Positions 1 through 64,000 of a stretch of 64,000 bases of DNA are shown piece by piece. The notes below the pieces were generated by a model. It saw only the letters and a list, made by a program, of their open reading frames with translations. It did no database searches and had not been told where the DNA came from. Origin of the DNA: Thermophilibacter immobilis (GTDB lineage: Bacteria; Actinomycetota; Coriobacteriia; Coriobacteriales; Atopobiaceae); the NCBI RefSeq assembly GCF_015277515.1, contig NZ_CP063767.1, positions 806,001 through 870,000 on the forward strand, read 5' to 3'. Position numbers and translations under genes: made by a program. The number at the start of each line of letters is the position of its first letter. Positions within the stretch are counted from its first letter, which is position 1.

Positions 1-944
1 AGGTCAAAGACGAGCTCTCCCGCGTCGAGGCTCCGGACGTCACCTCCGAGCTCGCGCAGCTCTCGGCCTTGATCAGGGTCTGCGGGACGCTCTCCTTCAG
101 GGGGCCGGAGCGCTATTCGATCAAGATCACCACCGAGACCGGCGCGGTTGCGCGCACCCTCATCAAGCTCACGCACAAGATCTTCGACCTCGAGACGTCG
201 CTTACGGTGCGTCGCTCGGTCCTGCACAAGACGAGGAACTACCTGATCGAGATACCCGAGCAGGACGCGCTCGCTGAAGACCTCGTGCGCCTGGGGATCC
301 TCGCGACCGGTCGCGGCCTAACGACGGGGGTGCCTGCCTCGCTCGTCCGCTCGCCTCAGGGCCTTTCGGCGTTCGTGCGCGGGGCCTTCATGGCCGGCGG
401 CTTCATCGCCGATCCCCGGGGTGACTTTCACCTGGAGATCGCGGTGACGAGGGAGGACTTCGCCCGTGGCTTGGCCGAGCTCATCGGCTCCCTGGGCGTT
501 TCGGCTCGTCTCAATCGCCGGCGTGGCGCCTTTGCGATCTACCTCAAGAGCTTCGACGACATCATCGTGCTCCTGCGCGCCATGGGCGCCCGCCGCATGG
601 CGCGCGTCGTGGAGGCGGCCCGCGCGCAGAAGTCGGTCAAGAACGACGTCAACCGCCGCGTCAACGCCGAGATGGCCAATCAAGTGCGCTCGAGCGGGGC
701 TGCCCTGTCCCAGCTCGATCTCATCGACCGCGCCGAGCGCACCCTCGGCCTGGCGTCCCTGCCGCCTGCGCTCGCGTCGTTTTGCGAGGCGCGCCGCGCC
801 CACCCGGAGCTCTCCTTGGTGGCGCTCGGTGCCGAGCTCGACCCGCCGGCGTCCAAGTCCGCCATATACCATAGGGTGCTGCGCCTGCAGGGCCTCGTCG
901 AGGAGGCGGAGCGCGCCGAGAGGAGCCCCGGGGCGGACCTCTAG
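1..944 (+). CDS. whiA: WhiA sporulation/division regulator homolog (5' partial)
   Basis: WhiA is a DNA-binding protein that fuses a LAGLIDADG-like fold to a C-terminal helix-turn-helix. It controls septation in Streptomyces and is conserved in Gram-positives, including non-sporulators. The frame is already open at base 3, where it reads VKDELSRVE, the standard start region of WhiA, so only a few residues are missing upstream. About 314 residues are visible. The middle carries the WhiA-typical stretches IKLTHKIFDLETS and FVRGAFMAGGFIADP, and the C-terminal third has RVNAEMANQVRSS and a helix-turn-helix region. An internal TTG at 69 is not the start. The usual upstream partners rapZ and the YvcK-type protein would lie outside the window. 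The stop is followed by 162 bases before gap. Confidence 0.93.
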   Translation, partial: VKDELSRVEAPDVTSELAQLSALIRVCGTLSFRGPERYSIKITTETGAVARTLIKLTHKIFDLETSLTVRRSVLHKTRNYLIEIPEQDALAEDLVRLGILATGRGLTTGVPASLVRSPQGLSAFVRGAFMAGGFIADPRGDFHLEIAVTREDFARGLAELIGSLGVSARLNRRRGAFAIYLKSFDDIIVLLRAMGARRMARVVEAARAQKSVKNDVNRRVNAEMANQVRSSGAALSQLDLIDRAERTLGLASLPPALASFCEARRAHPELSLVALGAELDPPASKSAIYHRVLRLQGLVEEAERAERSPGADL

Positions 945-998
945 CGCTCACACGCTTCTCGCAGGTGGGGGCCAAAGACTCGGTGCCCCCCCAATCAC

Positions 999-1028
999 GT
1001 GCCTAGTGAATCTCGTGTGGGGTACACT
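999..1028 (+). promoter_or_regulatory. possible gap promoter
   Basis: A TACACT -10-like hexamer at 1023-1028 lies 79 bases before the gap start, with a weak GTGCCT -35-like hexamer 18 bases upstream. The TTGCGC/TTGCCT -35 form seems common at other promoters in this window, which is the only support. This is weak evidence. Confidence 0.3.
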
Positions 1029-1106
1029 ACCCAAAGTACGTTTTGCGCTCTGTGACAACTTGGCATGCCTGGGACAAGCCCCGGCGGCCACGTGAAAGGA
1101 GAAAGC

Positions 1107-2132
1107 ATGGCAGTAAAGGTTGCAATTAACGGCTTTGGTCGTATCGGTCGTCTGGCGTTTCGCCAGATGTTCGGTCACGAGGGCTCCGAGATCGTCGCCA
1201 TCAACGACCTCACCTCTCCCGAGATGCTCGCCTACCTGCTTAAGTACGACTCTACCCAGGGCAACTACGCCCGCGACCACGAGGTCGTCGCCGACGAGGA
1301 CTCCATCACCGTCGACGGCAAGAAGATCACCATCTACAAGGAGGCCGACGCCAACAACCTGCCCTGGGGCAAGCTCGGCGTCGACGTCGTCCTCGAGTGC
1401 ACCGGCTTCTACACCTCCAAGGCCAAGGCGCAGGCCCATGTCAACGCCGGCGCCAAGAAGGTCGTCATCTCCGCTCCCGCAGGCAACGACTTGCCCACGG
1501 TTGTCTTCAACGTCAACCACGAGACGCTGACCGCAGATGACAACATCATCTCCGCCGCCTCCTGCACCACCAACTGCCTCGCTCCCATGGCCAAGGGCCT
1601 GAACGACTTCGCGGGCATCGAGTCCGGCATCATGACGACCATCCACGCCTACACCGGCGACCAGATGACGCTCGACGGCCCGCAGCGCAAGGGCAACTTC
1701 CGTCGCTCCCGCGCGGCGGCCGAGAACATCGTCCCCAACAGCTCAGGTGCCGCCAAGGCCATCGGTCTCGTGCTCCCCGAGCTCAACGGCAAGCTGACCG
1801 GTGCCGCCCAGCGTGTCCCCACCCCCACCGGCTCGCTCACGAACCTCTACGCCGTGGTCGACAAGGCCGTCACGGCCGACGAGATCAACGCGGCCATGAA
1901 GGCCTACGCCGCGACCATCCCCGACACGTTCTCCTACAACGAGGATCAGATCGTCTCGCGCGACATTGTCGGAGAGACCCATGGCTCCATCTTCGACGCC
2001 ACCCAGACGGTGGCCCAGCCCCTCGCCGGCGGCAAGACCCTCGTCCAAGTCACCGCATGGTACGACAACGAGAACTCCTACGCCTCCCAGATGGTCCGCA
2101 CCATCAAGTACTTCGAGAAGTTCGTCGCGTAG
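1107..2132 (+). CDS. gap: glyceraldehyde-3-phosphate dehydrogenase, type I
   Basis: This cytoplasmic glycolytic enzyme oxidises and phosphorylates glyceraldehyde 3-phosphate with NAD. The 341-residue length is normal. The N-terminus has the nucleotide-binding INGFGRIGR. The catalytic cysteine is Cys153 in [10 protein letters not shown], and the partner histidine is His180 in [10 protein letters not shown]. The C-terminus carries the usual [13 protein letters not shown]. The ATG at 1107 is preceded by AAAGGAG at a good distance, so the longer upstream frame is not used. pgk and tpiA follow on the same strand, forming a standard lower-glycolysis cluster. Confidence 0.97.
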
Positions 2133-2232
2133 CTCTCGCTTCGCAGGCTTTTCACGAGGGGCGCGGTCGCAGCTTACAGGGCCGCGGCCGCGCCCCTTCC
2201 CCTCTGGCAACCTCTCTCTCCAAGGAGCGAGC

Positions 2233-3423
2233 ATGGCATTCACCAAGAAGACCGTCCGTGACGCGGACGTGGACGGCAAGCGCGTCCTCATGCGCGTCGA
2301 CTTCAACGTCCCCCTGAAGGACGGCGTGGTGACCGACGACACGCGCGTGCGCGCGGCCATCCCCACCATCCAGTACCTCAAGGAGCACAACGCCAAGACC
2401 ATCCTCATGAGCCATCTCGGCCGCCCCAAGGGCGACGGCCCCGAGCCCGAGCTCTCCCTCAAGCCCGCGGCCGATAAGCTCGCCGAGCTCACGGGCTATG
2501 ACGTGAAGTTCGTCGACGACACCTACGGCCAGAAGGCCGCCGACGCCGTGGCGGCGCTTGCGCCCGGGGACATCCTCGTCCTCGAGAACGTTCGCTTCGA
2601 CAAGCGCGAGAAGAAGAACGACCCCCAGATCGCCAAGACGCTCGCGTCCTACGGCGACCTCTTCGTGCTCGACGCCTTCGGCACCGCGCACCGCGCCCAG
2701 GGCTCCGTCGTGGGCCCGGCCGCCTACCTGCCCGCCTACGCCGGTTTTTTGCTGGAGAAGGAAGTCGACACCCTGACCTCCATCTTCGCCGACCCCACGC
2801 GGCCCTTCGTGGCTATCGTGGGCGGCTCCAAGGTCTCGAGCAAGATCGGCGTCCTGGACCACCTCATCGACTCCGCCGACACGCTGATCATCGGCGGCGG
2901 CATGGCCTACACCTTCTTCCTTGCCCAGGGCCACAGCGTGGGGACCTCCCTCAAGGAGGAGGACTGGGTCGAGCGTGCGGGCGAGATGCTCAAGAAGGCC
3001 GAGGCCAAGGGCGTCAAGATCCTCCTGCCGATCGACAACGTGGTCGCCGACCACTTTGGCGAGGACGCCACGGGCGAGGTCGTGGACTCAGACAACATCC
3101 CGGGCGGCCGTATGGGCATGGACATCGGTCCCAAGACCGTCGCCCTGTTCGACGAGGCCATCGAGGGCGCCAAGACCGTGTTCTGGAACGGTCCCATGGG
3201 CGTCTTCGAGATGGACCAGTTCTCCCACGGCACCGAGGCCGTCGCGCGCGCCGTGGCCGACTCCGACTGCACGTCGATCATAGGCGGCGGCGACTCCGTC
3301 GCGGCCATCAACAAGTTTGGCCTGGCCTCCAAGATGAGCTGGATCTCCACCGGCGGCGGCGCCTCCATGGAGCTCGTCGAGGGCAAGACCCTTCCGGGAG
3401 TGGAGGCGCTTCTCGATGCGTAA
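2233..3423 (+). CDS. pgk: phosphoglycerate kinase
   Basis: The enzyme transfers the acyl-phosphate of 1,3-bisphosphoglycerate to ADP, giving ATP. The protein has 396 residues, typical of bacterial Pgk. The start region has RVLMRVDFNVPL, followed by the substrate-binding stretch MSHLGRPKGD. The C-terminal nucleotide domain has VFWNGPMGVFE and the glycine-rich SIIGGGDSVAAI. The ATG at 2233 follows AAGGAGCGAGC, a clear ribosome binding site, 100 bases after gap. The stop overlaps the start of tpiA by eight bases, which suggests translational coupling. Confidence 0.97.
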   Translation: MAFTKKTVRDADVDGKRVLMRVDFNVPLKDGVVTDDTRVRAAIPTIQYLKEHNAKTILMSHLGRPKGDGPEPELSLKPAADKLAELTGYDVKFVDDTYGQKAADAVAALAPGDILVLENVRFDKREKKNDPQIAKTLASYGDLFVLDAFGTAHRAQGSVVGPAAYLPAYAGFLLEKEVDTLTSIFADPTRPFVAIVGGSKVSSKIGVLDHLIDSADTLIIGGGMAYTFFLAQGHSVGTSLKEEDWVERAGEMLKKAEAKGVKILLPIDNVVADHFGEDATGEVVDSDNIPGGRMGMDIGPKTVALFDEAIEGAKTVFWNGPMGVFEMDQFSHGTEAVARAVADSDCTSIIGGGDSVAAINKFGLASKMSWISTGGGASMELVEGKTLPGVEALLDA

Positions 3424-4183
3424 GAGGATGATCGCGGGGAACTGGAAGATGAACAAGACCTACGGCGAGGGCATCGTCCTGGCCCAGGGCCTGGCCGACG
3501 AGCTCTCCGGCGGCACCGGTGACGTTGACGTGGTGGTCTGCCCGCCCACGGTCGACCTCAAGGGCGTCTCCGAGGTCATCGCGCAGGCGAGCGCCCCCTT
3601 CGCGCTCGGCGCGCAGAACGTGTACTGGGAGGAGTCGGGAGCCTACACCGGTGAGACCGCCCCGGACATGCTCGAGGCCGTGGGCGCGACCCACTGCATC
3701 ATCGGTCACTCCGAGCGTCGCGGCTACTTCGGCGAGACCGACGAGGACGTCAACAAGAAGACCCGCGCCCTCATGGCCCACGGCATCGTGCCCATCAGCT
3801 GCTGCGGCGAGCCCCTCGAGGTCCGCGAGGCGGGCACGCACGTGGCCTACGTGGTCGACCAGATCAAGAGGGACACCGAGGGCCTCGAGGTCGACGACCC
3901 GTCTGCCTACGTGATTGCCTACGAGCCCATCTGGGCGATCGGCACCGGCAAGACCGCCACGGCCGATGACGCCCAGGAGGTCTGCGGCGCCATCCGCCAG
4001 ACCCTCGTCGAGGTCTTCGGGGCCGAGGCGGCCGACGGCATTCGCATCCTGTATGGCGGCTCCGCCAAGCCGGGCAACGTGGCGGGCTTCCTGGAGAAGC
4101 AAGACGTCGATGGCGCGCTCGTCGGTGGCGCCTCCCTGGCCGCCGACTCCTTTGCGGCCATGGTCAAGGCAGCCATGGCATAG
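3416..4183 (+). CDS. tpiA: triosephosphate isomerase
   Basis: This enzyme interconverts dihydroxyacetone phosphate and glyceraldehyde 3-phosphate. The protein is 255 residues long, normal for the family. Active-site residues are visible: Lys11 in GNWKMNK, His98 in GHSERR and Glu170 in AYEPIWAIGTG. The phosphate-binding ILYGGSAKPGN lies near the C-terminus. The ATG lies inside the last codons of pgk (8-base overlap), with GGAGTGGAGG upstream serving as the ribosome binding site. The gene is the last of the gap-pgk-tpiA cluster and is followed by a hairpin. Confidence 0.97.
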   Translation: MRKRMIAGNWKMNKTYGEGIVLAQGLADELSGGTGDVDVVVCPPTVDLKGVSEVIAQASAPFALGAQNVYWEESGAYTGETAPDMLEAVGATHCIIGHSERRGYFGETDEDVNKKTRALMAHGIVPISCCGEPLEVREAGTHVAYVVDQIKRDTEGLEVDDPSAYVIAYEPIWAIGTGKTATADDAQEVCGAIRQTLVEVFGAEAADGIRILYGGSAKPGNVAGFLEKQDVDGALVGGASLAADSFAAMVKAAMA

Positions 4184-4206
4184 CACGATCTCGTGGTACA
4201 GAAGGC

Positions 4207-4238
4207 AAGGGGTCCGGGCTTCGTGTCCGGGCCCCTTT
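4207..4238 (+). terminator. probable intrinsic terminator after tpiA
   Basis: An 11-base arm AAGGGGTCCGG (4207-4217) pairs with CCGGGCCCCTT (with a G-U pair) across a nine-base loop and is followed by a short T run. It sits 24 bases after the tpiA stop. The T run is short, so termination may be partial and allow read-through to secG. Confidence 0.6.
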
Positions 4239-4308
4239 GTGCTAACCTAAAAGGGTTATTCTGAAGAACGACCGCGTGGCAGTTTCCCTGCCCCAGAAGG
4301 AGAGCTTC

Positions 4309-4560
4309 GTGAACGCGCTCAACATCATCCTGCTCGTGCTCCTGTTCTTGTCCGGCGCGCTCACCGTCGTCTTGGTGCTCATGCACTCCGGCAAGGGCAC
4401 GGGTGTCTCCGACATGATCGCCTCGTCTTTGTACAACTCGGCGGCGGGATCGGGCGTGTGGGAGAAGAACCTCGATCGTCTCACGGTTATCACGGCAACG
4501 GTTTTCATCGCGTGCATCGTGGTCATGGCCATTTCGTTCCCCACGGGCACGCTGGGCTAG
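4309..4560 (+). CDS. secG: preprotein translocase subunit SecG
   Basis: SecG is the small accessory subunit of the SecYEG protein-export channel. With the GTG at 4309 the protein is 83 residues, the usual length, and has two membrane segments (about 3-25 and 52-76). The conserved loop between them contains MHSGKGTGVSD. GTG is chosen because AGAAGGAG lies seven bases upstream and the protein then begins directly with the first membrane helix; a GTG at 4276 would add 11 residues without a good ribosome binding site. A position after tpiA is usual in actinobacteria and Firmicutes. Confidence 0.92.
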   Translation: MNALNIILLVLLFLSGALTVVLVLMHSGKGTGVSDMIASSLYNSAAGSGVWEKNLDRLTVITATVFIACIVVMAISFPTGTLG

Positions 4561-4774
4561 GGTCTACCAGCAGAGACGGGGAGGGGGCAGCGATGCCCTC
4601 TCTCTTTTATCGACGATGCTTTCAGAGTTTCCAAAGCCCGTAGCTTTTCTCGCTGACTCTTTTAGGGTAAAGTGGATAGATGCTTTTAGGAGGGGGGCGA
4701 GCGCGCTCGCCCCGGGTAGGATCGAGGGATGGGGCACAGGGCTGCCCGCCTCGAGACGTCAGGAGGAGGAAACA

Positions 4775-6436
4775 ATGGCTCTGGACAAGACGGGCGGAGT
4801 GTCTCGCCGCACCTTCGTCAAGGGAGGGCTCGCCGCCAGCGCACTCGCCGCGCTTGCTGCGTGCAAGAACGCCAGCACCTCGACGGACAGCTCTACCACG
4901 ACCGGCGGCACCGATCAGGCCGCGTCGGGCGGCACCCTCAAGTTCTACATCAACGACCCGGTCGCCATCGACCCCTACAACGTGCAGGAGTCCGAGGGCA
5001 CGCAGGTCGAGCACATCCTGTTTGACTCCTTGGTCAACTACGACTGGGACAAGGAGGACTATGTCGCCAAGGCCTGCGAGAAGTGGGAGGTCTCCGACGA
5101 CGGCACCGAGTTCACCTTCACGCTCAAGGACGCCACGTTCCACAACGGCGACAAGGTCGACTCTGCATCCTTCAAGCGTGGCTGGGAGCGTCTGGCGGAC
5201 CCCAAGATGACCACGCCCGGCGAGATCGGCTACCACATCTCTCCGGTGGCTGGCTATGACGACATGGTCTCCGGTGCCGCCACCGAGATTTCCGGCCTCA
5301 CCTGCCCGGACGACAAGACCTTCGTGGTGAAGCTCTCCTATCCCATGGCCGACTTCCTGGCCGTCTGCGCGCACCCGGGTCTGGCACCCGTTCCGCAGGC
5401 CGCCCTCGATGACGCCGACGCTTTCCTTTTGGCCCCGATCGGCAACGGTCCCTTCCAGATGGACGGCAAGTGGGAGTCCGGCCAGTACATCAACGTCAAG
5501 CGCTTCGACGACTACTACGGCGATGCCCCCAAGCTCGATGCCGTCAACTTCTCCATCCAGAAGGATCCGGACACGGCATTTCGCGAGTTTGAGGCCGGCA
5601 ACATCGACTTCTGCCAGCTGCTCACCGGGCGCATCAAGGAGGGACTCGAGAAGTATGGCGAGTCCGAGGACGGCTACACCGTGACCCCGGGCAAGCAGGG
5701 CCTCATCGGCGCCGAGAGCTCCATCTACTATCTCTGTGTCAATGTCGATGACCCCGTTATGTCTGACATCAACCTGCGTCATGCGATCTCTTTGGCCATT
5801 AATCGCCAGAACATCGTCGACACCCTCTTCGAGGGCGTGCGTAAGCCCGCCGACTGCGTGTTCCCGCCGATCATCGACGAGGACTCCTCCAACGTGTGGG
5901 AGTACTGCGCCTACGACGTGGACAAGGCCAAGCAGATTCTGGCCGACAACGGTCTAGAGGGCACCGAGGTCACGCTGTCCTACAACTCCGGTGGCGGCCA
6001 CGAGGACATCATGTCCATCGTTCAGGGCGACCTGGAGGCCGTGGGCCTGACGGTCACGCAGAACTCCCAGGAGTGGGCGGCCTACCTGTCTGGTCTGACT
6101 GACGGCAACTTCCAGATTGCGCGCCTGGGCTGGATTGCCGACTACCCCACCATGGACAACTTCATCTACCCCAACTTCTACTCCACGGCAGACAACAACT
6201 ACTCGCGCTATAACAGCCCCGAGGTGGACGCCGCCATCAACAAGGCGCGCGCCATCGTCGATGAGGACGAGCGCAAGGCTGCCTTCCGCGCCATCAACCA
6301 GCAGATCGCCGACGACTTGCCGATTATCCCGATTATGTTCTACGCGCACAACCACGTGGGCTCCGAGAAGGTCGAGTCGCTCTACTACAGCCCGCAGGGA
6401 CTGGCCGGCCTTGCCTCCGCCTCCCTCAAGGTATAG
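4775..6436 (+). CDS. oppA: oligopeptide ABC transporter, substrate-binding lipoprotein
   Basis: This is a family-5 extracellular solute-binding protein (SBP_bac_5) that delivers peptides to the permease encoded downstream. The 553-residue protein starts with a twin-arginine-like SRRTFVKGG, a hydrophobic stretch, and a lipobox LAAC with the lipidated cysteine near residue 30. A Ser/Thr-rich linker follows. Family features include FTLKDATFHNGD and the C-terminal DDLPIIPIMFY. The ATG at 4775 has AGGAGGAGG just upstream; the longer upstream frame has no support. It begins the five-gene opp cluster. The exact peptide specificity cannot be read from the sequence. Confidence 0.9.
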   Translation: MALDKTGGVSRRTFVKGGLAASALAALAACKNASTSTDSSTTTGGTDQAASGGTLKFYINDPVAIDPYNVQESEGTQVEHILFDSLVNYDWDKEDYVAKACEKWEVSDDGTEFTFTLKDATFHNGDKVDSASFKRGWERLADPKMTTPGEIGYHISPVAGYDDMVSGAATEISGLTCPDDKTFVVKLSYPMADFLAVCAHPGLAPVPQAALDDADAFLLAPIGNGPFQMDGKWESGQYINVKRFDDYYGDAPKLDAVNFSIQKDPDTAFREFEAGNIDFCQLLTGRIKEGLEKYGESEDGYTVTPGKQGLIGAESSIYYLCVNVDDPVMSDINLRHAISLAINRQNIVDTLFEGVRKPADCVFPPIIDEDSSNVWEYCAYDVDKAKQILADNGLEGTEVTLSYNSGGGHEDIMSIVQGDLEAVGLTVTQNSQEWAAYLSGLTDGNFQIARLGWIADYPTMDNFIYPNFYSTADNNYSRYNSPEVDAAINKARAIVDEDERKAAFRAINQQIADDLPIIPIMFYAHNHVGSEKVESLYYSPQGLAGLASASLKV

Positions 6437-6478
6437 GGGCGGCTTCTTGTTAGTTTCCTATCTGTAGGCTTCCCGCGC

Positions 6479-6501
6479 GGGGCATCGCAAGGCGATGCCC
6501 C
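6479..6501 (+). other. intra-operon hairpin between oppA and oppB
   Basis: A perfect ten-base stem GGGGCATCGC/GCGATGCCCC with a three-base loop stands in the 173-base gap after oppA. No T run follows, so it is more likely an mRNA-stabilising or partial attenuation element. Such an element would let the binding protein be made in excess over the permease. Confidence 0.6.
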
Positions 6502-6609
6502 GCCGGGTTATGCGGGCACTACGTCATCTTCGTCTCTTCCACCCGCCGGAAGCGCGGGCATCGAAGAGAGGACGAGGGCGCAGTCCCCGAGGACGAACAA
6601 GGAAAGCAC

Positions 6610-7650
6610 ATGGGAAAGTACATCCTCAAAAGAGTGATTCAGTTCATCCCCGTTTTTTTGGGCGTGACGCTCATCCTCTTCGTGATGGAGAACGTCGTTC
6701 CGGGTGATCCCATCAAGCTCATGGCGGGTGAGAAGAAGCTCGACGCCCAGACCGAGCTCAACCTGCGCGTGGCCCACCACCTCGTCGAGACCGACGAGAA
6801 CGGAAACGCCCTCTACGACGAGGCCGGCAATCCGATAGCAACCCCGATGTGGAAGCGCTACGTGCTCTACGTCGGAGGTCTTCTTCAGGGCGACCTCGGC
6901 GTCTCCTATCAGAGGGCGGGGCAGTCCGTCTCGGATATCCTGATGTCCAAGTATCCCTATACGATCAAGCTCTCCATCGTGGCCATCATCATAGAGACGG
7001 TCGTGGGCATAGGGGCCGGCATGATCTCGGCGATAAAGCGCTACTCGTTCTGGGACGTGCTCGTCACGTTGGTGACGTCGGTTCTCGTGGCGATGCCCGC
7101 CTTCTGGCTCGGCATGCTCCTGCAGCTCTTCTTCGGCATCTTCCTCAAGGATGCCACGGGCGGGGGCTTCTATCTGCCCATCTCGGCGGACTTCTCCCCC
7201 TACGCGGAGTTTCAGGGCTGGGCCTACTACATTCTGCCGGCCATCACGCTGGCGTCGGTCTCCACGGCCTATGCGGCGCGCATCATGCGCTCCCAGCTGC
7301 TCGAGGTCATGAACCAGGACTACATCCGCACGGCGCGCGCCAAGGGCCTGTCTCGTCGCGACGTCATCTGGCACCATGCGCTCAAGAACGCCCTCATCCC
7401 CGTCGTCACCTACATCGGCAACGACTTTGGCGCGATGATGGCCGGTGCCATCCTGACAGAGACGGTGTTCAACTGGCCGGGTGTGGGCTACGAGACCTAC
7501 CGCGCGATCTCGTCGCGCGACTGGCCCATCGTGCTTGGCTCCGTGACGGTCATCGTGGTGCTCGTCATGGTCATCAATCTCATCGTCGACGTGAGCTATG
7601 CCTTCCTTGATCCTCGCATCAGGTACGGCGCTCCCAAGGACCAGGGCTAG
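6610..7650 (+). CDS. oppB: oligopeptide ABC transporter permease (OppB type)
   Basis: This is one of the two membrane subunits of the peptide importer. The 346-residue protein begins with the family's usual MGKYILKRVIQFIPVFLGVTL, followed by a periplasmic-side domain and five more membrane helices. The cytoplasmic coupling (EAA) loop reads YIRTARAKGLSRRDVIWHHALKN in part, with the conserved ARAKGL. The ATG has AAGGAAAG upstream. oppC begins 11 bases after the stop. Confidence 0.92.
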   Translation: MGKYILKRVIQFIPVFLGVTLILFVMENVVPGDPIKLMAGEKKLDAQTELNLRVAHHLVETDENGNALYDEAGNPIATPMWKRYVLYVGGLLQGDLGVSYQRAGQSVSDILMSKYPYTIKLSIVAIIIETVVGIGAGMISAIKRYSFWDVLVTLVTSVLVAMPAFWLGMLLQLFFGIFLKDATGGGFYLPISADFSPYAEFQGWAYYILPAITLASVSTAYAARIMRSQLLEVMNQDYIRTARAKGLSRRDVIWHHALKNALIPVVTYIGNDFGAMMAGAILTETVFNWPGVGYETYRAISSRDWPIVLGSVTVIVVLVMVINLIVDVSYAFLDPRIRYGAPKDQG

Positions 7651-7660
7651 GGGGAAGGGC

Positions 7661-8569
7661 ATGACAGCAGAGAACACCGCCGCCGCGGCGGTACCTGCCC
7701 AGAGCCGCACGCTCTGGAGCGACGCCTGGAGGCGTCTCAAGAAGAACAGGCTCGCCGTGTTCGGCGCGATCTGGATCGCCTTCATCGTCGTCGTGGCGCT
7801 CAGCGCCGACCTCTGGGTGCCCCAGACGCTGGGCAGCCCCACCGAGACCCAGTCAGAGACCATGACGGACAGCTCGCGTCTTCCGCCCTCGGCCGAGCAC
7901 CCCTTCGGCACCGACACCCTGGGTCGCGACGTGCTCTCGCGCGTCATCTACGGCGCTCGGGTGTCGCTCTCCGTCGGCGTGCTCGCCACGCTCATCTCCA
8001 CGGCCATCGGGCTGGTCCTGGGCGCGCTCGCCGCGTTCTACGGGGGCGTCTGGGACACGATCATCATGCGCTGCGCGGACGTTTTCATGGCCTTTCCCTA
8101 CACGCTGTTCGTGATCGCCATGATCGCGGTCTTGGGCAACGGGATCCAAAACGTGTTCATCGCCATCGGCATCCTGGGCTGGCCCTCGATCGCGCGCGTT
8201 TTTCGCTCGGCGATCCTCACGGTCAAGGAGAACGACTACGTCGACGCGGCGCGCGCCATGGGTGCCTCCGACGCCCGCATCATCGTGCGCCACATCTTCC
8301 CCAACTCGGTCGCCTCGATCGTGGTCTACGCCACGATGAACGTCGGCGGCGCCATCCTGACCGAGAGCGCCCTCTCGTTTCTGGGCATGGGCGTCGTCCC
8401 CCCGGATCCCTCGTGGGGCAACCTGATCCAGGACGGCCAGACCTACCTGGCCACGCAGCCGTGGCTCATGATCCTGCCCGGCCTTGCCATTCTCATGACC
8501 GTGCTTGCCTTCACCCTGCTCGGCGACGGTCTGCGCGATGCCCTCGACGTCAAGATGAAGGACGCTTAA
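7661..8569 (+). CDS. oppC: oligopeptide ABC transporter permease (OppC type)
   Basis: This is the second membrane subunit. The 302-residue protein has the OppC_N helix (RLKKNRLAVFGAIW), then the hallmark HPFGTDTLGRDVLSRVIYG. The coupling loop holds YVDAARAMGASDARII, and the C-terminus has ALSFLGMGVVPPDPSWGN. The ATG at 7661 follows GGGGGAAGGGC; a longer frame from 7598 overlaps oppB and is not used. oppD starts three bases after the stop. Confidence 0.92.
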   Translation: MTAENTAAAAVPAQSRTLWSDAWRRLKKNRLAVFGAIWIAFIVVVALSADLWVPQTLGSPTETQSETMTDSSRLPPSAEHPFGTDTLGRDVLSRVIYGARVSLSVGVLATLISTAIGLVLGALAAFYGGVWDTIIMRCADVFMAFPYTLFVIAMIAVLGNGIQNVFIAIGILGWPSIARVFRSAILTVKENDYVDAARAMGASDARIIVRHIFPNSVASIVVYATMNVGGAILTESALSFLGMGVVPPDPSWGNLIQDGQTYLATQPWLMILPGLAILMTVLAFTLLGDGLRDALDVKMKDA

Positions 8570-8572
8570 GCC

Positions 8573-9697
8573 ATGTTCAGGAAGAAGAACAAGGGCCCCG
8601 AGCCCGCGCTAGAGCTCAAGAGCCAGCCCGTTCCCGAGGGCTCGCACCTGCTCGAGGTCGATGACCTCAAGATGTACTTCCACACCCAGGACGGCGTGGT
8701 CAAGGCGGTTGACGGGGTGAGTTACACGCTCGATCGCGGGGAGACGCTGGGTGTCGTGGGCGAGTCCGGCTCCGGCAAGTCCGTGACCTCCCTCACCGTC
8801 ATGGGCCTCGTCGACATGCCCCCGGGAAGGATCGAGGGAGGCGACGTGCGCTACCGCGGCCGCTCCCTTCTCTCCATGAGCGACGCCGAGATGCAGCACA
8901 TCCGCGGCAACGACATCGCCATGATCTTCCAGGACCCGATGACCTCGCTCAACCCGGTCTACACGATCGGCCGGCAGCTGGGCGAGGGCCTCAGGCTCCA
9001 TCGCGGCTACACCAAGGCGCAGGCACTCGCCCGAGCGGTCGAGCTGCTCGACCTCGTGGGCATTCCCAACCCGGACCAGCGCGTCAAGGACTACCCGCAC
9101 CAGTTCTCGGGAGGCATGCGCCAGCGCGTCATGATCGCCATGGCCCTGGCCTGCGACCCCGACATCCTGATTGCCGACGAGCCCACCACGGCCCTCGACG
9201 TCACGATCCAGGCGCAGATCATCGAGCTCATGAAGGAGATGCAGCAGAAGAACGGCAACGCGATCATCATGATCACCCACGACCTCGGCGTGGTGGCCGA
9301 CGTCGCCGACAAGATCATGGTCATGTATGCCGGTCATCCCGTGGAGTTCGGGTCCGCCGAGGAGATCTTCTACCATCCCACGCACCCCTACACCTGGGGG
9401 CTCATGCGCTCCATTCCCAAGCCCGAGGGCGACGAGAAGCGCCCGCTCACGCCCATCGAGGGCAACCCTCCCTCGCTCGTCAACGTGCCGAGCGGCTGCT
9501 CCTTCTCGCCGAGGTGCCCGTACGCGACCGAGCGCTGCCGCACCGAGGTGCCCGAGATTTACACCTTCGCGTCGGGCCACTACACGCGCTGCCACTATTC
9601 GATGGATCCCGAGTTCGCGCACGCGCACGCGCCTGCCAACTCGCGTACGGCCGCCGCGGCCGCGAGCCCAGTTGCGCAGGAAGGGGGCGAGCGCTGA
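8573..9697 (+). CDS. oppD: oligopeptide ABC transporter ATP-binding protein (OppD type)
   Basis: This ATPase subunit has 374 residues. Walker A is GESGSGKS, the signature is FSGGMRQRV, and Walker B is [12 protein letters not shown]. The oligopeptide-transporter C-terminal extension includes a four-cysteine cluster ([15 protein letters not shown], then TRCHYS). In related OppD proteins this motif can hold a metal or Fe-S centre; here that role is inferred only from the motif. The stop overlaps the oppF start by one base (TGATG). Confidence 0.93.
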
Positions 9698-10722
9698 TGG
9701 CAGACGAGAGAAGGCCCCTGCTCTCCGTGCAGCACCTGTGCAAGGAGTTCCCGGTGGACTCCGGTCTCCTGGGCAGGCGCTTCTCCAAGAGCTCCGTCTC
9801 GGCGGTCAAGGACGTGAGCTTTGACATCTACCCTGGCGAGACCCTGGGCCTCGTGGGCGAGTCCGGCTGCGGCAAGTCCACCACGGGTCGCTGCATCATG
9901 CGCCTCTCGCGCCCGACGTCAGGCAAGGTCATCTTTGACGGCAAGGACGTCGCTGAGATGAGCAAGAGGGAGCTCAAGGGGATGCGCCGCAACATGCAGT
10001 TCATCTTCCAGGACCCCTACGCCTCGCTCAACCCGCGCATGACCATCGGAGAGATCGTCTCCGAGCCGCTCATCATCCACGGCGTCATGACCGATGCGAC
10101 CGAGCGCACTCTCTACGTTCAGGAGCTCCTGGACACTGTGGGCCTCAACCCCGAACACATCAACCGCTATCCGCACGAGTTCTCGGGAGGTCAGCGCCAG
10201 CGCGTCGGCATCGCCCGAGCCTTCGCGCTCAAGCCCAAGCTCATCATCTGCGACGAGCCGGTCTCGGCCCTGGACGTCTCCATCCAGGCCCAGGTGCTCA
10301 ACCTCCTGAACGACCTCCAGCAGCAGTACGGCACCGCGTACCTGTTCATCGCGCATGACCTCTCGGTGGTCCAGCACATCTCCAACCACATCGCGGTCAT
10401 GTACCTGGGAAACCTCATGGAGCACTCCGACTGGAAGACGCTCTACGACCGGCCGATGCACCCCTACACGCAGTCTCTGCTCTCGGCGGTGCCCGTGCCC
10501 GACCCCGATCTTCAGGCGACCCGCAAGCGCATCATCCTCGCGGGCGACCCGCCCTCGCCAATCGACCCACCTTCCGGCTGCCGCTTCCACACGCGCTGCC
10601 CGATCGCGACCGAGCGCTGTTCCGCCGAGCATCCCGAGCTGCGCGAGATTGAGCCCGGTCACCTCTGTGCCTGTCACTACGCGGCTCCCAACCCGATCAA
10701 GGGGAGCTCGATCGAGCTTTAG
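9697..10722 (+). CDS. oppF: oligopeptide ABC transporter ATP-binding protein (OppF type)
   Basis: This is the second ATPase subunit, 341 residues. It has Walker [13 protein letters not shown], signature [13 protein letters not shown] and Walker [13 protein letters not shown]. It also keeps the C-terminal cysteine cluster ([15 protein letters not shown], then CACHY). The ATG at 9697 overlaps the oppD stop and follows AAGGGGGCG. A longer upstream frame runs inside oppD and is not used. This is the last gene of the cluster, followed by a long inverted repeat. Confidence 0.93.
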
Positions 10723-10745
10723 GTGCTGGAAGTACGTGCTTCGTG

Positions 10746-10816
10746 AGGTCTTGGCCCCTTCCTGTTCGGCTCATTGCCTGCGCAAAAGTCGTCGGATCAG
10801 GAAGGGGCCAAGGCCT
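10746..10816. repeat. intergenic inverted-repeat element 1
   Basis: CTTGGCCCCTTCCTG at 10750-10764 is perfectly complementary to 10798-10812. Pairing extends outward to about 19 pairs with one G-U, around a loop of 33 bases. The loop, read on the minus strand, contains TTTGCGCAGGCAA, which resembles the TTTGCGCAGGTAA core of element 2. It lies 24 bases after oppF and could also act as its terminator, although there is no T run. The rest of the 327-base gap up to the tRNA shows GC-rich sequence without a gene. Of the set, this is the copy with the weakest core match. Confidence 0.6.
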
Positions 10817-10996
10817 TCCCGGAGGTCTTCCCGTGGGGGAGCTCGAGCGGGCCTGCTCGGGGGAGAGATCTTAGCGCCGGAAACGCCGCATGTGCCCCGC
10901 GGGACCGGCCTTGGCAGCTTTGGGCGGGGCAGTTGCGGCACCTTTCGCAGCTAGAACACCGCACACGCCCCGTGGGAGACTTTTTTGGGTTGTGGG

Positions 10997-11025
10997 TTGC
11001 GCGGGGATGGGGGAGCGTGCATAAT
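10997..11025 (+). promoter_or_regulatory. promoter of tRNA-Leu
   Basis: TTGCGC and CATAAT are spaced by 17 bases, and the -10 ends 24 bases before the mature tRNA. The same -35 form (TTGCGC or TTGCCT) appears before the two tRNA-Gly genes and the lysine riboswitch. Confidence 0.55.
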
Positions 11026-11049
11026 ATCCCATGCGCGCAAGCGCAGCTT

Positions 11050-11140
11050 GTCGGAGTGGCGGAATTGGCAGACGCGCTAGCTTGAGGTGCTAGTGACCGA
11101 CTAAAAGGTCGTGCGGGTTCAAGTCCCGCCTCCGACACCA
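11050..11140 (+). tRNA. tRNA-Leu(GAG)
   Basis: This 91-base tRNA has a long variable arm, as expected for leucine. The acceptor arms GTCGGAG and CTCCGAC pair fully, with discriminator A and an encoded CCA. The anticodon stem CTAGC/GCTAG encloses the loop TTGAGGT with anticodon GAG. The T loop is TTCAAGT. An intrinsic terminator follows ten bases later. Confidence 0.95.
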
Positions 11141-11149
11141 CGAAAGAAC

Positions 11150-11174
11150 GCGGGCCCCTGTGGTCCGCTTTTTT
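11150..11174 (+). terminator. intrinsic terminator of tRNA-Leu
   Basis: A seven-pair stem GCGGGCC/GGTCCGC (one G-U) with a five-base loop is followed by six T residues. Confidence 0.8.
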
Positions 11175-11284
11175 CATGCCGCGCCGCGGCGTCCAGCACG
11201 GAGCCCCTTTGACGTCACCCCTTGGTACAATGCCTGCGAGGTCACGGGTTTCCAGGGGCCTCGCAGGTCGACGAGAGGTGACAC

Positions 11285-13528
11285 ATGCCAAGGACGGCGC
11301 TCAGCACCAGACGGGTCGAGGGAATAGGCGAGGGGAGCCTTGCGGGGACCCTCTCGAGGCTCCTGCAGCTCACGAGCGAGGCGGTTCTCGTCTTCGACGG
11401 TCTGGGGCGGGTGCTTCTTGTGAACGACGAGGCCACCAAGCTCCTCTCGAGCAAAGAAGCGCTCGTGGGCACTGACGTGCGCCGGCTCTTTCCGGCCGCC
11501 GACGGCTCCGACCCGGACGGCATGTTCGACGCGTCGGACCTTCCCTTTGCCGTCGACGGCTCGATGACGCTCTGCTCGTGCGTGGGCGCGGACGGTCGCC
11601 TCATGCCGGTCCGCGTGCGCTGCGACGTCGTCCAGGCCCCGGGGGAGACCTACCTCCTCGTCGCCCTGCCCGCCAACGGAGAGGAGCGCGCGGGACGCGA
11701 GTACGACCGCACCCTCGACGACCTGCGCCGAGCCAACCATCGGCTGTCCGGGGCCCTGAACATCGTGCTCGACACCCTGGACTCCAATGACGTGGACACC
11801 CTCTTCGGGCGCGTGCTCGAGGAGATCACGGACACGATGGAGTCCGACGGCACGATCGTCTACCTCGCCGAGGCGGACGGCTTTCACCTGCGCGGCCTCT
11901 CGAGCGGCCTCGCAGACGAGAAGGTCGTGCGCTTCATGGCGTTCGACCGCAGCGTGGAGAAGCTCGCCCTGCGCGAGGGCCATGCGGTGCGCTTGAGGGT
12001 CTGTCCCCCGTCGAGCGACGTGCTCAGGCAGGGGCGGCTGGTCACGCGCGAGGTCGTGAACGAGGAGACGCACGAGATCATGCGCCTCAAGAGCGACGTC
12101 CTGCCCCCGTTCACGAGCTTCGTGCTGGTTCCGGTGTGGTTCGGCGGGCACGTCATCTCGATCATCGAGGTGGGCTGGAGGCGGATGCACCCCCTCGTCA
12201 AGGAGGACGCGCGCCTGCTCGACTCCGTGGCCCACTACCTCTCGATCCAGCTCGCGGGGGCCTTCTCGGCCATGCGCGCCCAGCGTGCCGACCATCTCCT
12301 CGCCCTGGGGACCGATCTGCGCGAGGAGCTCCTCTCCGCAGGGGACGACGCGAGTCACGACGTGTGGGGTCGCCTGCCCGAGGTCCTCTCCGAGGCCGCC
12401 GACGAGCTGGAGGCCACCCTCGTGCGCGTCCGGGAGAACGACTACCAGCGCCTCGTCATGGTCGACCTGCCCCTCACGGGCATGCGCGCGCTTCCCGTCG
12501 ACCTGGACGAGCTCGAGCGGGGCTCCGTACGCGACGGAGCCGCCGTGGTGAGCGTGGGCTCCGGCTCCGAGCTCTCCTCGTTTCTGCGCGAGCTCGGGGA
12601 GCCCTGCGTGGGCGTGCTGGTCGACCTCGGGGAGCTGGCCGGCGAGCGCTTCTGCAACCTCGTGCTGCGCCCCAACGGGGCGGAGCCCTTCGATGACCTC
12701 GAGCTCGAGTTTCTCTCCCGGCTGGCCGAGGACGTGCGCGGCATCGCCCTGGGCGAGGAGGCGCGGGCCCAGGACAAGCGCATCTCGCAGGCCCTCCAGA
12801 CGGGGATGAGAAACGAGCTCCAGAAGGTCGAGGGCATCACGGCCCAGGCCGTCTACTCCTCCGCGACCAAGGCCGCCTTCGTGGGCGGGGACTTCTACGA
12901 CCTCATCCGGCTGCCCGGCCGGCGCGCCTGCGTCATCATGGGCGACGTCTCCGGCAAGGGCGTGGAGGCCGCGTCCGTCTCGGCGGCCGTCAAGACGGCG
13001 CTGGGGGCCTACGCGTGGGAGGGGTTGGACCCGGCGCGCATGGTGCGCTCGCTCAACGACTTCCTCCTGGGCTTCTCGCGCGTGGAGACCTTCGCCACGC
13101 TCTTCGTGGGCATCGCCGACCTGGCGTCCGCCACGCTCACGTACTGCTCGGCGGGCCATCCGCCCGCGATCCTCATGCGCGCCGGGGCCGACGAGATCTC
13201 CATCCTGGACGTGCAGTCCGGCGTCGTCGGCGCCTTTCACGACATTGGCTACCAGGACGGCTCGGTGCGCCTTTGCGCCGGTGACGTCCTGCTGCTCTAC
13301 ACGGACGGGACCACGGAGGCCCGCGACCCCTCGGGCGCGTTCTTTGGCGAGCAGGGCCTGCGCGACCTGGTGATGCGCGAGTCTGCGGGCGGGAAGACCT
13401 TCGACGGCTTCGTGGAGCGCCTCCTTGAGGCGCTTGACACCTTCACGGGCCAGAACCTGGAGGATGACGTGGCCATGGTCGCCCTGCGCTTCGATGAGCT
13501 GGGAGTCGCGGAGGGCCACGGCGCCTGA
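11285..13528 (+). CDS. PP2C-type (SpoIIE/RsbU-like) serine phosphatase with sensory domains
   Basis: This 747-residue protein ends in a SpoIIE-type PP2C phosphatase domain (about residues 520-740). It holds metal-binding aspartates in GGDFYDL, MGDVSGKG and LLLYTDGTTEA, and a late DDVAMVALR. Upstream, residues 20-110 look like a PAS-type domain (EAVLVFDGLGRVLLVNDEA) and about 150-330 like a GAF domain. In partner-switching systems such phosphatases dephosphorylate a STAS anti-anti-sigma factor. The gene 67 bases downstream encodes a STAS protein, so the two probably act together. No membrane segment is evident. The ATG at 11285 has GAGAGGTG upstream. The signal it senses is unknown. Confidence 0.85.
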   Translation: MPRTALSTRRVEGIGEGSLAGTLSRLLQLTSEAVLVFDGLGRVLLVNDEATKLLSSKEALVGTDVRRLFPAADGSDPDGMFDASDLPFAVDGSMTLCSCVGADGRLMPVRVRCDVVQAPGETYLLVALPANGEERAGREYDRTLDDLRRANHRLSGALNIVLDTLDSNDVDTLFGRVLEEITDTMESDGTIVYLAEADGFHLRGLSSGLADEKVVRFMAFDRSVEKLALREGHAVRLRVCPPSSDVLRQGRLVTREVVNEETHEIMRLKSDVLPPFTSFVLVPVWFGGHVISIIEVGWRRMHPLVKEDARLLDSVAHYLSIQLAGAFSAMRAQRADHLLALGTDLREELLSAGDDASHDVWGRLPEVLSEAADELEATLVRVRENDYQRLVMVDLPLTGMRALPVDLDELERGSVRDGAAVVSVGSGSELSSFLRELGEPCVGVLVDLGELAGERFCNLVLRPNGAEPFDDLELEFLSRLAEDVRGIALGEEARAQDKRISQALQTGMRNELQKVEGITAQAVYSSATKAAFVGGDFYDLIRLPGRRACVIMGDVSGKGVEAASVSAAVKTALGAYAWEGLDPARMVRSLNDFLLGFSRVETFATLFVGIADLASATLTYCSAGHPPAILMRAGADEISILDVQSGVVGAFHDIGYQDGSVRLCAGDVLLLYTDGTTEARDPSGAFFGEQGLRDLVMRESAGGKTFDGFVERLLEALDTFTGQNLEDDVAMVALRFDELGVAEGHGA

Positions 13529-13595
13529 GATGAGGCGTCCCTCCCAGCGCTCGGCACGGCGTTAGGCTGCGCCCCTTTGGGGAATAACCAGTCTC

Positions 13596-14381
13596 ATGCA
13601 TGACATCGTCAACATAGCGCTCGTTAACGTCAACGGGGACCTCGACGTCACCACGGTCGGCTCCGTGCGTCGACGCATCGATGCGCTTGTCGCCCAGGGC
13701 TGCCGCCGTATCTTCCTCAACATGGCCGGATCCACCCGCGTCGACTCGGCGGGGATGGGGCTCATCCTCTCCGAACTGCGCCGCATGCGCCGCCTGGGCG
13801 GGCTTCTGTCGCTCTCCAACGTCTCGCCTTCGGTGTACCTGGCTCTGTGCCGCATGCGCATGGTCGACTACCTGCTCGTCTCTCGCGCGGGCGCGCGCCT
13901 TGAGGTCGATGAGCTCGACCCCTCCGTCCTGCCTTGCTGGCGCACCACGTTTCGCGTGGACGCCACGGCCCTGGGCGGGGCGCGCGACCGGGTGTCCGAG
14001 CTTCTGGGGGGGCTGCCCCTCACGCCCGACGAGGTGTTCGACATGACGCTGGCCTCCGGCGAGGCCGTGGGCAACGCCGTCGACCACACCTGCGAGGGAG
14101 GCGTTCTGGTGACGGTGTCCGCCTATGCCGACCGCGCGGTCGTCGACGTGGCCGACTGCGGGTGCGGCTTTGCGCCCGCCCAGGAGGGGGGCGACCCCGT
14201 CGAGCCGAGCCCCTGGGCCGAGCGCGGGCGGGGAATTCGCCTCATGCGCCTTCTCGCCGACTCCGTCATCATCTCGTCCAAGAGCGCAGGACAGGGGACG
14301 GTCGTGCGTCTCGTCAAGCTCTTCGACGGACCAGGTGCCGTCACGGTTCCCGAGCAGGTCACCCCCGCCACGCGCCCGTAG
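13596..14381 (+). CDS. STAS-HATPase fusion (anti-anti-sigma plus anti-sigma kinase domains)
   Basis: Two partner-switch domains lie on one 261-residue chain. Residues 1-95 are a STAS domain like SpoIIAA/RsbV, with the likely phosphorylated Ser51 in RVDSAGMG. Residues about 120-250 are an RsbW/SpoIIAB-type ATPase: N box SGEAVGNAVDH, G1 box VADCGCGF and G2 box GRGIRLMRLL. Normally these are two proteins that bind or phosphorylate each other. Fusion suggests an intramolecular switch, or that the protein controls a partner elsewhere. No sigma factor lies nearby. The start at 13596 has only a weak ribosome binding site. The upstream PP2C gene is the natural phosphatase partner. Confidence 0.8.
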   Translation: MHDIVNIALVNVNGDLDVTTVGSVRRRIDALVAQGCRRIFLNMAGSTRVDSAGMGLILSELRRMRRLGGLLSLSNVSPSVYLALCRMRMVDYLLVSRAGARLEVDELDPSVLPCWRTTFRVDATALGGARDRVSELLGGLPLTPDEVFDMTLASGEAVGNAVDHTCEGGVLVTVSAYADRAVVDVADCGCGFAPAQEGGDPVEPSPWAERGRGIRLMRLLADSVIISSKSAGQGTVVRLVKLFDGPGAVTVPEQVTPATRP

Positions 14382-14418
14382 GGACCCATAGAAATTTCAC
14401 GTCCGGAGCAATTCGTGC

Positions 14419-14447
14419 TTGCCTCGAGGAGGCAGGACCCGTATAGT
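14419..14447 (+). promoter_or_regulatory. promoter of first tRNA-Gly
   Basis: TTGCCT and TATAGT are separated by 17 bases, and the -10 ends 13 bases before the mature tRNA. Confidence 0.55.
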
Positions 14448-14460
14448 ATTCCGTGCACGT

Positions 14461-14536
14461 GCGGGCTTAGCGCAGTTGGTAGCGCGCCACCTTGCCAAGG
14501 TGGAGGTCGCGGGTTCGAACCCCGTAGCCCGCTCCA
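14461..14536 (+). tRNA. tRNA-Gly(GCC), copy 1
   Basis: This 76-base tRNA has acceptor arms GCGGGCT and AGCCCGC, discriminator T and an encoded CCA. The anticodon stem CCACC/GGTGG holds loop TTGCCAA with anticodon GCC, and the T loop is TTCGAAC. It is identical to the copy at 15063. Confidence 0.96.
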
Positions 14537-14547
14537 TGTGAGCGCCG

Positions 14548-14570
14548 GGCCGGTCGCGATCGGCCTTTTT
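14548..14570 (+). terminator. weak intrinsic terminator between tRNA-Gly and tRNA-Cys
   Basis: A five-pair GGCCG/CGGCC stem with an eight-base loop is followed by five T residues, just before tRNA-Cys. It is short, so read-through into tRNA-Cys is likely. Confidence 0.5.
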
Positions 14571-14575
14571 CATAC

Positions 14576-14649
14576 GGCGAAGTGGCCAAGTGGTAAGGCA
14601 GAGGCCTGCAAAGCCTTCACCCCCGGTTCGAATCCGGGCTTCGCCTCCA
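14576..14649 (+). tRNA. tRNA-Cys(GCA)
   Basis: This 74-base tRNA has acceptor arms GGCGAAG and CTTCGCC, discriminator T and an encoded CCA. The anticodon loop CTGCAAA carries GCA. The T loop is TTCGAAT. It has no separate promoter that I can see and may be co-transcribed with tRNA-Gly copy 1. Confidence 0.95.
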
Positions 14650-14658
14650 GCAGAATCT

Positions 14659-14684
14659 GGGCACCCCACGGGGTGCCCTTTTTT
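14659..14684 (+). terminator. intrinsic terminator of the tRNA-Gly/tRNA-Cys unit
   Basis: GGGCACCCC pairs with GGGGTGCCC across a short loop and is followed by six T residues. This is a strong terminator. Confidence 0.85.
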
Positions 14685-14774
14685 GTCGAGAAGGCACGGC
14701 GTGCCTTTCGGTAGACGCCGCTTCGGCCCGTGCGCCACCCCCGTCCGCCGTGCGCCACCCGTGAGGACCGTGAG

Positions 14775-14917
14775 GATTGGGGCGCCTTTTTTTGATATGG
14801 GGAGCGGGTTTTGGAGCTCGAGGCTCTTCTCGGTTTTGCGTTTGCGCAGGTAAAGGTCCTGACGAGAAGAACCTTGCGCTCAAAAGTCCGCCTAAATATC
14901 AAAGAAGCGCCCCAGTC
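14775..14917. repeat. intergenic inverted-repeat element 2 (best core copy)
   Basis: The ends pair: GATTGGGGCGC and TTTGATAT on the left match ATATCAAA and GCGCCCCAGTC on the right, with a small internal bulge and one G-U. Inside is a second stem TCTTCTCG/CGAGAAGA. It encloses a conserved-looking loop with GCGTTTGCGCAGGTAAAGG and TCCTGA. Matching core segments occur in the elements at 19941, 31865 and 39842. The 143 bases lie between a terminator and the second tRNA-Gly and contain no credible gene. Confidence 0.65.
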
Positions 14918-15019
14918 GCGCAAAGCGACCCGCCCTAATCGTGGATGCGGGCTCGGCACCGACCCCAGATCCTGGACGGTCGTCGGATGCCCCTCCGCGC
15001 ACCTTTTTCGAAATCAGGC

Positions 15020-15049
15020 TTGCGCTCGTGGGGGAGTCTGGGCTAGTAT
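15020..15049 (+). promoter_or_regulatory. promoter of second tRNA-Gly
   Basis: TTGCGC and TAGTAT are separated by 18 bases. The -10 ends 13 bases before the mature tRNA, the same distance as in copy 1. Confidence 0.5.
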
Positions 15050-15062
15050 TGCTCCTCGCGTC

Positions 15063-15138
15063 GCGGGCTTAGCGCAGTTGGTAGCGCGCCACCTTGCCAA
15101 GGTGGAGGTCGCGGGTTCGAACCCCGTAGCCCGCTCCA
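15063..15138 (+). tRNA. tRNA-Gly(GCC), copy 2
   Basis: The 76 bases are identical to copy 1, including the encoded CCA and anticodon GCC. It has its own promoter and terminator, and the flanking sequences differ from those of copy 1. The duplication is therefore limited to the tRNA itself. Confidence 0.96.
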
Positions 15139-15149
15139 TGTGACTCGAG

Positions 15150-15175
15150 GGACCGGTCCCAGGACCGGTCCTTTT
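15150..15175 (+). terminator. intrinsic terminator of second tRNA-Gly
   Basis: GGACCGGTC pairs with GACCGGTCC across a four-base loop, followed by four T residues. Confidence 0.75.
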
Positions 15176-15231
15176 GCTATCCTAAGGGCGTTTGGGAATA
15201 GGTCAATCTGCCTTCGGGAGCCGCAACCGCC

Positions 15232-16143
15232 ATGCTGTACTCACTCGTCCTCCTTCTTTTCCTGTTCGCCGTGATGCAGGGCTTCGTGCGAACGATCGTC
15301 TACTTCTGGAACTGGCTCTCCCACGGGGACCGCCTCGACGAGAATGACGTCGAGCGCGCCCAGGCGGCCCTCGAGGAGTCCGAGGACGTCCTCGCGCGCG
15401 AGCTCTCCCGCGCCAACGGCCGTCGCGGCCTCGCTCGGGTGTTCGCGCGCTGGCAGGCCTCGAGCGAGGCGGTCGACGAGTACCTCGACCACCTGCGCCT
15501 GAGCTGGTATCAGATCATCATCCTCTTCTTCGTCGGCAGCATGGGGGGCCTCCTCATCGAGGAGGTCTGGATGCTCGTCACCGCCGGCCTCACCGAGAAC
15601 CGCGTGGGCCTCGTCTGGGGGCCGTTCTCGCCCCTCTACGGGTTCGGGGCGGTCCTGCTCACGGTCCTGTGCTTCGAGCTGCGTGCCCACGCCGCGCGCA
15701 ACTGGCAGATCTTCCTGCTCGCCGCCGCCGTGGGCGGCCTTCTCGAGCAGATGACCGGCTGGGGCATGGAGGCCCTCTTCAACGCCGAGTCGTGGACCTA
15801 CGAGTATCTGCCCGACCACATCACCAAGTGGGTGGCCTGGCGCTTCCTGGTCTTCTGGGGCCTTTTGGGGCTTGCGTGGTGCCGCGCGGTCATGCCGCGG
15901 CTGCTCTACACGATCGGCATGCCCACCTCGCGGCGTCAGGCCGTGTTCGTGACCCTCGTGGCCGTCTACCTCGTGGCCGACATCGCGATGACCCTCGTCT
16001 GCTTCGACCGCAAGACCAACCGCGACGCGGGTGTGCCCGCGGCAAACGCCTTCGAGCGATGGGTGGACACCAACTACGACGACGAGTTCATCTCGTCGCG
16101 CTTCCAGAACCTCACGATCGCCGACGAAGGGACCCGGGCGTGA
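15232..16143 (+). CDS. putative ABC-transporter type IV (CmpB-like) membrane protein
   Basis: This 303-residue membrane protein has one N-terminal helix, a charged segment (about 35-85), then five or so helices. The segments LLIEEVWMLV, NRVGLVWGPFSPLYGFGAV and LLEQMTGWGMEALF match the poorly characterised 'putative ABC-transporter type IV' (DUF1113/CmpB) family. No ATPase lies beside it and its function is unknown. The ATG at 15232 follows GGGAG. Its last four bases overlap the GTG start of the desulfurase gene, so the two are likely translated together. Confidence 0.7.
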   Translation: MLYSLVLLLFLFAVMQGFVRTIVYFWNWLSHGDRLDENDVERAQAALEESEDVLARELSRANGRRGLARVFARWQASSEAVDEYLDHLRLSWYQIIILFFVGSMGGLLIEEVWMLVTAGLTENRVGLVWGPFSPLYGFGAVLLTVLCFELRAHAARNWQIFLLAAAVGGLLEQMTGWGMEALFNAESWTYEYLPDHITKWVAWRFLVFWGLLGLAWCRAVMPRLLYTIGMPTSRRQAVFVTLVAVYLVADIAMTLVCFDRKTNRDAGVPAANAFERWVDTNYDDEFISSRFQNLTIADEGTRA

Positions 16144-17357
16144 CGCCCGCTGGAAGGGGAGCCGCTCGCGAGGTCTACCTCGACTACGCGGCGTCGACGC
16201 CCGTGGACCCCGAGGTGCTCGAGGCCATGCTTCCGTACTTCTCGGAGCGCTTCTGGAACCCCTCGGCGCCGTACGAGTGCGCGCGGGGCGTCCGCGACGA
16301 CATGGAGCGAGCGCGGGACACGGCGGCGCGCCTCCTGGGCGCGCGCCCCGACAACGTGGTCTTCACGGCCGGCGCGACCGAGGCTAACAACCTCGCCTTC
16401 GCCTGTGTGGACGGACACGTGGTCGTGGACGCGGCGGAGCACGAGAGCGTACTGGCCTGCGCGTCGACCCACGAGCACCGCTGCGTGCGCGTGGGCCCCG
16501 ACGGGATCGTGGACCCGGGCGTCGTGGCGGCCGCCATCCGGCCGGACACCGAGCTCGTCTCGGTCGAGCTGGCCAACGGCGAGCTGGGCTGCGTCCAGCC
16601 CGTGCGCGCACTCTCGCACGTGGTGGCCGCCGAGCGCGCGCGACGCCTCGAGGCGGGGGAGCGCCACCCTCTCTACCTGCACACGGACGCCTCGCAGGCG
16701 GCCGGTGCCCTCTCGGTCAACGTGTCCTCGCTCGGGGTCGACCTGCTCACGCTCTCCGCGGCCAAGATCTACGGCCCCAAACAGGTGGGGCTTCTCTGGG
16801 CCTCCGACGACGTGCGTCTGCGTCCGCTCGTCTTTGGCGGCGGGCAGGAGGGCGGCGTGCGCTCCGGCACCGAGAACGTCGCGGGCATCGTGGGCCTCGC
16901 CCGCGCCCTCGAGCTCGCCTGCGCCCGCCGCGACGAGGAGGCGCGCGGCCTCGCCCGCCTGCGCGCCCGCCTGCGCGCGGGCCTTCTCGCCGAACTGCCG
17001 TGGATGGTGGTGTCGGGGCCCAACAACCCCAAGCGCCGCCTCCCCGGGCTGCTCCACGTCTCCTTCGCGGGCCTGGAGGCGCGTCGCCTCGTGATCGGCC
17101 TGGAGCGCGAGGGGGTCTCGGCGGGGACCGGGTCGGCCTGCGCGGCGAGCCGGATGCGCGTGAGCCACGTGCTCGAGGCGATCGGTCTGCCGCGAGCGCT
17201 GGCCGAGGGGAGCCTGCGCCTCACGCTCGGGCGTCCCACGACCGAGGCGGACGTGGACTACGCGGTGGCCGCCCTCGTGCGGGTCGTGCGCGCCGAGATG
17301 GGGCGCCGCGGGCTCGACGACGCTGCCTGTGCCCGGATCGCGGGAGGTGCGCGCTGA
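16140..17357 (+). CDS. cysteine desulfurase (NifS/IscS family)
   Basis: This PLP enzyme removes sulfur from cysteine and passes it on as a persulfide. It has 405 residues. The start region has EVYLDYAASTPVD. The PLP lysine is Lys209 in LSAAKIYGPK. The persulfide cysteine lies in GTGSACAASRMRVS. In most IscS/NifS proteins the residue before the PLP lysine is histidine (AHK or SHK); here it is alanine. The GTG at 16140 overlaps the previous stop (GTGA). The gene overlaps mnmA by one base, so it is the likely sulfur donor for tRNA 2-thiouridine. Confidence 0.9.
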   Translation: MTPAGRGAAREVYLDYAASTPVDPEVLEAMLPYFSERFWNPSAPYECARGVRDDMERARDTAARLLGARPDNVVFTAGATEANNLAFACVDGHVVVDAAEHESVLACASTHEHRCVRVGPDGIVDPGVVAAAIRPDTELVSVELANGELGCVQPVRALSHVVAAERARRLEAGERHPLYLHTDASQAAGALSVNVSSLGVDLLTLSAAKIYGPKQVGLLWASDDVRLRPLVFGGGQEGGVRSGTENVAGIVGLARALELACARRDEEARGLARLRARLRAGLLAELPWMVVSGPNNPKRRLPGLLHVSFAGLEARRLVIGLEREGVSAGTGSACAASRMRVSHVLEAIGLPRALAEGSLRLTLGRPTTEADVDYAVAALVRVVRAEMGRRGLDDAACARIAGGAR

Positions 17358-18439
17358 TGACGCGCGTCTTCTGCGGCCTTTCGGGCGGGGTCGACTCCGC
17401 CCTGGCCTGCGCGCTGCTCGTGGAGGCCGGCCACGAGGTCACGGCCGTCTACCTGCGCAACTGGTCGCGCGACCTGCCGGGCTTCAGGTGCCCGTGGGCA
17501 GACGACCTGGCCGACGCCGAGCGCGTGGCCGTGACGCTCGGGATCGACCTGGAGGTCTGGGACTGCGAGAAGGACTACCAGGAGACGGTCGTGGACTACC
17601 TCGTGGACGCCTACGCGCGAGGCTACACCCCCAACCCGGACGTCATGTGCAACCAGACCATCAAGTTCGGGACCTTCGCCGACCGCGCGTTCGCGCGTGG
17701 GGCGGACTTCGTGGCCACGGGCCACTACGGGCGCGTCGAGCGGGACGCGGACGGCCGCGCGCGCCTTCTGCGGGCGGTCGACGAGCACAAGGACCAGACC
17801 TACTTCATGTGGCGCGTGGGCGAGGACGTGCTCGCGCGCACGCTTCTGCCCGTGGGCGAGATTGCGAACAAGACCGAGGTCAGACGCTTGTGCGCTAAAC
17901 GTGGCCTGGGGGTCGAGGACAAGCCCGACTCCGACGGGATCTGCTTCGTGGGTCCGGTGGGCATCCGTACGTTTCTGCTCGACTCCCTCGAGCGGCGCGC
18001 GGGGGACATCGTGGAGTGGGAGACGGGAAGGGTGCTCGGCCGTCACGACGGGGCCTTCCTCTTCACGGTGGGCCAGAGGCGTGGCCTCGACCTGGGGGGA
18101 GGCCCCGCGCGCTACGTGGTTTGCACGGACACGGACGCCAATGTCGTCTACGTGACGGCCGACCCCGCCTGCCCCGGCCTGTGGACGCGCGCGCTCACGC
18201 TCTCCGACGCCCGTTGGATCTCGGGCGAGCCGCCCGAGGAGGGTGTCTACCTCGTGCGCACCCGTCACACGGGAGCGTTGAGAAAGGCCGTGCTCGAGGA
18301 GGCCCCCCGCGGCCTCTCCCTGCGCTTCTCCGAGCCCGTGCGCACGGTGGCGCCCGGTCAGTCCGCCGTGGTCTACGACGGGCCGCGCTGCCTCGGGGGC
18401 GGCATCGTCCAGCGCGACGGACGGCCCTCCCGCGTCTGA
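17357..18439 (+). CDS. mnmA: tRNA-specific 2-thiouridylase MnmA
   Basis: MnmA inserts sulfur at position 2 of the wobble uridine in tRNA for Lys, Glu and Gln. The 360-residue protein has the PP-loop LSGGVDSALA near the N-terminus. It has the two catalytic cysteines, in NPDVMCNQTIKF and DSDGICFVG. The C-terminal domain has GQRRGLDLGG. The ATG at 17357 overlaps the desulfurase stop (TGATG), and GGAGGTG lies just upstream. The pairing of a desulfurase with mnmA is common in Gram-positive bacteria. Confidence 0.95.
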   Translation: MTRVFCGLSGGVDSALACALLVEAGHEVTAVYLRNWSRDLPGFRCPWADDLADAERVAVTLGIDLEVWDCEKDYQETVVDYLVDAYARGYTPNPDVMCNQTIKFGTFADRAFARGADFVATGHYGRVERDADGRARLLRAVDEHKDQTYFMWRVGEDVLARTLLPVGEIANKTEVRRLCAKRGLGVEDKPDSDGICFVGPVGIRTFLLDSLERRAGDIVEWETGRVLGRHDGAFLFTVGQRRGLDLGGGPARYVVCTDTDANVVYVTADPACPGLWTRALTLSDARWISGEPPEEGVYLVRTRHTGALRKAVLEEAPRGLSLRFSEPVRTVAPGQSAVVYDGPRCLGGGIVQRDGRPSRV

Positions 18440-18551
18440 GGGCTCTGAGAGGAGAAACGCCGCTACCTATGCGCGGTCTGAACGAGGGAGTCCTAGGCGC
18501 GCTACACTAGTCCAACCGTTGGTCTGTCGGCATGACGTCGGGAGCGTTTGA

Positions 18552-19883
18552 GTGGCATCAGAGCAAAACAGGCCCCAGGGCCACAAGGGCGCCAAGAAGG
18601 TCCCGCTCAAGGTCTCCGCAGTGCGCGGCGTTACCGCCGAGGACCGCGCCGCCGACAAGAAGAGCATGGGGCAGGTGCGGACGACCATCGTCTTTCTGGC
18701 CGTCGTCGTGATTGCCTATGCGCTCTACCTCGTCTTCACCGGACAGGTCGACGAGTTCGTGTCATCGCTTTCCGGCGTGGACGCGGGCTGGATCGTCGCG
18801 GGCGTGGTGTGCTTTCTGTTCTACTACGTCTTTGGCGTCCTCGCCTACGCGCTCTCCATCATCGGAGACCCGGACTGCCCCGTGGGCCTGCGCGACCTCA
18901 TGAGCGTCGAGGCCTCGGGTGTCTTCTTCATGCGCATGACGCCCAACAGCGCGGGCGCCCCGCCCGCCCAGATCTACCGCCTCACGCGCGCGGGCCTCTC
19001 GGTGGGGGCCGCGAGCGCGCTCAACTTCACGCGCACCCTGCTCTACGAGGCGGGTGAGGGCATCTTCTCCGCGATTATGCTCGTCTTCTGCGGGTCGTAC
19101 TTCTACGAGACCTTCGGTGACGTGACCCTGATCGGTATCTTGCTCTTTGGATTCAAGGTTCTCCAGGTGGGGGGAATCCTCTTTCTGTGCCTGTTCCCCC
19201 GCCCGGTGATGGTCCTTGGCAACTGGGCGCTGCGGTTTGCGAACCGCCGGGGCTGGCTCAAGGACGAGAAGTACGAGAAGGCCTATGCATTCGTGAACAC
19301 GCAGGTCATGGAGTTCTCTCGCGCCTTCAAGTCTTCGGCGAGCAACGTGGCCGAGATGTGCGCAACGATGGTGGTGAGCCTTCTGCAGCTGGGCTGCATG
19401 TACGCGCTGCCGTACTTCGTGCTGCGCTCGTTCGGAGAGCCCGCCGACTTCTTGGTATGCCTGGCCTCGGGCTCCATGGTCGAGCTCCTCATCAACGCCG
19501 TCCCCCTGCCAGGGGGTACGGGCGGCGCCGAGGTGGGCTTCTCCTATCTCTTCGGGGGCATGTTCGGCGCGTACCTGCCGGCCGGTCTCGTGATCTGGCG
19601 CGCGATCGAGTACCTGCTACCGGTTATCATCGCGGTGCCCTGCATGGGCATGCGCTCCGTTGCGGGCGGGGCGTCCCTCAATCGGCGCTGGAATCGTTTC
19701 TGGGGCCGCGCGAAGGCGTTCGTGCATGGCGAGAAGCGCGGTCGCGGGTCGACTCGGGGTGGCGGCATCACGGTCAATCCCAAGGCGGTCAGGCGAGCGC
19801 CCACAGCTCCCTCGAGCGTCGAGGAGCGCATCGCGGCCGGCAAGAAGGCGGCCGCCGAGCGGGGGAAGGGCTCGAAGAAGTAG
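18552..19883 (+). CDS. flippase-like integral membrane protein (UPF0104/LPG-synthase TM family)
   Basis: This 443-residue protein has about eight membrane helices between residues 40 and 370. It belongs to the lysylphosphatidylglycerol synthetase/flippase-like membrane family (UPF0104). Family features include MRMTPNSAGAPPAQIYR and AVPLPGGTGGAEVGFSYLF. The N-terminal 40 and C-terminal 70 residues are highly charged and basic. Such proteins move lipid-linked substrates or act as MprF-type flippases. No synthetase domain is present here and the substrate is unknown. The start is GTG at 18552 without a strong ribosome binding site, so the exact N-terminus is uncertain. Confidence 0.75.
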   Translation: MASEQNRPQGHKGAKKVPLKVSAVRGVTAEDRAADKKSMGQVRTTIVFLAVVVIAYALYLVFTGQVDEFVSSLSGVDAGWIVAGVVCFLFYYVFGVLAYALSIIGDPDCPVGLRDLMSVEASGVFFMRMTPNSAGAPPAQIYRLTRAGLSVGAASALNFTRTLLYEAGEGIFSAIMLVFCGSYFYETFGDVTLIGILLFGFKVLQVGGILFLCLFPRPVMVLGNWALRFANRRGWLKDEKYEKAYAFVNTQVMEFSRAFKSSASNVAEMCATMVVSLLQLGCMYALPYFVLRSFGEPADFLVCLASGSMVELLINAVPLPGGTGGAEVGFSYLFGGMFGAYLPAGLVIWRAIEYLLPVIIAVPCMGMRSVAGGASLNRRWNRFWGRAKAFVHGEKRGRGSTRGGGITVNPKAVRRAPTAPSSVEERIAAGKKAAAERGKGSKK

Positions 19884-19940
19884 GGTCTTCTCGTGCCTCC
19901 GTCCTAAAATCAGCGAATTCTCATCGCCTGGAGCCCGCAT

Positions 19941-20071
19941 GGGGACTTGTCAATAGATTCTAGAGGGAAGGCAAAGTATCCCTTTCAAGGACAAACTCTC
20001 TACCTGCGACTCTCTTGGCGTTAGAGGTGTCGCTACTCGGGGTTCCATCGAAAATCTATTGACAAGTCCCC
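19941..20071. repeat. intergenic inverted-repeat element 3
   Basis: A perfect 19-base inverted repeat (GGGGACTTGTCAATAGATT at 19941-19959, its complement at 20053-20071) bounds 131 bases with no gene. Read on the minus strand, the interior has GTCGCAGGTAGAGAG followed by GTCCTTGAAAGG. This resembles the core of element 2. The arms have no sequence in common with those of the other elements. Confidence 0.7.
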
Positions 20072-20161
20072 CCAGGGCCTCCGAGCGTGGAAAAGAGGCC
20101 CTATTTCACCGTGGGGCCGCGCGCCTCACCATAATGGGTACCTAAGGCAGAGGAGGCAATC

Positions 20162-21043
20162 ATGGAATACGAACTGAACCCGGCCGTTCGCAGGCGGATC
20201 TTGAAGTTTCAGCAGGACGAGATCACGGGACACGTGCTCTACCGGGCAATCGCGGAGCGCCAGAAGGACGAGAAGAACAAGGCCGCTCTGCTTGAGATCT
20301 CCGACGCCGAGCACGACCACTACGAGATATGGAGGGGCTACACCGGCCAGGAGGTAAAGCCCAACCGCTGGCGCGTGTGGTGCGGAAAGGCGTGCGGCCG
20401 CCTTCTGGGAGACACCTTCACCATCAAGTTCATGGAGAGCGGCGAGGAGTTCGGCATCCGCGAGCTGGAGGGCATCGAGAAGGAGATTCCCGAGGCGCGC
20501 CATATCATCGACCAGGAGGAGGACCATGAGAGCAGCCTCATGGAGATGGTCGACGAGGAGCGGCTGCACTACGTGGGGGCCATCGTCTTGGGTCTCAATG
20601 ACGCGCTGGTAGAGCTCACGGGCACCATTGCGGGCCTGACCTTCGCCCTGGCGAACACCCGGCTGGTGGCCCTCTCCGCGATCGTCACGGGAGCGTCGGC
20701 GACCCTGTCCATGGCGGCGTCGAACTATCTGGCCGAGCGGGCGGAGGGCAACGAGCATGCCCTCAAGTCGAGCCTGTACACGGGCATGGCCTACCTCATC
20801 ACGGTCGCCCTGATGGTCCTGCCCTACCTGCTCGTTCCCAACGAGCTCTATGTCGCCGCCTTTGGCATCATGCTGGCGGTGGTCGTGCTCGTCATCTTCC
20901 TCTTCAACTTCTATGTCTCGGTGGCGCAGGGCAAGCCCCTGATGAGCCGGTTCCTTCAGATGGCGGCCATCAGTCTGGGCGTGGCGGGCATCTCGTACGT
21001 GATCGGCATCCTGGCCAAGGCGTTGCTCGGGATCGACGTGTAG
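20162..21043 (+). CDS. ferritin-like domain fused to VIT1/CCC1 iron/manganese transporter
   Basis: This 293-residue protein has an N-terminal rubrerythrin/ferritin-like four-helix region (about residues 1-145). It has carboxylate/histidine pairs in QQDEITGH, SDAEHDHYE, QEEDHESS and EERLHY. A VIT1/CCC1 membrane domain with five helices follows (GAIVLGLNDALVELTGTIAGL, then AASNYLAERAEG). Proteins of this layout (MbfA-like) export iron or manganese, with the ferritin-like domain sensing or oxidising the metal. The ATG at 20162 follows GAGGAGG. It sits beside a flavodoxin and an encapsulin/ferritin pair, which supports a role in iron handling. Confidence 0.87.
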   Translation: MEYELNPAVRRRILKFQQDEITGHVLYRAIAERQKDEKNKAALLEISDAEHDHYEIWRGYTGQEVKPNRWRVWCGKACGRLLGDTFTIKFMESGEEFGIRELEGIEKEIPEARHIIDQEEDHESSLMEMVDEERLHYVGAIVLGLNDALVELTGTIAGLTFALANTRLVALSAIVTGASATLSMAASNYLAERAEGNEHALKSSLYTGMAYLITVALMVLPYLLVPNELYVAAFGIMLAVVVLVIFLFNFYVSVAQGKPLMSRFLQMAAISLGVAGISYVIGILAKALLGIDV

Positions 21044-21086
21044 CACGTGTGCGACGGAGTCGGGTCGACGGAGAAAAAGGGAGCTT

Positions 21087-21509
21087 ATGAACATTGCCGT
21101 GAGGTATCAGTCTCGCTCGGGCAACACTCGAGGGGTCGCCGAGGCCATTGGCAAGGCCGTGGGCGTGGAGGCCCAGGACTGCTCGGTGCCTCTTGACGAG
21201 GCTGCTGGCCTGCTGTTCCTGGGTGGAGCCGTCTATGGCGCGCGCCTGGACGAGAAGATGCGCGCCTACATCGAGCAGCTGGACCCGCAGGGCGTGAAAA
21301 AGGTGGCCCTGTTCGGGACCTCGGCCCTGGTGAAGTCCGGCGCCGCTCAGATGCGCGAGCGCCTGGAGGAGCGGCACATCAAGGTCCTGGACGGTGACTT
21401 CTACTGCCGCGGTGCCTTCACCTTTATGCACAGGGGCCATCCCGATGCCGAGGACCTACGGCAGGCGGCGGCCTGGGCCCGCGTTCTCATAGATTCTTCC
21501 AAGGACTAG
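21087..21509 (+). CDS. flavodoxin-domain protein
   Basis: This small flavodoxin of 140 residues has the FMN phosphate-binding loop near the N-terminus (RYQSRSGNTRGVAEAI). It also has LGGAVYGARLDEKMRAYI, like the flavodoxin_5/HemG-type group. It is an electron carrier or redox partner in the cytoplasm. It lies 43 bases after the VIT1-like gene and is probably co-transcribed with it. It could supply electrons to mobilise stored iron, which is inference from position. Confidence 0.8.
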   Translation: MNIAVRYQSRSGNTRGVAEAIGKAVGVEAQDCSVPLDEAAGLLFLGGAVYGARLDEKMRAYIEQLDPQGVKKVALFGTSALVKSGAAQMRERLEERHIKVLDGDFYCRGAFTFMHRGHPDAEDLRQAAAWARVLIDSSKD

Positions 21510-21611
21510 GTGACGAGGGCGAAAGCGCATATATGCCTCTAGTGGCCGTGGAGATGTTCCACCCGCTGCGATGAGTTCTTGTGATGTCCCGCTGTGACGG
21601 GAGCTCCTCTT

Positions 21612-21697
21612 AGTGATTTGCATGAACTCGCTGATATTCTAAGTTTGTAGGATGAATTTCACAAACTCTTTAAAACGCACGAGAAGATAAAATCACT
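21612..21697. other. AT-rich intergenic stretch with nested inverted repeats
   Basis: AGTGATTT (21612-21619) pairs with AAATCACT (21690-21697). Inside, AGTTTGT (21642-21648) pairs with ACAAACT (21661-21667). The segment also has CGAGAAG, a motif of the element-2 core, at the matching place near the right arm. It may be a diverged sixth member of that set. No gene is seen in 21510-21700. Confidence 0.35.
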
Positions 21698-21701
21698 GAA
21701 C

Positions 21702-21727
21702 AAAAAAGCGGCCCACCAGGGCCGCTC
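21702..21727 (-). terminator. intrinsic terminator of the encapsulin operon
   Basis: On the minus strand GCGGCCC pairs with GGGCCGC across a four-base loop and is followed by six T residues. It lies 34 bases beyond the encapsulin stop. Confidence 0.8.
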
Positions 21728-21760
21728 CTTGTGACTCTTTTGCCCTTGCGAGCTTCGGGA

Positions 21761-22582
21761 CTATTCGAACACCACCACGGACTCCGGGCGCTTGACGCGC
21801 GCGAGCACGGTCTCGAGCACGCGGAAGGAGTGGTTGAGGCTGACCTGCTCGAGGTAGGCTGTGGTCAGGTCCAGTCCCACCGCGAGGTCCATGTTGCGCT
21901 CGGAGGTGGCCAGAAGCGCTGCCTGGACCGTCTTCTGGCCCAGGACCGGGGTCTGGTAGACGTGTCCGCCCACCAGCGCGCGCACGCGGTCGATCTCGAG
22001 CGAGCCCGTGCCCGGCTGGATGCGATGGAGCCCCGCGAAGAGCTCCGGGCTCACAACCAGCGCGTACGGGCCGTAGACGCCCTTCTTGGCGAGAAGCGCC
22101 AGCGCGTCGGCGATGTCGGTGAAGGCGTTCTCGCCCTCGTCCCAGGCATCCAGCGCGACCTTGTTGACGCCGGCTGCCGTGAGCAGGCCGTCGTAGCCGT
22201 GCGCCGCGTTGCCCAGGAGCACCAGCTCGTCCTCCTTGAGCGCGCACTTCTCGGCTGCCGCGGCGGCCTTGGAGACGTCGACGGGAACCCCCGCGCGAGC
22301 GGCGGCCTCCAGGTCCCTGGCGAGCAGGGTGAAGTCACTGTAGATCGTGGGAATCTCTGCGACCGTGCGTCCTCCGGTGGTGAGAAGGCCATCGTCGGCC
22401 TTCTCGTCGAGCGCTCCGGCGTCATCGATGGCAACATGGGTCTGACCCACGCCCAGAGGCCCGAACAGATGCAGGAAGCGTCTGCTCACGAGTGCCTGAC
22501 GAGCGGTCTGCGTGACGGTGTCATCGATGCGCGACCACAGCTCCGCCGGCAGCGAGACGGCTTCCCTTGATAGATAGCTCAT
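21761..22582 (-). CDS. encapsulin shell protein (family 1)
   Basis: This is the shell protein of a protein nanocompartment with the HK97 phage-capsid fold. The 273-residue protein begins MSYLSREAVSLP and has LVSRRFLHLFGPLGVG and SDFTLLARDLEAA. The C-terminal half has the family's GPYALVVSPELF and DLTTAYLEQV. The length fits family-1 encapsulins. The gene upstream encodes a ferritin-like protein with a C-terminal targeting tail, so the shell likely stores iron. The two are separated by 26 bases and form one operon. Confidence 0.93.
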   Translation of the reverse strand: MSYLSREAVSLPAELWSRIDDTVTQTARQALVSRRFLHLFGPLGVGQTHVAIDDAGALDEKADDGLLTTGGRTVAEIPTIYSDFTLLARDLEAAARAGVPVDVSKAAAAAEKCALKEDELVLLGNAAHGYDGLLTAAGVNKVALDAWDEGENAFTDIADALALLAKKGVYGPYALVVSPELFAGLHRIQPGTGSLEIDRVRALVGGHVYQTPVLGQKTVQAALLATSERNMDLAVGLDLTTAYLEQVSLNHSFRVLETVLARVKRPESVVVFE

Positions 22583-22608
22583 GGATTTTCTCTCTCCTTT
22601 TATGGAAG

Positions 22609-22986
22609 TTACTGGTCGAGCAGGCTGCCTACGGTGGGGGAGGGGGCGTCGGGCGCCTCGGAGGTCGCGTCGTCGCTCGGTCCCGTGATACCGAGGTCGG
22701 CCAGCATCTCCTGAACCTCCCCCTCGCCCGAGGCCAGGTGCTCGACCTCCTTGGGGTCAAGGGTCTTGAGAAGCGTCAGAAGCTCTCCGACGTGCGCGCG
22801 CTCCTCGTCGCGAATGTCGGACAGGACCGCCTTGGCGGCCACGTTGTCGGTCGCCTGGACGTGGGCGTCGTAGAGGTAGATCGCCTCGAGCTCTCCCGCG
22901 AGGTCCAGGCGGACCGCCTGGATGAGCTCATCCTCGTTGAGCTTTCTGTCGACGTTGCCCTGAAACGGATTCGCAAATGCTGGCAT
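22609..22986 (-). CDS. encapsulated ferritin-like protein (EncFtn)
   Basis: This 125-residue cargo protein oxidises Fe(II) inside the encapsulin shell. It has two helices with the metal ligands in DLAGELEAIYLYD and RDEERAHVGEL. A flexible acidic linker follows, then a C-terminal tail SPTVGSLLDQ, which matches the short hydrophobic 'xxVGSLxx' encapsulin-targeting peptides. ATG at 22986 is chosen over the in-frame start at 23013 because AGAGGAGAGG lies just upstream of it. It is the first gene of the encapsulin operon. Confidence 0.9.
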   Translation of the reverse strand: MPAFANPFQGNVDRKLNEDELIQAVRLDLAGELEAIYLYDAHVQATDNVAAKAVLSDIRDEERAHVGELLTLLKTLDPKEVEHLASGEGEVQEMLADLGITGPSDDATSEAPDAPSPTVGSLLDQ

Positions 22987-23285
22987 AGAACCTCTCCTCT
23001 CTATGGGTGGCACCTACGGCCACATTCTATTGATGTACCCAACACGCCCGGTCGCTTTCACGCGGGTGCGCAGGCGGAGCGTCCTTGCTCCGGCGCGTGG
23101 CGCCTGCAGGGCCACAGGGTCGCGGGGACTTATCACAAGCGGCCCCTTTGTGTCCCCTGCGTTACGCACTGGTAACTTTTGCGCCGTTCACGTAAGCAAT
23201 CTGTTTCTTCACCCGAAGAGTTACCTCTAAATCGTCTTACAACGTTATATTTATATTCAGGTAGTCCAACCTAGGAGGAAAAGCA
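22987..23285. other. 299-base divergent intergenic region
   Basis: This is the shared upstream region of the encapsulin operon (minus) and the Amadori operon (plus). A hairpin-like segment with arms GGGGAC/GTCCCC spans about 23124-23157. The last 70 bases are unusually AT-rich (TTATATTTATATT near 23254) and probably hold the promoter of the Amadori operon. No gene is seen. Confidence 0.4.
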
Positions 23286-24278
23286 ATGAAAAAAGAGCAC
23301 GAAGATCAGATTCTTGCGGCAGCCAGGGCCGTCGAGGAGCGCGTCGAGAAGGGTGCGGTGTCCAACATCTACTTCGTCGCCTGCGGCGGGTCGCAGGCGT
23401 CCATGATGCCGGCGCAGTACCTGTTCGATCGCGAGCTCATGATTCCTTCCGCCATCTACACCTCGAACGAGTTCAACTACGGCACCCCCAAGGCCTTTGG
23501 TAAGGACTCCATCGTCTTCACCATCTCGCACTCCGGGAACACGCCCGAGACGGTCGCCGCCGCCCGGCGCGCCACCGACGCGGGAGCCCTTTCGATCTGC
23601 TTCTCGAACGAGGTCGACTCGCCGCTCTGGAAGGCCGCCGGCTATCAGATTCACTACGACCACGGCTCCGAGGCCGACGAGGCCGACAAGGGCGGCTGCG
23701 TGGAGCTGCGCGCCTGGTTCGAATTCCTGAAGGTCCTCGACGCGGGTAAGGCCGCCACGTGGCAGGCCGCCTCGAAGTCCGTGGACGAGATCCCCGCCCT
23801 CAAGGAGAAGGCCGTCGCGCAGTACAAGGACGCGTGCACCACGTACGCCTCCGACACCAAGCGCGAGAAGCTCATCTATACCATGGGCTCCGGTGCCAAC
23901 TACGGCGAGATGTATTCGCTGGCCGTCTGCTGGCTCATGGAGATGCAGTGGGTCAACTCCAGCTGCATCCATTCGGGTGAGTACTTCCACGGTCCTTTCG
24001 AGATCACGGACTTCGACGTTCCCTTCATCATCTCCGTGGGCAATGGCGCCACGCGTCACCTCGACGAGCGCGCCCTCGCCTTTGCCAGGAAGTTCTCCGA
24101 CAAGCTCTTCGTCATCGACGAGAACGACTTCGACTTCGGTGGCGTGCCCGCAGAGGTCCAGGAGTATTTCGCGCCCGAGATCCTGGGCGCCGTCATCCGC
24201 GTGTTCGTGGAGGCCCACGCCCACGACACCGGCCACAGCCTCTCCGTCCGCCGCTACATGTGGCAGATGGAGTACTAG
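23286..24278 (+). CDS. frlB: SIS-domain Amadori-product deglycase (FrlB-like)
   Basis: FrlB-type enzymes split phosphorylated Amadori compounds such as fructoselysine 6-phosphate into glucose 6-phosphate and the amine. The 330-residue protein has two SIS domains. The first begins with NIYFVACGGSQASM and has TISHSGNTPETV. The second has the FrlB-like SGEYFHGPFEITD and a C-terminal RRYMWQMEY. The next gene is a PfkB kinase of the FrlD type, which supports the assignment. The exact substrate (fructoselysine, glucoselysine or fructose-asparagine) cannot be fixed by eye. CTAGGAGG precedes the ATG. Confidence 0.83.
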   Translation: MKKEHEDQILAAARAVEERVEKGAVSNIYFVACGGSQASMMPAQYLFDRELMIPSAIYTSNEFNYGTPKAFGKDSIVFTISHSGNTPETVAAARRATDAGALSICFSNEVDSPLWKAAGYQIHYDHGSEADEADKGGCVELRAWFEFLKVLDAGKAATWQAASKSVDEIPALKEKAVAQYKDACTTYASDTKREKLIYTMGSGANYGEMYSLAVCWLMEMQWVNSSCIHSGEYFHGPFEITDFDVPFIISVGNGATRHLDERALAFARKFSDKLFVIDENDFDFGGVPAEVQEYFAPEILGAVIRVFVEAHAHDTGHSLSVRRYMWQMEY

Positions 24279-24315
24279 GCAAAAGGGCTCGCAAAAGCGA
24301 AGAAGGGAGGCCCGC

Positions 24316-25134
24316 ATGAGGCTCGTTGCCCTGGGAGACTGCGTCTGCGACTGCTACCTCGACGATGGCGTCTTCTACCCGGGAGGCCAGGCCGTGAACG
24401 TGGCGGTCAACGCCCGCCAGTCGGGGGCCCAGGAGTCCAGCTTCGTGGGCGTCTTCGGCGACGACTGCGCCGCGGATCACGTGCGGGCCTCCCTGGCCGC
24501 AGAGGGGGTGGGAACCGAGCGCTGCCGTCGGGCCTACCTGCGCACCGCCATGCCGGGCGTGCGCATCATCGATGGTGACCGGGTGTTCTTCCACGGCGCG
24601 CGCGACACGGTCGCCCACCTGCTCCAGATGAGGGTCGCCGAGGAGGACCTCGCGTTTCTTGCCGGCTTCGACGTGTGTCACACCACCAACGAGGCCAATG
24701 TCGACGCGGACCTGGCTCGGATTCACGCGAGGGTCCCCCTCTCGTACGACTTCTCGATCGATCGCGACGAGGGATGGCTCCGCCAGATATGCCCGAGCGT
24801 CGACGTCGCGTTTCTCTCGGGCGCGGACCTCTCAGACGACCGGATCATCGAGCTGATGGGGTTTGTCGGTAGCCTGGGGCCCTCGGTGGTGGTGGTCACC
24901 AGGGGCGAGAGGGGCAGCGTCTGCAGCGCTGACGGCACCATCTACGAGCAGGGTATCGTTGCCTGCGACGCGATTGACCCCATGGGCGCCGGCGACTCCT
25001 TCGCCGCCGCCTTCCTCGTGAGCTACTTCGACACCAGAGACGTCGCCCGATCGCTGGCCTTCGCCGCCGCGCGAGCGTCTGAGACCTGCACCAAGCACGG
25101 GGCTTTTGGCTATCCGCACCCCATCGAGCGGTAG
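24316..25134 (+). CDS. frlD: PfkB-family Amadori-product kinase (FrlD-like)
   Basis: This kinase phosphorylates the sugar part of an Amadori compound before cleavage by the deglycase. The 272-residue protein starts MRLVALGDCVCDCYL and has the PfkB motif 1 region GGQAVNVAVNA. The C-terminal signature DPMGAGDSFAAAFL contains the catalytic aspartate. The length and the order deglycase-kinase match the frl/fra systems. The ATG at 24316 follows AGGGAGG. The kinase lies 37 bases after the deglycase. Confidence 0.83.
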   Translation: MRLVALGDCVCDCYLDDGVFYPGGQAVNVAVNARQSGAQESSFVGVFGDDCAADHVRASLAAEGVGTERCRRAYLRTAMPGVRIIDGDRVFFHGARDTVAHLLQMRVAEEDLAFLAGFDVCHTTNEANVDADLARIHARVPLSYDFSIDRDEGWLRQICPSVDVAFLSGADLSDDRIIELMGFVGSLGPSVVVVTRGERGSVCSADGTIYEQGIVACDAIDPMGAGDSFAAAFLVSYFDTRDVARSLAFAAARASETCTKHGAFGYPHPIER

Positions 25135-25141
25135 TCGGACC

Positions 25142-25161
25142 GAGGGCCCAGACGGGCCCTC
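25142..25161 (+). other. hairpin between kinase and binding-protein genes
   Basis: A perfect eight-base stem GAGGGCCC/GGGCCCTC with a four-base loop has no T run after it. Its place before the solute-binding gene is like that of the hairpin beside oppA, and it may tune relative expression. Confidence 0.5.
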
Positions 25162-25180
25162 CCAAGGGAAAGGGAGCATC

Positions 25181-26863
25181 ATGAACCTCAAGTATGGTAT
25201 CCCCACGATGTCACGTCGGGACTTCATGAAGGCGGGCGCGAGCGCAGGCCTGGCCTTCATGGGCGCGGGCCTCGCCGGCTGCGGCGGCTCGGGCTCGGAC
25301 TCCGGCAGCACGAGCACGACCGGGGGGAGCGAGGGACAGGTCGCCAACATCGCCGTCGTCACCGCCGTCGTCTCGCTCGACCCCATCGTCGCCGGCGACG
25401 CGATCTCCATGGCCGTCATCAGCAACTGCGTCGAGGGCCTCTTCGTCAAGGACGCCGACAGCCAGATCCAAAACGGCCTCTGCGAGACCTACGAGGTCTC
25501 CGACGACCAGCTGACGTACACCTTCCACCTGCGCGACGGCATCACCTGGAGCAACGGCGATCCCCTGGTCGCCGCCGACTTCGTCTACGCCTGGCAGAGA
25601 AACGCCCTCGCGGACAACGGCGCGGCCGACTTCCAGTACCAGATCGAGATGGCCGCCCTCAAGAACTACGCCGACGTCATCGCCGGCAACGCCGACATCT
25701 CCACCCTGGGGGCCAAGGCGACCGACGACAAGACCATCGAGGTCGAGCTCGAGCACCCCGTACCCTTCCTCCTGGACCTCCTCGCCTTCACGCCCTGGGT
25801 CCCCGTCCAGCAGAAGTTCCGCGAGGAGAAGGGCACCAACTTCGGCCTGACCAAGGACGACATGCTCTACTGCGGTCCCTTCACGCTCACCGAGTACGAG
25901 ACCTCGGGCAACACCATCGGCCTCACCAGGAACCCGGGCTACTGGGACGCTGCCAACGTGGAGCTCGCCGGCGTCAACCTGCAGATCATCTCTGACACGC
26001 AGCAGGCCGTCATGTCCTACGAGAGCGGCACCGTCGACTACGTCGAGCTCACGGGCGAGCTGGTCAACCAGTACTCCGGCGAGGACGGCTTCAAGAAGGT
26101 CGCCGGCAGCTACATCTACTACCTCATGACCAACACCACCAAGGCCGGCCTCGACAACGAGAACTTCCGCATCGCCCTGGCCTACGCGCTCAACCGCCAG
26201 GACATCTGCGACAACGTGCTCAAGGACGGCTCCACGCCCGCGAACCAGATGTGCATGGTGGGCCTGTACACCCGCGAGGACGGCACCGACTTCGCCACCG
26301 CGAGCCCGCAGCTCTACGCCTACGACGAGGCCAAGGCCAAGGAGTACTGGGAGAAGGCCAAGGCCGAGACGGACGTCCGCGAGTTCACCATCCTCTACGA
26401 CCAGGAGAAGGACTTCGCGCAGACCACCTGCGCCTACATCCAGGACACCGTCCAGAAGACCCTCGACGGCCTGACCATCAACCTGGAGTCCACGCCCAAG
26501 AAGAACCGCCTCGATCTCGAGGGCAAGCGCGACTACGAGGTCATCTTCCACGCCTGGGGCCCGGACTACGCCGACCCGACAGCCATCTTGGCCATGTACG
26601 AGTCCACGCACCCATCCAACTACTCTGACTGGGTGAACGAGGAGTTCGACGAGAACTACGAGAAGGCCAACACGGTCGACTCCGGCGACCCCGACGTGCG
26701 CTGGGATGAGCTCATGCGCTGCAATGAGGTCTGCACCGAGCAGGCCGTGTGCACCCCCATCTTCCAGACGGGGCTCGCGTCTCTCACCAAGGAGAACGTC
26801 ACGGGCGTCACGGCCCACATCACGGGCATCGACTGCTTCTACAAGTACGTCGAGAAGAAGTAG
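25181..26863 (+). CDS. ABC transporter substrate-binding lipoprotein (family 5), probable Amadori-product binder
   Basis: This family-5 solute-binding protein has 560 residues. It begins with a twin-arginine-like SRRDFMKAG, a hydrophobic stretch, and lipobox LAGC. A Gly/Ser-rich linker follows. SBP_bac_5 features include TFHLRDGITWSNGDPL and ALNRQDICDNVL. The location between the deglycase/kinase pair and its permeases suggests it binds glycated amino acids or peptides rather than plain peptides. The ATG at 25181 follows AAAGGGAG. Confidence 0.85.
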   Translation: MNLKYGIPTMSRRDFMKAGASAGLAFMGAGLAGCGGSGSDSGSTSTTGGSEGQVANIAVVTAVVSLDPIVAGDAISMAVISNCVEGLFVKDADSQIQNGLCETYEVSDDQLTYTFHLRDGITWSNGDPLVAADFVYAWQRNALADNGAADFQYQIEMAALKNYADVIAGNADISTLGAKATDDKTIEVELEHPVPFLLDLLAFTPWVPVQQKFREEKGTNFGLTKDDMLYCGPFTLTEYETSGNTIGLTRNPGYWDAANVELAGVNLQIISDTQQAVMSYESGTVDYVELTGELVNQYSGEDGFKKVAGSYIYYLMTNTTKAGLDNENFRIALAYALNRQDICDNVLKDGSTPANQMCMVGLYTREDGTDFATASPQLYAYDEAKAKEYWEKAKAETDVREFTILYDQEKDFAQTTCAYIQDTVQKTLDGLTINLESTPKKNRLDLEGKRDYEVIFHAWGPDYADPTAILAMYESTHPSNYSDWVNEEFDENYEKANTVDSGDPDVRWDELMRCNEVCTEQAVCTPIFQTGLASLTKENVTGVTAHITGIDCFYKYVEKK

Positions 26864-26908
26864 CTCAGGGGCGCGCGCACTTGAAAACCGAGGACGGGGA
26901 GGTCGGTC

Positions 26909-27895
26909 ATGGACCAGGAAACAACCGAGAAGAAGAGGGAGGGGCAGAGGGGTGGCGAGATGGGTCGCTACGTGGCCAAGCGCCTGATCATGGCGCTCGT
27001 CACCCTGTTCGTCATCCTGCTCATGCTCTTCCTGCTTCTCTCATTCATGCCGGGCTCCCCGTTCAACAATGAGGAGAAGCTGTCCCCTGATCAGATTGCC
27101 CAGCTCAGGGCCTACTACGGCCTGGACAAGCCGCTCATGGAGAGATTCTTCATCTACGTGGGCAACATGCTGCACGGCGACTTCGGCGTCTCCTACAACA
27201 TCCAGACGAACATGCCCATCGCGCAGATGGTGGGCCCGCGCATCGCGGTATCGGTGGGGATCGGACTGGAGGCGGGCGTCATCGGTGCGCTCATCGGGAT
27301 CGTCCTCGGCATCGTGGCGGCCCTCAAGCAGCGCTCGGGGTGGGACACGGCGGCTACCATCATCGCGGTTCTCGGCGTGAGCCTGCCGTCCTTCGTCTTC
27401 GCCCTGGCGCTCTCGTACTTTCTGGGCTTCAAGCTCAAGCTCTTCCCGCTCATCTACAATACGGCGCAGCCCCTGGCCTCGTCGGTCCTGCCCGTGATAG
27501 CGCTCTCCATGTTCACGCTCGCGAGCGTCGAGCGCTACACCCGCTCCGAGATGGTGAGCATCATGGACTCCGACTTCATGATGCTCGCCAAGTCAAAGGG
27601 GCTTCCCAGGGCCAAGCTCGTCATCCACCACGCGCTCAGGAACATGCTCATCAGCGTCATCACGGTGCTCGTTCCCCTGCTCGTGGGGCTCATGACCGGA
27701 AGCCTGGTCATCGAGAAGATCTTCTCGATACCGGGGCTGGGGAGCCTCTACATCACCGCCATCCAATCCAACGACTACAACGTGGTGCTCGCGATCAGCT
27801 TCATCTACAGCGTGATGTTCATCTTTGCCATGCTCATGGTGGACGTCCTCTACGTGGTGATCGATCCGCGCATCCGCATAACGGGGGACAAGTAA
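26909..27895 (+). CDS. ABC transporter permease (DppB/OppB type)
   Basis: This first membrane subunit of the Amadori-operon transporter has 328 residues. The family start YVAKRLIMALVTLFVILLM comes after about 17 hydrophilic residues. The coupling loop has DFMMLAKSKGLPRAKLV. The ATG at 26909 has GGGGAGG upstream. A second ATG at 26960 (MGRYVAKR) is also plausible and gives a more usual N-terminus. Confidence 0.87.
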   Translation: MDQETTEKKREGQRGGEMGRYVAKRLIMALVTLFVILLMLFLLLSFMPGSPFNNEEKLSPDQIAQLRAYYGLDKPLMERFFIYVGNMLHGDFGVSYNIQTNMPIAQMVGPRIAVSVGIGLEAGVIGALIGIVLGIVAALKQRSGWDTAATIIAVLGVSLPSFVFALALSYFLGFKLKLFPLIYNTAQPLASSVLPVIALSMFTLASVERYTRSEMVSIMDSDFMMLAKSKGLPRAKLVIHHALRNMLISVITVLVPLLVGLMTGSLVIEKIFSIPGLGSLYITAIQSNDYNVVLAISFIYSVMFIFAMLMVDVLYVVIDPRIRITGDK

Positions 27896-28912
27896 ATGGA
27901 GGCCCAGACATATGCGGCGGACGCGACCGACGACGGCCTGTTCCAGCTGAGCCGCTCCGAGCACGCCGAGGCGGCCGAGCGCGAGTACGCGGACTACTCC
28001 TATGGCCGCGAGATACTCAACCGCTTCCTCGCCAACAGGGGCGCCACCGTCTCCATCGTGATCATCGCTCTGGTGGTGGTCGTGGCCCTCATCGCCCCGG
28101 CCGTGAGCCCCTACACCTACTACGACACCAACTCGGCTCAAGCCAACCTGCCGCCCCGTGTTCCCGGCCTGGAGCAGATCGGCATCTGCACGGGCTACCG
28201 CGGCGGGCAGGACGCGTACGCGATGGCCGGGGCCAAGGACGACTATCACCTCTTTGGCACTGACAACCTCGGTCGCGACATCTGGACCAGGGTCTGGAGC
28301 GGCACGCGCATCTCTTTGGCCATCGCCTTGGTGGCCGTGGTCGTGGACGTGATCGTCGGGGTGGTCTACGGCCTCGTGTCCGGCTACTTCGGGGGCAAGG
28401 TGGACCTGGTGATGCAGCGCATCACGGAGGTCCTGAGCTCGATTCCCCAGCTCGTCATAGTCACGCTCATGATCGTGGTCCTGAAGCCGGGGTTGGGCAA
28501 CATCGTGATCGCCCTGTTCATCACTGGGTGGATCGACATGAGCCGTATCGTGCGCGCCCAGGTGCTCAAGCTCAAGAACCAGGAGTTCGTGCTGGCGGCG
28601 CGCACGCTCGGTGTGGGGTCGCGTGACATCATCTTCCACGAGATCCTCCCGAACTCGCTCGCGCAGATCATCGTGACCTTTATGTTCTCGGTCCCCAATG
28701 CCATCTTCCTCGAGGCCTTTCTCGCCTTCGTGGGTCTGGGCATCCCGGCTCCCACGGCGTCTCTGGGCGTCCTCATCAACGACGGCTACAAGGCGGCCAC
28801 CATCTTCCCGTATCAGGTGCTCATCCCCGTCGTCGTGCTCGCCCTGCTCATGCTCGGGTTCAACCTCTTCGGTGACGGCCTGCGCGACGCGATCGATCCG
28901 GAAAGGTCGTAG
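27896..28912 (+). CDS. ABC transporter permease (DppC/OppC type)
   Basis: This second membrane subunit has 338 residues. After a 45-residue hydrophilic N-terminus comes the first helix. The hallmark LFGTDNLGRDIWTRVWSGTR follows, and the coupling loop has EFVLAARTLGVGSRDII. The C-terminus has AFLAFVGLGIPAPTASLG. The ATG directly follows the TAA of the previous gene. The periplasmic segment between helix 1 and the FGTD motif is longer than in the opp paralog at 7661. Confidence 0.87.
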   Translation: MEAQTYAADATDDGLFQLSRSEHAEAAEREYADYSYGREILNRFLANRGATVSIVIIALVVVVALIAPAVSPYTYYDTNSAQANLPPRVPGLEQIGICTGYRGGQDAYAMAGAKDDYHLFGTDNLGRDIWTRVWSGTRISLAIALVAVVVDVIVGVVYGLVSGYFGGKVDLVMQRITEVLSSIPQLVIVTLMIVVLKPGLGNIVIALFITGWIDMSRIVRAQVLKLKNQEFVLAARTLGVGSRDIIFHEILPNSLAQIIVTFMFSVPNAIFLEAFLAFVGLGIPAPTASLGVLINDGYKAATIFPYQVLIPVVVLALLMLGFNLFGDGLRDAIDPERS

Positions 28913-28917
28913 GTCCC

Positions 28918-30000
28918 ATGTCCAAGAAACGTCGCCAGATACTGCGCATGCGTGACCTGAGGGTCTCGTTCAAGACCGCCAACGGCATCGTCCAGGCGGT
29001 CCGGGGGGTCGACCTGGATGTCTTTCGCGGGGAGACCGTGGCCATCGTGGGCGAGTCGGGCTCGGGCAAGTCCGTGACCGTCAAGCAGGTCATGGGCATC
29101 CGCGCCCACAACGAGGTCGTCGACTCCGGGACCGCCGAGTTCACCTACACGGACGACTCCGGCGCCGAGAGGACCGTGGACCTCATGGCCCTCTCGGACA
29201 AGGAGATGGTCGCCCTCAAGGGAGACCACATTGCCATGGTCTTCCAGGACCCGCTCACCTCGCTCGACCCCACGATGACCATCGAGCGACAGCTCGCCGA
29301 GGGCATCGTCCATCACACGGGCCTGAGGGGGGACGCCCTGCACCGGCGCTGCGTCGAGCTTCTCGACCTAGTGGGCATCACCGACGTCGAGGCGCGCCTC
29401 GCGAGCTACCCGCACCAGCTCTCGGGAGGCATGCGCCAGCGCGTGGTCATTGCCATCGCGCTGTCGTGCGATCCCGACCTGCTCATCTGCGACGAGCCCA
29501 CCACGGCCCTCGACGTGACGATCCAGGCCAGGATCTTGGAGCTCATCCTCGAGCTCCAGAGAAAGCTCGACATCGCCGTGATCTTCATCACGCACAACCT
29601 GGGCGTGGTGGCCAAGGTCGCCGACTACGTCAACGTCATGTACGCCGGCAAGCTCGTGGAGGCCGGGACCACCGCCGACGTGTTCTTTGACCCGCGCCAC
29701 CCCTACACTTGGGGGCTGCTCTCCAGCATGCCCTCGGTGAGCGCCCGGCGCGAGGAGCGCCTCTTCACGATCAAGGGCAACCCCCCGAACCTCCTGAACG
29801 AGGTGGTGGGAGACGCCTTTGCCCCGCGCAACCCCTATGCGCTCGACATCGACTTCGTCAAGGAGCCTCCCCGGTTCAAGATCAGCGAGCATCACTGGGC
29901 GGCCACCTGGCTGCTCGACCCGCGCGCGCCCAAGGTCGAGATGCCCCCGCAGCTCGCGGAGCGCATCGCCCAGATGAGGGATGAAGGGAGCGTCGCGTGA
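28918..30000 (+). CDS. ABC transporter ATP-binding protein (OppD-like, lacking the cysteine cluster)
   Basis: This ATPase subunit has 360 residues. It carries Walker [11 protein letters not shown], signature [13 protein letters not shown] and Walker [12 protein letters not shown]. The C-terminal extension keeps the fold-like [13 protein letters not shown], but the cysteines of the OppD cluster seen at 9507-9596 are replaced by other residues. The transporter of this operon thus differs from the opp system in that site. The stop overlaps the next start by one base. Confidence 0.87.
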
Positions 30001-30962
30001 TGACGGACGCCACGACGGTCGACCAGGCAGAGACCCTGACAGGCGAGAAGCCCCTGCTGAGCGTCAGGGACCTCAAGCAGCACTTCAAGATTCCGGGCGG
30101 CAACGTGGTGAGGGCCGTCGACGGCATCTCCTTCGACATCTATCCCGGGGAGACCTTCGGCCTCGTGGGGGAGTCGGGCTCCGGGAAGTCCACCACGGGC
30201 CGAGCCGTGATTCGCCTGGACGACATAACTTCGGGCTCGATTACCTTCGAGGGGCATGACATCTCGGGCAGGCTTGCCCCCGAGGTTGAGACGATGCTGC
30301 GCTCCGACATGTCCATGGTCTTTCAGGACCCCATGGCCTCGCTCAACCCCCACCACAAGGTCATCGACACCATCGCCACGGGCTTGGACGCGCACTTTCC
30401 CAAGATGGACCGCAGCGAGCGCGCCGAGCGCGTGTACCAGATGATGGACCGCGTAGGGCTCTCCCGCTCGCAGGCCAACCGCTATCCCAGTCAGTTCTCC
30501 GGCGGTCAGCGCCAGCGCGTGGGGCTTGCCCGGGCCCTCATCATGGACCCCCGGCTCGTCGTGGCCGACGAGGCCATCTCCGCCCTCGACGTCTCCATTC
30601 AGGCGCAGGTCGTGAACCTCATGAAAGACATTCAGGAGGAGATGGGCACGGCGTATCTGTTCATCGCGCATGACCTCTCCATGGTGCGTTACATCTCGCA
30701 CAGGATTGCGGTCATGCACCTGGGCCACATCGTCGAGACGGGCTTCACGGACGAGATCTTCTCGGCCCCCGTCCATCCGTACACCAAGTCGCTCATCTCG
30801 GCCATCCCGCGCTTCAACCCCGAGACCGAGCGGACGCGCAAGCCGCTCGTCTACGACGTCGGCGCCGCGGGCATCCGCTATGATGAGGGAACGTACCATC
30901 CCATGACCTCAAGTCACAGCGTCCTGGCTACCGACGAGCAGTTTGAGGAGTGGACTCGTTAG
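30000..30962 (+). CDS. ABC transporter ATP-binding protein (OppF-like, lacking the cysteine cluster)
   Basis: This second ATPase subunit has 320 residues. It shows Walker [13 protein letters not shown], signature [14 protein letters not shown] and a Walker B aspartate/glutamate in [13 protein letters not shown] (ADEA instead of the usual DEP). As in its partner, the C-terminal cysteine cluster is absent; the tail instead reads [14 protein letters not shown]. The ATG at 30000 overlaps the previous stop (TGATG). A GTG three bases earlier is also possible. Confidence 0.87.
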
Positions 30963-30985
30963 GACTCTTATCGTTGGGGGAAGCC

Positions 30986-31807
30986 ATGGCAGGGCAGGGG
31001 AGCATCCTCAGGAAGCGTCGCGAGTTCGCCCTCGACTCCACCACCAACGGTCTGCTCTACCTTCAGCTCGAGACTGAGCTCAAACAGCGCATCCTTGATG
31101 GTCACTACGCGGTGGGGGAGCGCATCCCCACGGAGCCCGAGCTATGTCGCTCGTCGGGCATGAGCCGCATCACCGTGCGCCGCGCCGTGCAGGACCTGGT
31201 CGAGGAGGGCCTCCTGCGCAAGGTGCAGGGACGCGGGACCTTTGTGGCCATTCCCAAGCACGTCCTGGGCATGCACGAGCCCGAGAGTCGCGGCTTTGGC
31301 AGCGAGCATGGCCTCGACGGGATCGCTCACCGGCAGGTGCTCGAGAAGGGCGCCGAGCACGCCGATGCGGAGCTGGCCCGGCTCCTGGGCATCGACGAGG
31401 GAGCGGAGGTCTACTTCGTACGCCGGCTCATCTGCGAGGAGGACTTCCCCATGGCGATTGACAACCTCTTCGTCTCCGCGGAGCTCTTCCCGGGGCTCCT
31501 GGACCTGATGGCCGACGAGGTCTCGTTCTACGGGCTCGTCGACGAGCACTACGGCTACGAGTTCGGCATGGAGGACCTCACGCTCGACGTGTCCATGGCC
31601 CGCGGCGACGAGGGCGAGCTCCTACAGTGCCCCGGCGGGTCGTCCCTCTTCATCCTGAAGAAGTGCATGGAGCGCGCGGATGGGATCCCCCTGCACTACT
31701 CCAAGTCCATCGTCCGTGGCGACCGCGTGACCTACCACTTCCAGGTCGACAAGAAGGGTCGCGTGGTCAATCGCGGCAAGGAGTTCTCTCTCACGGTGGG
31801 GGACTAG
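30986..31807 (+). CDS. GntR/HutC-family transcriptional regulator (UTRA domain)
   Basis: This 273-residue regulator has an N-terminal winged helix (YLQLETELKQRILDG, then GMSRITVRRAVQDL and GRGTFVA) and a C-terminal UTRA ligand-binding domain. Such regulators sense sugar phosphates or related effectors, and FrlR of the fructoselysine operon is of this type. Its position as the last gene of the Amadori operon suggests it controls that operon. ATG at 30986 follows TTGGGGGAAG and gives the normal N-terminus; the frame start at 30950 overlaps the ATPase gene. Confidence 0.85.
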   Translation: MAGQGSILRKRREFALDSTTNGLLYLQLETELKQRILDGHYAVGERIPTEPELCRSSGMSRITVRRAVQDLVEEGLLRKVQGRGTFVAIPKHVLGMHEPESRGFGSEHGLDGIAHRQVLEKGAEHADAELARLLGIDEGAEVYFVRRLICEEDFPMAIDNLFVSAELFPGLLDLMADEVSFYGLVDEHYGYEFGMEDLTLDVSMARGDEGELLQCPGGSSLFILKKCMERADGIPLHYSKSIVRGDRVTYHFQVDKKGRVVNRGKEFSLTVGD

Positions 31808-31864
31808 GGCGCGCGGCGCGGCGGGCCGTGGCGGCGTTTCTCGTCCCGTCCCGGTCCCCTTCTC

Positions 31865-31990
31865 CCGCTTGTGCGGCCGCAAAACTCGGAGACGGGCTGC
31901 TGCGCGACATCCCCTCTGCGTTTATGCAGGTAGAGGAGTCGTTGGTTTTTGTCAGTCGAGAAGTTCTGTCATGTGCGGCCGCACAAACGG
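31865..31990. repeat. intergenic inverted-repeat element 4
   Basis: The arms CCGCTTGTGCGGCCGCA (31865-31881) and its complement (31974-31990, one G-U pair) bound a 126-base segment between convergent genes. The interior contains CCTCTGCGTTTATGCAGGTAGAGG, where CCTCT and AGAGG can pair, and later GTCAGTCGAGAAG. Both resemble the core of element 2 (GCGTTTGCGCAGGTAAAGG and CTGACGAGAAG). No gene is seen in 31808-32035. Confidence 0.7.
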
Positions 31991-32035
31991 CAGCTGCGGA
32001 AGGGGGCGGTCTGTGAGCATTGTCTCGAACCCGCC

Positions 32036-32701
32036 CTACGAGAAGGCGCGGTGAATCTTCTCGCGACCGGCGCCGTCCGTGAAGGCGATGACGCTGTCGC
32101 TCTCGGCGAGCACCGTATCTCCGTTGGGGATGAGAATCTCGTCGCCGCGCTCGACGGCCACTAGGACCGTCTGGTCCGGGAGCTCGACGTCTTTGATCAT
32201 GTGCCCGCAGGCCCGCGAGCCGGGGCGTACCTCGACCTGCACGATGGCGTGCTCCTGCGAGCCCAGCCCCAGCCTCATGAGGGTGTAGACGTCCTTGAGG
32301 TCGAGCCCCTCCCGCACGAAGCGCGCGAGGATGTCGGCCTGGTTGACGCCCACGTCGACGCCCATGCCCGGGGTGAACATCCAGGAGTTTCGGGGGTTGT
32401 TCACGCGCGCGATTACGCGTTGCACGCCGTACTCCATCTTGGCTAGCATGGAGACCACGAGGTTGACCTCGTCAGCACCCGTGACCGCAACCACGACGTC
32501 CGCCGTGAGGATGCCCGCGGCCTCGAGCGTGGCGGCGTCCGAGCCGTTGCCGCACACGACAACTCCCGCGCCGAGCGCGCCCTCGAGCCGCGTGACCTGG
32601 CCGCGGCGCTGCTCGACCACGTGTACGACATGGCCGTCTCCCCCCAGAAGCGAGGCGAGGTAGGAGCCGGTCTGGCCGCCGCCCACGATGATGATGTTCA
32701 T
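32036..32701 (-). CDS. TrkA-like potassium-channel regulatory protein (RCK), second of a pair
   Basis: This 221-residue cytoplasmic protein has an N-terminal Rossmann (RCK_N) domain with the dinucleotide-binding IIVGGGQTGSYLA. The C-terminal RCK_C domain covers about residues 140-220. Such subunits gate Trk/Ktr potassium channels. It follows its paralog by 13 bases on the minus strand. No TrkH/KtrB membrane subunit is present in the window. GGGAGGAACG precedes the ATG. Confidence 0.85.
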   Translation of the reverse strand: MNIIIVGGGQTGSYLASLLGGDGHVVHVVEQRRGQVTRLEGALGAGVVVCGNGSDAATLEAAGILTADVVVAVTGADEVNLVVSMLAKMEYGVQRVIARVNNPRNSWMFTPGMGVDVGVNQADILARFVREGLDLKDVYTLMRLGLGSQEHAIVQVEVRPGSRACGHMIKDVELPDQTVLVAVERGDEILIPNGDTVLAESDSVIAFTDGAGREKIHRAFS

Positions 32702-32714
32702 GTTGCGTTCCTCC

Positions 32715-33368
32715 CTACTCGGACAGGCCGAGCATGTAGGCGAACTTCTCAGAGGCTCCCGACGCCACGGCCGCGTAGACGATGTCGCCGTGCTCGAACA
32801 CGGTCCCCATGAGGGGGATGAACGTGTCGTTGCTGCGGCTCACGGCCACGACCGAGATCTCGCTGAGCGCCGTGAGCTCCCTGACCGTCCGACCCTCGAG
32901 CAGGGCCGGAACATCGGCGCGCACGACGCGCACCCCGTCGTGGCCCATGCCGAAGACGGTGTCCAGCTGATGGTAGGTGAGCAGCTCACTCGCGCGCCGG
33001 ATGCCCCAGTCTGTGGTGGAGACGGTCTGTATCCCGAGGCGGCGGTAGGTGTCGGCCTTGTTGGTGTCGTACAGGCGCGCAATGACGCGCGGGACCCGAA
33101 AGACGCTTCTGGCCACGTGCGCGACGACTATGTTGGCCTCGTCGGAGGTCGTGCAGGCGACCACGGCGTCCGCGCGCTCGACCTTTGCCTCCTCGAGGAC
33201 GTCGTGGTCGAAGCCCACGCCCCGGACGGTGTCCCCAGCGAAGTCTGCCCCCAGGCCCTCGAAGGTCTCCGGGTTGGTGTCGATGGCGACGACGTGCGCC
33301 CCCTGCCTGCTGAGCTTGGTGGCCAGTCCCGTGCCCATGCGCCCGAGCCCGACGACGATGACGTTCAT
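32715..33368 (-). CDS. TrkA-like potassium-channel regulatory protein (RCK), first of a pair
   Basis: This 217-residue paralog of the neighbouring protein has RCK_N motif VIVVGLGRMGTGLATKL and the acidic AIDTNPE that binds the ribose of NAD(H). An RCK_C domain follows (VRADVPALLEGRTVREL). It lies seven bases after the P-type ATPase gene, so the ATPase and both TrkA-like genes appear to form one operon. Two single-length TrkA subunits in tandem are common where one binds nucleotide and the other modulates it. Confidence 0.85.
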   Translation of the reverse strand: MNVIVVGLGRMGTGLATKLSRQGAHVVAIDTNPETFEGLGADFAGDTVRGVGFDHDVLEEAKVERADAVVACTTSDEANIVVAHVARSVFRVPRVIARLYDTNKADTYRRLGIQTVSTTDWGIRRASELLTYHQLDTVFGMGHDGVRVVRADVPALLEGRTVRELTALSEISVVAVSRSNDTFIPLMGTVFEHGDIVYAAVASGASEKFAYMLGLSE

Positions 33369-33375
33369 CTTGGCC

Positions 33376-36228
<2,853 letters not shown>

Positions 36229-36447
36229 CGAGTGCCCATCCTTTCTGGGACGGCCGCGCGGCCTTAGCCGCAGTGTGCGACGCCGCCCGCGCCCGCTTTG
36301 ACAACGCGGTCGATAAGATTAGCCATTTTTCAGACAGATGCGCGAGGGCTTTGGAACGCCACGTCTCGGGCATAAAGATGAATAAAGATGCTCGGGCACC
36401 TGGGCGTCGCGTGGCGGTGCGTGGCCCGAGCGGCGTCTCGCGGGCCT

Positions 36448-37152
36448 CTACGAGACGCGCATCATCCGGTAGCCGATTCCCACGTGCGTCTGTATGTAGC
36501 ACGGGTGCGCGGGGTCCGTCTCGATTTTCTTGCGCAGGGTCCCCATGAAGACGCGAAGCGACGCCAGGCAGCTCTCCTGGGTGGACCCCCACACCTCGCG
36601 CAGCAGGTACTGGTGGGTGAGGACCTTGTCGACATTCTTGCACAGAAGACAGAGCAGCTTGAATTCGATGGGGGTGAGGTGGAGCTCCTCGCCGGCGAGC
36701 GAGGCGGTCTTGGCGACGTAGTCCACGCTGAGCTCGCCGTTGGTGAAGGTCGGCCCGGCTTCGCCGGACTGCGCGAGGTAGCTCAGGTGGCGCAGGGCCG
36801 TCCTCAGGCGCGCGAGCAGCTCTCCCACCGAGAAGGGCTTGGTGAGGTAGTCGTCCGCACCGGCATCGAGCGCGTCGATTTTGTCGGAGTCCTCGGAGCG
36901 CGCGCTGATCACGATGATGGGCGTCTGCGACCAGCTGCGGACCTGGCGGATGACCTCGACGCCGTCGAGGTCGGGGAGGCCCAGGTCGAGCAGGATCACG
37001 TCGGGGTTTGAGGTGGCCGCGCTCGCCAGCGCGGCCCGGGCGGTAGCGGCGCTCTGATGGGCGTAGCCGCGCGCCTCGAGCGTGGTGAGCATGAGGTTGC
37101 GCACGGCGGCGTCGTCCTCGACGACGAGCACGAGCGGGTCAGTCCTGGGCAT
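36448..37152 (-). CDS. kdpE: KdpE-like response regulator
   Basis: This 234-residue OmpR-type response regulator has a receiver domain with the phospho-acceptor aspartate in VILLDLGLPDLDG and the lysine in TKPFSVGELLAR. The C-terminal winged helix has LTPIEFKLLCLLCKN and a terminal THVGIGYRM. ATG at 37152 starts MPRTDPLVLVVEDD and overlaps the end of the sensor gene by 14 bases. The P-type ATPase gene starts 220 bases downstream on the same strand and is a possible target. Confidence 0.88.
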   Translation of the reverse strand: MPRTDPLVLVVEDDAAVRNLMLTTLEARGYAHQSAATARAALASAATSNPDVILLDLGLPDLDGVEVIRQVRSWSQTPIIVISARSEDSDKIDALDAGADDYLTKPFSVGELLARLRTALRHLSYLAQSGEAGPTFTNGELSVDYVAKTASLAGEELHLTPIEFKLLCLLCKNVDKVLTHQYLLREVWGSTQESCLASLRVFMGTLRKKIETDPAHPCYIQTHVGIGYRMMRVS

Positions 37153-38737
37153 CTTGCGGCATCTCCTCGAGGGAAAGGGTGAAGCTGAACACGCAGCCGT
37201 GCGGGCGGTTGTCGACGAGCGAGATGGCCCCCCCGTGGGCCTCCACGATGGAGCGGCACAGGGAAAGCCCCAGTCCCACACTGCGCTGGCCGTCCGATCG
37301 CGCATGTCCGGCGGTCGAGAAGGACTCGAAGACGTGGTCTTTGTCGGCGTCCGGGATGCCCGGGCCGTCGTCGGCCACGCTCACGCGCACGAGGTCTCCG
37401 TCGCGTCCCGAGGAGATGATGACGTGCGAGCCCGCGGGGGTGTGCGCGAGGGCGTTGTTCACGAGGTTCACGATCACCTGGACGATGAGTTGGGCGTCCA
37501 CGCGCACGAGCAGGACGTCCGGGGAGCCGACCACGCTCAGGTGATGCGTCTCGGTCGCGCGACCCACGTGGCGCAGGGCCTCCTCGACCAGGTCGTCCAC
37601 GGTCTCGTAGGAAAGGCTAAGCCTCACGGTGCCGTCTTCGAGCCTGGTGGCGGCCAGAAGGTTCTCGACGAGGGCCTCGAGCCACTGGGCGTCGTCGTAG
37701 ACGTCGGAGAGGAGCTGGCGCGCGCTCGCGGGGTCCAGAGAGGAGCCCTCGCTCAGCAGGACGTCGGCGTTTCCCGAGATGGTGGTCAGAGGCGTGCGCA
37801 GGTCATGGGAGATAGAGCGCAGGAGGTTGGCTCTGAGCTGCTCGTTTCTGGCTAGGATCGCCGCCTCCTCGCGCTCGGTCAGCGCGCGGGCGCGCTCCAG
37901 GGCCAGTGCCGCCTCGCCCACGACGGAGCTTGCGATGGTGCGCTCCTCAGGTCTCACGCCCGCGTCGCCCACGTGGACCGCAACCACCCCAAAGAGGGCG
38001 TCGGCCGAGCGGACCGGCAGGTAGAGGGCGTAGTTGTCAAGGTGTCCCGAGACGTCTCGTGTGACGTCCGCGTCCTGTGACAGGAGGAGCTGGGCGGCGT
38101 CGGGGGGGAGAGCGGTCACGGGGACGGCCTCCTCGGGGTCCGTGGCGCGTAGGGTCCGCCCCCTCGCGAGGACGCCTTGGGTGGCGGGAAACCACGTCAC
38201 GTCATCGCCGAGAAGCTCCACGAGCTGGCGGCACATGACGCGGGCGATGTCATCGCTCGTGCGGCACCTCTGCAGGAGCCTCTCGCAGTCCAGGAGCACC
38301 TGCGTCCTTCGGGAGGCCATTGCCTCGGCGCTCGCGCGCTCGCGCAACTGCATGGTCAGCCAGCTCGCTACGAAGGCGACCACGAACATGACGACGAACG
38401 TGGCGGGGTACTCGGTCCCCCAGGCCTCGAGGGAGTAGCGTGGGGTGGCGAAGAAGAAGTTGAACGCCAGGACTGAGAGCGCGCTCGCTAGGAAGCAGTA
38501 GGCGCGCTTCGGCGTGGCGATGGCTGTGAGAAGAACGCCCAGCACGTACATCACGACGATGGTCGCCTCGGTGAGGCCGAGGAACTCGAAGGCGGCCGAG
38601 ACGAGCGTCACTGCGGCCAGGATGCCGAGCGTCTTGGCCGCATCTGCGAGCGTGCGGCTCTCCTTGGGAAAGAGCGTCCATCTCTGCCTGTGGGGGCTGC
38701 TCGCACCCGTTTCCTTCCTGATCGGAGCCTCTTGCAT
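37139..38737 (-). CDS. kdpD: KdpD-like sensor histidine kinase lacking the N-terminal KdpD/USP domains
   Basis: This 532-residue kinase begins with four closely spaced membrane helices (DUF4118, about residues 35-130). It continues with a GAF-like domain, then a HisKA domain with the phospho-histidine in SISHDLRTPLTT, and an ATPase domain (NLVNNALAHTP, VADDGPGIPD). Full-length KdpD has a further 370-odd residues of KdpD and USP domains before the membrane part; these are absent here. GAGGAGGCGAGA precedes the ATG. No kdpFABC genes are in the window. Confidence 0.87.
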   Translation of the reverse strand: MQEAPIRKETGASSPHRQRWTLFPKESRTLADAAKTLGILAAVTLVSAAFEFLGLTEATIVVMYVLGVLLTAIATPKRAYCFLASALSVLAFNFFFATPRYSLEAWGTEYPATFVVMFVVAFVASWLTMQLRERASAEAMASRRTQVLLDCERLLQRCRTSDDIARVMCRQLVELLGDDVTWFPATQGVLARGRTLRATDPEEAVPVTALPPDAAQLLLSQDADVTRDVSGHLDNYALYLPVRSADALFGVVAVHVGDAGVRPEERTIASSVVGEAALALERARALTEREEAAILARNEQLRANLLRSISHDLRTPLTTISGNADVLLSEGSSLDPASARQLLSDVYDDAQWLEALVENLLAATRLEDGTVRLSLSYETVDDLVEEALRHVGRATETHHLSVVGSPDVLLVRVDAQLIVQVIVNLVNNALAHTPAGSHVIISSGRDGDLVRVSVADDGPGIPDADKDHVFESFSTAGHARSDGQRSVGLGLSLCRSIVEAHGGAISLVDNRPHGCVFSFTLSLEEMPQDAQD

Positions 38738-38838
38738 TTCTCGCCTCCTCGAGCGCGACTGACTGATGATAGTTCCCCTTCCGGTGTTTGTGGAGGAACT
38801 CGCCGCGAGATTTCTCAGGGAAGCTCGAATGCGTTGTC

Positions 38839-38994
38839 CTAGGAGGCGAAAACGTCAAGAGCGAACTCCCAGACGCAGAGCGCCAGGAGGGCCGCGCAGA
38901 TGAGAAGCACGATGCGGGACGTGACTCTGTCGAGGAAGAGAGCGTCGAGACAAGACGCGTCGGAGCCGTTTGGCCGGGTGTGGGCTACGTTCAT
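38839..38994 (-). CDS. 51-residue single-span membrane protein
   Basis: This small open frame starts at ATG 38994, with GAAAGGGGC just upstream, and ends TAG. The product begins MNVAHTRPNGSD. It has one membrane helix near its C-terminus (RIVLLICAALLALCVWEFAL), followed by DVFAS. It lies 101 bases ahead of the kdpD-like gene on the same strand. The size and single helix are like small regulatory subunits of pumps and sensors (KdpF is about 29 residues), but there is no sequence match I can name. Coding status rests on the ribosome binding site and the amphipathic layout. Confidence 0.6.
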   Translation of the reverse strand: MNVAHTRPNGSDASCLDALFLDRVTSRIVLLICAALLALCVWEFALDVFAS

Positions 38995-39177
38995 GGATGC
39001 CCCTTTCAACGAATCCATTCGTGCGACTCGAGTAGACCGCAGGTGGCCTAAAGAGGACGTGAAGAATGGGCGCGGGGCGTAAAGACGGCGTTAAGGGAGA
39101 TGGCCCGCTCTGTTGCCTTTCTGACCAGAAGCTAGACTAAGGGACGCGTACGGTCCTGGGGAGAGGAGATGGTCGCG

Positions 39178-39756
39178 GTGACGGACGCTCATGTGGGTGC
39201 GGCCCTGGTGCCGGTGTGGCGCGGGCACGTGCTGCTCCTCGCGTGCGCGATGCTCTATCTTGCCTGGTGGGTGACGTTCTTCAGGCCCGGTGCGCAGGTG
39301 AGGGGCGTGGGCTACGCGCTGGGGGTCGCCTGCATCGTGGGGGCGGCGGCGTGCGGGCTCATCGGCGCCCCTCTGGTGGCTGGCTCCTTGGGCAGGATTC
39401 CGGGTGCCGAGGACGTGCCGCTCGCGGGGTTCCTCGTGGGTGGGGCCCTCGCCTATCTTGCGCTGCTCGCCGTCACCACGCTCGCGCTCGAGCGCCAGGC
39501 GACCACGGAGCTCGTGCTTATCGTGGCTTGGGTCGCGCTCGAGGCGTGCGTGGTCACGTGCCTTGCCGCGGCGGGCGTCGTGGGAGGCGGTGCGCGCGCG
39601 GCCCTCTACGTGCTGATTGCCCTGCTCGCGTGCGCGAGCCTCGTCTGCTACGTGCTCTACTACCGGCTTGACCCCCTGCCCGCGTTTATCGACGGGACGG
39701 TGCCGCTCGTCGCCGCGGCGATCGAGTCTGCCGTGATGCTTGCGGTGGCGCGGTAG
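39178..39756 (+). CDS. hypothetical multi-span membrane protein
   Basis: I do not recognise a family. With the GTG at 39178 the product has 192 residues and about six hydrophobic segments spread along its whole length. Alternation of short loops with helices and a short charged segment (LERQATTE) is seen in the middle. GAGAGGAG at 39161-39168 is the ribosome binding site. It abuts the ATG at 39169, so the in-frame GTG nine bases later is the better start. The gene stands alone, divergent from the kdp block. Confidence 0.6.
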   Translation: MTDAHVGAALVPVWRGHVLLLACAMLYLAWWVTFFRPGAQVRGVGYALGVACIVGAAACGLIGAPLVAGSLGRIPGAEDVPLAGFLVGGALAYLALLAVTTLALERQATTELVLIVAWVALEACVVTCLAAAGVVGGGARAALYVLIALLACASLVCYVLYYRLDPLPAFIDGTVPLVAAAIESAVMLAVAR

Positions 39757-39841
39757 CCCCACTCAGAGCACGCTGGAGAGCCTTCTCTCCCCTATATGAC
39801 ATGCGCGATGCGTCGAGGATACCAGTGGGAGGATTTTGGCT

Positions 39842-39931
39842 GACTTTCGCGCACTCGATGAGACGCCGTCAGGAAAACCCCTGTTGAGAAGCGAGCGTCG
39901 GGGGCCTTTCAGCATCGAGTGCGCGAAAGTC
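39842..39931. repeat. intergenic inverted-repeat element 5
   Basis: A perfect 19-base inverted repeat (GACTTTCGCGCACTCGATG at 39842-39860, its complement at 39913-39931) bounds 90 bases between convergent genes. The loop has CAGGAAAACCCCTGTTGAGAAG, which aligns with CAGGTAAAGGTCCTGACGAGAAG of element 2 with one gap and a few changes. The rest of 39757-39957 shows no gene. Confidence 0.7.
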
Positions 39932-39957
39932 GCGACGGCAGGCGCCCGGAGCGTCTC

Positions 39958-41643
39958 CTAGGCGGAGACCCACGCATCGACAAGGGCATGCCACTGCGTC
40001 TCGGAGATGACCTGGGTGTCCCTCTTGCCGGACGCCGCGTTCTCGCGAGCCCTTCTCGTCTTGCCCGTCTCGCGGCCGACGGCATAGTCGGCATCTGCCT
40101 GCACCACGTAGTCGGTCTTGCCCGAGACGCTCGTCTGGGGCTTTCCCCCCAGGTCGCACACGAGCTGGCGCAGAGAGTCGCGCTCGGTCCCGTCCGAGAA
40201 GTCCCCCGTGAACACGACCCCCTTGCCCCAGAGGGGGTTGGCCTGGTCGATGTGGTCCGGGTCGGCGGGCGAGAAGTCCTTGGCGGGCCGCTCCTTGGTG
40301 AAGCCTGAGAAGACGCGCCCGAAGAAGCGCGGCGCCCCGGGGATGGTGGCGTAGAAGTCCACCACCTCCTGCGAGGTCATGAGCCAGGAGCGGCTGATCG
40401 GGCGGGTGAGATGCATCCGGTCGACGCGCCGGACGCGTGAGAGGGCCACGTAGAGCATCCCGGCGTCCCAGGCGGCGGGGTCGACCTCCACGCTGTCGTA
40501 GGTCTGCCCCCGGCTCTTGTGGATGGAGACGGCCCAGCCCAGCCTCAGGGGCAGCTGCGTGTACGCGCCCACGGTCTGGCCCACGAGCCGGTCTGTGCCG
40601 CCGCGCTGGTTGACGCCGTAGGTGAAGTAGGTCCAGGTGTTCGGCTTGACCTCGCAGGCCACGCCCTCGTCGGAGCGAAACACGACGGAGCTCGGACGCA
40701 GCTCGACCACGCTTCCCAGCTCCCCGTTGGCGAGCGAGCCCGTGTTGTAGGTCGCCATCACGCGCGCTCCGACCTTGAGGCGCAGCTCGGTTGGGGCGGG
40801 AAGCGGCTGGAACGCGTCACCGACGACCTGGCCCAGGTAGGTGCGCGCCTCTCCGGGGAGCCGGTCGAGCTCCGCGTCGTTCAGGGCGTCCACGTCGCGG
40901 TTTCTGCCCTCGATGATGACGGCGCCCTCGGGCCTCTGGGGGCACGAGCGGTCGTTGAACCAGCCGATGCAGGAGGGGTCACCCACCCGCGCCCGGTCGA
41001 GCGAGCGGGCGAAGTCCGCGTCAGGCTGGCGCACGACCTGGGTGAGGTAGTGGTTCTGGAAGTCCCACGAGGCCCAGGAGTCGGACTGAAAGGCGAACAG
41101 GCTGCGGCCCAGATCTGCGGCGTTCACGCCGAAGTGATCCGCGAGCGCGGCGCCCTGTCCCCTGTCAGCGACGGGTGGCAGCTGACAGAAGTCCCCGACG
41201 CACACGAGCTGGATGGGCTCGGGGTGCTCGGGGTTGGCTCCCAGGCGGCGCAGGGTGTTCTCGCGAGCGATGAGGGTGGAGACGGCGTCGAACACGTCGC
41301 GACGAACCATGGAGACCTCGTCGATAAGGACCGTCTCGCAGACGTGGACGGCGTCGGGCACCTCGAGCGCGGACGGGTTGACGATGGGAGCCACGGGCAG
41401 GTGAAAGGCGCTGTGGATGGTCGTGCCTCCGATGACGAGCGCGGCGCGGGCGGTGGGCGCGCAGGCGATCGTGGCCCTGTCGCGCGCGGCGAGCTCCTCG
41501 AGCACGCGGGCGATCACGAAGCTCTTGCCCGTGCCCGCCGAGCCGCTGAGAAAGACGTTCTCGCCGGACATGATGGCATCGCAGGCGACCTTCTGGCCGG
41601 GCGTGAGGGCGGGAGGGCGAGGGAGGGCGTCGAGTGGGTTCAT
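39958..41643 (-). CDS. PIF1/RecD-like helicase with C-terminal BRCT domain
   Basis: This 561-residue protein has an SF1B helicase core. Walker A is SGSAGTGKSFVI, Walker B is VLIDEVSMVRRD, and GDFCQLPPV is motif III. A late motif VSIHKSRGQTYDSVEVD and YVALSRVRR complete the UvrD_C_2-like part. The last 85 residues look like a BRCT domain (GKGVVFTGDFSDGTERDSLR, then GGKPQTSVSGKTDYVV), as found in NAD-dependent DNA ligase. ATG at 41643 follows AGGAGGGGC and is preferred over an in-frame start 81 bases upstream. It probably acts in DNA repair or replication. Confidence 0.85.
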   Translation of the reverse strand: MNPLDALPRPPALTPGQKVACDAIMSGENVFLSGSAGTGKSFVIARVLEELAARDRATIACAPTARAALVIGGTTIHSAFHLPVAPIVNPSALEVPDAVHVCETVLIDEVSMVRRDVFDAVSTLIARENTLRRLGANPEHPEPIQLVCVGDFCQLPPVADRGQGAALADHFGVNAADLGRSLFAFQSDSWASWDFQNHYLTQVVRQPDADFARSLDRARVGDPSCIGWFNDRSCPQRPEGAVIIEGRNRDVDALNDAELDRLPGEARTYLGQVVGDAFQPLPAPTELRLKVGARVMATYNTGSLANGELGSVVELRPSSVVFRSDEGVACEVKPNTWTYFTYGVNQRGGTDRLVGQTVGAYTQLPLRLGWAVSIHKSRGQTYDSVEVDPAAWDAGMLYVALSRVRRVDRMHLTRPISRSWLMTSQEVVDFYATIPGAPRFFGRVFSGFTKERPAKDFSPADPDHIDQANPLWGKGVVFTGDFSDGTERDSLRQLVCDLGGKPQTSVSGKTDYVVQADADYAVGRETGKTRRARENAASGKRDTQVISETQWHALVDAWVSA

Positions 41644-41685
41644 GTGTCTTGCCCCTCCTATGTCGCGGCTTTGCCTGGTGGCAGC

Positions 41686-41742
41686 TCTGACGTTCCCATC
41701 TGACGTTCTCATTCCCTCTCGCATTTTGCTCGTGTTTTGCTC
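41686..41742. promoter_or_regulatory. paired direct repeats upstream of the helicase gene
   Basis: TCTGACGTTC occurs at 41686-41695 and 41699-41708 (period 13). TTTTGCTC occurs at 41724-41731 and 41735-41742 (period 11). Helical-turn spacing just upstream of a gene is typical of operator sites, but no known regulator motif is recognised. Confidence 0.35.
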
Positions 41743-41765
41743 ATGCGGCCTTGTAAAGCCGGATC

Positions 41766-41855
41766 CTAATAAACGCTGCTCCTATGGCCTATCTCAAGGG
41801 CTGGCACCACGAGGGTCTCGTCCCGAATCTCACAAAGCACGCGATAGTCCTCCAT
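41766..41855 (-). pseudogene. relE/parE-type toxin C-terminal remnant
   Basis: On the minus strand the frame reads [20 protein letters not shown] followed by EIGHRSSVY and a TAG stop. This is the typical C-terminal third of RelE-family mRNA interferases (usually [11 protein letters not shown], then LEVGHRREVY). The frame is closed by a stop three codons before the methionine, and the N-terminal part of a toxin is not recognisable upstream, nor is an antitoxin. The rest of the 408-base gap (41644-42051) shows only the direct repeats and the CobW upstream region. Confidence 0.65.
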
Positions 41856-42051
41856 TCGATAGCACTATTCACCCGATTCTCGAGCGGAGTGCCTGTCTTC
41901 TTGGAGAACTACAGGCTTCACATACTAGAGACGCTTTCTGGCAGTGTCGGCGGCCTATACTCGAACCCCGCGGTAAGCATCGGGTTACTCGCGTGACGGC
42001 GTCGCACGACGACCACCTACGAGACGCTTGCGTACGAACGAAAGGCAGCAC

Positions 42052-43212
42052 ATGACCATCGCACCAACCACTAGGACCACCCCTAAGCCCATCAAGATCA
42101 TCCTGCTCACGGGCTACCTCGGCGCCGGCAAGACGACGCTGCTCAACCACATCCTCTCCAACGAGCAGGGCATCCGGGCGGCGGTTCTCGTCAACGACAT
42201 CGGCGAGATCAACGTCGACGCCGACCTCATAGCCAGGGGCGGCCTGTCCGAGATGGGCGGCGACCTCATCCCCATGACCAACGGCTGCCTGTGCTGCACC
42301 CTGTCCGATGACCTTTCTCGCCAGCTGGGCCAGTTCGCCGCTGCGTGCGCCTGCGACTACATTTTCATCGAGGCCTCGGGCATCTGCGAGCCCATCCCCA
42401 TCGCCTACACCATCTCGAGCTACTGCGACCAAACCAAGAACGCCAGCCGCGCCCCGCTCGATCTGGACAACATCGTGGCCGTGGTGGATTGCGCGCGCAT
42501 GTGGGACGAGTTCAACGGCGGCAAGGACCTTCTCGCCGACGACATCGACGAGGACGACCTGCAGAGCCTGCTCATCCAGCAGATCGAGTTCTGCACCACC
42601 GTCGTGCTCAACAAGGTCGACCGCGTCACGCGCGCGCAGGTCGACGAGCTCCGGGAGATCATCCGCAGCCTGCAGTCCGATGCCGTCATCGTCGAGGCCA
42701 CCCAGGGCGACGTGCCCATGGACCAGCTCCTGGACACCGATCGCTTCGACTTCGAGAGGGCGTATAACTCCGCCTCCTGGCTCGACGCGATGGCCCACCC
42801 CGAGGAGCACGAGGACCCCGAGGTGCTGGAGTACGGCATCTCAACGTTCGTCTACGAGCGGCGTCGCCCCTTTGACATCGACAAGTTCAGCGACTTCGTG
42901 ACCACGTGGCCCCAGGAGGTCATTCGCGCCAAGGGCCAGCTCTGGGTGGCGCAGGACCCGGACATGGGCTTCCTGTTCGAGCAGGCCGGTCGTCAGACCA
43001 CGCTCTCGGAGCGGGGGCTGTTCATCGACTCCGCGCCCGAGGACACCAAGCGCCAGCTCATCGCCGACAATCCCGAGGTCATGGGCGACTGGGACGACGT
43101 CTGCGGCGACCGCGAGACCCGCGTCTGCTTCATCGGGCGGCACATGGACACCGAGGCCCTCGCGGACGGCCTCGACGCCTGCCTCACCGAGTGGGTGCCG
43201 GAGACGGAGTAG
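42052..43212 (+). CDS. CobW/COG0523 family GTP-dependent metallochaperone
   Basis: This 386-residue G3E-family GTPase has P-loop GYLGAGKTTLLNHIL, the metal-binding CxCC motif in NGCLCCTL, and the guanine-specificity NKVD. A C-terminal CobW_C domain follows. COG0523 proteins insert or traffic zinc or other metals. The metal is not evident here; no zinc-uptake (Zur) gene is adjacent. ATG at 42052 follows AAAGGCAGC. The attenuated ABC operon begins about 100 bases downstream with its own promoter. Confidence 0.85.
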   Translation: MTIAPTTRTTPKPIKIILLTGYLGAGKTTLLNHILSNEQGIRAAVLVNDIGEINVDADLIARGGLSEMGGDLIPMTNGCLCCTLSDDLSRQLGQFAAACACDYIFIEASGICEPIPIAYTISSYCDQTKNASRAPLDLDNIVAVVDCARMWDEFNGGKDLLADDIDEDDLQSLLIQQIEFCTTVVLNKVDRVTRAQVDELREIIRSLQSDAVIVEATQGDVPMDQLLDTDRFDFERAYNSASWLDAMAHPEEHEDPEVLEYGISTFVYERRRPFDIDKFSDFVTTWPQEVIRAKGQLWVAQDPDMGFLFEQAGRQTTLSERGLFIDSAPEDTKRQLIADNPEVMGDWDDVCGDRETRVCFIGRHMDTEALADGLDACLTEWVPETE

Positions 43213-43309
43213 GGGGCGTGGCGAGAGCTGCGTTGACGCGCGAAGTTCCTCTCATCGGAATGAATACGCTGCATTCTTTTTCGGTTCCGGGGGTCTCGTA
43301 GAAAAGTCC

Positions 43310-43337
43310 TTGACAGGCCACCGGTCGCTGCTATGGT
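43310..43337 (+). promoter_or_regulatory. promoter of the attenuated ABC/M20 operon
   Basis: A perfect TTGACA at 43310 is followed after 16 bases by TATGGT, preceded by TG one base upstream (extended -10). It lies 43 bases before the leader-peptide start. Confidence 0.7.
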
Positions 43338-43380
43338 TATAAACCAAGCGCCGCGATAGGAAATAGGGGAGGGAAACGCC

Positions 43381-43509
43381 ATGCAGAGCAGCAACGCCAC
43401 TATGTGTACGGCAATGTGTCCGATGCGGATGCTCGGCTCCCGGGCTTTGGGCCGCGAGGGGCTTCCTGTGCGTCTTCCCCTTTCTACTGTCAAACGGGGG
43501 CAAGACTAG
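43381..43509 (+). CDS. leader peptide rich in Cys and Met (42 residues)
   Basis: This short frame lies between a strong promoter and an intrinsic terminator. It starts at ATG 43381 after GGGGAGGGAAACGCC, a clear ribosome binding site, and ends TAG at 43507. Residues 8-17 read MCTAMCPMRM, giving four Met and two Cys in ten codons. The terminator hairpin starts 32 bases after the stop. A segment right after these codons (43435-43443) is complementary to the terminator's 5' arm. This layout suggests ribosome-mediated attenuation responding to sulfur amino acids. Confidence 0.6.
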   Translation: MQSSNATMCTAMCPMRMLGSRALGREGLPVRLPLSTVKRGQD

Positions 43510-43540
43510 CTCAAGACAGCCTGCCTGTAGCGTTCATTGT

Positions 43541-43573
43541 CCGGGAGACCTCTTTGGCCTCCCGGTTTTTTAT
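43541..43573 (+). terminator. attenuator (intrinsic terminator) before the ABC operon
   Basis: CCGGGAGACC pairs with GGCCTCCCGG (one A-C mismatch) across a five-base loop, followed by six T residues. It stands between promoter and first structural gene. GGCTCCCGG at 43435-43443 can pair with its 5' arm as an alternative, which would prevent the terminator. No known riboswitch class is recognised in 43338-43540. Confidence 0.85.
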
Positions 43574-43649
43574 TGCCGGAGTGCCCTTGCGCCTCAGCGC
43601 GAGACGAGGAAACATCCGTTTCTCCCATCCACACGAAAGGAACCCTCCG

Positions 43650-44744
43650 ATGTACTCTTCCCTGCAGATCTCCCGCCGTCAGTTCCTTAAAGCCTCCAGC
43701 GTCATCGGTGCCGGTCTCGCGCTTGCGGGCTGCAGCGTTGCCTCTGACGACGGTACGGACTCCGCTGACTCCACGGCTTCCGACGCTTCCTCAACCGACG
43801 ATTCCCAGTACAAGTATGGCAAGGTGGACATTCCCGGCAAGGGAGGCTCGTTGTGCAACGCCCCCTGCTACATCGCCTACGAGAACGGATACTTCGCCGA
43901 CGCCGGCTTCGAGGTCAATCTGATCACCGCCGATACCGAGACACGCAAGATCGGCCTGAACAACGGCACCATCCCTATCGTCAACGGGGACTTCCAGTTC
44001 TTCCCCTCCATCGAGCAGGGCGTGAACATGAAGGTCGTCGACGGCCTGCACAACGGCTGCATCAAGCTCGAGGTCCTGCCTGACTCCGCGATTCAGGATG
44101 CCGAGGACGTCCGCGGTAAGAAGATCGGCATCGACGAGGTCGGAGGCACCCCGCACCAGGTCGCGCTCCTGTGGCTCGAGAACCATGGTATCTCGACGGA
44201 TCCTGCTGACGAAGAGGTCACCTTCCTACCGTACAGTGATGCGAACCTCGAGGTCGAGGCGCTCCACAACGGTGAGATCGACGTCGCGGCGCTGTGGGAC
44301 CCCGTCGCCTCCATCCAGGAGAAGTCCGGCGACCTGCGGGTGATCTGTGACATCGCCACCGATCCGGCGTTCAAGGACAAGTACTGCTGCTTCCTCTTTG
44401 GCTCGGCCACCTGGGTCGAGGAGGACCCCGAGCGTGCCGGAGCCCTCCTGCACGCCTACCACCTCTCGCAGGACTGGATTGCCAAGAACCCCGCCGAGGC
44501 GGCACAGATCATCTCCGACAAGCAGTATTCCGCCATCACCGACGTCGAACTCGCCACGGAGCTTCTCACCCACTACGAGTACCCGACCCTTGAGGAGCGC
44601 GCAGCCGGTGACCACAACTTCGTCGATGATGTGAAGTACTTCTCCGAGCAGCTCAAGCAGGTCGGCTACCTTGAGACCGATGATCCCGACGGCTTCGCGC
44701 AGAGCTCCTCCGCGGTCCTTGACACCGGCGACGAGCCTGCCTAG
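43650..44744 (+). CDS. ABC transporter substrate-binding lipoprotein (NMT1/SsuA-like)
   Basis: This 364-residue protein has a twin-arginine-like SRRQFLKASS, a hydrophobic stretch and lipobox LAGC, then an acidic Ser/Asp-rich linker. The fold is of the NMT1/SsuA type (nitrate, sulfonate, taurine or pyrimidine-precursor binders), with GGSLCNAPCYIAYENGYFADAG and VRGKKIGIDEVGGTPHQVAL. A paired-cysteine CNAPC near the ligand pocket is notable. The permease and ATPase follow. A sulfur-containing ligand is inferred from the leader peptide only. Confidence 0.8.
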   Translation: MYSSLQISRRQFLKASSVIGAGLALAGCSVASDDGTDSADSTASDASSTDDSQYKYGKVDIPGKGGSLCNAPCYIAYENGYFADAGFEVNLITADTETRKIGLNNGTIPIVNGDFQFFPSIEQGVNMKVVDGLHNGCIKLEVLPDSAIQDAEDVRGKKIGIDEVGGTPHQVALLWLENHGISTDPADEEVTFLPYSDANLEVEALHNGEIDVAALWDPVASIQEKSGDLRVICDIATDPAFKDKYCCFLFGSATWVEEDPERAGALLHAYHLSQDWIAKNPAEAAQIISDKQYSAITDVELATELLTHYEYPTLEERAAGDHNFVDDVKYFSEQLKQVGYLETDDPDGFAQSSSAVLDTGDEPA

Positions 44745-44755
44745 GAGGCCTCGTA

Positions 44756-45811
44756 ATGTCACAAGCTTCTACCGCATCTATCGAACAAGCCCGCTTCCAG
44801 CAGGGCGTGGAGGAAAAGGACGGCGTGCTCGTGCGTCACGTGGGTCATATCGTCTTCACACTTGCCGGCTTCCTGCTGGCGGTCGCCGCTAACGTGCTCG
44901 TACCGCAGGTCTCCTCGGTTCCCCTCGACACGTATCGGGTGGGGATCCTCCTGCTCAACCGCAACGGCCTCTATCGCATCGTGCTTTTCGCCATCGCCTT
45001 TATCTACCTGGTGTCGGGTATCGTCTCAACGCGCAACGAGACCCGGCGCCTCCACTTCGACAACAGGTCGGCTTTTCGCTTCGTGATGGGGATCGCGTTG
45101 CTCCTGTGGGACGTCTTCGGCACCAAGTACCAGCTTCTCCAGCAGCCGTTCTTCCCCGGTCCGTCGCAGGTGCTCGAATCCTTCCTCATAGAGGGTGCCT
45201 ACATCTTCTCGAACCTGCTCTACTCCCTGCGCCTCTTCAGCGTGGGATTTCTCGCCGGCGTCGTCTTCGGCGTGGGCACGGGTATCTTGATCGGCGTGTT
45301 CCCCCGCGTGTACTACTGGGTCCATCCCGTCCTCAAGATGACCGGCATCATCCCGGCCGTCGCGTGGATGCCGTTCGCCCTGACGCTGTTCCCCACGCCC
45401 TTTTCGGCGGCGGTGTTCCTGATCTCCATCAGCGCCTGGTTCCCCATAGCCTTCGGCACCGCGTCGGGCGTCATGTCAACACCTACGACCTACTTCGAGG
45501 CCGCCCGCACGCTGGGCGCGTCCAAGGCCTATCGGATCTGGCACGTCTCGGTCCCGCACGCGCTGCCCCAGATCTTCACCGGCATCACCACGGCCTGCGC
45601 TAACGCCTTCGTGATGCTCGTCATCTCCGAGATGATGGGCCAGCCCGGCGGCCTGGGCTACTACATCAACGCCGCCAAGATGTGGTCCACGTACTACAAG
45701 GTGTTCGCGGCAATCGTCATCATGGCCATCCTCTTCTCGCTCATCACGAAGCTGCTTGGTCTCATCCAGGCCAGAGCGCTGCGCTGGCAGAAGGGGGTCA
45801 TCGGGTCATGA
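44756..45811 (+). CDS. ABC transporter permease (SsuC/TauC-like)
   Basis: This 351-residue permease has an N-terminal part with two or three extra helices (residues 25-110). A BPD_transp_1 domain follows, with the coupling loop YFEAARTLGASKAYRIWHV in part and ISEMMGQPGGLGYYI. SsuC-type proteins are usually about 260 residues, so the N-terminal 90 residues are an extension. AGGAGGCC precedes the ATG. The stop overlaps the ATPase start (ATGA). Confidence 0.87.
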   Translation: MSQASTASIEQARFQQGVEEKDGVLVRHVGHIVFTLAGFLLAVAANVLVPQVSSVPLDTYRVGILLLNRNGLYRIVLFAIAFIYLVSGIVSTRNETRRLHFDNRSAFRFVMGIALLLWDVFGTKYQLLQQPFFPGPSQVLESFLIEGAYIFSNLLYSLRLFSVGFLAGVVFGVGTGILIGVFPRVYYWVHPVLKMTGIIPAVAWMPFALTLFPTPFSAAVFLISISAWFPIAFGTASGVMSTPTTYFEAARTLGASKAYRIWHVSVPHALPQIFTGITTACANAFVMLVISEMMGQPGGLGYYINAAKMWSTYYKVFAAIVIMAILFSLITKLLGLIQARALRWQKGVIGS

Positions 45812-46629
45812 GCACCAAAGCGAGCATTCTGAGCGTCGAGCACGTGGGCAGGGTCTACGACGACGAGGAGGACAAACGGACCGTCGCGCTGGAAGACGTC
45901 TCCTTCGGCGTCGCGGAGGGGGAGTTCGTCTCTCTCATCGGCCACTCCGGCTGCGGCAAGACAACGCTCCTGCGTCTCATCGCCGGCCTCGACGACCCCC
46001 AGGAGGGCAGGCTCCTGCTCGACGGCGAGCCCATCGCGGGCTCGAGTCCCGAGCGCGGCTTCGTCTTCCAGCAGGGGGGCCTCTTCCCGTGGCTGACCGT
46101 AAGCCAGAACATCGCCTTTGGCCTCAAGGCTCGGGGCACCTACGACACGCGCAGCGCCGATGTGGACGAGTACCTTCGCCTCATTGGTCTGGACGGGTTC
46201 GGCGACTCGTACCCGCACCAGATCAGTGGCGGCATGGCCCAACGCGTCGCCATTGCACGCAGCCTCATCAACAACCCGCGCGTCCTGCTCCTCGACGAGC
46301 CGATGGGGGCTCTGGACTCCTTCACCCGCGCCGACCTCCAGGACAAGCTCCTTGCTCTGCGCGAGCGCAATCACACGACGATGATCCTCGTCACGCACGA
46401 CGTGGATGAGGCCGTCTACCTGAGCGATCGAATCGTGCTCATGACCCCGCGCCCCGGTAGGGTCTCCGAGGAGATTCGGGTGGACATCGCGCGGCCCCGC
46501 GACCGCACGAGCGACGGGTTCCTGGCGCTGCGCACGAGGATCCTTGACAAGCTCCATCTGGCCGGCGTGGGAGCGGAGGCCTCGGACGCCGCCCCTGCAG
46601 ATGACGCGGGCCTCGTCGCGACACGCTAG
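45808..46629 (+). CDS. ABC transporter ATP-binding protein (SsuB/TauB-like)
   Basis: This 273-residue ATPase has Walker A GHSGCGKTTLLR, signature ISGGMAQRVAIARS and Walker B LLLDEPMGALDS, followed by the switch histidine in VTHDVDEA. ATG at 45808 overlaps the permease stop. The C-terminal 20 residues are an acidic and alanine-rich tail. It energises the importer encoded by the two genes upstream. Confidence 0.9.
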   Translation: MSTKASILSVEHVGRVYDDEEDKRTVALEDVSFGVAEGEFVSLIGHSGCGKTTLLRLIAGLDDPQEGRLLLDGEPIAGSSPERGFVFQQGGLFPWLTVSQNIAFGLKARGTYDTRSADVDEYLRLIGLDGFGDSYPHQISGGMAQRVAIARSLINNPRVLLLDEPMGALDSFTRADLQDKLLALRERNHTTMILVTHDVDEAVYLSDRIVLMTPRPGRVSEEIRVDIARPRDRTSDGFLALRTRILDKLHLAGVGAEASDAAPADDAGLVATR

Positions 46630-46720
46630 CATCGGACCTTGTCGCGCGCGGGGCGGGCCGGCGACGCGCGCAGGGGCCACGACATAGGATGACCAACACG
46701 AGCAGAAGGGAGCAAGGGAC

Positions 46721-47005
46721 ATGAGTGACGCTGAGAGGGAAGCTCTCGCCGCAGAGGGGCCGGAGGGCTGTGCCAGGAGGCGGGGCAGGCACGTGAGGGC
46801 CCTGACCGTGGTCCTGGTCATCGCGGCGCTCGCGGCTGCGCTCGCGGGAGGGGCCTGGCTCTTCTCCGCGCGCGGGCGGGTCCCAGAGATCATCGAGGCG
46901 CCGCGCGCGGAGACCGTGTCCGTGGCAGACGACCCGGGGGGACAAAGCACGGCCTCGTCAGAGGGCCGACTTCCCGGTTGCTGCAGCCCTAACAACAACG
47001 TGTGA
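46721..47005 (+). CDS. small single-span membrane protein with C-terminal Cys-Cys tail
   Basis: I do not recognise this 94-residue protein. It has a charged N-terminal segment (about 27 residues, ending in RRRGRHVR), one membrane helix (about 28-48), and a hydrophilic outer part ending in LPGCCSPNNNV. The vicinal cysteines eight residues from the end suggest metal or thiol chemistry at the cell surface. It lies 91 bases after the ATPase and 61 before the M20 hydrolase, on the same strand. AGAAGGGAGC precedes the ATG. It may be an operon-specific accessory factor. Confidence 0.65.
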   Translation: MSDAEREALAAEGPEGCARRRGRHVRALTVVLVIAALAAALAGGAWLFSARGRVPEIIEAPRAETVSVADDPGGQSTASSEGRLPGCCSPNNNV

Positions 47006-47066
47006 CGGGCGCTGTCGGCACCACCGCGAGGTCGGTGCCGCGCCGTCCTGGAAAGGAGCATGTGCA

Positions 47067-48257
47067 ATGAGCATCAGCGCCGCGGCGGGGAACCGCAAGG
47101 CAGAGGCGAGGGGGGCGTCCGCCAAAGACCTCGTGCGCCTCTTTCGCTGGTTCCACGAGAACCCCGAGCTCGCGCTCGAGGAGGTCGGGACCACCGAGAG
47201 GATCAGGGAGACCCTGGGGGGCATCGACGGGGTGGAGCCGCTCGACCTGGGCCTGCCCACCGGTGCGCTCGCCCGGGTGGTGGGCGACCCCGCCGGCCCC
47301 GTCGTGGGCCTCAGGGCCGACATCGACGCCCTTCCCCTGCGGGAGCAAAGCGGGCTTGCCTACGCGTCGCACCACGAGGGGAGGATGCATGCCTGCGGGC
47401 ATGACTTTCACCTCACGGCGCTGCTCGGTGCGGCCTCGCTGCTCTCTGCACAGAGGGACGAGCTCCCCGGAACGGTCATCCTACTCTTCCAGCCGGCCGA
47501 GGAGACGAGCGTCGGCGCGCGCGAGGTCGTGGGGACCGGGAGGCTCCAGGAGCTGGGGGTGCAGGAGCTCTTTGGGGAGCACGTGTCAGCTGAGCTGCCT
47601 GGCGGCTCCATCTCCGTGGACGACGGGGCGATAAGCGCCTCGGTCGACCGCTTCCTGATCAGGGTGCGCGGCAGGGGGTGCCATGCCGCCCATCCCGAGT
47701 TGGGCCGCGACCCCATCCCCGTGACGGCGCGGCTCGTCGGGTCGCTCCAGGACATCCCGAGCCGCGTGGTGAGCCCCTTTGCGCCGGTGGTGCTCAGCGT
47801 CACGCGCTTCACCTCGGGGACCACGTGGAATATCGTGCCGGAGACGGCCGAGCTCGAGGGCACCGTGCGCACCTTCGACACCGCGGTGCGCTCCGTCGTC
47901 GAGGGAGAGGTCCGAGCTCGGGCCCAGGCGCTCGAGGCGGAGGGCTACGTGACCTCCGTCGACTGGTATTGCGGCTGCTCGTCGGTCGTGAACGACCCCG
48001 GGCTCACCGAGCTGGTGCGCGACGTAGTGCGCTCCCAGGACGGGCTCACCCTCGTGGAGGAGGGACCCTCGACGGGGGGCGAGGACTTCTCCGAGTACCA
48101 GGGGATTGCCCGTACGGTCTTCCTGCACACGGGCGTGGGGGAGTCGACGCCCCTGCACACGCCCACGTTTCGCGCCGACCCGGCGCAGCTCGCGCCCGCC
48201 GCCCGCCTCCTGGCGTCGATCGCGCGTGCGGCGCTGGAGGACCTGGCGGCAAGGTAG
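47067..48257 (+). CDS. M20-family amidohydrolase (N-acyl amino acid deacylase)
   Basis: This 396-residue metallohydrolase has the two-metal site residues in GLRADIDALPL, MHACGHDFHLTALLG and FQPAEETSVGA, and a late histidine in TVFLHTGVGEST. A dimerisation domain sits in the middle. Relatives remove acyl groups from amino acids (hippurate, N-acetyl amino acids, N-acyl cysteine conjugates). Being in an operon with a Cys/Met-type leader, it may release sulfur amino acids from N-acylated forms; this is inference. AAAGGAGC precedes the ATG. Confidence 0.85.
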   Translation: MSISAAAGNRKAEARGASAKDLVRLFRWFHENPELALEEVGTTERIRETLGGIDGVEPLDLGLPTGALARVVGDPAGPVVGLRADIDALPLREQSGLAYASHHEGRMHACGHDFHLTALLGAASLLSAQRDELPGTVILLFQPAEETSVGAREVVGTGRLQELGVQELFGEHVSAELPGGSISVDDGAISASVDRFLIRVRGRGCHAAHPELGRDPIPVTARLVGSLQDIPSRVVSPFAPVVLSVTRFTSGTTWNIVPETAELEGTVRTFDTAVRSVVEGEVRARAQALEAEGYVTSVDWYCGCSSVVNDPGLTELVRDVVRSQDGLTLVEEGPSTGGEDFSEYQGIARTVFLHTGVGESTPLHTPTFRADPAQLAPAARLLASIARAALEDLAAR

Positions 48258-48476
48258 GGCACTGTGCGTCTTTTCGCACGCGCTCTCGCACGCGTCGCAG
48301 ACTCTTACCCTTTGAGTAGCTCACGTTAGGAATCAGCTTCCTCATCTAAAATATGTAGCGAAGCCTACCCATGCGTTACAGCTTCTCGAGCCATGGCCCT
48401 AGAAAGTAGCCGGAGGAGATGACGGCGGCGCCCGCTCCTTGCCGATTGCCGGAGTGTTACGTCTGGCGGCCGGCCC

Positions 48477-48505
48477 TTGCGCGCAGCGATGGGGCGCACT
48501 AGATT
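48477..48505 (+). promoter_or_regulatory. promoter of the lysine riboswitch operon
   Basis: TTGCGC and TAGATT are separated by 17 bases, and transcription would begin about at 48511, exactly where the riboswitch starts. The upstream part of the gap (48258-48476) shows no gene. Confidence 0.65.
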
Positions 48506-48510
48506 TGCCA

Positions 48511-48682
48511 GAACGGTAGAGGTGCGGATAAGAAGAGCCGTGGGAGAGCCGGCAGGCAGTGACCCCTCGGGGAGGCGAATTCCGCCGAACCTCACGCGTC
48601 GGGCGCGGCGCGAGGGGTGGGCCTGCGATAAACACTCGCAGGACTGTCTGCGGGAGTCACCCGCAGGGGCGCTACCCGCGAG
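48511..48682 (+). promoter_or_regulatory. lysine riboswitch (L-box)
   Basis: The segment matches the lysine riboswitch in order: AGAGGTGCG at 48518, then AAGAAGAG, GGGAGAG, the CCTCGGGGAGGCGAATTCCGCCGAA helix region, GGGCCTGCGATAAACACTCGCAGG, ACTGTCTGCGGGAGTCACCCGCA, and GGGCGCTACC. These correspond to the conserved B. subtilis lysC leader blocks (AGAGGTGCG, AAGAGTA, GCCGAAG, AAGGCTGTC, GAGGGCTATC). A strong terminator follows within 20 bases, so lysine binding likely ends transcription before lysA-dapA-dapB-dapH. Confidence 0.88.
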
Positions 48683-48700
48683 GCACTCACGAGCGCGTGA

Positions 48701-48738
48701 GACGCTGGCCGGGACACGTGCCCCGGCCAGCGTCTTTT
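48701..48738 (+). terminator. riboswitch-controlled intrinsic terminator
   Basis: GACGCTGGCCGGG pairs fully with CCCGGCCAGCGTC across an eight-base loop, followed by four T residues. It ends 18 bases before lysA and is the likely expression platform of the lysine riboswitch. Confidence 0.87.
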
Positions 48739-48756
48739 GTCCTCGGGAGGCATGTT

Positions 48757-50112
48757 TTGGAAGCGATCGAGAACGGCACCACGGAAGCGGCGGGCGCGCG
48801 GGCTGAGCGGGCCAAGCGACCGTTCGTCTCGCGCGAGCAGCTCGAGAAGGTGGCGCTTCGCCACCCAACCCCCTTCTACCTCTACGACGAGGCTCTGATT
48901 CGCGAGCGCGTGCGCCGCCTGCAGGAGGCCTTCGCCTGGAACCCGGGCTTCAAGGAGTACTTCGCCGTCAAGGCGACGCCCACCCCGGCCATCGTGGCGC
49001 TCCTCGCGGAGCTCGGCTGCGGCTGCGACTGCGCCAGCGCGACCGAGCTCCTTCTCGCGGACGCCTGCGGCGTCATCGGCCGCAACGTGATGCTCTCCTC
49101 GAACGACACGCCTCCCGCGGACTTCGTCCATGCCGATCGCATGGGCGCCCTCATCAACCTGGACTCCTACGACATGGTCGCCTGCCTGGCAGACGCGCTC
49201 GGGGGGCGTCTGCCCGACGTCGTCTGCCTGCGCGTGAACCCGGGCGGTACGTTCGCGGCGGCCAACCAGATCATCGGCGCGCCCGAGGACTCCAAGTTTG
49301 GCATGACCGTCGAGCAGACCCTGGCCGCGGCCAAGGAGCTCGCCGCCGCCGGCGTGAGGGAGTTCGGGCTGCACGCGTTTCTCGCCAGCAACGCCCAGGG
49401 GGACGGCTACTATCCCGCGCTCGCGCGGATCCTCTTCGAGCTGGCCGTGCGGGTGAGCCGGGAGACGGGCGTGGACGTCACCTTCGTCGACCTCTCGGGA
49501 GGGGTGGGCGTGGCCTACCGCCCCGAGGAGCGTCCCGTGGACATCGCCGCCGTGGGCGAGGGGGTGCGCCGCGCCTTTGAGCGCGTCCTCGTCCCGGCCG
49601 GCATGGGCGACGTCGCGATCTTCTCGGAGCTGGGCCGCTGGCTGCTCGCCCCGTGCGGCGCCCTTGTGACCAGGGTCATCCACGAGAAGGTCACCTACCG
49701 AGACTACCTGGGGGTGGACGCCTGCGCCGCCGACCTCATGCGCCCGGCCGTCTACGGTGCCTACCACCACATCAGCGTCATGGGCTTTGAGGGGGCCGCG
49801 CCCACGCGCACCTACAACGTGGTCGGCGGGCTCTGCGAGAACTCCGACCAGTTTGCCCGCGACCGTCCTCTGCCCCAGGTTCACATTGGCGACCTGCTGT
49901 TCGTTCACGACGCGGGAGCCCATGGCCGCTCCATGGGCTACAACTACAACGGCCGGCTCCGCTCGGCGGAGCTCCTCCTGCACGAGGACGGCCACGTCGA
50001 GCTCGTCCGCCGCGCGGAGACCCCCGAGGACTACTTCGTCACCGTCGAGGTGGGTGCCCTCGGGGAGAGGGTCAGACGAAAGCTCGAGGAGGCGCGCCCG
50101 CCCGACGCCTAG
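48757..50112 (+). CDS. lysA: diaminopimelate decarboxylase
   Basis: This PLP enzyme makes lysine from meso-diaminopimelate. The 451-residue protein has the PLP lysine in EYFAVKATPTPAI, the glycine-rich DLSGGVGVAYRPEE and SELGRWL. The C-terminal GGLCENSDQFARDR holds the cysteine of the substrate site. The TTG at 48757 has GGGAGG six bases upstream; the nearby ATG at 48752 is out of frame. It is the first gene of the lysine-riboswitch operon. It belongs to the larger LysA-like group with extra residues compared with the usual 420. Confidence 0.9.
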   Translation: MEAIENGTTEAAGARAERAKRPFVSREQLEKVALRHPTPFYLYDEALIRERVRRLQEAFAWNPGFKEYFAVKATPTPAIVALLAELGCGCDCASATELLLADACGVIGRNVMLSSNDTPPADFVHADRMGALINLDSYDMVACLADALGGRLPDVVCLRVNPGGTFAAANQIIGAPEDSKFGMTVEQTLAAAKELAAAGVREFGLHAFLASNAQGDGYYPALARILFELAVRVSRETGVDVTFVDLSGGVGVAYRPEERPVDIAAVGEGVRRAFERVLVPAGMGDVAIFSELGRWLLAPCGALVTRVIHEKVTYRDYLGVDACAADLMRPAVYGAYHHISVMGFEGAAPTRTYNVVGGLCENSDQFARDRPLPQVHIGDLLFVHDAGAHGRSMGYNYNGRLRSAELLLHEDGHVELVRRAETPEDYFVTVEVGALGERVRRKLEEARPPDA

Positions 50113-50182
50113 CCGCCCGGTCGCGCCTCCTGCCCCAGCCCGCCTTTGACCCGTCACCCACGTCACACCTGGAGGAACCACC

Positions 50183-51073
50183 ATGGACATGTCCCATCTC
50201 ACCGGCTCCATCACCGCCCTCGTCACCCCGTTCTCCTCGGACGGTTCGGTCGACTTCGCCGCCCTGGAGCGGCTCGTCGACTTCCAGCTCTCCCACGGCA
50301 CCGACGGTCTTTTGGTGCTGGGCACCACCGGGGAGTCCTCCACGATGACCGACGAGGAGGACGTCGCCGTGGCGCGCTGCGTGGTCGAGCGCGTGGGCGG
50401 CCGCGTGCCCGTGATCGGCGGTGCGGGCTCCAACTCCACCGCCGAGTCCATGCGCAAGGCCGAGATGCTCGTCAAGGCGGGCTGCGACGGCCTGCTGCTC
50501 ATCACGCCGTACTACAACAAGTCCAACGAGGAGGGAATCTACCAGCACCTCCTGTACGTGCTCGACCGCGTCGGCGTGCCCTGCGTGCTCTACAACATCC
50601 CGGGACGCACGGGCTGCTCCATCTCCGAGAGAAACGTCGAGCGCCTGGCTAAACACCCCAACGCCTGGGCCCTCAAGGAGGCCTCCGGGTCCATCGAGTA
50701 CGCCTCGGCGGTGGCGCGCTACCTCTCGGATGACTTCCGCATGTTCTCCGGCAACGACGACATCGTCGTGCCGCTGATGTCGCTCGGCGCGAGCGGCGTC
50801 ATCTCCGTCTGGGCGAACGTGGCGCCTGCGACCGTCCACGACCTGTGCGCCGCGTTTCTGGTCGGAGACGTCGCGCGGGCGCGCGCGGTGCAGCTCCAAA
50901 ACCTCGAGCTCGTGCATGCGCTGTTCTGCGAGGTCAACCCCATACCCGTGAAGGCCGCCCTTGCCAAGATGGGCATGATGGAGCCCGTCTGGCGCCAGCC
51001 GCTGTGGCCCCTCTCCGACGCGGGCGACGCCCGCCTCACTGCCGCGCTCGAGGGGGCTGGTCTCGTTGGCTAG
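50183..51073 (+). CDS. dapA: 4-hydroxy-tetrahydrodipicolinate synthase
   Basis: The enzyme condenses pyruvate with aspartate semialdehyde. The 296-residue TIM-barrel protein has the substrate motif LGTTGESSTMTDEE, the tyrosine in YNIPGRTG, and the Schiff-base lysine in ALKEASGS. GGAGGAACCACC precedes the ATG; a second ATG two codons later is possible. It overlaps the TTG start of dapB by eight bases. Confidence 0.96.
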   Translation: MDMSHLTGSITALVTPFSSDGSVDFAALERLVDFQLSHGTDGLLVLGTTGESSTMTDEEDVAVARCVVERVGGRVPVIGGAGSNSTAESMRKAEMLVKAGCDGLLLITPYYNKSNEEGIYQHLLYVLDRVGVPCVLYNIPGRTGCSISERNVERLAKHPNAWALKEASGSIEYASAVARYLSDDFRMFSGNDDIVVPLMSLGASGVISVWANVAPATVHDLCAAFLVGDVARARAVQLQNLELVHALFCEVNPIPVKAALAKMGMMEPVWRQPLWPLSDAGDARLTAALEGAGLVG

Positions 51074-51848
51074 CGCCGGCTTGGCGACGGGCGACGTCGC
51101 ATCTGAGAGGGCGGCGGGGGCCGCGGCCCCCGCGAGGGTCGTCGTCGTGGGCGCGGGGCGCATGGGCGCGCTCGTGGGAGAGCTTATTGACAAGGAAGAC
51201 GGCTTCGAGCGGGTCGCCACGCTGTCCTCGGCGGACGTGGGCGAGCTGGACGAGGGACTTGCGCCCGCGGACCTGGTGATCGACTTCTCCGCGCCAGAGG
51301 CGCTCGCACACGTCGCGGCCTACGTGCGACGCACGGGGGCGGCCCTGGTCTCGGGCACGACCGGGCTCGATGCTGCGCAGATGGGTGAGGTGCGCGCGCT
51401 CGGCGAGGTCGCGCGGGTGGTCCACGCGTCCAACTTCTCGCTTGGCGTGGCCGTCCTGCGTAGGCTCGTGGCCGAGGCTGCCCGCGCGCTGTCGGGATTT
51501 GACGTCGAGATCGTGGAGACCCACCACAACCAGAAGGTCGACGCGCCCTCCGGGACCGCAAAGGCCCTGCTCGACGCCGTCGACCCCCAGGGCCTGGACG
51601 CGGTCGCCTACGGTCGCGAGGGGGTCGTGGGACCCCGGCCCGCGCACGAGGTGGGTATGCACTCGCTGCGCGGGGGGACCGTCGCGGGTACGCACACGGT
51701 CTGCTTTTTTGGCACCGACGAGGAAGTTGAGTTCACGCACCGCGCGACGAGCCGGACCATCTTCGCCGCAGGGGCCGTCGCGGCCGCCCGCGCGCTTCTA
51801 GCCCGTGAGGCGGGCCTCTACACCTTCGAAGACCTCATGCTCGACTGA
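51066..51848 (+). CDS. dapB: 4-hydroxy-tetrahydrodipicolinate reductase
   Basis: This NAD(P)H-dependent reductase has 260 residues. The nucleotide-binding [12 protein letters not shown] comes after a 24-residue N-terminal extension. The catalytic segment is [18 protein letters not shown], with the His-His and Lys residues in place. The TTG at 51066 overlaps dapA; a later TTG or GTG could trim the unusual Ala-rich N-terminus, so the start is uncertain. The rest of the protein is normal. Confidence 0.93.
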
Positions 51849-51859
51849 CGGGAGAACCC

Positions 51860-52654
51860 ATGAGCACTGACGCAACCGACGCACAGAGCGGCGACGCCCA
51901 GGGCGCTGATGCCCACCAGATGGACGCCCGGGAGATCATCGACTTCATAGCGCACGCCCAGAAGAGCACCCCCGTGCGCGCCTGGATACGCGAGCGCGAC
52001 CCCGAGGGCGACCCGCTCGACCTCTCGGCCGGCGGGGACGGCTCTGCCGATACCTCCGACCTGCATGTCTTTGGCGCAGGCGACAAGGTGATCATGGGGG
52101 AGTGGGACCTCGTCCGGGGCCTGCTCGAGGCCAACGCGGACCGTCTGGCCGACGTGGTCGTCGACTGCGACCGCCGCAACTCCGCTGTGCCGCTGCTCGA
52201 CCTCAGGGGGGTGAACGCCCGCATCGAGCCGGGGGCCCTCATCCGCGACCGGGTCACCATCGGCGACGGTGCCGTCATCATGATGGGGGCCGTCATCAAC
52301 GTCGGGGCGGTCGTGGGCGAGGGCACGATGATCGACATGGGCGCCGTCCTGGGCGGCCGCGCGACCGTAGGGAGGCGATGCCACGTGGGGGCGGGCGCCG
52401 TGCTCGCGGGCGTGGTCGAGCCGGCGAGCGCCACGCCCGTCATCGTGGAGGACGACGTGCTCGTGGGGGCCAACGCGGTGGTCATCGAGGGGTGCCGCGT
52501 GGGGGCCGGGGCCGTGGTCGCCGCGGGCGCCGTGGTCGTGGAGGACGTGGGCGCCGGGACCGTGGTCGCCGGGTGCCCCGCGCGCGTGATTAAGCGCAAG
52601 GACGCCCGCACCAGTTCCAAGACCGCCCTCGTGGAGGCCCTCCGCGCGTTGTAG
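51860..52654 (+). CDS. dapH: tetrahydrodipicolinate N-acetyltransferase
   Basis: This acetyltransferase of the acetylase branch of lysine synthesis has 264 residues. A DapH_N-type domain ([19 protein letters not shown]) is followed by a left-handed beta-helix of hexapeptide repeats ([20 protein letters not shown] and similar). It uses acetyl-CoA rather than succinyl-CoA, judging by its relatives in Bacillus. The ATG lies 11 bases after dapB with GGGAGAAC upstream. The pathway then needs an aminotransferase (not seen here) and a deacetylase (see 52680). Confidence 0.9.
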
Positions 52655-52679
52655 GGCCCCGCGCCCCGCGCGGGCGGGC

Positions 52680-53846
52680 TTAGGGGAGGAGCGCGAGCCT
52701 CTCGAGGGCGTCGAGCCCCACCGCGAGCACCGACTCGTCGAAGTCGAACCGGTCCGAGTGCAGGGGGGTCTGCGTCCCCGCGCCCAGCAGCAGGTAGGCG
52801 CCGGGCATGCGCCGCTGGTACCAGGCGAAGTCGTCCGTCGTGTAGGTGGGCTCCTTGACGTCTGCGAGGGCGGGGAGGGCCCCGCGCGCGACCTCGAGCA
52901 GGCCGGCGTCGTTGCTCACGGTGGGGTTTCCCTCCGAGAAGCCGACGCGCTCCGTGCAGCCCAGCGCCGCGGCCTGCTCGCGTGCGACGCGACGGACCTC
53001 GTCCATCGCGCGAGCGCGCATGTCTGACGAGAGGGTCCTGAGCGACCCCGAGAGGACCGCCTCGCCGGCTACCTGGTTGCGCACCTGGCCCGCGCGCCCG
53101 CAGCCGAACCGCAGGACGAGGGGCTCCTCGCGGGCGAGCCCGTCGACCGCGCGATAGACCTCCGTGAGGAACCGGGCGGCCGCCGCGAGGGCGTCGGCGC
53201 CCTCCTCGTGTCGGGCTATGTGGACGGGCGTGCCCGAGAAGCCCACGTCCACCTCGTTGCCGGCCGCGAAGAGCGTGCCCGGCCGGGAGGCTACGGCCCC
53301 GGCGGCCAGGCCGGGCCAGAGGTGCATGCCGAACATGCGGTCCACGCCGCAGCGCTCCAGGACGCCGCTCTCGCAGACGCTGAGGGAGCCGCCCTGCGCC
53401 TCCTCGGCCGGCTGGAACACGAGCAGCGCGCCCCGGCGAAGCCTCTGGGGGTCGAGCGCGAGGCGCCGGGCGAGGCCCAGGAGCATCGCCGCGTGGCCGT
53501 CGTGGCCGCAGGCGTGCATGCGGCCGGGGTGGGTGGAGGCGTAGGGCGCCCCGGTCCGCTCTGTGATGGGGAGGGCGTCGAAGTCGGCGCGAAACGCCGT
53601 GGCCGGCGCGCCGCCGCGGTCGAAGTACGCGCAGATGCAGCCCCGCGAGGGCTCGAGAACGCCGAGGGTGCCCTCCCTGCCCGCGGGGGAGTCCCGTACG
53701 AGGCCCCCCAGGACGCTGCGGACGTAGGCGAGGGTCTCGGGGAGGTCGAAGCCGCACTCGGGGATGCGGTGCAGGTCGCGGCGCCACCCCCGAAGAAGGC
53801 TCGCGTCTGGCGGGGTGCGCGCGGCTTCGGCTTGCTGTGCGTCCAT
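52680..53846 (-). CDS. M20-family amidohydrolase, probable N-acetyldiaminopimelate deacetylase
   Basis: This 388-residue M20 hydrolase has metal-site residues in AFRADFDALPI, MHACGHDGHAAMLLG and FQPAEEAQGGS. The N-terminal WRRDLHRIPECGFDLPET is typical of the DapL/hippuricase group. It is convergent with dapH, ending 25 bases away, so it is outside the riboswitch operon. Its position and the acetylase-type DapH make N-acetyldiaminopimelate the favoured substrate; a general N-acyl amino acid role is possible. ATG at 53846 follows GGAGGCGCCC. A longer upstream frame has no support. Confidence 0.75.
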   Translation of the reverse strand: MDAQQAEAARTPPDASLLRGWRRDLHRIPECGFDLPETLAYVRSVLGGLVRDSPAGREGTLGVLEPSRGCICAYFDRGGAPATAFRADFDALPITERTGAPYASTHPGRMHACGHDGHAAMLLGLARRLALDPQRLRRGALLVFQPAEEAQGGSLSVCESGVLERCGVDRMFGMHLWPGLAAGAVASRPGTLFAAGNEVDVGFSGTPVHIARHEEGADALAAAARFLTEVYRAVDGLAREEPLVLRFGCGRAGQVRNQVAGEAVLSGSLRTLSSDMRARAMDEVRRVAREQAAALGCTERVGFSEGNPTVSNDAGLLEVARGALPALADVKEPTYTTDDFAWYQRRMPGAYLLLGAGTQTPLHSDRFDFDESVLAVGLDALERLALLP

Positions 53847-54071
53847 GGGCGCCTCCGGGTTCTTGGGGATGACGGGCCCGCCGCGCTCTCGCCGCGGGCC
53901 CCGGGCGTGGGAAAGAGTATAGGTCACGGCCCCGTCGTCAGACACCGGGGCCCGTCGTCTCCCTGCGGGCGGCCGCGCGCCCCCGCGCGGGACGCTGACC
54001 CGCCCCTCGCCCCTCGCGGGAGTCCAGCCTGTCGGAGAGGCGGGACAGGGCACCGCCGTCCGCAGTGGGTG

Positions 54072-54146
54072 TGTTGAGTCAATAGCACTTGAGCAGAAAT
54101 CGCATCAGTTTCTGAGCAGATATCGCAAGAGTGCCGGGCAGCTTAT
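54072..54146. repeat. terminal repeat region of an IS21-family element
   Basis: The segment begins TGTTGAG and contains two direct repeats, TGAGCAGAAATCGCA and TGAGCAGATATCGCA (14 of 15 equal, 23 bases apart). It lies just after the istB stop. IS21-family ends start with TG and carry such multiple terminal repeats that bind the transposase. The exact outer end and any target duplication could not be fixed. Confidence 0.55.
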
Positions 54147-54562
54147 TGAGCACCCCCGTCCTGCATCAGCGCGTGGGTGACTCGATGCGGCTCGCCTCGG
54201 AACCGGAGAAGCCGTCCGTGGTGCACCACCCTGTCGATGACGGCCGCGGCCATCTGGTCGTCGCCGAAGACCGAGCCCCACCGGCTGAACTCGAGGTTTG
54301 TCGTGAAGACGACGGACTGCCTCTCGTAGGCGTTCGAGACCACCTGGAAGAGGAGCCTCGCGCCGTCCGTGTCGAGCGGCAGGAACCCAAGCTCGTCGAT
54401 GACGAGGAGCCCTGCCCTGCCCACCTGGTTGGGCTCACGGTCGAGCCTCCCGTCGTCACGGGCACGGCGGAGCCTCATGACGAGGGACGATGCGGTGAAG
54501 AACCTGGCCTCGACGTCGGACTGGCAGCACGCCATGCAGAGCGCCGAGGCCATGCGCGTCTT
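54143..54562 (-). pseudogene. istB: istB 3' half (IS21-family ATP-binding protein), left copy
   Basis: The frame reads KTRMASALCMACCQSDVEAR onwards through LLVIDELGFLPLD (Walker B), VFTTNLEFSRWGSVFGDD and ends QDGGAQ with a TAA stop. This is the C-terminal part of the IstB transposition helper ATPase, which normally has about 250 residues. The N-terminal half and the start of the Walker A loop are missing, cut at the GKT of the P-loop by the RIT element. No istA is present. Confidence 0.85.
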
Positions 54563-54676
54563 CCCGTTATGGAAAGTTTTCCATAACGGGAATTATGCGG
54601 GCAAACGGATTATGTTGAGGAATGGGCTGTCGCCGCAGGTCGAGCGATCGCGACAGCCCTGTTCCTTTGCATAACC
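54147..54676. repeat. 530-base inverted repeat, left copy
   Basis: The left copy is an almost exact inverted match of 57936-58465. I saw two differences: one inside istB near the CCGGAGAAG segment and one inside the GGGCTGTCG stem. It includes the istB 3' half and the terminal repeat of the RIT element. The homology stops abruptly at both ends. Confidence 0.85.
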
Positions 54677-54679
54677 TTC

Positions 54680-55693
54680 TTAGCACAGGCTCTTCAGCCA
54701 CGACATCAGATCCCTGTCCTCCGACCAGTCGGGGTAGTCCCGTGTCTTGGGGGCGGTTGCGGCCTCTTCGAGCAGCTTCCGCCTTCGCGCGACGCTGACG
54801 GTCGCGTAGATCTCCGTCGTGATCACGCTCCTGTGGCCGAGCAGATCCCTGATATATACGAGGTTGACACCGGATTCCAACAGGTCGACGGCCCTCTGGT
54901 GCCTGAGGGAGTGGGGCGAGATCCCATCGGGGACGGACGCTCCCGACTCCCTGGCGCCCCTTGCGTGACGGGCGACGATATCGGCGACGCCGGCCCTGGT
55001 CAGACGGTCGCCACGGGAGTTCGGGAACAGCGGCCCGTCCAGGTCCGACGCATCGGGACGAGAGCATGTCTCGTCGATGTACCGTCTCAGAAGTCCTGCG
55101 GTCGCGCTCATCAGGGGAACGACCCTGACCCTGCGACCCTTCCCCATGAGCGTGACGGTGGCGGGGTCATCGAGGCGGACATCGCGGAGCGTGATGCCGC
55201 ACAGTTCTGAGACCCTGGCCCCGCTGTCGTAGAGCATCGTCAGCAGGACCATGTCCCGGCGACCCCTCGCCGTGGATGCGTCGGGACGGGCGAGGATCGC
55301 GGCGACGCCCCCGCGCCCCGGGAGGACCATGGGCGCCGGGGCCTTCTTTCGCTGTCTTATCGCCAGAACCTGCTGATGCTGAAGCAGTCTCGCCGGATCC
55401 TCGGCCTTGACGTAGTTCACGAATGCCTTGATCGCGCACAGTCGTTGGTTCGCCGTGCTGTCGGAGCACCCGCGTGCCGTGAGCCAGGCCATGAACCCCT
55501 CGACCGTGTCCCTCCCGAGATCGTCCATGGACAGCCTCTCCGGCCTCTTCCCCCGTTCGCCGAGATACGATATGAGCAGCCTGAACGCGTCCCTGTAGGA
55601 TGCGATGGTGTTCGTGCTGAGGTTTCGCTGTCCCGGCAGATGAAGGCCGAGGTAGGCGGTCACGTAGCGGGCGAAGTCCGCTCTCTCGCTCAT
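54680..55693 (-). CDS. RIT tyrosine recombinase, third gene (RitC)
   Basis: This 337-residue tyrosine recombinase begins MSERADFARYVTAYL with a SAM-like core-binding domain. The catalytic arginine is in SGARVSELCGI, the HxxR box is SPHSLRHQ, and the late motif LGHRSVITTEIYATV holds the second histidine and the tyrosine nucleophile. All catalytic residues are present. Its ATG overlaps the stop of the second recombinase gene by four bases. A long in-frame extension upstream is a shadow inside that gene. Confidence 0.88.
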   Translation of the reverse strand: MSERADFARYVTAYLGLHLPGQRNLSTNTIASYRDAFRLLISYLGERGKRPERLSMDDLGRDTVEGFMAWLTARGCSDSTANQRLCAIKAFVNYVKAEDPARLLQHQQVLAIRQRKKAPAPMVLPGRGGVAAILARPDASTARGRRDMVLLTMLYDSGARVSELCGITLRDVRLDDPATVTLMGKGRRVRVVPLMSATAGLLRRYIDETCSRPDASDLDGPLFPNSRGDRLTRAGVADIVARHARGARESGASVPDGISPHSLRHQRAVDLLESGVNLVYIRDLLGHRSVITTEIYATVSVARRRKLLEEAATAPKTRDYPDWSEDRDLMSWLKSLC

Positions 55694-56639
55694 GACGGCA
55701 CCACCCACCCGCACTCGCGCTCGACCTGGGCGACCATGCCGGGATGGAGCTCGGCGGTGAGCCGGAGGTAATACTCCGTGCACCGGGTGTCGGCATGCCC
55801 CATGTAGGTGGCGAGGACCGGCATGAGGGCGTTGGCGTCGGCCCCCTCCCTCACCCATGCGCGGAGCCGGTGGCAGGCGAAGGTGAAGCGGAGGTCGTGG
55901 ACCCTCGGTCCCTTGCCGCGACCCCCGTGCGATATGCCTGCGTCCCAGAGGGCCTGGCGGAAGAATCCATAGACGGAGCTGGTGGACATGGCCCCCCCTC
56001 GGGCAGCGACCAGAACAGGCCGTGCATCCCATACTGCGGATGCCCTGTCGAGGCGGCGTTCGAGAACGTCCGCATGCGGGACGCCAGGGAGCGGTGGATG
56101 GGAGCGAACCTGCCCCTGTCGTTCTTCGCATGCCTGACGGTGAGAGCGCCCGCATCGAGGTCGACGTCCGCCTTGCCGAGGGCGCATGCCTCCCCGGAAC
56201 GCAGCCCCGACGAGCAGAGGAGCCTTATGATCGGCGCCATCTGGGCCCGTCGACATGCGGGATCGGATCCTGAGAGCTCGTCGGCCTCCTCGAACAAAGA
56301 CGCGAGCTCGCCGTCGGTGAAGATGTAAGGATCGTACGATCCGCGGTCCGCGTATCCCTGTCTGCCCGGCATGACCCAGGCATCGTAACCCATGCGCGCC
56401 ATGTACTCGCCCAGACCGCGTATCTGGCCCATCCTGCGGAGCCTCGTGGCCTCCGCCTCGCCGGGGCGTCGGGCCGTCCACGCTTCGACGAGTTCCCTGG
56501 GCAGCTCGTCCTGCCTGCAGCCCAACTCGGAGCGCAGCGCGGCGATGCGGCGCATGGCGGCATCACCCTTCTCCAGCCTGAAGCCGACCGCGCGTTTCTC
56601 GGCCATGTACGACGCGGTGACGTCAGCGAACGCCGTCAT
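55690..56639 (-). pseudogene. RIT tyrosine recombinase, second gene (RitB), frameshifted at a G7 run
   Basis: The N-terminal part (MTAFADVTASYMAEKRAVGF onwards, catalytic arginine in SSGLRSGEACAL) is open to a run of seven G (plus-strand C run 55992-55998). The rest, with HDLRFTFACHRLR (HxxR) and YMGHADTRCTEYYLRLT (His and Tyr), is in another frame. An eighth G would join them into one recombinase of about 316 residues. The arginine and the tyrosine are thus on opposite sides of the shift. It may be inactive, expressed by slippage at the G run, or a sequencing error. Confidence 0.8.
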
Positions 56640-57919
56640 CGTGCCACCGCCTCTGGGTCGAGAGGGCACATGGCGAGCGATTCGACATCCATGCGCAGGT
56701 AGATGCTGGTGGTGCGCTTGCTGACGTGTCCCAGTATCCGTGAGATGTCCTCCAGCGGGACCTGCCGTTCGAGGAGGCGTCTCGCCAGAGCGTGTCGAAG
56801 CGAGTGCAGCGTTCTGCGGTCGCCCGGGACCTTCACCCCGGCGGCCCTCGCGCGCTTGCTCAGTATGTACGTGAGGTTGCTCGTGTCCGTGAACGGCTCG
56901 AACGGCGCGACCTGTCGGACGAATAGCTCCGGGCATCCCGCACCCTCCGGCCGTCCGTGCCTGAGGTAGTCGATGACCGCCCGTCCGACGTCGTCGAGCA
57001 GGGGGAGCTCGAGCGGGTTTCCCGTCTTGTGCCGCACGATCGACATGGTCCGCGTCTCCCAGTCGAGGCCGGACACGCGTATCGACTTGATGTCGAATGC
57101 GCGAAGTCCCAGTCTCGCGACCATGAGCAGCATCGCGTAGTCCCGGCGCCCGACGGGGTTGCCCCTGTCTATGCTCGACATGAGGGCCTCCACGTCCTCC
57201 CTCTCCCGGACCACCGGGAGCTCGGGTACGTAGCAGGGCCTGGGGCTCGGGACCGTACCGGTCAGATCGCCCGCCACCAGGCCCTCGAGGCAGAGATGCC
57301 GGTAGAAGCACCTGATGGCGGTGAGTACGGACTTGACCGACTTGGCGTGGTTCGACGCCTTCGTGAGGATGTAGTCATGGGCAGACGAGTCCCTGATGCA
57401 GGAGGCATCCACGCCGCCCCCCGACGCGAGGAAGAGCAGGAAGTGCTTGATGCGACCGTTGCGAGAGTAGACGGTCGATTCCGACAGGCCGTTGCGTCTG
57501 CTCGTCTCGTCGAACGAGTCCAGCAGCCCCTGGAGTCCCGGTGGAAGCTCGGTCCTCCCGAGGTCGCCCGGCATGCGCTTGCAGATGCAGCCGCACCCCT
57601 CGTACTCCATGAGCGTGCGCATGGCCCTCAGCCAGGCCTTCAGATACGTGCCGCCGGGATTTGACTGATAGAGGTGTTCGAGAGCCACGCCGAACCTCGA
57701 GTTCAGGTAGGCGACCGCATCCATCTCCGTGAACCCCTCGATGCCGCAACCGTTCGCGTGCCTGACGTACGCATTGAACATCCTCCTGAACCCGGTGACC
57801 GTGGTCTCGGAATAGCGAAGCCGTGCCATCTCCGCGAGGACGGCGGAGGCCAGAGCCTCCAGTTCGGTGTGATCTGCCGTTGATCCTCCTGTCGTTGTCG
57901 TGAAAGCAGACGGATACAA
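56636..57919 (-). CDS. RIT tyrosine recombinase, first gene (RitA)
   Basis: This 427-residue tyrosine recombinase has a large N-terminal DNA-binding part. The catalytic arginine is in VARLGLRAFDIKSI, the HxxR box is LHSLRHALARRL, and the final motif LGHVSKRTTSIYLRMD holds the histidine and tyrosine. The start is TTG at 57919 without an evident ribosome binding site, so the N-terminus is uncertain. The stop overlaps the start of the second gene by four bases, which suggests coupled translation of the trio. Confidence 0.87.
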   Translation of the reverse strand: MYPSAFTTTTGGSTADHTELEALASAVLAEMARLRYSETTVTGFRRMFNAYVRHANGCGIEGFTEMDAVAYLNSRFGVALEHLYQSNPGGTYLKAWLRAMRTLMEYEGCGCICKRMPGDLGRTELPPGLQGLLDSFDETSRRNGLSESTVYSRNGRIKHFLLFLASGGGVDASCIRDSSAHDYILTKASNHAKSVKSVLTAIRCFYRHLCLEGLVAGDLTGTVPSPRPCYVPELPVVREREDVEALMSSIDRGNPVGRRDYAMLLMVARLGLRAFDIKSIRVSGLDWETRTMSIVRHKTGNPLELPLLDDVGRAVIDYLRHGRPEGAGCPELFVRQVAPFEPFTDTSNLTYILSKRARAAGVKVPGDRRTLHSLRHALARRLLERQVPLEDISRILGHVSKRTTSIYLRMDVESLAMCPLDPEAVAR

Positions 57920-57935
57920 CGTAGGGGGATTCCTG

Positions 57936-58465
57936 GGTTATGCAAAGGAACAGGGCTGTCGCGATCGCTCGACCTGCGGCGACGGCCCATTCCTCAACAT
58001 AATCCGTTTGCCCGCATAATTCCCGTTATGGAAAACTTTCCATAACGGGAAGACGCGCATGGCCTCGGCGCTCTGCATGGCGTGCTGCCAGTCCGACGTC
58101 GAGGCCAGGTTCTTCACCGCATCGTCCCTCGTCATGAGGCTCCGCCGTGCCCGTGACGACGGGAGGCTCGACCGTGAGCCCAACCAGGTGGGCAGGGCAG
58201 GGCTCCTCGTCATCGACGAGCTTGGGTTCCTGCCGCTCGACACGGACGGCGCGAGGCTCCTCTTCCAGGTGGTCTCGAACGCCTACGAGAGGCAGTCCGT
58301 CGTCTTCACGACAAACCTCGAGTTCAGCCGGTGGGGCTCGGTCTTCGGCGACGACCAGATGGCCGCGGCCGTCATCGACAGGGTGGTGCACCACGGACGG
58401 CTTCTCCAGTTCCGAGGCGAGCCGCATCGAGTCACCCACGCGCTGATGCAGGACGGGGGTGCTCA
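57936..58465. repeat. 530-base inverted repeat, right copy
   Basis: This is the mirror copy of 54147-54676. Its outer end stops in the second-last codons of istB, at GGGTGCTCA, where unrelated sequence starts. The left copy continues beyond this point into the normal istB stop and IS end. The right junction is therefore a recombination point and not an IS terminus. Confidence 0.85.
58050..58465 (+). pseudogene. istB: istB 3' half, right inverted copy
   Basis: The frame again begins at the GKT of the P-loop and continues KTRMASALCMACC through LLVIDELGFLPLD and THALMQDGGA. It differs from the left copy by one residue (LLQF instead of LLRF). It has lost its own stop and runs on for 33 unrelated codons. 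Both RIT flanks therefore carry the same half of istB, pointing outward. The N-terminal half is absent from the window. Confidence 0.85.
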
Positions 58466-59096
58466 CTTTCCCAACCTTCTTCCCGGTCTCGTCTTTGCCT
58501 TTATGGGTGGACTGATCAGCCTCGACCAACATGCCTTTCAGGGCGTATCTCTCCTTGTCGCTTAGCCCTTCGACTTCATCGATACGCTCGACGGTCTGGC
58601 TAAGCGTTACCGCGATACTAACTTCGTTGGAGTTGCTGACCTGCTGGCTGACGCTGACAGCAGTCCCCTGTGCAGCGGCAACCAGTTGCTTTCTGATTTC
58701 GGAATCTCGATAGGCCTTGAGCTTGTTGACTCGCATGCTGACCTGGGCCACGCAGTTTTCCTGAGTCAGCTCACTCGGCCCAAGGCCCCATCCGGAAACA
58801 CCGTTGACATACCCCTTTACCACGTCGACGTACGTCCTGTCGATCTCGTCGACAGTTGGCTTCATCTCGTCCTTTGGCAGTCCGGACGAAAGAGATTCCT
58901 CTAGGCGATGGATGTTCTCTGTCAGCGCCGTCACGCCGAATCGTCCGTAGGTTGTTTCCTCTTTCTGGTCACGGTAGACCCGCAGCTTGCCGCGCAGCGC
59001 TTGAAGGTTCGCAACGGTATGCGGACCATGGCCGCTAAGAGTGGACCCCCTGTAACTGCTGATGTGCGGGATGGCAGGAGTGAAGGCGGAAACGAT
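58466..59096 (-). pseudogene. unknown gene fragment truncated at the istB junction
   Basis: On the minus strand an open frame runs from after a TAG at 59097 to the junction at 58465. It includes the stretches NLQALRGKLRVYRDQKEETT, TALTENIHRLEESLSSG and VNGVSGWGLGPSELT, and a helical, charged C-terminal part. The only start codon is a GTG at 58934, well inside protein-like sequence, so the true start seems lost. Downstream it fuses to reversed istB. I do not recognise the family; composition is less GC-rich than the core genes, consistent with transferred DNA. Confidence 0.5.
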
Positions 59097-59202
59097 CTAC
59101 GCGGCAAGACAATTGGCCTCGGAAGCATCTCCCCTGGCAATCACATCATCGCAACGTCTGATGTAGTCATCCGTGGTTCCCAAGGCAGAGCTCCAATCAC
59201 AG

Positions 59203-61419
59203 TCAAAGAGCCTTCTTCAACGGTACCCAGCAGCCGTCCTTGAGTTCGTCCGAGTACGTCTCGGTTGCGATGAGGAGCTGCGCGCTCTCCTGGTCGTAGC
59301 GTACGAATCCACCTCTAAGTCCTGAGTGCCTGTCGAGGTAGCGTCTCATCGCTTCGAACTTCATCGGCGCGAACTCGTCGATGTTCTGGTCCTGCCCGGA
59401 GGCCGATTGGCCTCCCTTGACCTCGATGACCCAGACCTGCCCACCTTCCGTCTCCACCACATAGTCGGGATAGAACGCACGCGAGCGCCCTGAGTTGTCG
59501 TCAAAGAGGATGGAGAGGTACTCGACTCCCTTGTCGCCATTCTTGTAGAACCACTTGACGCAAGCGCTCTCCTCGCAGAACCGCTCGAACAGCCGCTCCC
59601 CGGTCGAGCGCCTCTGGGCGGAGGCGAGGTAGCCCTCGTAGACGTTTTTCTCCATGACGGACTGGTCCTTGGCCCTGGAGTCGTAGGTGAACAGCACCGT
59701 GTCCGGCAGATGGAACGGCCTCTCCGTGACACCGGCGACGTCCACGCCCGGGATGACGCCCACGGCACCCACCGACGAGAGCGCCCTCGTCATCGTCTCG
59801 GAGAGCCTCCCCTTGTTGTTGAGGACGAAGCTGTAGTACCCCTCCTGGTCGAGGGCGAGCAGCCTGCCCCTCCCCTTCGCCGATGCGAGGAAGAGCCTCT
59901 GCAGGATGGGGGTCATCTGGCTCCTCTCGACCCGCAGCGACTGCGCCATCTTCCACGTCTCGCGCGAGTACTCGACGTGGAGCTTCTTGGTGGGCCTCCT
60001 CACCCTGAAGGTGATGGTCGTGAGGTCCCCGATCTCGTCGCTGCTCAGGTGCTCGACCTCGCCCTCCTGGGTCATGTCGAGGATGTCGGAGCGGAAGTCC
60101 CAGCCTGCCCGCTCGAAGAGCCTCCGGTTGGCGACCGGGTCGTCCGAGAGGCCGAGGTCTCCCGAGAGCGTGGCGGCGAGGGTCCTGCCGAGGGCCCGGT
60201 AGTCGAGCCTGTCCGAGGCCCCTGCCGCGCGCTGCTCGGACACAAGCGTGAACTCCCGCAGGCCCGACCTGAGGCGGAGCGTCCTCGCGTCGAGCAGGTC
60301 TCCCCCGGCTGCGGCACGCGCCTCGTCGATGAACTTCGAGTCGAGCGTGTAGATGTAGCAGATGTCGAGCAGGTCGTCGCCGTAGTGCCTCGCCTGCGGC
60401 ATGCGGCGGATGCGCCCGATGGTCTGGATCTGGAAGGTCTCCCCCATGTTCTCGCGGAGCTTCACGAGCACCTGGGCGCGGGGACAGTCCCAGCCGGTGG
60501 CCACGGCCTGCTTGATGAGGACGACCTGGGGCTTGGCGCCGGGCTCGTCGATGCCGTCGCAGTTCCTGTGGTCGTCGGAGAGCCATGAGGCCAAGAGGCC
60601 GTTGTCGTAGGTGATGCCGTAGTCGTCGTCGAGCACGAGCTCGACGCGCTCCCTCTGCTGGGGGTCGTTGTCGGCGAGCTGGACGATGACGAGGGGGTTC
60701 ACGGGCACGTCGAGCGCCGCGTAGCGCGACTGGAGCTCGGCCCTCTTCCTGAGGCCGTACTCCAGGAGGGCGTCGATCTCGTTGGGGACCGTGACGTCGA
60801 CGGGCACATCCTGGTTGATTACGATGGCCTTCTTGATGAGCCCTTGCTCGATGACGTCGTCCTCGTCGACCTCCACGAGGGTCGCGTCCTTGTAGCCCCT
60901 GGGCGTGGCCGAAGAGCGGATCACCCTGACGGGGTCGACGTAGCCCACGAGCTCCTTGGTCTTGACCGTGTCGTTGGTGTGGCTCTCGTCGATGACCACG
61001 TAGAAGGAGAGGCCCTCCTCGTGGGCGGCGTCGAGCCGCTCCACGAAGTTGAGCCGCTCAGCGTCGACCATGGCCACGTTGTGCCTGCCATGGAGCTTCT
61101 CCCAGTTGACGAAGCACAGGTCCCCGTCGGCAAAGCCGGAGTTGAGTACGTCGACGAGGAGCTTGGTCTGGGCACCGTGGACGTAGCGGTCCGCCTTGTC
61201 CTTGCTCTGGCCGGCCAGGTCCCCCTTACCCGGGGTGAACCAGATCCAGACCGTGCCGGGATGGGTCTCGCAGAAGCGCTGCATGAGGTCGGTGAGGACG
61301 ATGGTCTTGCCCGAGCCCGTGCAGCTCTTGAAGACGACGTCCCGCCCGTCGCCCTCGAGGGCGTCCAGGAGCCGGGACTCCGCGTCGATCTGGAACGGCT
61401 TGAGCTCCACGTCACTCAC
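59203..61419 (-). CDS. res: type III restriction enzyme, Res subunit
   Basis: This 738-residue helicase-nuclease has Walker A SCTGSGKTIVLTDL near residue 35, DEAH-type VVIDESHTND, the helicase motif VRVIRSSATPRGY, and a late IQTIGRIRRMPQARH (motif VI). The C-terminal nuclease domain has the PD-(D/E)xK pattern in YPDYVVETEGGQVWVIEVKGG. Res uses ATP to move from a Mod-bound site and cut DNA. The GTG at 61419 overlaps the mod stop by eight bases. Its partner mod has a premature stop, so activity is doubtful. Confidence 0.88.
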   Translation of the reverse strand: MSDVELKPFQIDAESRLLDALEGDGRDVVFKSCTGSGKTIVLTDLMQRFCETHPGTVWIWFTPGKGDLAGQSKDKADRYVHGAQTKLLVDVLNSGFADGDLCFVNWEKLHGRHNVAMVDAERLNFVERLDAAHEEGLSFYVVIDESHTNDTVKTKELVGYVDPVRVIRSSATPRGYKDATLVEVDEDDVIEQGLIKKAIVINQDVPVDVTVPNEIDALLEYGLRKRAELQSRYAALDVPVNPLVIVQLADNDPQQRERVELVLDDDYGITYDNGLLASWLSDDHRNCDGIDEPGAKPQVVLIKQAVATGWDCPRAQVLVKLRENMGETFQIQTIGRIRRMPQARHYGDDLLDICYIYTLDSKFIDEARAAAGGDLLDARTLRLRSGLREFTLVSEQRAAGASDRLDYRALGRTLAATLSGDLGLSDDPVANRRLFERAGWDFRSDILDMTQEGEVEHLSSDEIGDLTTITFRVRRPTKKLHVEYSRETWKMAQSLRVERSQMTPILQRLFLASAKGRGRLLALDQEGYYSFVLNNKGRLSETMTRALSSVGAVGVIPGVDVAGVTERPFHLPDTVLFTYDSRAKDQSVMEKNVYEGYLASAQRRSTGERLFERFCEESACVKWFYKNGDKGVEYLSILFDDNSGRSRAFYPDYVVETEGGQVWVIEVKGGQSASGQDQNIDEFAPMKFEAMRRYLDRHSGLRGGFVRYDQESAQLLIATETYSDELKDGCWVPLKKAL

Positions 61420-63235
61420 CCAGCTCTCGATAGAAGTAGGCGGGAACGGTCCGCACCTCGACGTCGCGCGCATCGAGCGCGGCCTGCTGCTCTGCCGTGA
61501 GCAGCACATCGTGGCCGAGGTAGAGGACCTCGCACGAGGCGATGCCGCCCGAGAAGAAGGCGTCCGCCTCCTCGTCTGAGAGCACGATGGCGAGCGCCGG
61601 GTCCGCGTCGAAGTCGACCCCGTTCTCGAGCTCCACGAGCTCCCTGGTGTGACGCAGGAGCCCCTCGGCGAGCCCGTAATAGTCGTCCTCGTCGAGGGGG
61701 ACGAAGCCCACGCGGTAATAGCGCAGGGACCCGGGGAGACCCTCGGAGTACCCGCTGCCGTCACCTCTTTTGCCGGTGATGACCGTCCTCCAGCGCGGGT
61801 AGGTGATCTCGGAGCAGATGCCGTTCTCGTCGTCGGTGCACAGGATGCATCGGCGCGTGCCGCCGTCCGCGGCGTTGAGCTCCGTCACCGCCTGGCCCGT
61901 GGTGCCGGAGCCCGCGAAGAAGTCGAGGACCAGGGCGTCCCTGCCCGCACCGATCTCGAGCACCCGCCTGATGAGGCGTGTCGGCTTGGGTGTGTCGAAG
62001 GGTGCCTGACCACCGAAGAGTGCCTTGAGCTCCTTCTTTGCCTCATCGGTGTGGCCGACATCCTTCCAGAGCCATAGATTTGTCGGGAGCTTCCCCCCGA
62101 CACTATCAAGATGGATCTTGTGGCCCATTCCCCCCTTCCCCTTGTTCGTAAAATAGAGGTCTGGCCAGTTGCCTGCGTCATAACGTTCCGCTGCGAACCG
62201 CTTTGATTCGTCAGACACGTCTCTGAGCATGATGCCCTTCGCATCACCTATCTCATCGGGGGCACAGTTGCATACCTTGGCACGTCTCTCGGCATCGTCG
62301 AGAGTCCGAAGCTCATAGTCGCCCCATCCACACATGTTGGAGTACATCTCATCCTGGCCCAAGGTCCAGTGGCGACCATTTGATGGGTAGAGGAGCTTCC
62401 CGGTAACAGGCTGCTGTATGGCATAGACCATCCCATGGTGAGACGAGGCACCGGGCGCCGTGGAGTCTCCTGCCTTCCACGAGATATCGTCTCCATCGGG
62501 ACTGCCATATCTCCCGTTCATCTCCTCACTTCGCTCAAGACGGCCAGGGAGCCAATCGGGCTCCTTACCGTAAACGAGGATATGCTCGATCTCAGTCGGA
62601 AAGCCCCCCTTCTTGTCGTTTCGGGGAGAGTACGTCTTTTGCCAAGAGATATTCCCGGCAAAGCAGCTCGAACCAAAGACTTCGTCCATGAGGAGCTTGA
62701 GCTCCGCGTTCTCGCGGTCGTCGTTGCTCACGAAGATGACACCCGAACGCTTGAGAAGAGCATGGGCGACCTCGAGGCGGGGTTCCATGAACGAGAGCCA
62801 CTTGGAGTGCGGGAAGGTGTCGTTCTTGTCGACGTAGGCGTCGTCGTAGATGAAGTCCCTGTTGCCGGTGTTGTAGGGAGGATCGATTTAGATGAGGTCG
62901 ACCTTGCCGCGCAGGACCCGGGAGAGCGCGTCGAGCGAGGCGAGGTTGTCCCCCTCGATGAGGGCGTTCCACTGGCCACCGTTGTCGATGGCGAGCGACT
63001 CGTCCTCCGTGAGCACGGAGACGCTTCCCTCGAGCACGTGGTCAATCTCCTCGCGGTGCTGCTCGAAGACCAGCCCGAACTTCCTGCCTTTCACGTCCTT
63101 CTCGAGGGCGTTGAGGTAGGCGAGCAGCCGCCCCGCGTTCCCGTCCTGCGTGGCGGTGGAGTTGATGTAGTCCCTGATCTGCTCGATGCCGCCGACCAGC
63201 TCCTCGCGCCTTTTCTTGGATACGTTCTCGCCCAT
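61412..63235 (-). pseudogene. mod: type III DNA methyltransferase (mod) with in-frame TAA
   Basis: The gene begins at ATG 63235 (MGENVSKKRREELVGG) and would encode 607 residues. Codon 116 is TAA (plus-strand 62888-62890). It falls where relatives read DLIYIDPPYNTG, so a tyrosine codon has become a stop just before the catalytic DPPY motif. The frame is otherwise open to 61412. It keeps the SAM-binding DFFAGSGTTGQAV in the C-terminal half. No start codon exists between the stop and the DPPY motif, so re-initiation (ATG 62788) would lose it. A point mutation, or a base error, are the likely causes. Confidence 0.87.
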
Positions 63236-63411
63236 GTAGTCTTCCCTCAGTTGGTCAATTGTGTTTATGATATCGCAAGGGAGAAGACACTGGAGGTACT
63301 TGTTACCCGCAGCACCGATAAGGAAGCCTATGGTGCACCGTTCACCCGATTCGTTGGCATCATGAAATGCTCTAGTGGCCTGTTTGGTGGCTTACTAGTG
63401 GCCTACCAAAA

Positions 63412-63440
63412 GAGGTCGGAGCCACATAGCCTCCGACCTC
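63412..63440 (-). terminator. intrinsic terminator, probably of the original tRNA-Val
   Basis: On the minus strand GAGGTCGGAG pairs perfectly with CTCCGACCTC across a nine-base loop, followed by four T residues. It lies eight bases beyond the 3' end of the tRNA-Val fragment. It looks like the native terminator of the tRNA gene into which an element integrated. The rest of 63236-63411 shows no gene; CTAGTGGCCT occurs twice near 63372 and 63395. Confidence 0.75.
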
Positions 63441-63448
63441 GTCATTTA

Positions 63449-63493
63449 TGGTGGGCGTTGCAAGATTTGAACTTGCGACCTCTTCCGTGTCAG
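63449..63493 (-). other. attachment site: 3' half of tRNA-Val(GAC)
   Basis: Read on the minus strand, the 45 bases begin at the anticodon loop CTGACAC (anticodon GAC). They continue with GGAAG, the variable region, the T arm GCAAG-TTCAAAT-CTTGC, and end AACGCCC-ACCA. The 5' half of the tRNA is missing. A block from anticodon loop to CCA is the usual identity segment of integrases that target tRNA genes. An integrase starts 158 bases to the right, so this is one end of an integrated element that extends beyond the window, with the intact tRNA at the far end. Confidence 0.85.
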
Positions 63494-63609
63494 TCTTTTT
63501 ATGTTGCCGAACAGGAAATATCAACGCGACAGTTACGAACTTTCTACCTGCATTTATACGTCATATTCCGTATGTGCCGTAAATAACGTACAATAACGAA
63601 GTAGATATT

Positions 63610-63639
63610 TTGCGGCGTTATTGCGGCTAATTTTGCGGC
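63610..63639 (+). promoter_or_regulatory. three TTGCGGC direct repeats before the integrase gene
   Basis: TTGCGGC occurs at 63610, 63621 and 63633, spaced 11 and 12 bases, in otherwise AT-rich DNA. The helical spacing suggests binding sites for a regulator of integrase expression or integrase arm sites. The last copy sits next to the ribosome binding site. Confidence 0.45.
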
Positions 63640-63650
63640 AAGGAGGAACG

Positions 63651-64000
63651 ATGTTCTACTCATCAGCCTACCTAAGGGAGCGCAAGGGCAGGGGTTGGAT
63701 TGGCGTCCTCTCCTACAAGGACGAGAGCGGGAAGTGGCGCAAGAGGGAGAAGTCCCTCGATGCTAAGGGCAAGCGCGAGGCAAGCAAGGAATTAGACAAG
63801 TGGCGCGATGACATGGAGGCAGAGGCCGTAAGCGCGAGTATCCTCGCACCAGCGGAAACCGTAATAGACTACGTGACGCGCTACGTCGATACCCTAGAGG
63901 CTTCCGAGTCAATCGAGAGGTCAACCGTGACCGTCTATCACGCGATGTTGAAGCACATTGACGGGGAGCTTGGTTCCCTAAGGCTCGAAGAATTGAACGC
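63651..64000 (+). CDS. int: phage-type site-specific integrase (3' partial)
   Basis: The ATG at 63651 follows AGGAGGAACG and the frame stays open to the window end (116 codons). The N-terminus (MFYSSAYLRERKGRGWIGVL, then KDESGKWRKREKSLDAKGKR) resembles the AP2-like arm-binding domain of tyrosine integrases. The region from TVIDYVTRYVDTLEAS to YHAMLKHIDGELG resembles the SAM-like core-binding domain. The catalytic domain lies outside the window. It is next to a tRNA-Val half-gene, its probable attachment site. Confidence 0.82.
   Translation, partial: MFYSSAYLRERKGRGWIGVLSYKDESGKWRKREKSLDAKGKREASKELDKWRDDMEAEAVSASILAPAETVIDYVTRYVDTLEASESIERSTVTVYHAMLKHIDGELGSLRLEELN

Follow-up and report, generated by a model that had tools for sequence, protein, structure and literature searches.

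The region between positions 43310 and 43571 of the window (the whole stretch of 64,000 nucleotides of Thermophilibacter immobilis DNA that was analysed) is very probably a ribosome-mediated transcription attenuator, which senses charged Cys- and Met-tRNA and controls an operon for the import of a sulfur nutrient. An attenuator had been proposed here in an earlier note on this DNA. The reading draws on the elements and their order, on the recurrence of related Cys/Met leaders before Met/Cys genes, on a covarying long-range pairing, on the place of the switch when the leader is folded with the ribosome as a block, and on the finding that no Rfam family covers the leader.

From these elements we infer a mechanism in which RNA polymerase would start near 43344 and the ribosome would begin the leader at 43381. 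A shortage of Cys-tRNA or Met-tRNA would halt the ribosome with one of codons 8-15 in its A site and with its front edge just short of an antiterminator arm (region 2, 43435-43445), which could then pair with its partner (region 3, 43539-43550) once that is made. This antiterminator would leave the terminator without its 5' arm, so that RNA polymerase would continue into the importer genes. With both tRNAs charged, the ribosome would pass Arg16-Met17 and cover region 2, and the terminator (43541-43565) would form.

Elements of the leader region

All elements lie on the forward strand. A scan of about 1 kb gave a single promoter match compared to a mean of 0.1 in shuffled sequences, a sigma-70-type promoter at 43310-43337 (TTGACA-16-TATGGT) with 10 of 12 matches and a TG before the -10 box. 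By eye, a palindrome (TGGTT-ATA-AACCA, 43334-43346) extends over the -10 box and the start region and is a possible operator. A ribosome binding site (GGGGAGGG, 43366-43373) stands seven bases before the ATG of a leader frame of 42 codons in the list of open reading frames (MQSSNATMCTAMCPMRMLGSRALGREGLPVRLPLSTVKRGQD, 43381-43509, stop codon TAG at 43507-43509). Codons 8-17 of this frame read Met8 Cys9 Thr10 Ala11 Met12 Cys13 Pro14 Met15 Arg16 Met17. Block folding and sister leaders mark codons 8-15 (43402-43425, with Met8, Cys9, Met12, Cys13 and Met15) as the regulatory codons, and the family alignment together with block folding marks Arg16-Met17 (CGGATG, 43426-43431) as the place of the switch. 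Among the 555 short frames of the whole window (12-75 amino acids, counted from the first start), only two have at least five Cys/Met per 12 codons with at least two Cys, and the leader alone reaches six Cys/Met in 12 codons.

Regions 2 and 3 were identified by complementarity, partner swap and covariation. The core of region 2 (CTCCCGG, 43437-43443) pairs perfectly with 43541-43547, and by eye the pairing is longer, joining 43435-43445 to 43539-43550 with one bulged A. Region 3 overlaps the 5' arm of an intrinsic terminator at 43541-43571, which has arms at 43541-43550 and 43556-43565 followed by TTTTTT. A stock terminator scan of 43000-44000 reported no terminator, probably because of an A-C mismatch in the stem of this hairpin. 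The earlier note had described the promoter, the 42-codon frame with its ribosome binding site and the peptide MCTAMCPMRM at codons 8-17, a segment at 43435-43443 complementary to the terminator arm and a terminator at 43541, in this order before the first gene; each of these is present and the order holds, the complementary segment being longer than had been said. The folding energy of the whole leader was ordinary compared to shuffles (z -1.36), as was that of 43420-43572 (z -1.29).

Related leaders in the same order

A comparison of the leader frame across related genomes, proposed in the earlier note, did find related leaders that carry Cys/Met codons. In a search for MetY within the window's own order, 214 of 247 genomes matched at 1e-80, and among the matches listed 70 upstream regions of MetY were read, 11 of which carry a family leader (L187, L190, L204-L206, L208, L215-L217, L219 and L238, with L187 and L206 weak) and most of which do not. 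Own-family leaders such as MTTTTMMMCMRMLSSRAPQESAG resemble TAMCPMRMLGSRALGREG of the window. They share a plan in which a Cys/Met run is followed, mostly, by R-M-x-x-S-R-A, and in which CTCCCGRGC pairs with a downstream CGGGAG; the DNA common to them is CGAATGCnnnnCTCCCGRGC. Searched with the pattern MGNATGNNNNNCTCCCGNGC, 81 of 395 genomes of the order gave matches, many of them by chance. By a rule blind to Cys/Met, 12 of 44 distinct matches examined were leader-like, and these had on average 3.33 Cys/Met in the eight codons before the motif versus 0.59 in the 32 others, a comparison in which the strict rule worked against the claim by placing the likely leaders L278, L279 and L283 among the others. 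After removal of the window and of leaders first found by their Cys/Met density, the seven left had 2.57 Cys/Met (P 2.8e-4).

All 17 tabulated leaders, six of which were first seen through their Cys/Met density, have Cys or Met in at least one of the positions -14, -17 and -20 relative to CTC(C/T)CG, and 12 of the 17 have Cys there; in the window leader, Cys is at -20 and Met is at -14. The switch reads CGAATG in the other 16 tabulated leaders and CGGATG in the window, which thus uses a different Arg codon. The CGGGAG partner starts 65-121 bases after the start of the motif (93-101 in 12 of 16). Five leaders (L238, L254, L275, L298 and L300) have Met and no Cys before the switch; since several sister leaders are without Cys, starvation for Met is as likely a signal as starvation for Cys. 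At nine of the 22 loci scanned, region 3 forms the 5' arm of a clear intrinsic terminator (at L275 by eye), and some of the family members lacking one may work otherwise.

At gathering scores, no Rfam family covers the leader in the window or at 20 loci, where the matches were confined to tRNAs, a lysine riboswitch at 48509 and a separate FMN riboswitch at L303; the ligand-binding RNA that the earlier note had set against its own reading did not appear. As a probe for the leader family, the pattern ATGTGYNNNNNNATGTGYNNNATG was not useful, as it matched one of 140 genomes of the window's own family, the window alone. A looser form matched 24 of 296 genomes of the phylum, and the matches, all but six of which were examined, were the C-terminus of a long protein or looked like chance matches or long frames. 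Seven of them (L117-L123, family f2) are the C-terminus, TMCGKMCAMR, of a long protein that we take to be ThiC, and their likeness to TMCTAMCPMR of the window is taken as coincidence.

Covariation of the long-range pairing

The pairing of regions 2 and 3 was analysed in an alignment of 16 leaders (A1), from which L258, a near copy of L257, as well as L187, L206 and L217 were omitted. In the 12-pair helix, 91.1% of cells are standard pairs and 12 cells have both sides changed, and the covariation score is 0.254 versus 0.159 in shuffles; none of 500 shuffles equalled any of these three values. The count of further pair types (15) was reached by one of 500 shuffles, and the number of pairs altered on both sides (five) by 35 of 500. 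When the helix was slid out of register, 20-56% was paired. Five of the six core pairs are invariant and therefore uninformative, and one side of the core had been set in advance by the search pattern, so the evidence from covariation sits in the outer six pairs. In a partner-swap test, again with L258 omitted as a near copy of L257, leaders formed a mean of 10.2 contiguous pairs with their own partners versus 9.0 with permuted ones, and the observed sum was equalled by 107 of 20000 permutations. The sequence between regions 2 and 3 is without conservation across the family leaders. A mutually exclusive antiterminator is kept by covariation in the leader family.

Position of the ribosome and the switch

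How a stalled ribosome would expose or hide 43435-43443 had been left unanswered in the earlier note, which had called for folding with a ribosome block, and this folding gives a rough answer: 43437-43443 is predicted to be free while the A site holds one of codons 8-15, and to be covered once the ribosome is at Met17 or slightly past it. For the window with the whole terminator and only the RNA ahead of the ribosome folded, the predicted probability of the antiterminator is 0.56-0.89 at A-site codons 6-16, except at Met12 (0.26). From codon 18 to 28 the same folding yields the terminator at 0.87-0.89 and the antiterminator at 0. In partial transcripts, all 16 family leaders pair the terminator arm with a probability of 0.85-1.00 when the A site holds the codon preceding the conserved Arg, and in 15 of them the value falls to 0.17-0.38 at the Met after it, L204 staying at about 1.0; the drop at Met is partly mechanical, as the ribosome covers the arm, and at some later codons the value rises again via other pairings. 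What is informative is the near-complete pairing beforehand and the presence of Cys/Met codons just before the drop. With the ribosome at Cys13 of the window leader, the terminator arm was paired equally well in four of 200 dinucleotide shuffles, and the real drop was equalled by five of 200.

When the RNA behind the ribosome was allowed to fold as well, the antiterminator reached just 0.47 at Cys9 and 0.53 at Cys13, a stall at Met8 gave the terminator at 0.91, and ribosomes at codons 30-39 gave the antiterminator in 9 of 10 cases. The ribosome-free transcript of the window is predicted to favour the antiterminator (0.84); that of the trp attenuator behaves differently. In partial window transcripts with the ribosome at codons 21-28, the terminator arm finds a second partner inside the leader (0.34-0.92), which is absent once the full terminator is included in the fold. 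In this model, the position of the stall would select between antiterminator and terminator, more weakly if upstream RNA refolds.

The predicted regulon

A family model, R1, was built from 16 sequences and searched against 110 genomes with E-values that are rough; 13 genomes matched at E 0.1. Two training members were recovered in the window's genome, namely the window site itself (43395-43583, 73.9 bits, 6.5e-14) and a second site at 1125683-1125814 (5.2e-10) before a permease whose best family, below cut-off, is a cystine ABC transporter permease. The window leader has the Cys/Met run, the motif, the paired arms and the short frame of the family, with CGG instead of CGA.

Outside the training set, the motif, a short frame and a complementary segment were found before CysK (L297, 1.9e-9), a MetQ-type protein (L298, 3.7e-4), a MetE-type synthase (L300, 0.003), MetY (L302, 0.019) and MetN (L303, 0.022). 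The arms pair over 14 contiguous bases in L303, 11 in L298, which has a clear terminator, and eight in L302, where the partner sequence is another (TCCCGGGA). In the L298 leader, MTMAMSMYMPSSRAPRLARVFAA, Tyr replaces Arg, Met codons lie at -20, -14 and -8, and Cys is absent. The leader before CysK is rich in Cys, and those before MetQ (L298) and MetE (L300) have Met without Cys before the switch, as sensing of codons would predict, in few cases. Other R1 matches were set aside: L299 is another inverted repeat, and L301 and L304-L306 show no convincing leader.

A probable third leader of the window's genome, MKKQHVYNALICMGLFMRRPEVA, lies before MetY (L308, at 1264, minus strand), and it is graded just probable because its ribosome binding site is weak. 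Its arms, GCCCGAGG and CCTCGGGC, differ from those of the family and form 11 contiguous pairs; it has Cys at -23, Met at -20 and -8, Phe instead of Arg, and a drop at codons 16-19. Before the second MetY-like gene of this genome (L309) no such leader was seen by eye. The genes identified behind family leaders are MetY, CysK, MetN, MetQ, MetE, a cystine-type importer and the importer of the window.

The importer operon and its likely cargo

Behind the leader, the forward strand encodes a substrate-binding protein (SBP) with a TAT-type signal (43650-44744), which is NMT1-like and SsuA-like (TIGR01728) below cut-off, followed, according to family scans, by an ABC permease (44756-45811) and an ABC ATPase (45808-46629). 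A 94-amino-acid frame (46721-47005) is probably part of the operon; it matched no Pfam or NCBIfam family and has, by eye, one hydrophobic stretch and a C-terminal GCCSPNNNV. An M20 amidohydrolase (TIGR01891, 47067-48257) is probably the last gene. Just upstream of the leader promoter stands a CobW/COG0523-type GTPase (42052-43209), and behind the importer operon a lysine riboswitch (RF00168, 48509-48682, 66.4 bits) precedes lysA.

The solved structure closest to the binding protein by sequence is 3qsl, a 'putative exported protein'. As an SAO importer the proteins scored 55, 106 and 259 bits for SaoX, SaoP and SaoA, below the NCBIfam cut-offs of 300, 295 and 360. Among the 30 further genomes of the genus, no orthologue of the importer was found at 1e-30. 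The closest orthologues come from rumen MAGs that carry the label Ruminococcus or Clostridiales, with best-segment identities of 57-60% (a partial match, L039, has 68%), and no such leader was found within 700 bases before their SBP (104 bases for L034; L039 excluded). The leader therefore belongs to the regulon rather than to the window's transporter. Upstream regions of SBP homologues, scanned on both strands, showed a leader at the L042 and L043 sites only. Homologous importers are encoded beside sulfur genes, in the order MetY, permease, ATPase, SBP at L046 and PatB C-S lyase, SBP, permease, ATPase, CysK at L043, and at L033 and L032 MetY-like genes, named by likeness, precede the SBP. Judged by these gene neighbourhoods, a sulfur compound is the likely cargo of the window's importer.

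Alternative readings

The probabilities given to the different explanations overlap, as a rival may be right about one part of the mechanism. The conserved Arg-Met could mean that the leader peptide itself acts: with the RNA part unchanged, a nascent peptide that ends in R-M-x-x-S-R-A, aided by CGA, would arrest the ribosome as a readout of a metabolite (methionine, SAM, cysteine or sulfide) and not of tRNA charging. Among leader-like matches, 11 of 12 encode this Arg by CGA, versus 9 of 32 other pattern matches, and every one of the 17 tabulated leaders has Arg-Met at -11/-8, a feature that the search pattern had itself demanded of most. We nevertheless regard such an arrest as unlikely, since the pairing arm CTCCCGRGC imposes Ser-Arg-Ala, the peptides are otherwise highly diverse, the run is enriched in Cys/Met, the window has CGG and not CGA, and Tyr (L298) and Phe (the own MetY leader, L308) replace Arg. 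A combination, in which the fixed CGA-AUG (Arg-Met) would be more than a spacer and would serve as an active arrest site, where the nascent peptide or slow decoding of CGA would hold the ribosome with the antiterminator arm half covered, and in which the leader would report a sulfur metabolite in addition to tRNA charging, is rather unlikely, a little more so because L298 and L308 keep Met and not Arg.

Several family members, such as L190, L205, L253 and L254, have no clear intrinsic terminator, and neither do Mycobacterium cys leaders in the accessible text of PMC1262725, which would suit a leader that acts via Rho or via translation of the first gene. For the window this is quite improbable, given its strong hairpin followed by six T and an antiterminator that uses the 5' arm of the terminator; L298, too, has a clear terminator. 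A riboswitch or T-box overlapping the frame would share the terminator/antiterminator design, and the predicted structure is stable, though no more so than in shuffles; the Rfam result given above and the unconserved sequence between regions 2 and 3 make a ligand-binding RNA very improbable. Finally, the likeness of TMCGKMCAMR in L117-L123 to TMCTAMCPMR could suggest a small metal-binding Cys/Met protein or part of another protein, for example ThiC, a reading that is barely credible, since sister leaders vary the spacing of Cys, some have no Cys before the switch, and the conserved part is base pairing.

Relation to known leaders

Cys leaders are already known, and the comparable literature found, as far as its accessible text goes, describes cysteine leaders only. 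The uORFC-8-2 leader before cysS of Rhodobacterales is, in the portion of PMC8632094 available, like the window in its Cys-codon frame, its intrinsic terminator and a stall thought to lead to read-through. It belongs to Alphaproteobacteria, has tandem Cys codons inside the first stem and precedes a tRNA synthetase gene (PMC8632094), whereas the window family has a mixed Cys/Met run, an antiterminator arm after the run, and transport and biosynthesis genes. Leaders of cys operons in Actinobacteria share Cys codons, sulfur genes and the phylum with the window; unlike in the window, their Cys runs lie close to the stop codon, and the accessible text describes no Met codons and reports that no conserved terminator was found (PMC1262725). 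Polycysteine leaders of mycobacteria are described by Canestrari 2020, as cited in the available part of PMC13236596. The trp and ilv attenuators, with ilvB-II of Corynebacterium as a classical attenuator type (PMC10272879, and a summary in PMC11109978, both in excerpt), resemble the window in a leader rich in regulatory codons and in the choice between antiterminator and terminator. The window differs from these partially accessible descriptions in its Cys and Met codons, in that no separate pause hairpin was recognised, and in that ribosome-free RNA is predicted to read through. A family of mixed Cys/Met leaders was not found in the literature searched, largely its non-subscription part (including PMC2965389, PMC11109978 and PMC6429828, in their accessible text).

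The family predicts a sulfur amino acid regulon (MetY, CysK, MetE, MetN, MetQ and cystine-type and NMT1-like importers) under one kind of leader peptide, in a bacterial order for which no such description was found in the literature searched. It would join Cys and Met in one sensor, it offers a searchable geometric rule (a hungry codon 14-20 bases before CTCCCG), and it points to a class of substrate for the window's NMT1-like importer.

Cys/Met leaders in Clostridia

At L042 and L043 (Lachnospiraceae, SBP 35-36% identical to that of the window), a leader (MKEVCLSIRYICMCMYMCSYRMCRTGLQTGRLA) and a terminator precede the SBP, and the 5' arm of the terminator is complementary to bases after the Cys/Met run. 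In a pattern search of the class of genome G176, 63 of 391 genomes matched with 79 frames, five of which were leader-like: L055 (the same site as L104) before MetQ, L084 before MetN, L094 before a binding protein whose C-terminal half is MetQ-like, L161 before MetY and L169 before MetY by likeness. All five have terminators (L169 by eye). These leaders are like the window family in their Cys/Met run, their terminator and their MetY, MetN/MetQ or importer genes, and unlike it in the sequence of the arms, so that the geometry is shared and the sequence is not; R1 gave no match to them up to E 1.

At equilibrium, folds of the Clostridial leaders favour the complete terminator almost wherever the ribosome stands, so that these leaders fit only if the antiterminator forms first. 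The real pairing was equalled by 0 (L043), 15 (L055), 0 (L084), 58 (L094), 190 (L161) and 109 (L169) of 200 shuffles, and the real drop by 3, 3, 0, 5, 189 and 98, respectively, with the last Cys of the main run chosen by eye (codon 18 and not 23 in L043, 24 and not 37 in L055, 32 and not 38 in L084); L161 and L169 thus fail the drop test at the last Cys, and in L094 and L055 the pairing as such is unexceptional although the drop is steep.

By eye, repeats like CCTATTGACATAGTAGG or ACCTACCAAGTTGGTAGGT occur near the promoters of L042, L055, L094, L169 and L190; they recall Rrf2/CymR operators, so that control may also act on initiation. Past the terminator at L055 (1644), L161 (1361) and L169 (979, minus strand), a second short frame carries ..R-x-G-R-M.. 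and, by eye, CGAATG. These frames recall the motif of the own-order family, and if the arrest site were real, their Arg-Met would be related to that signal.
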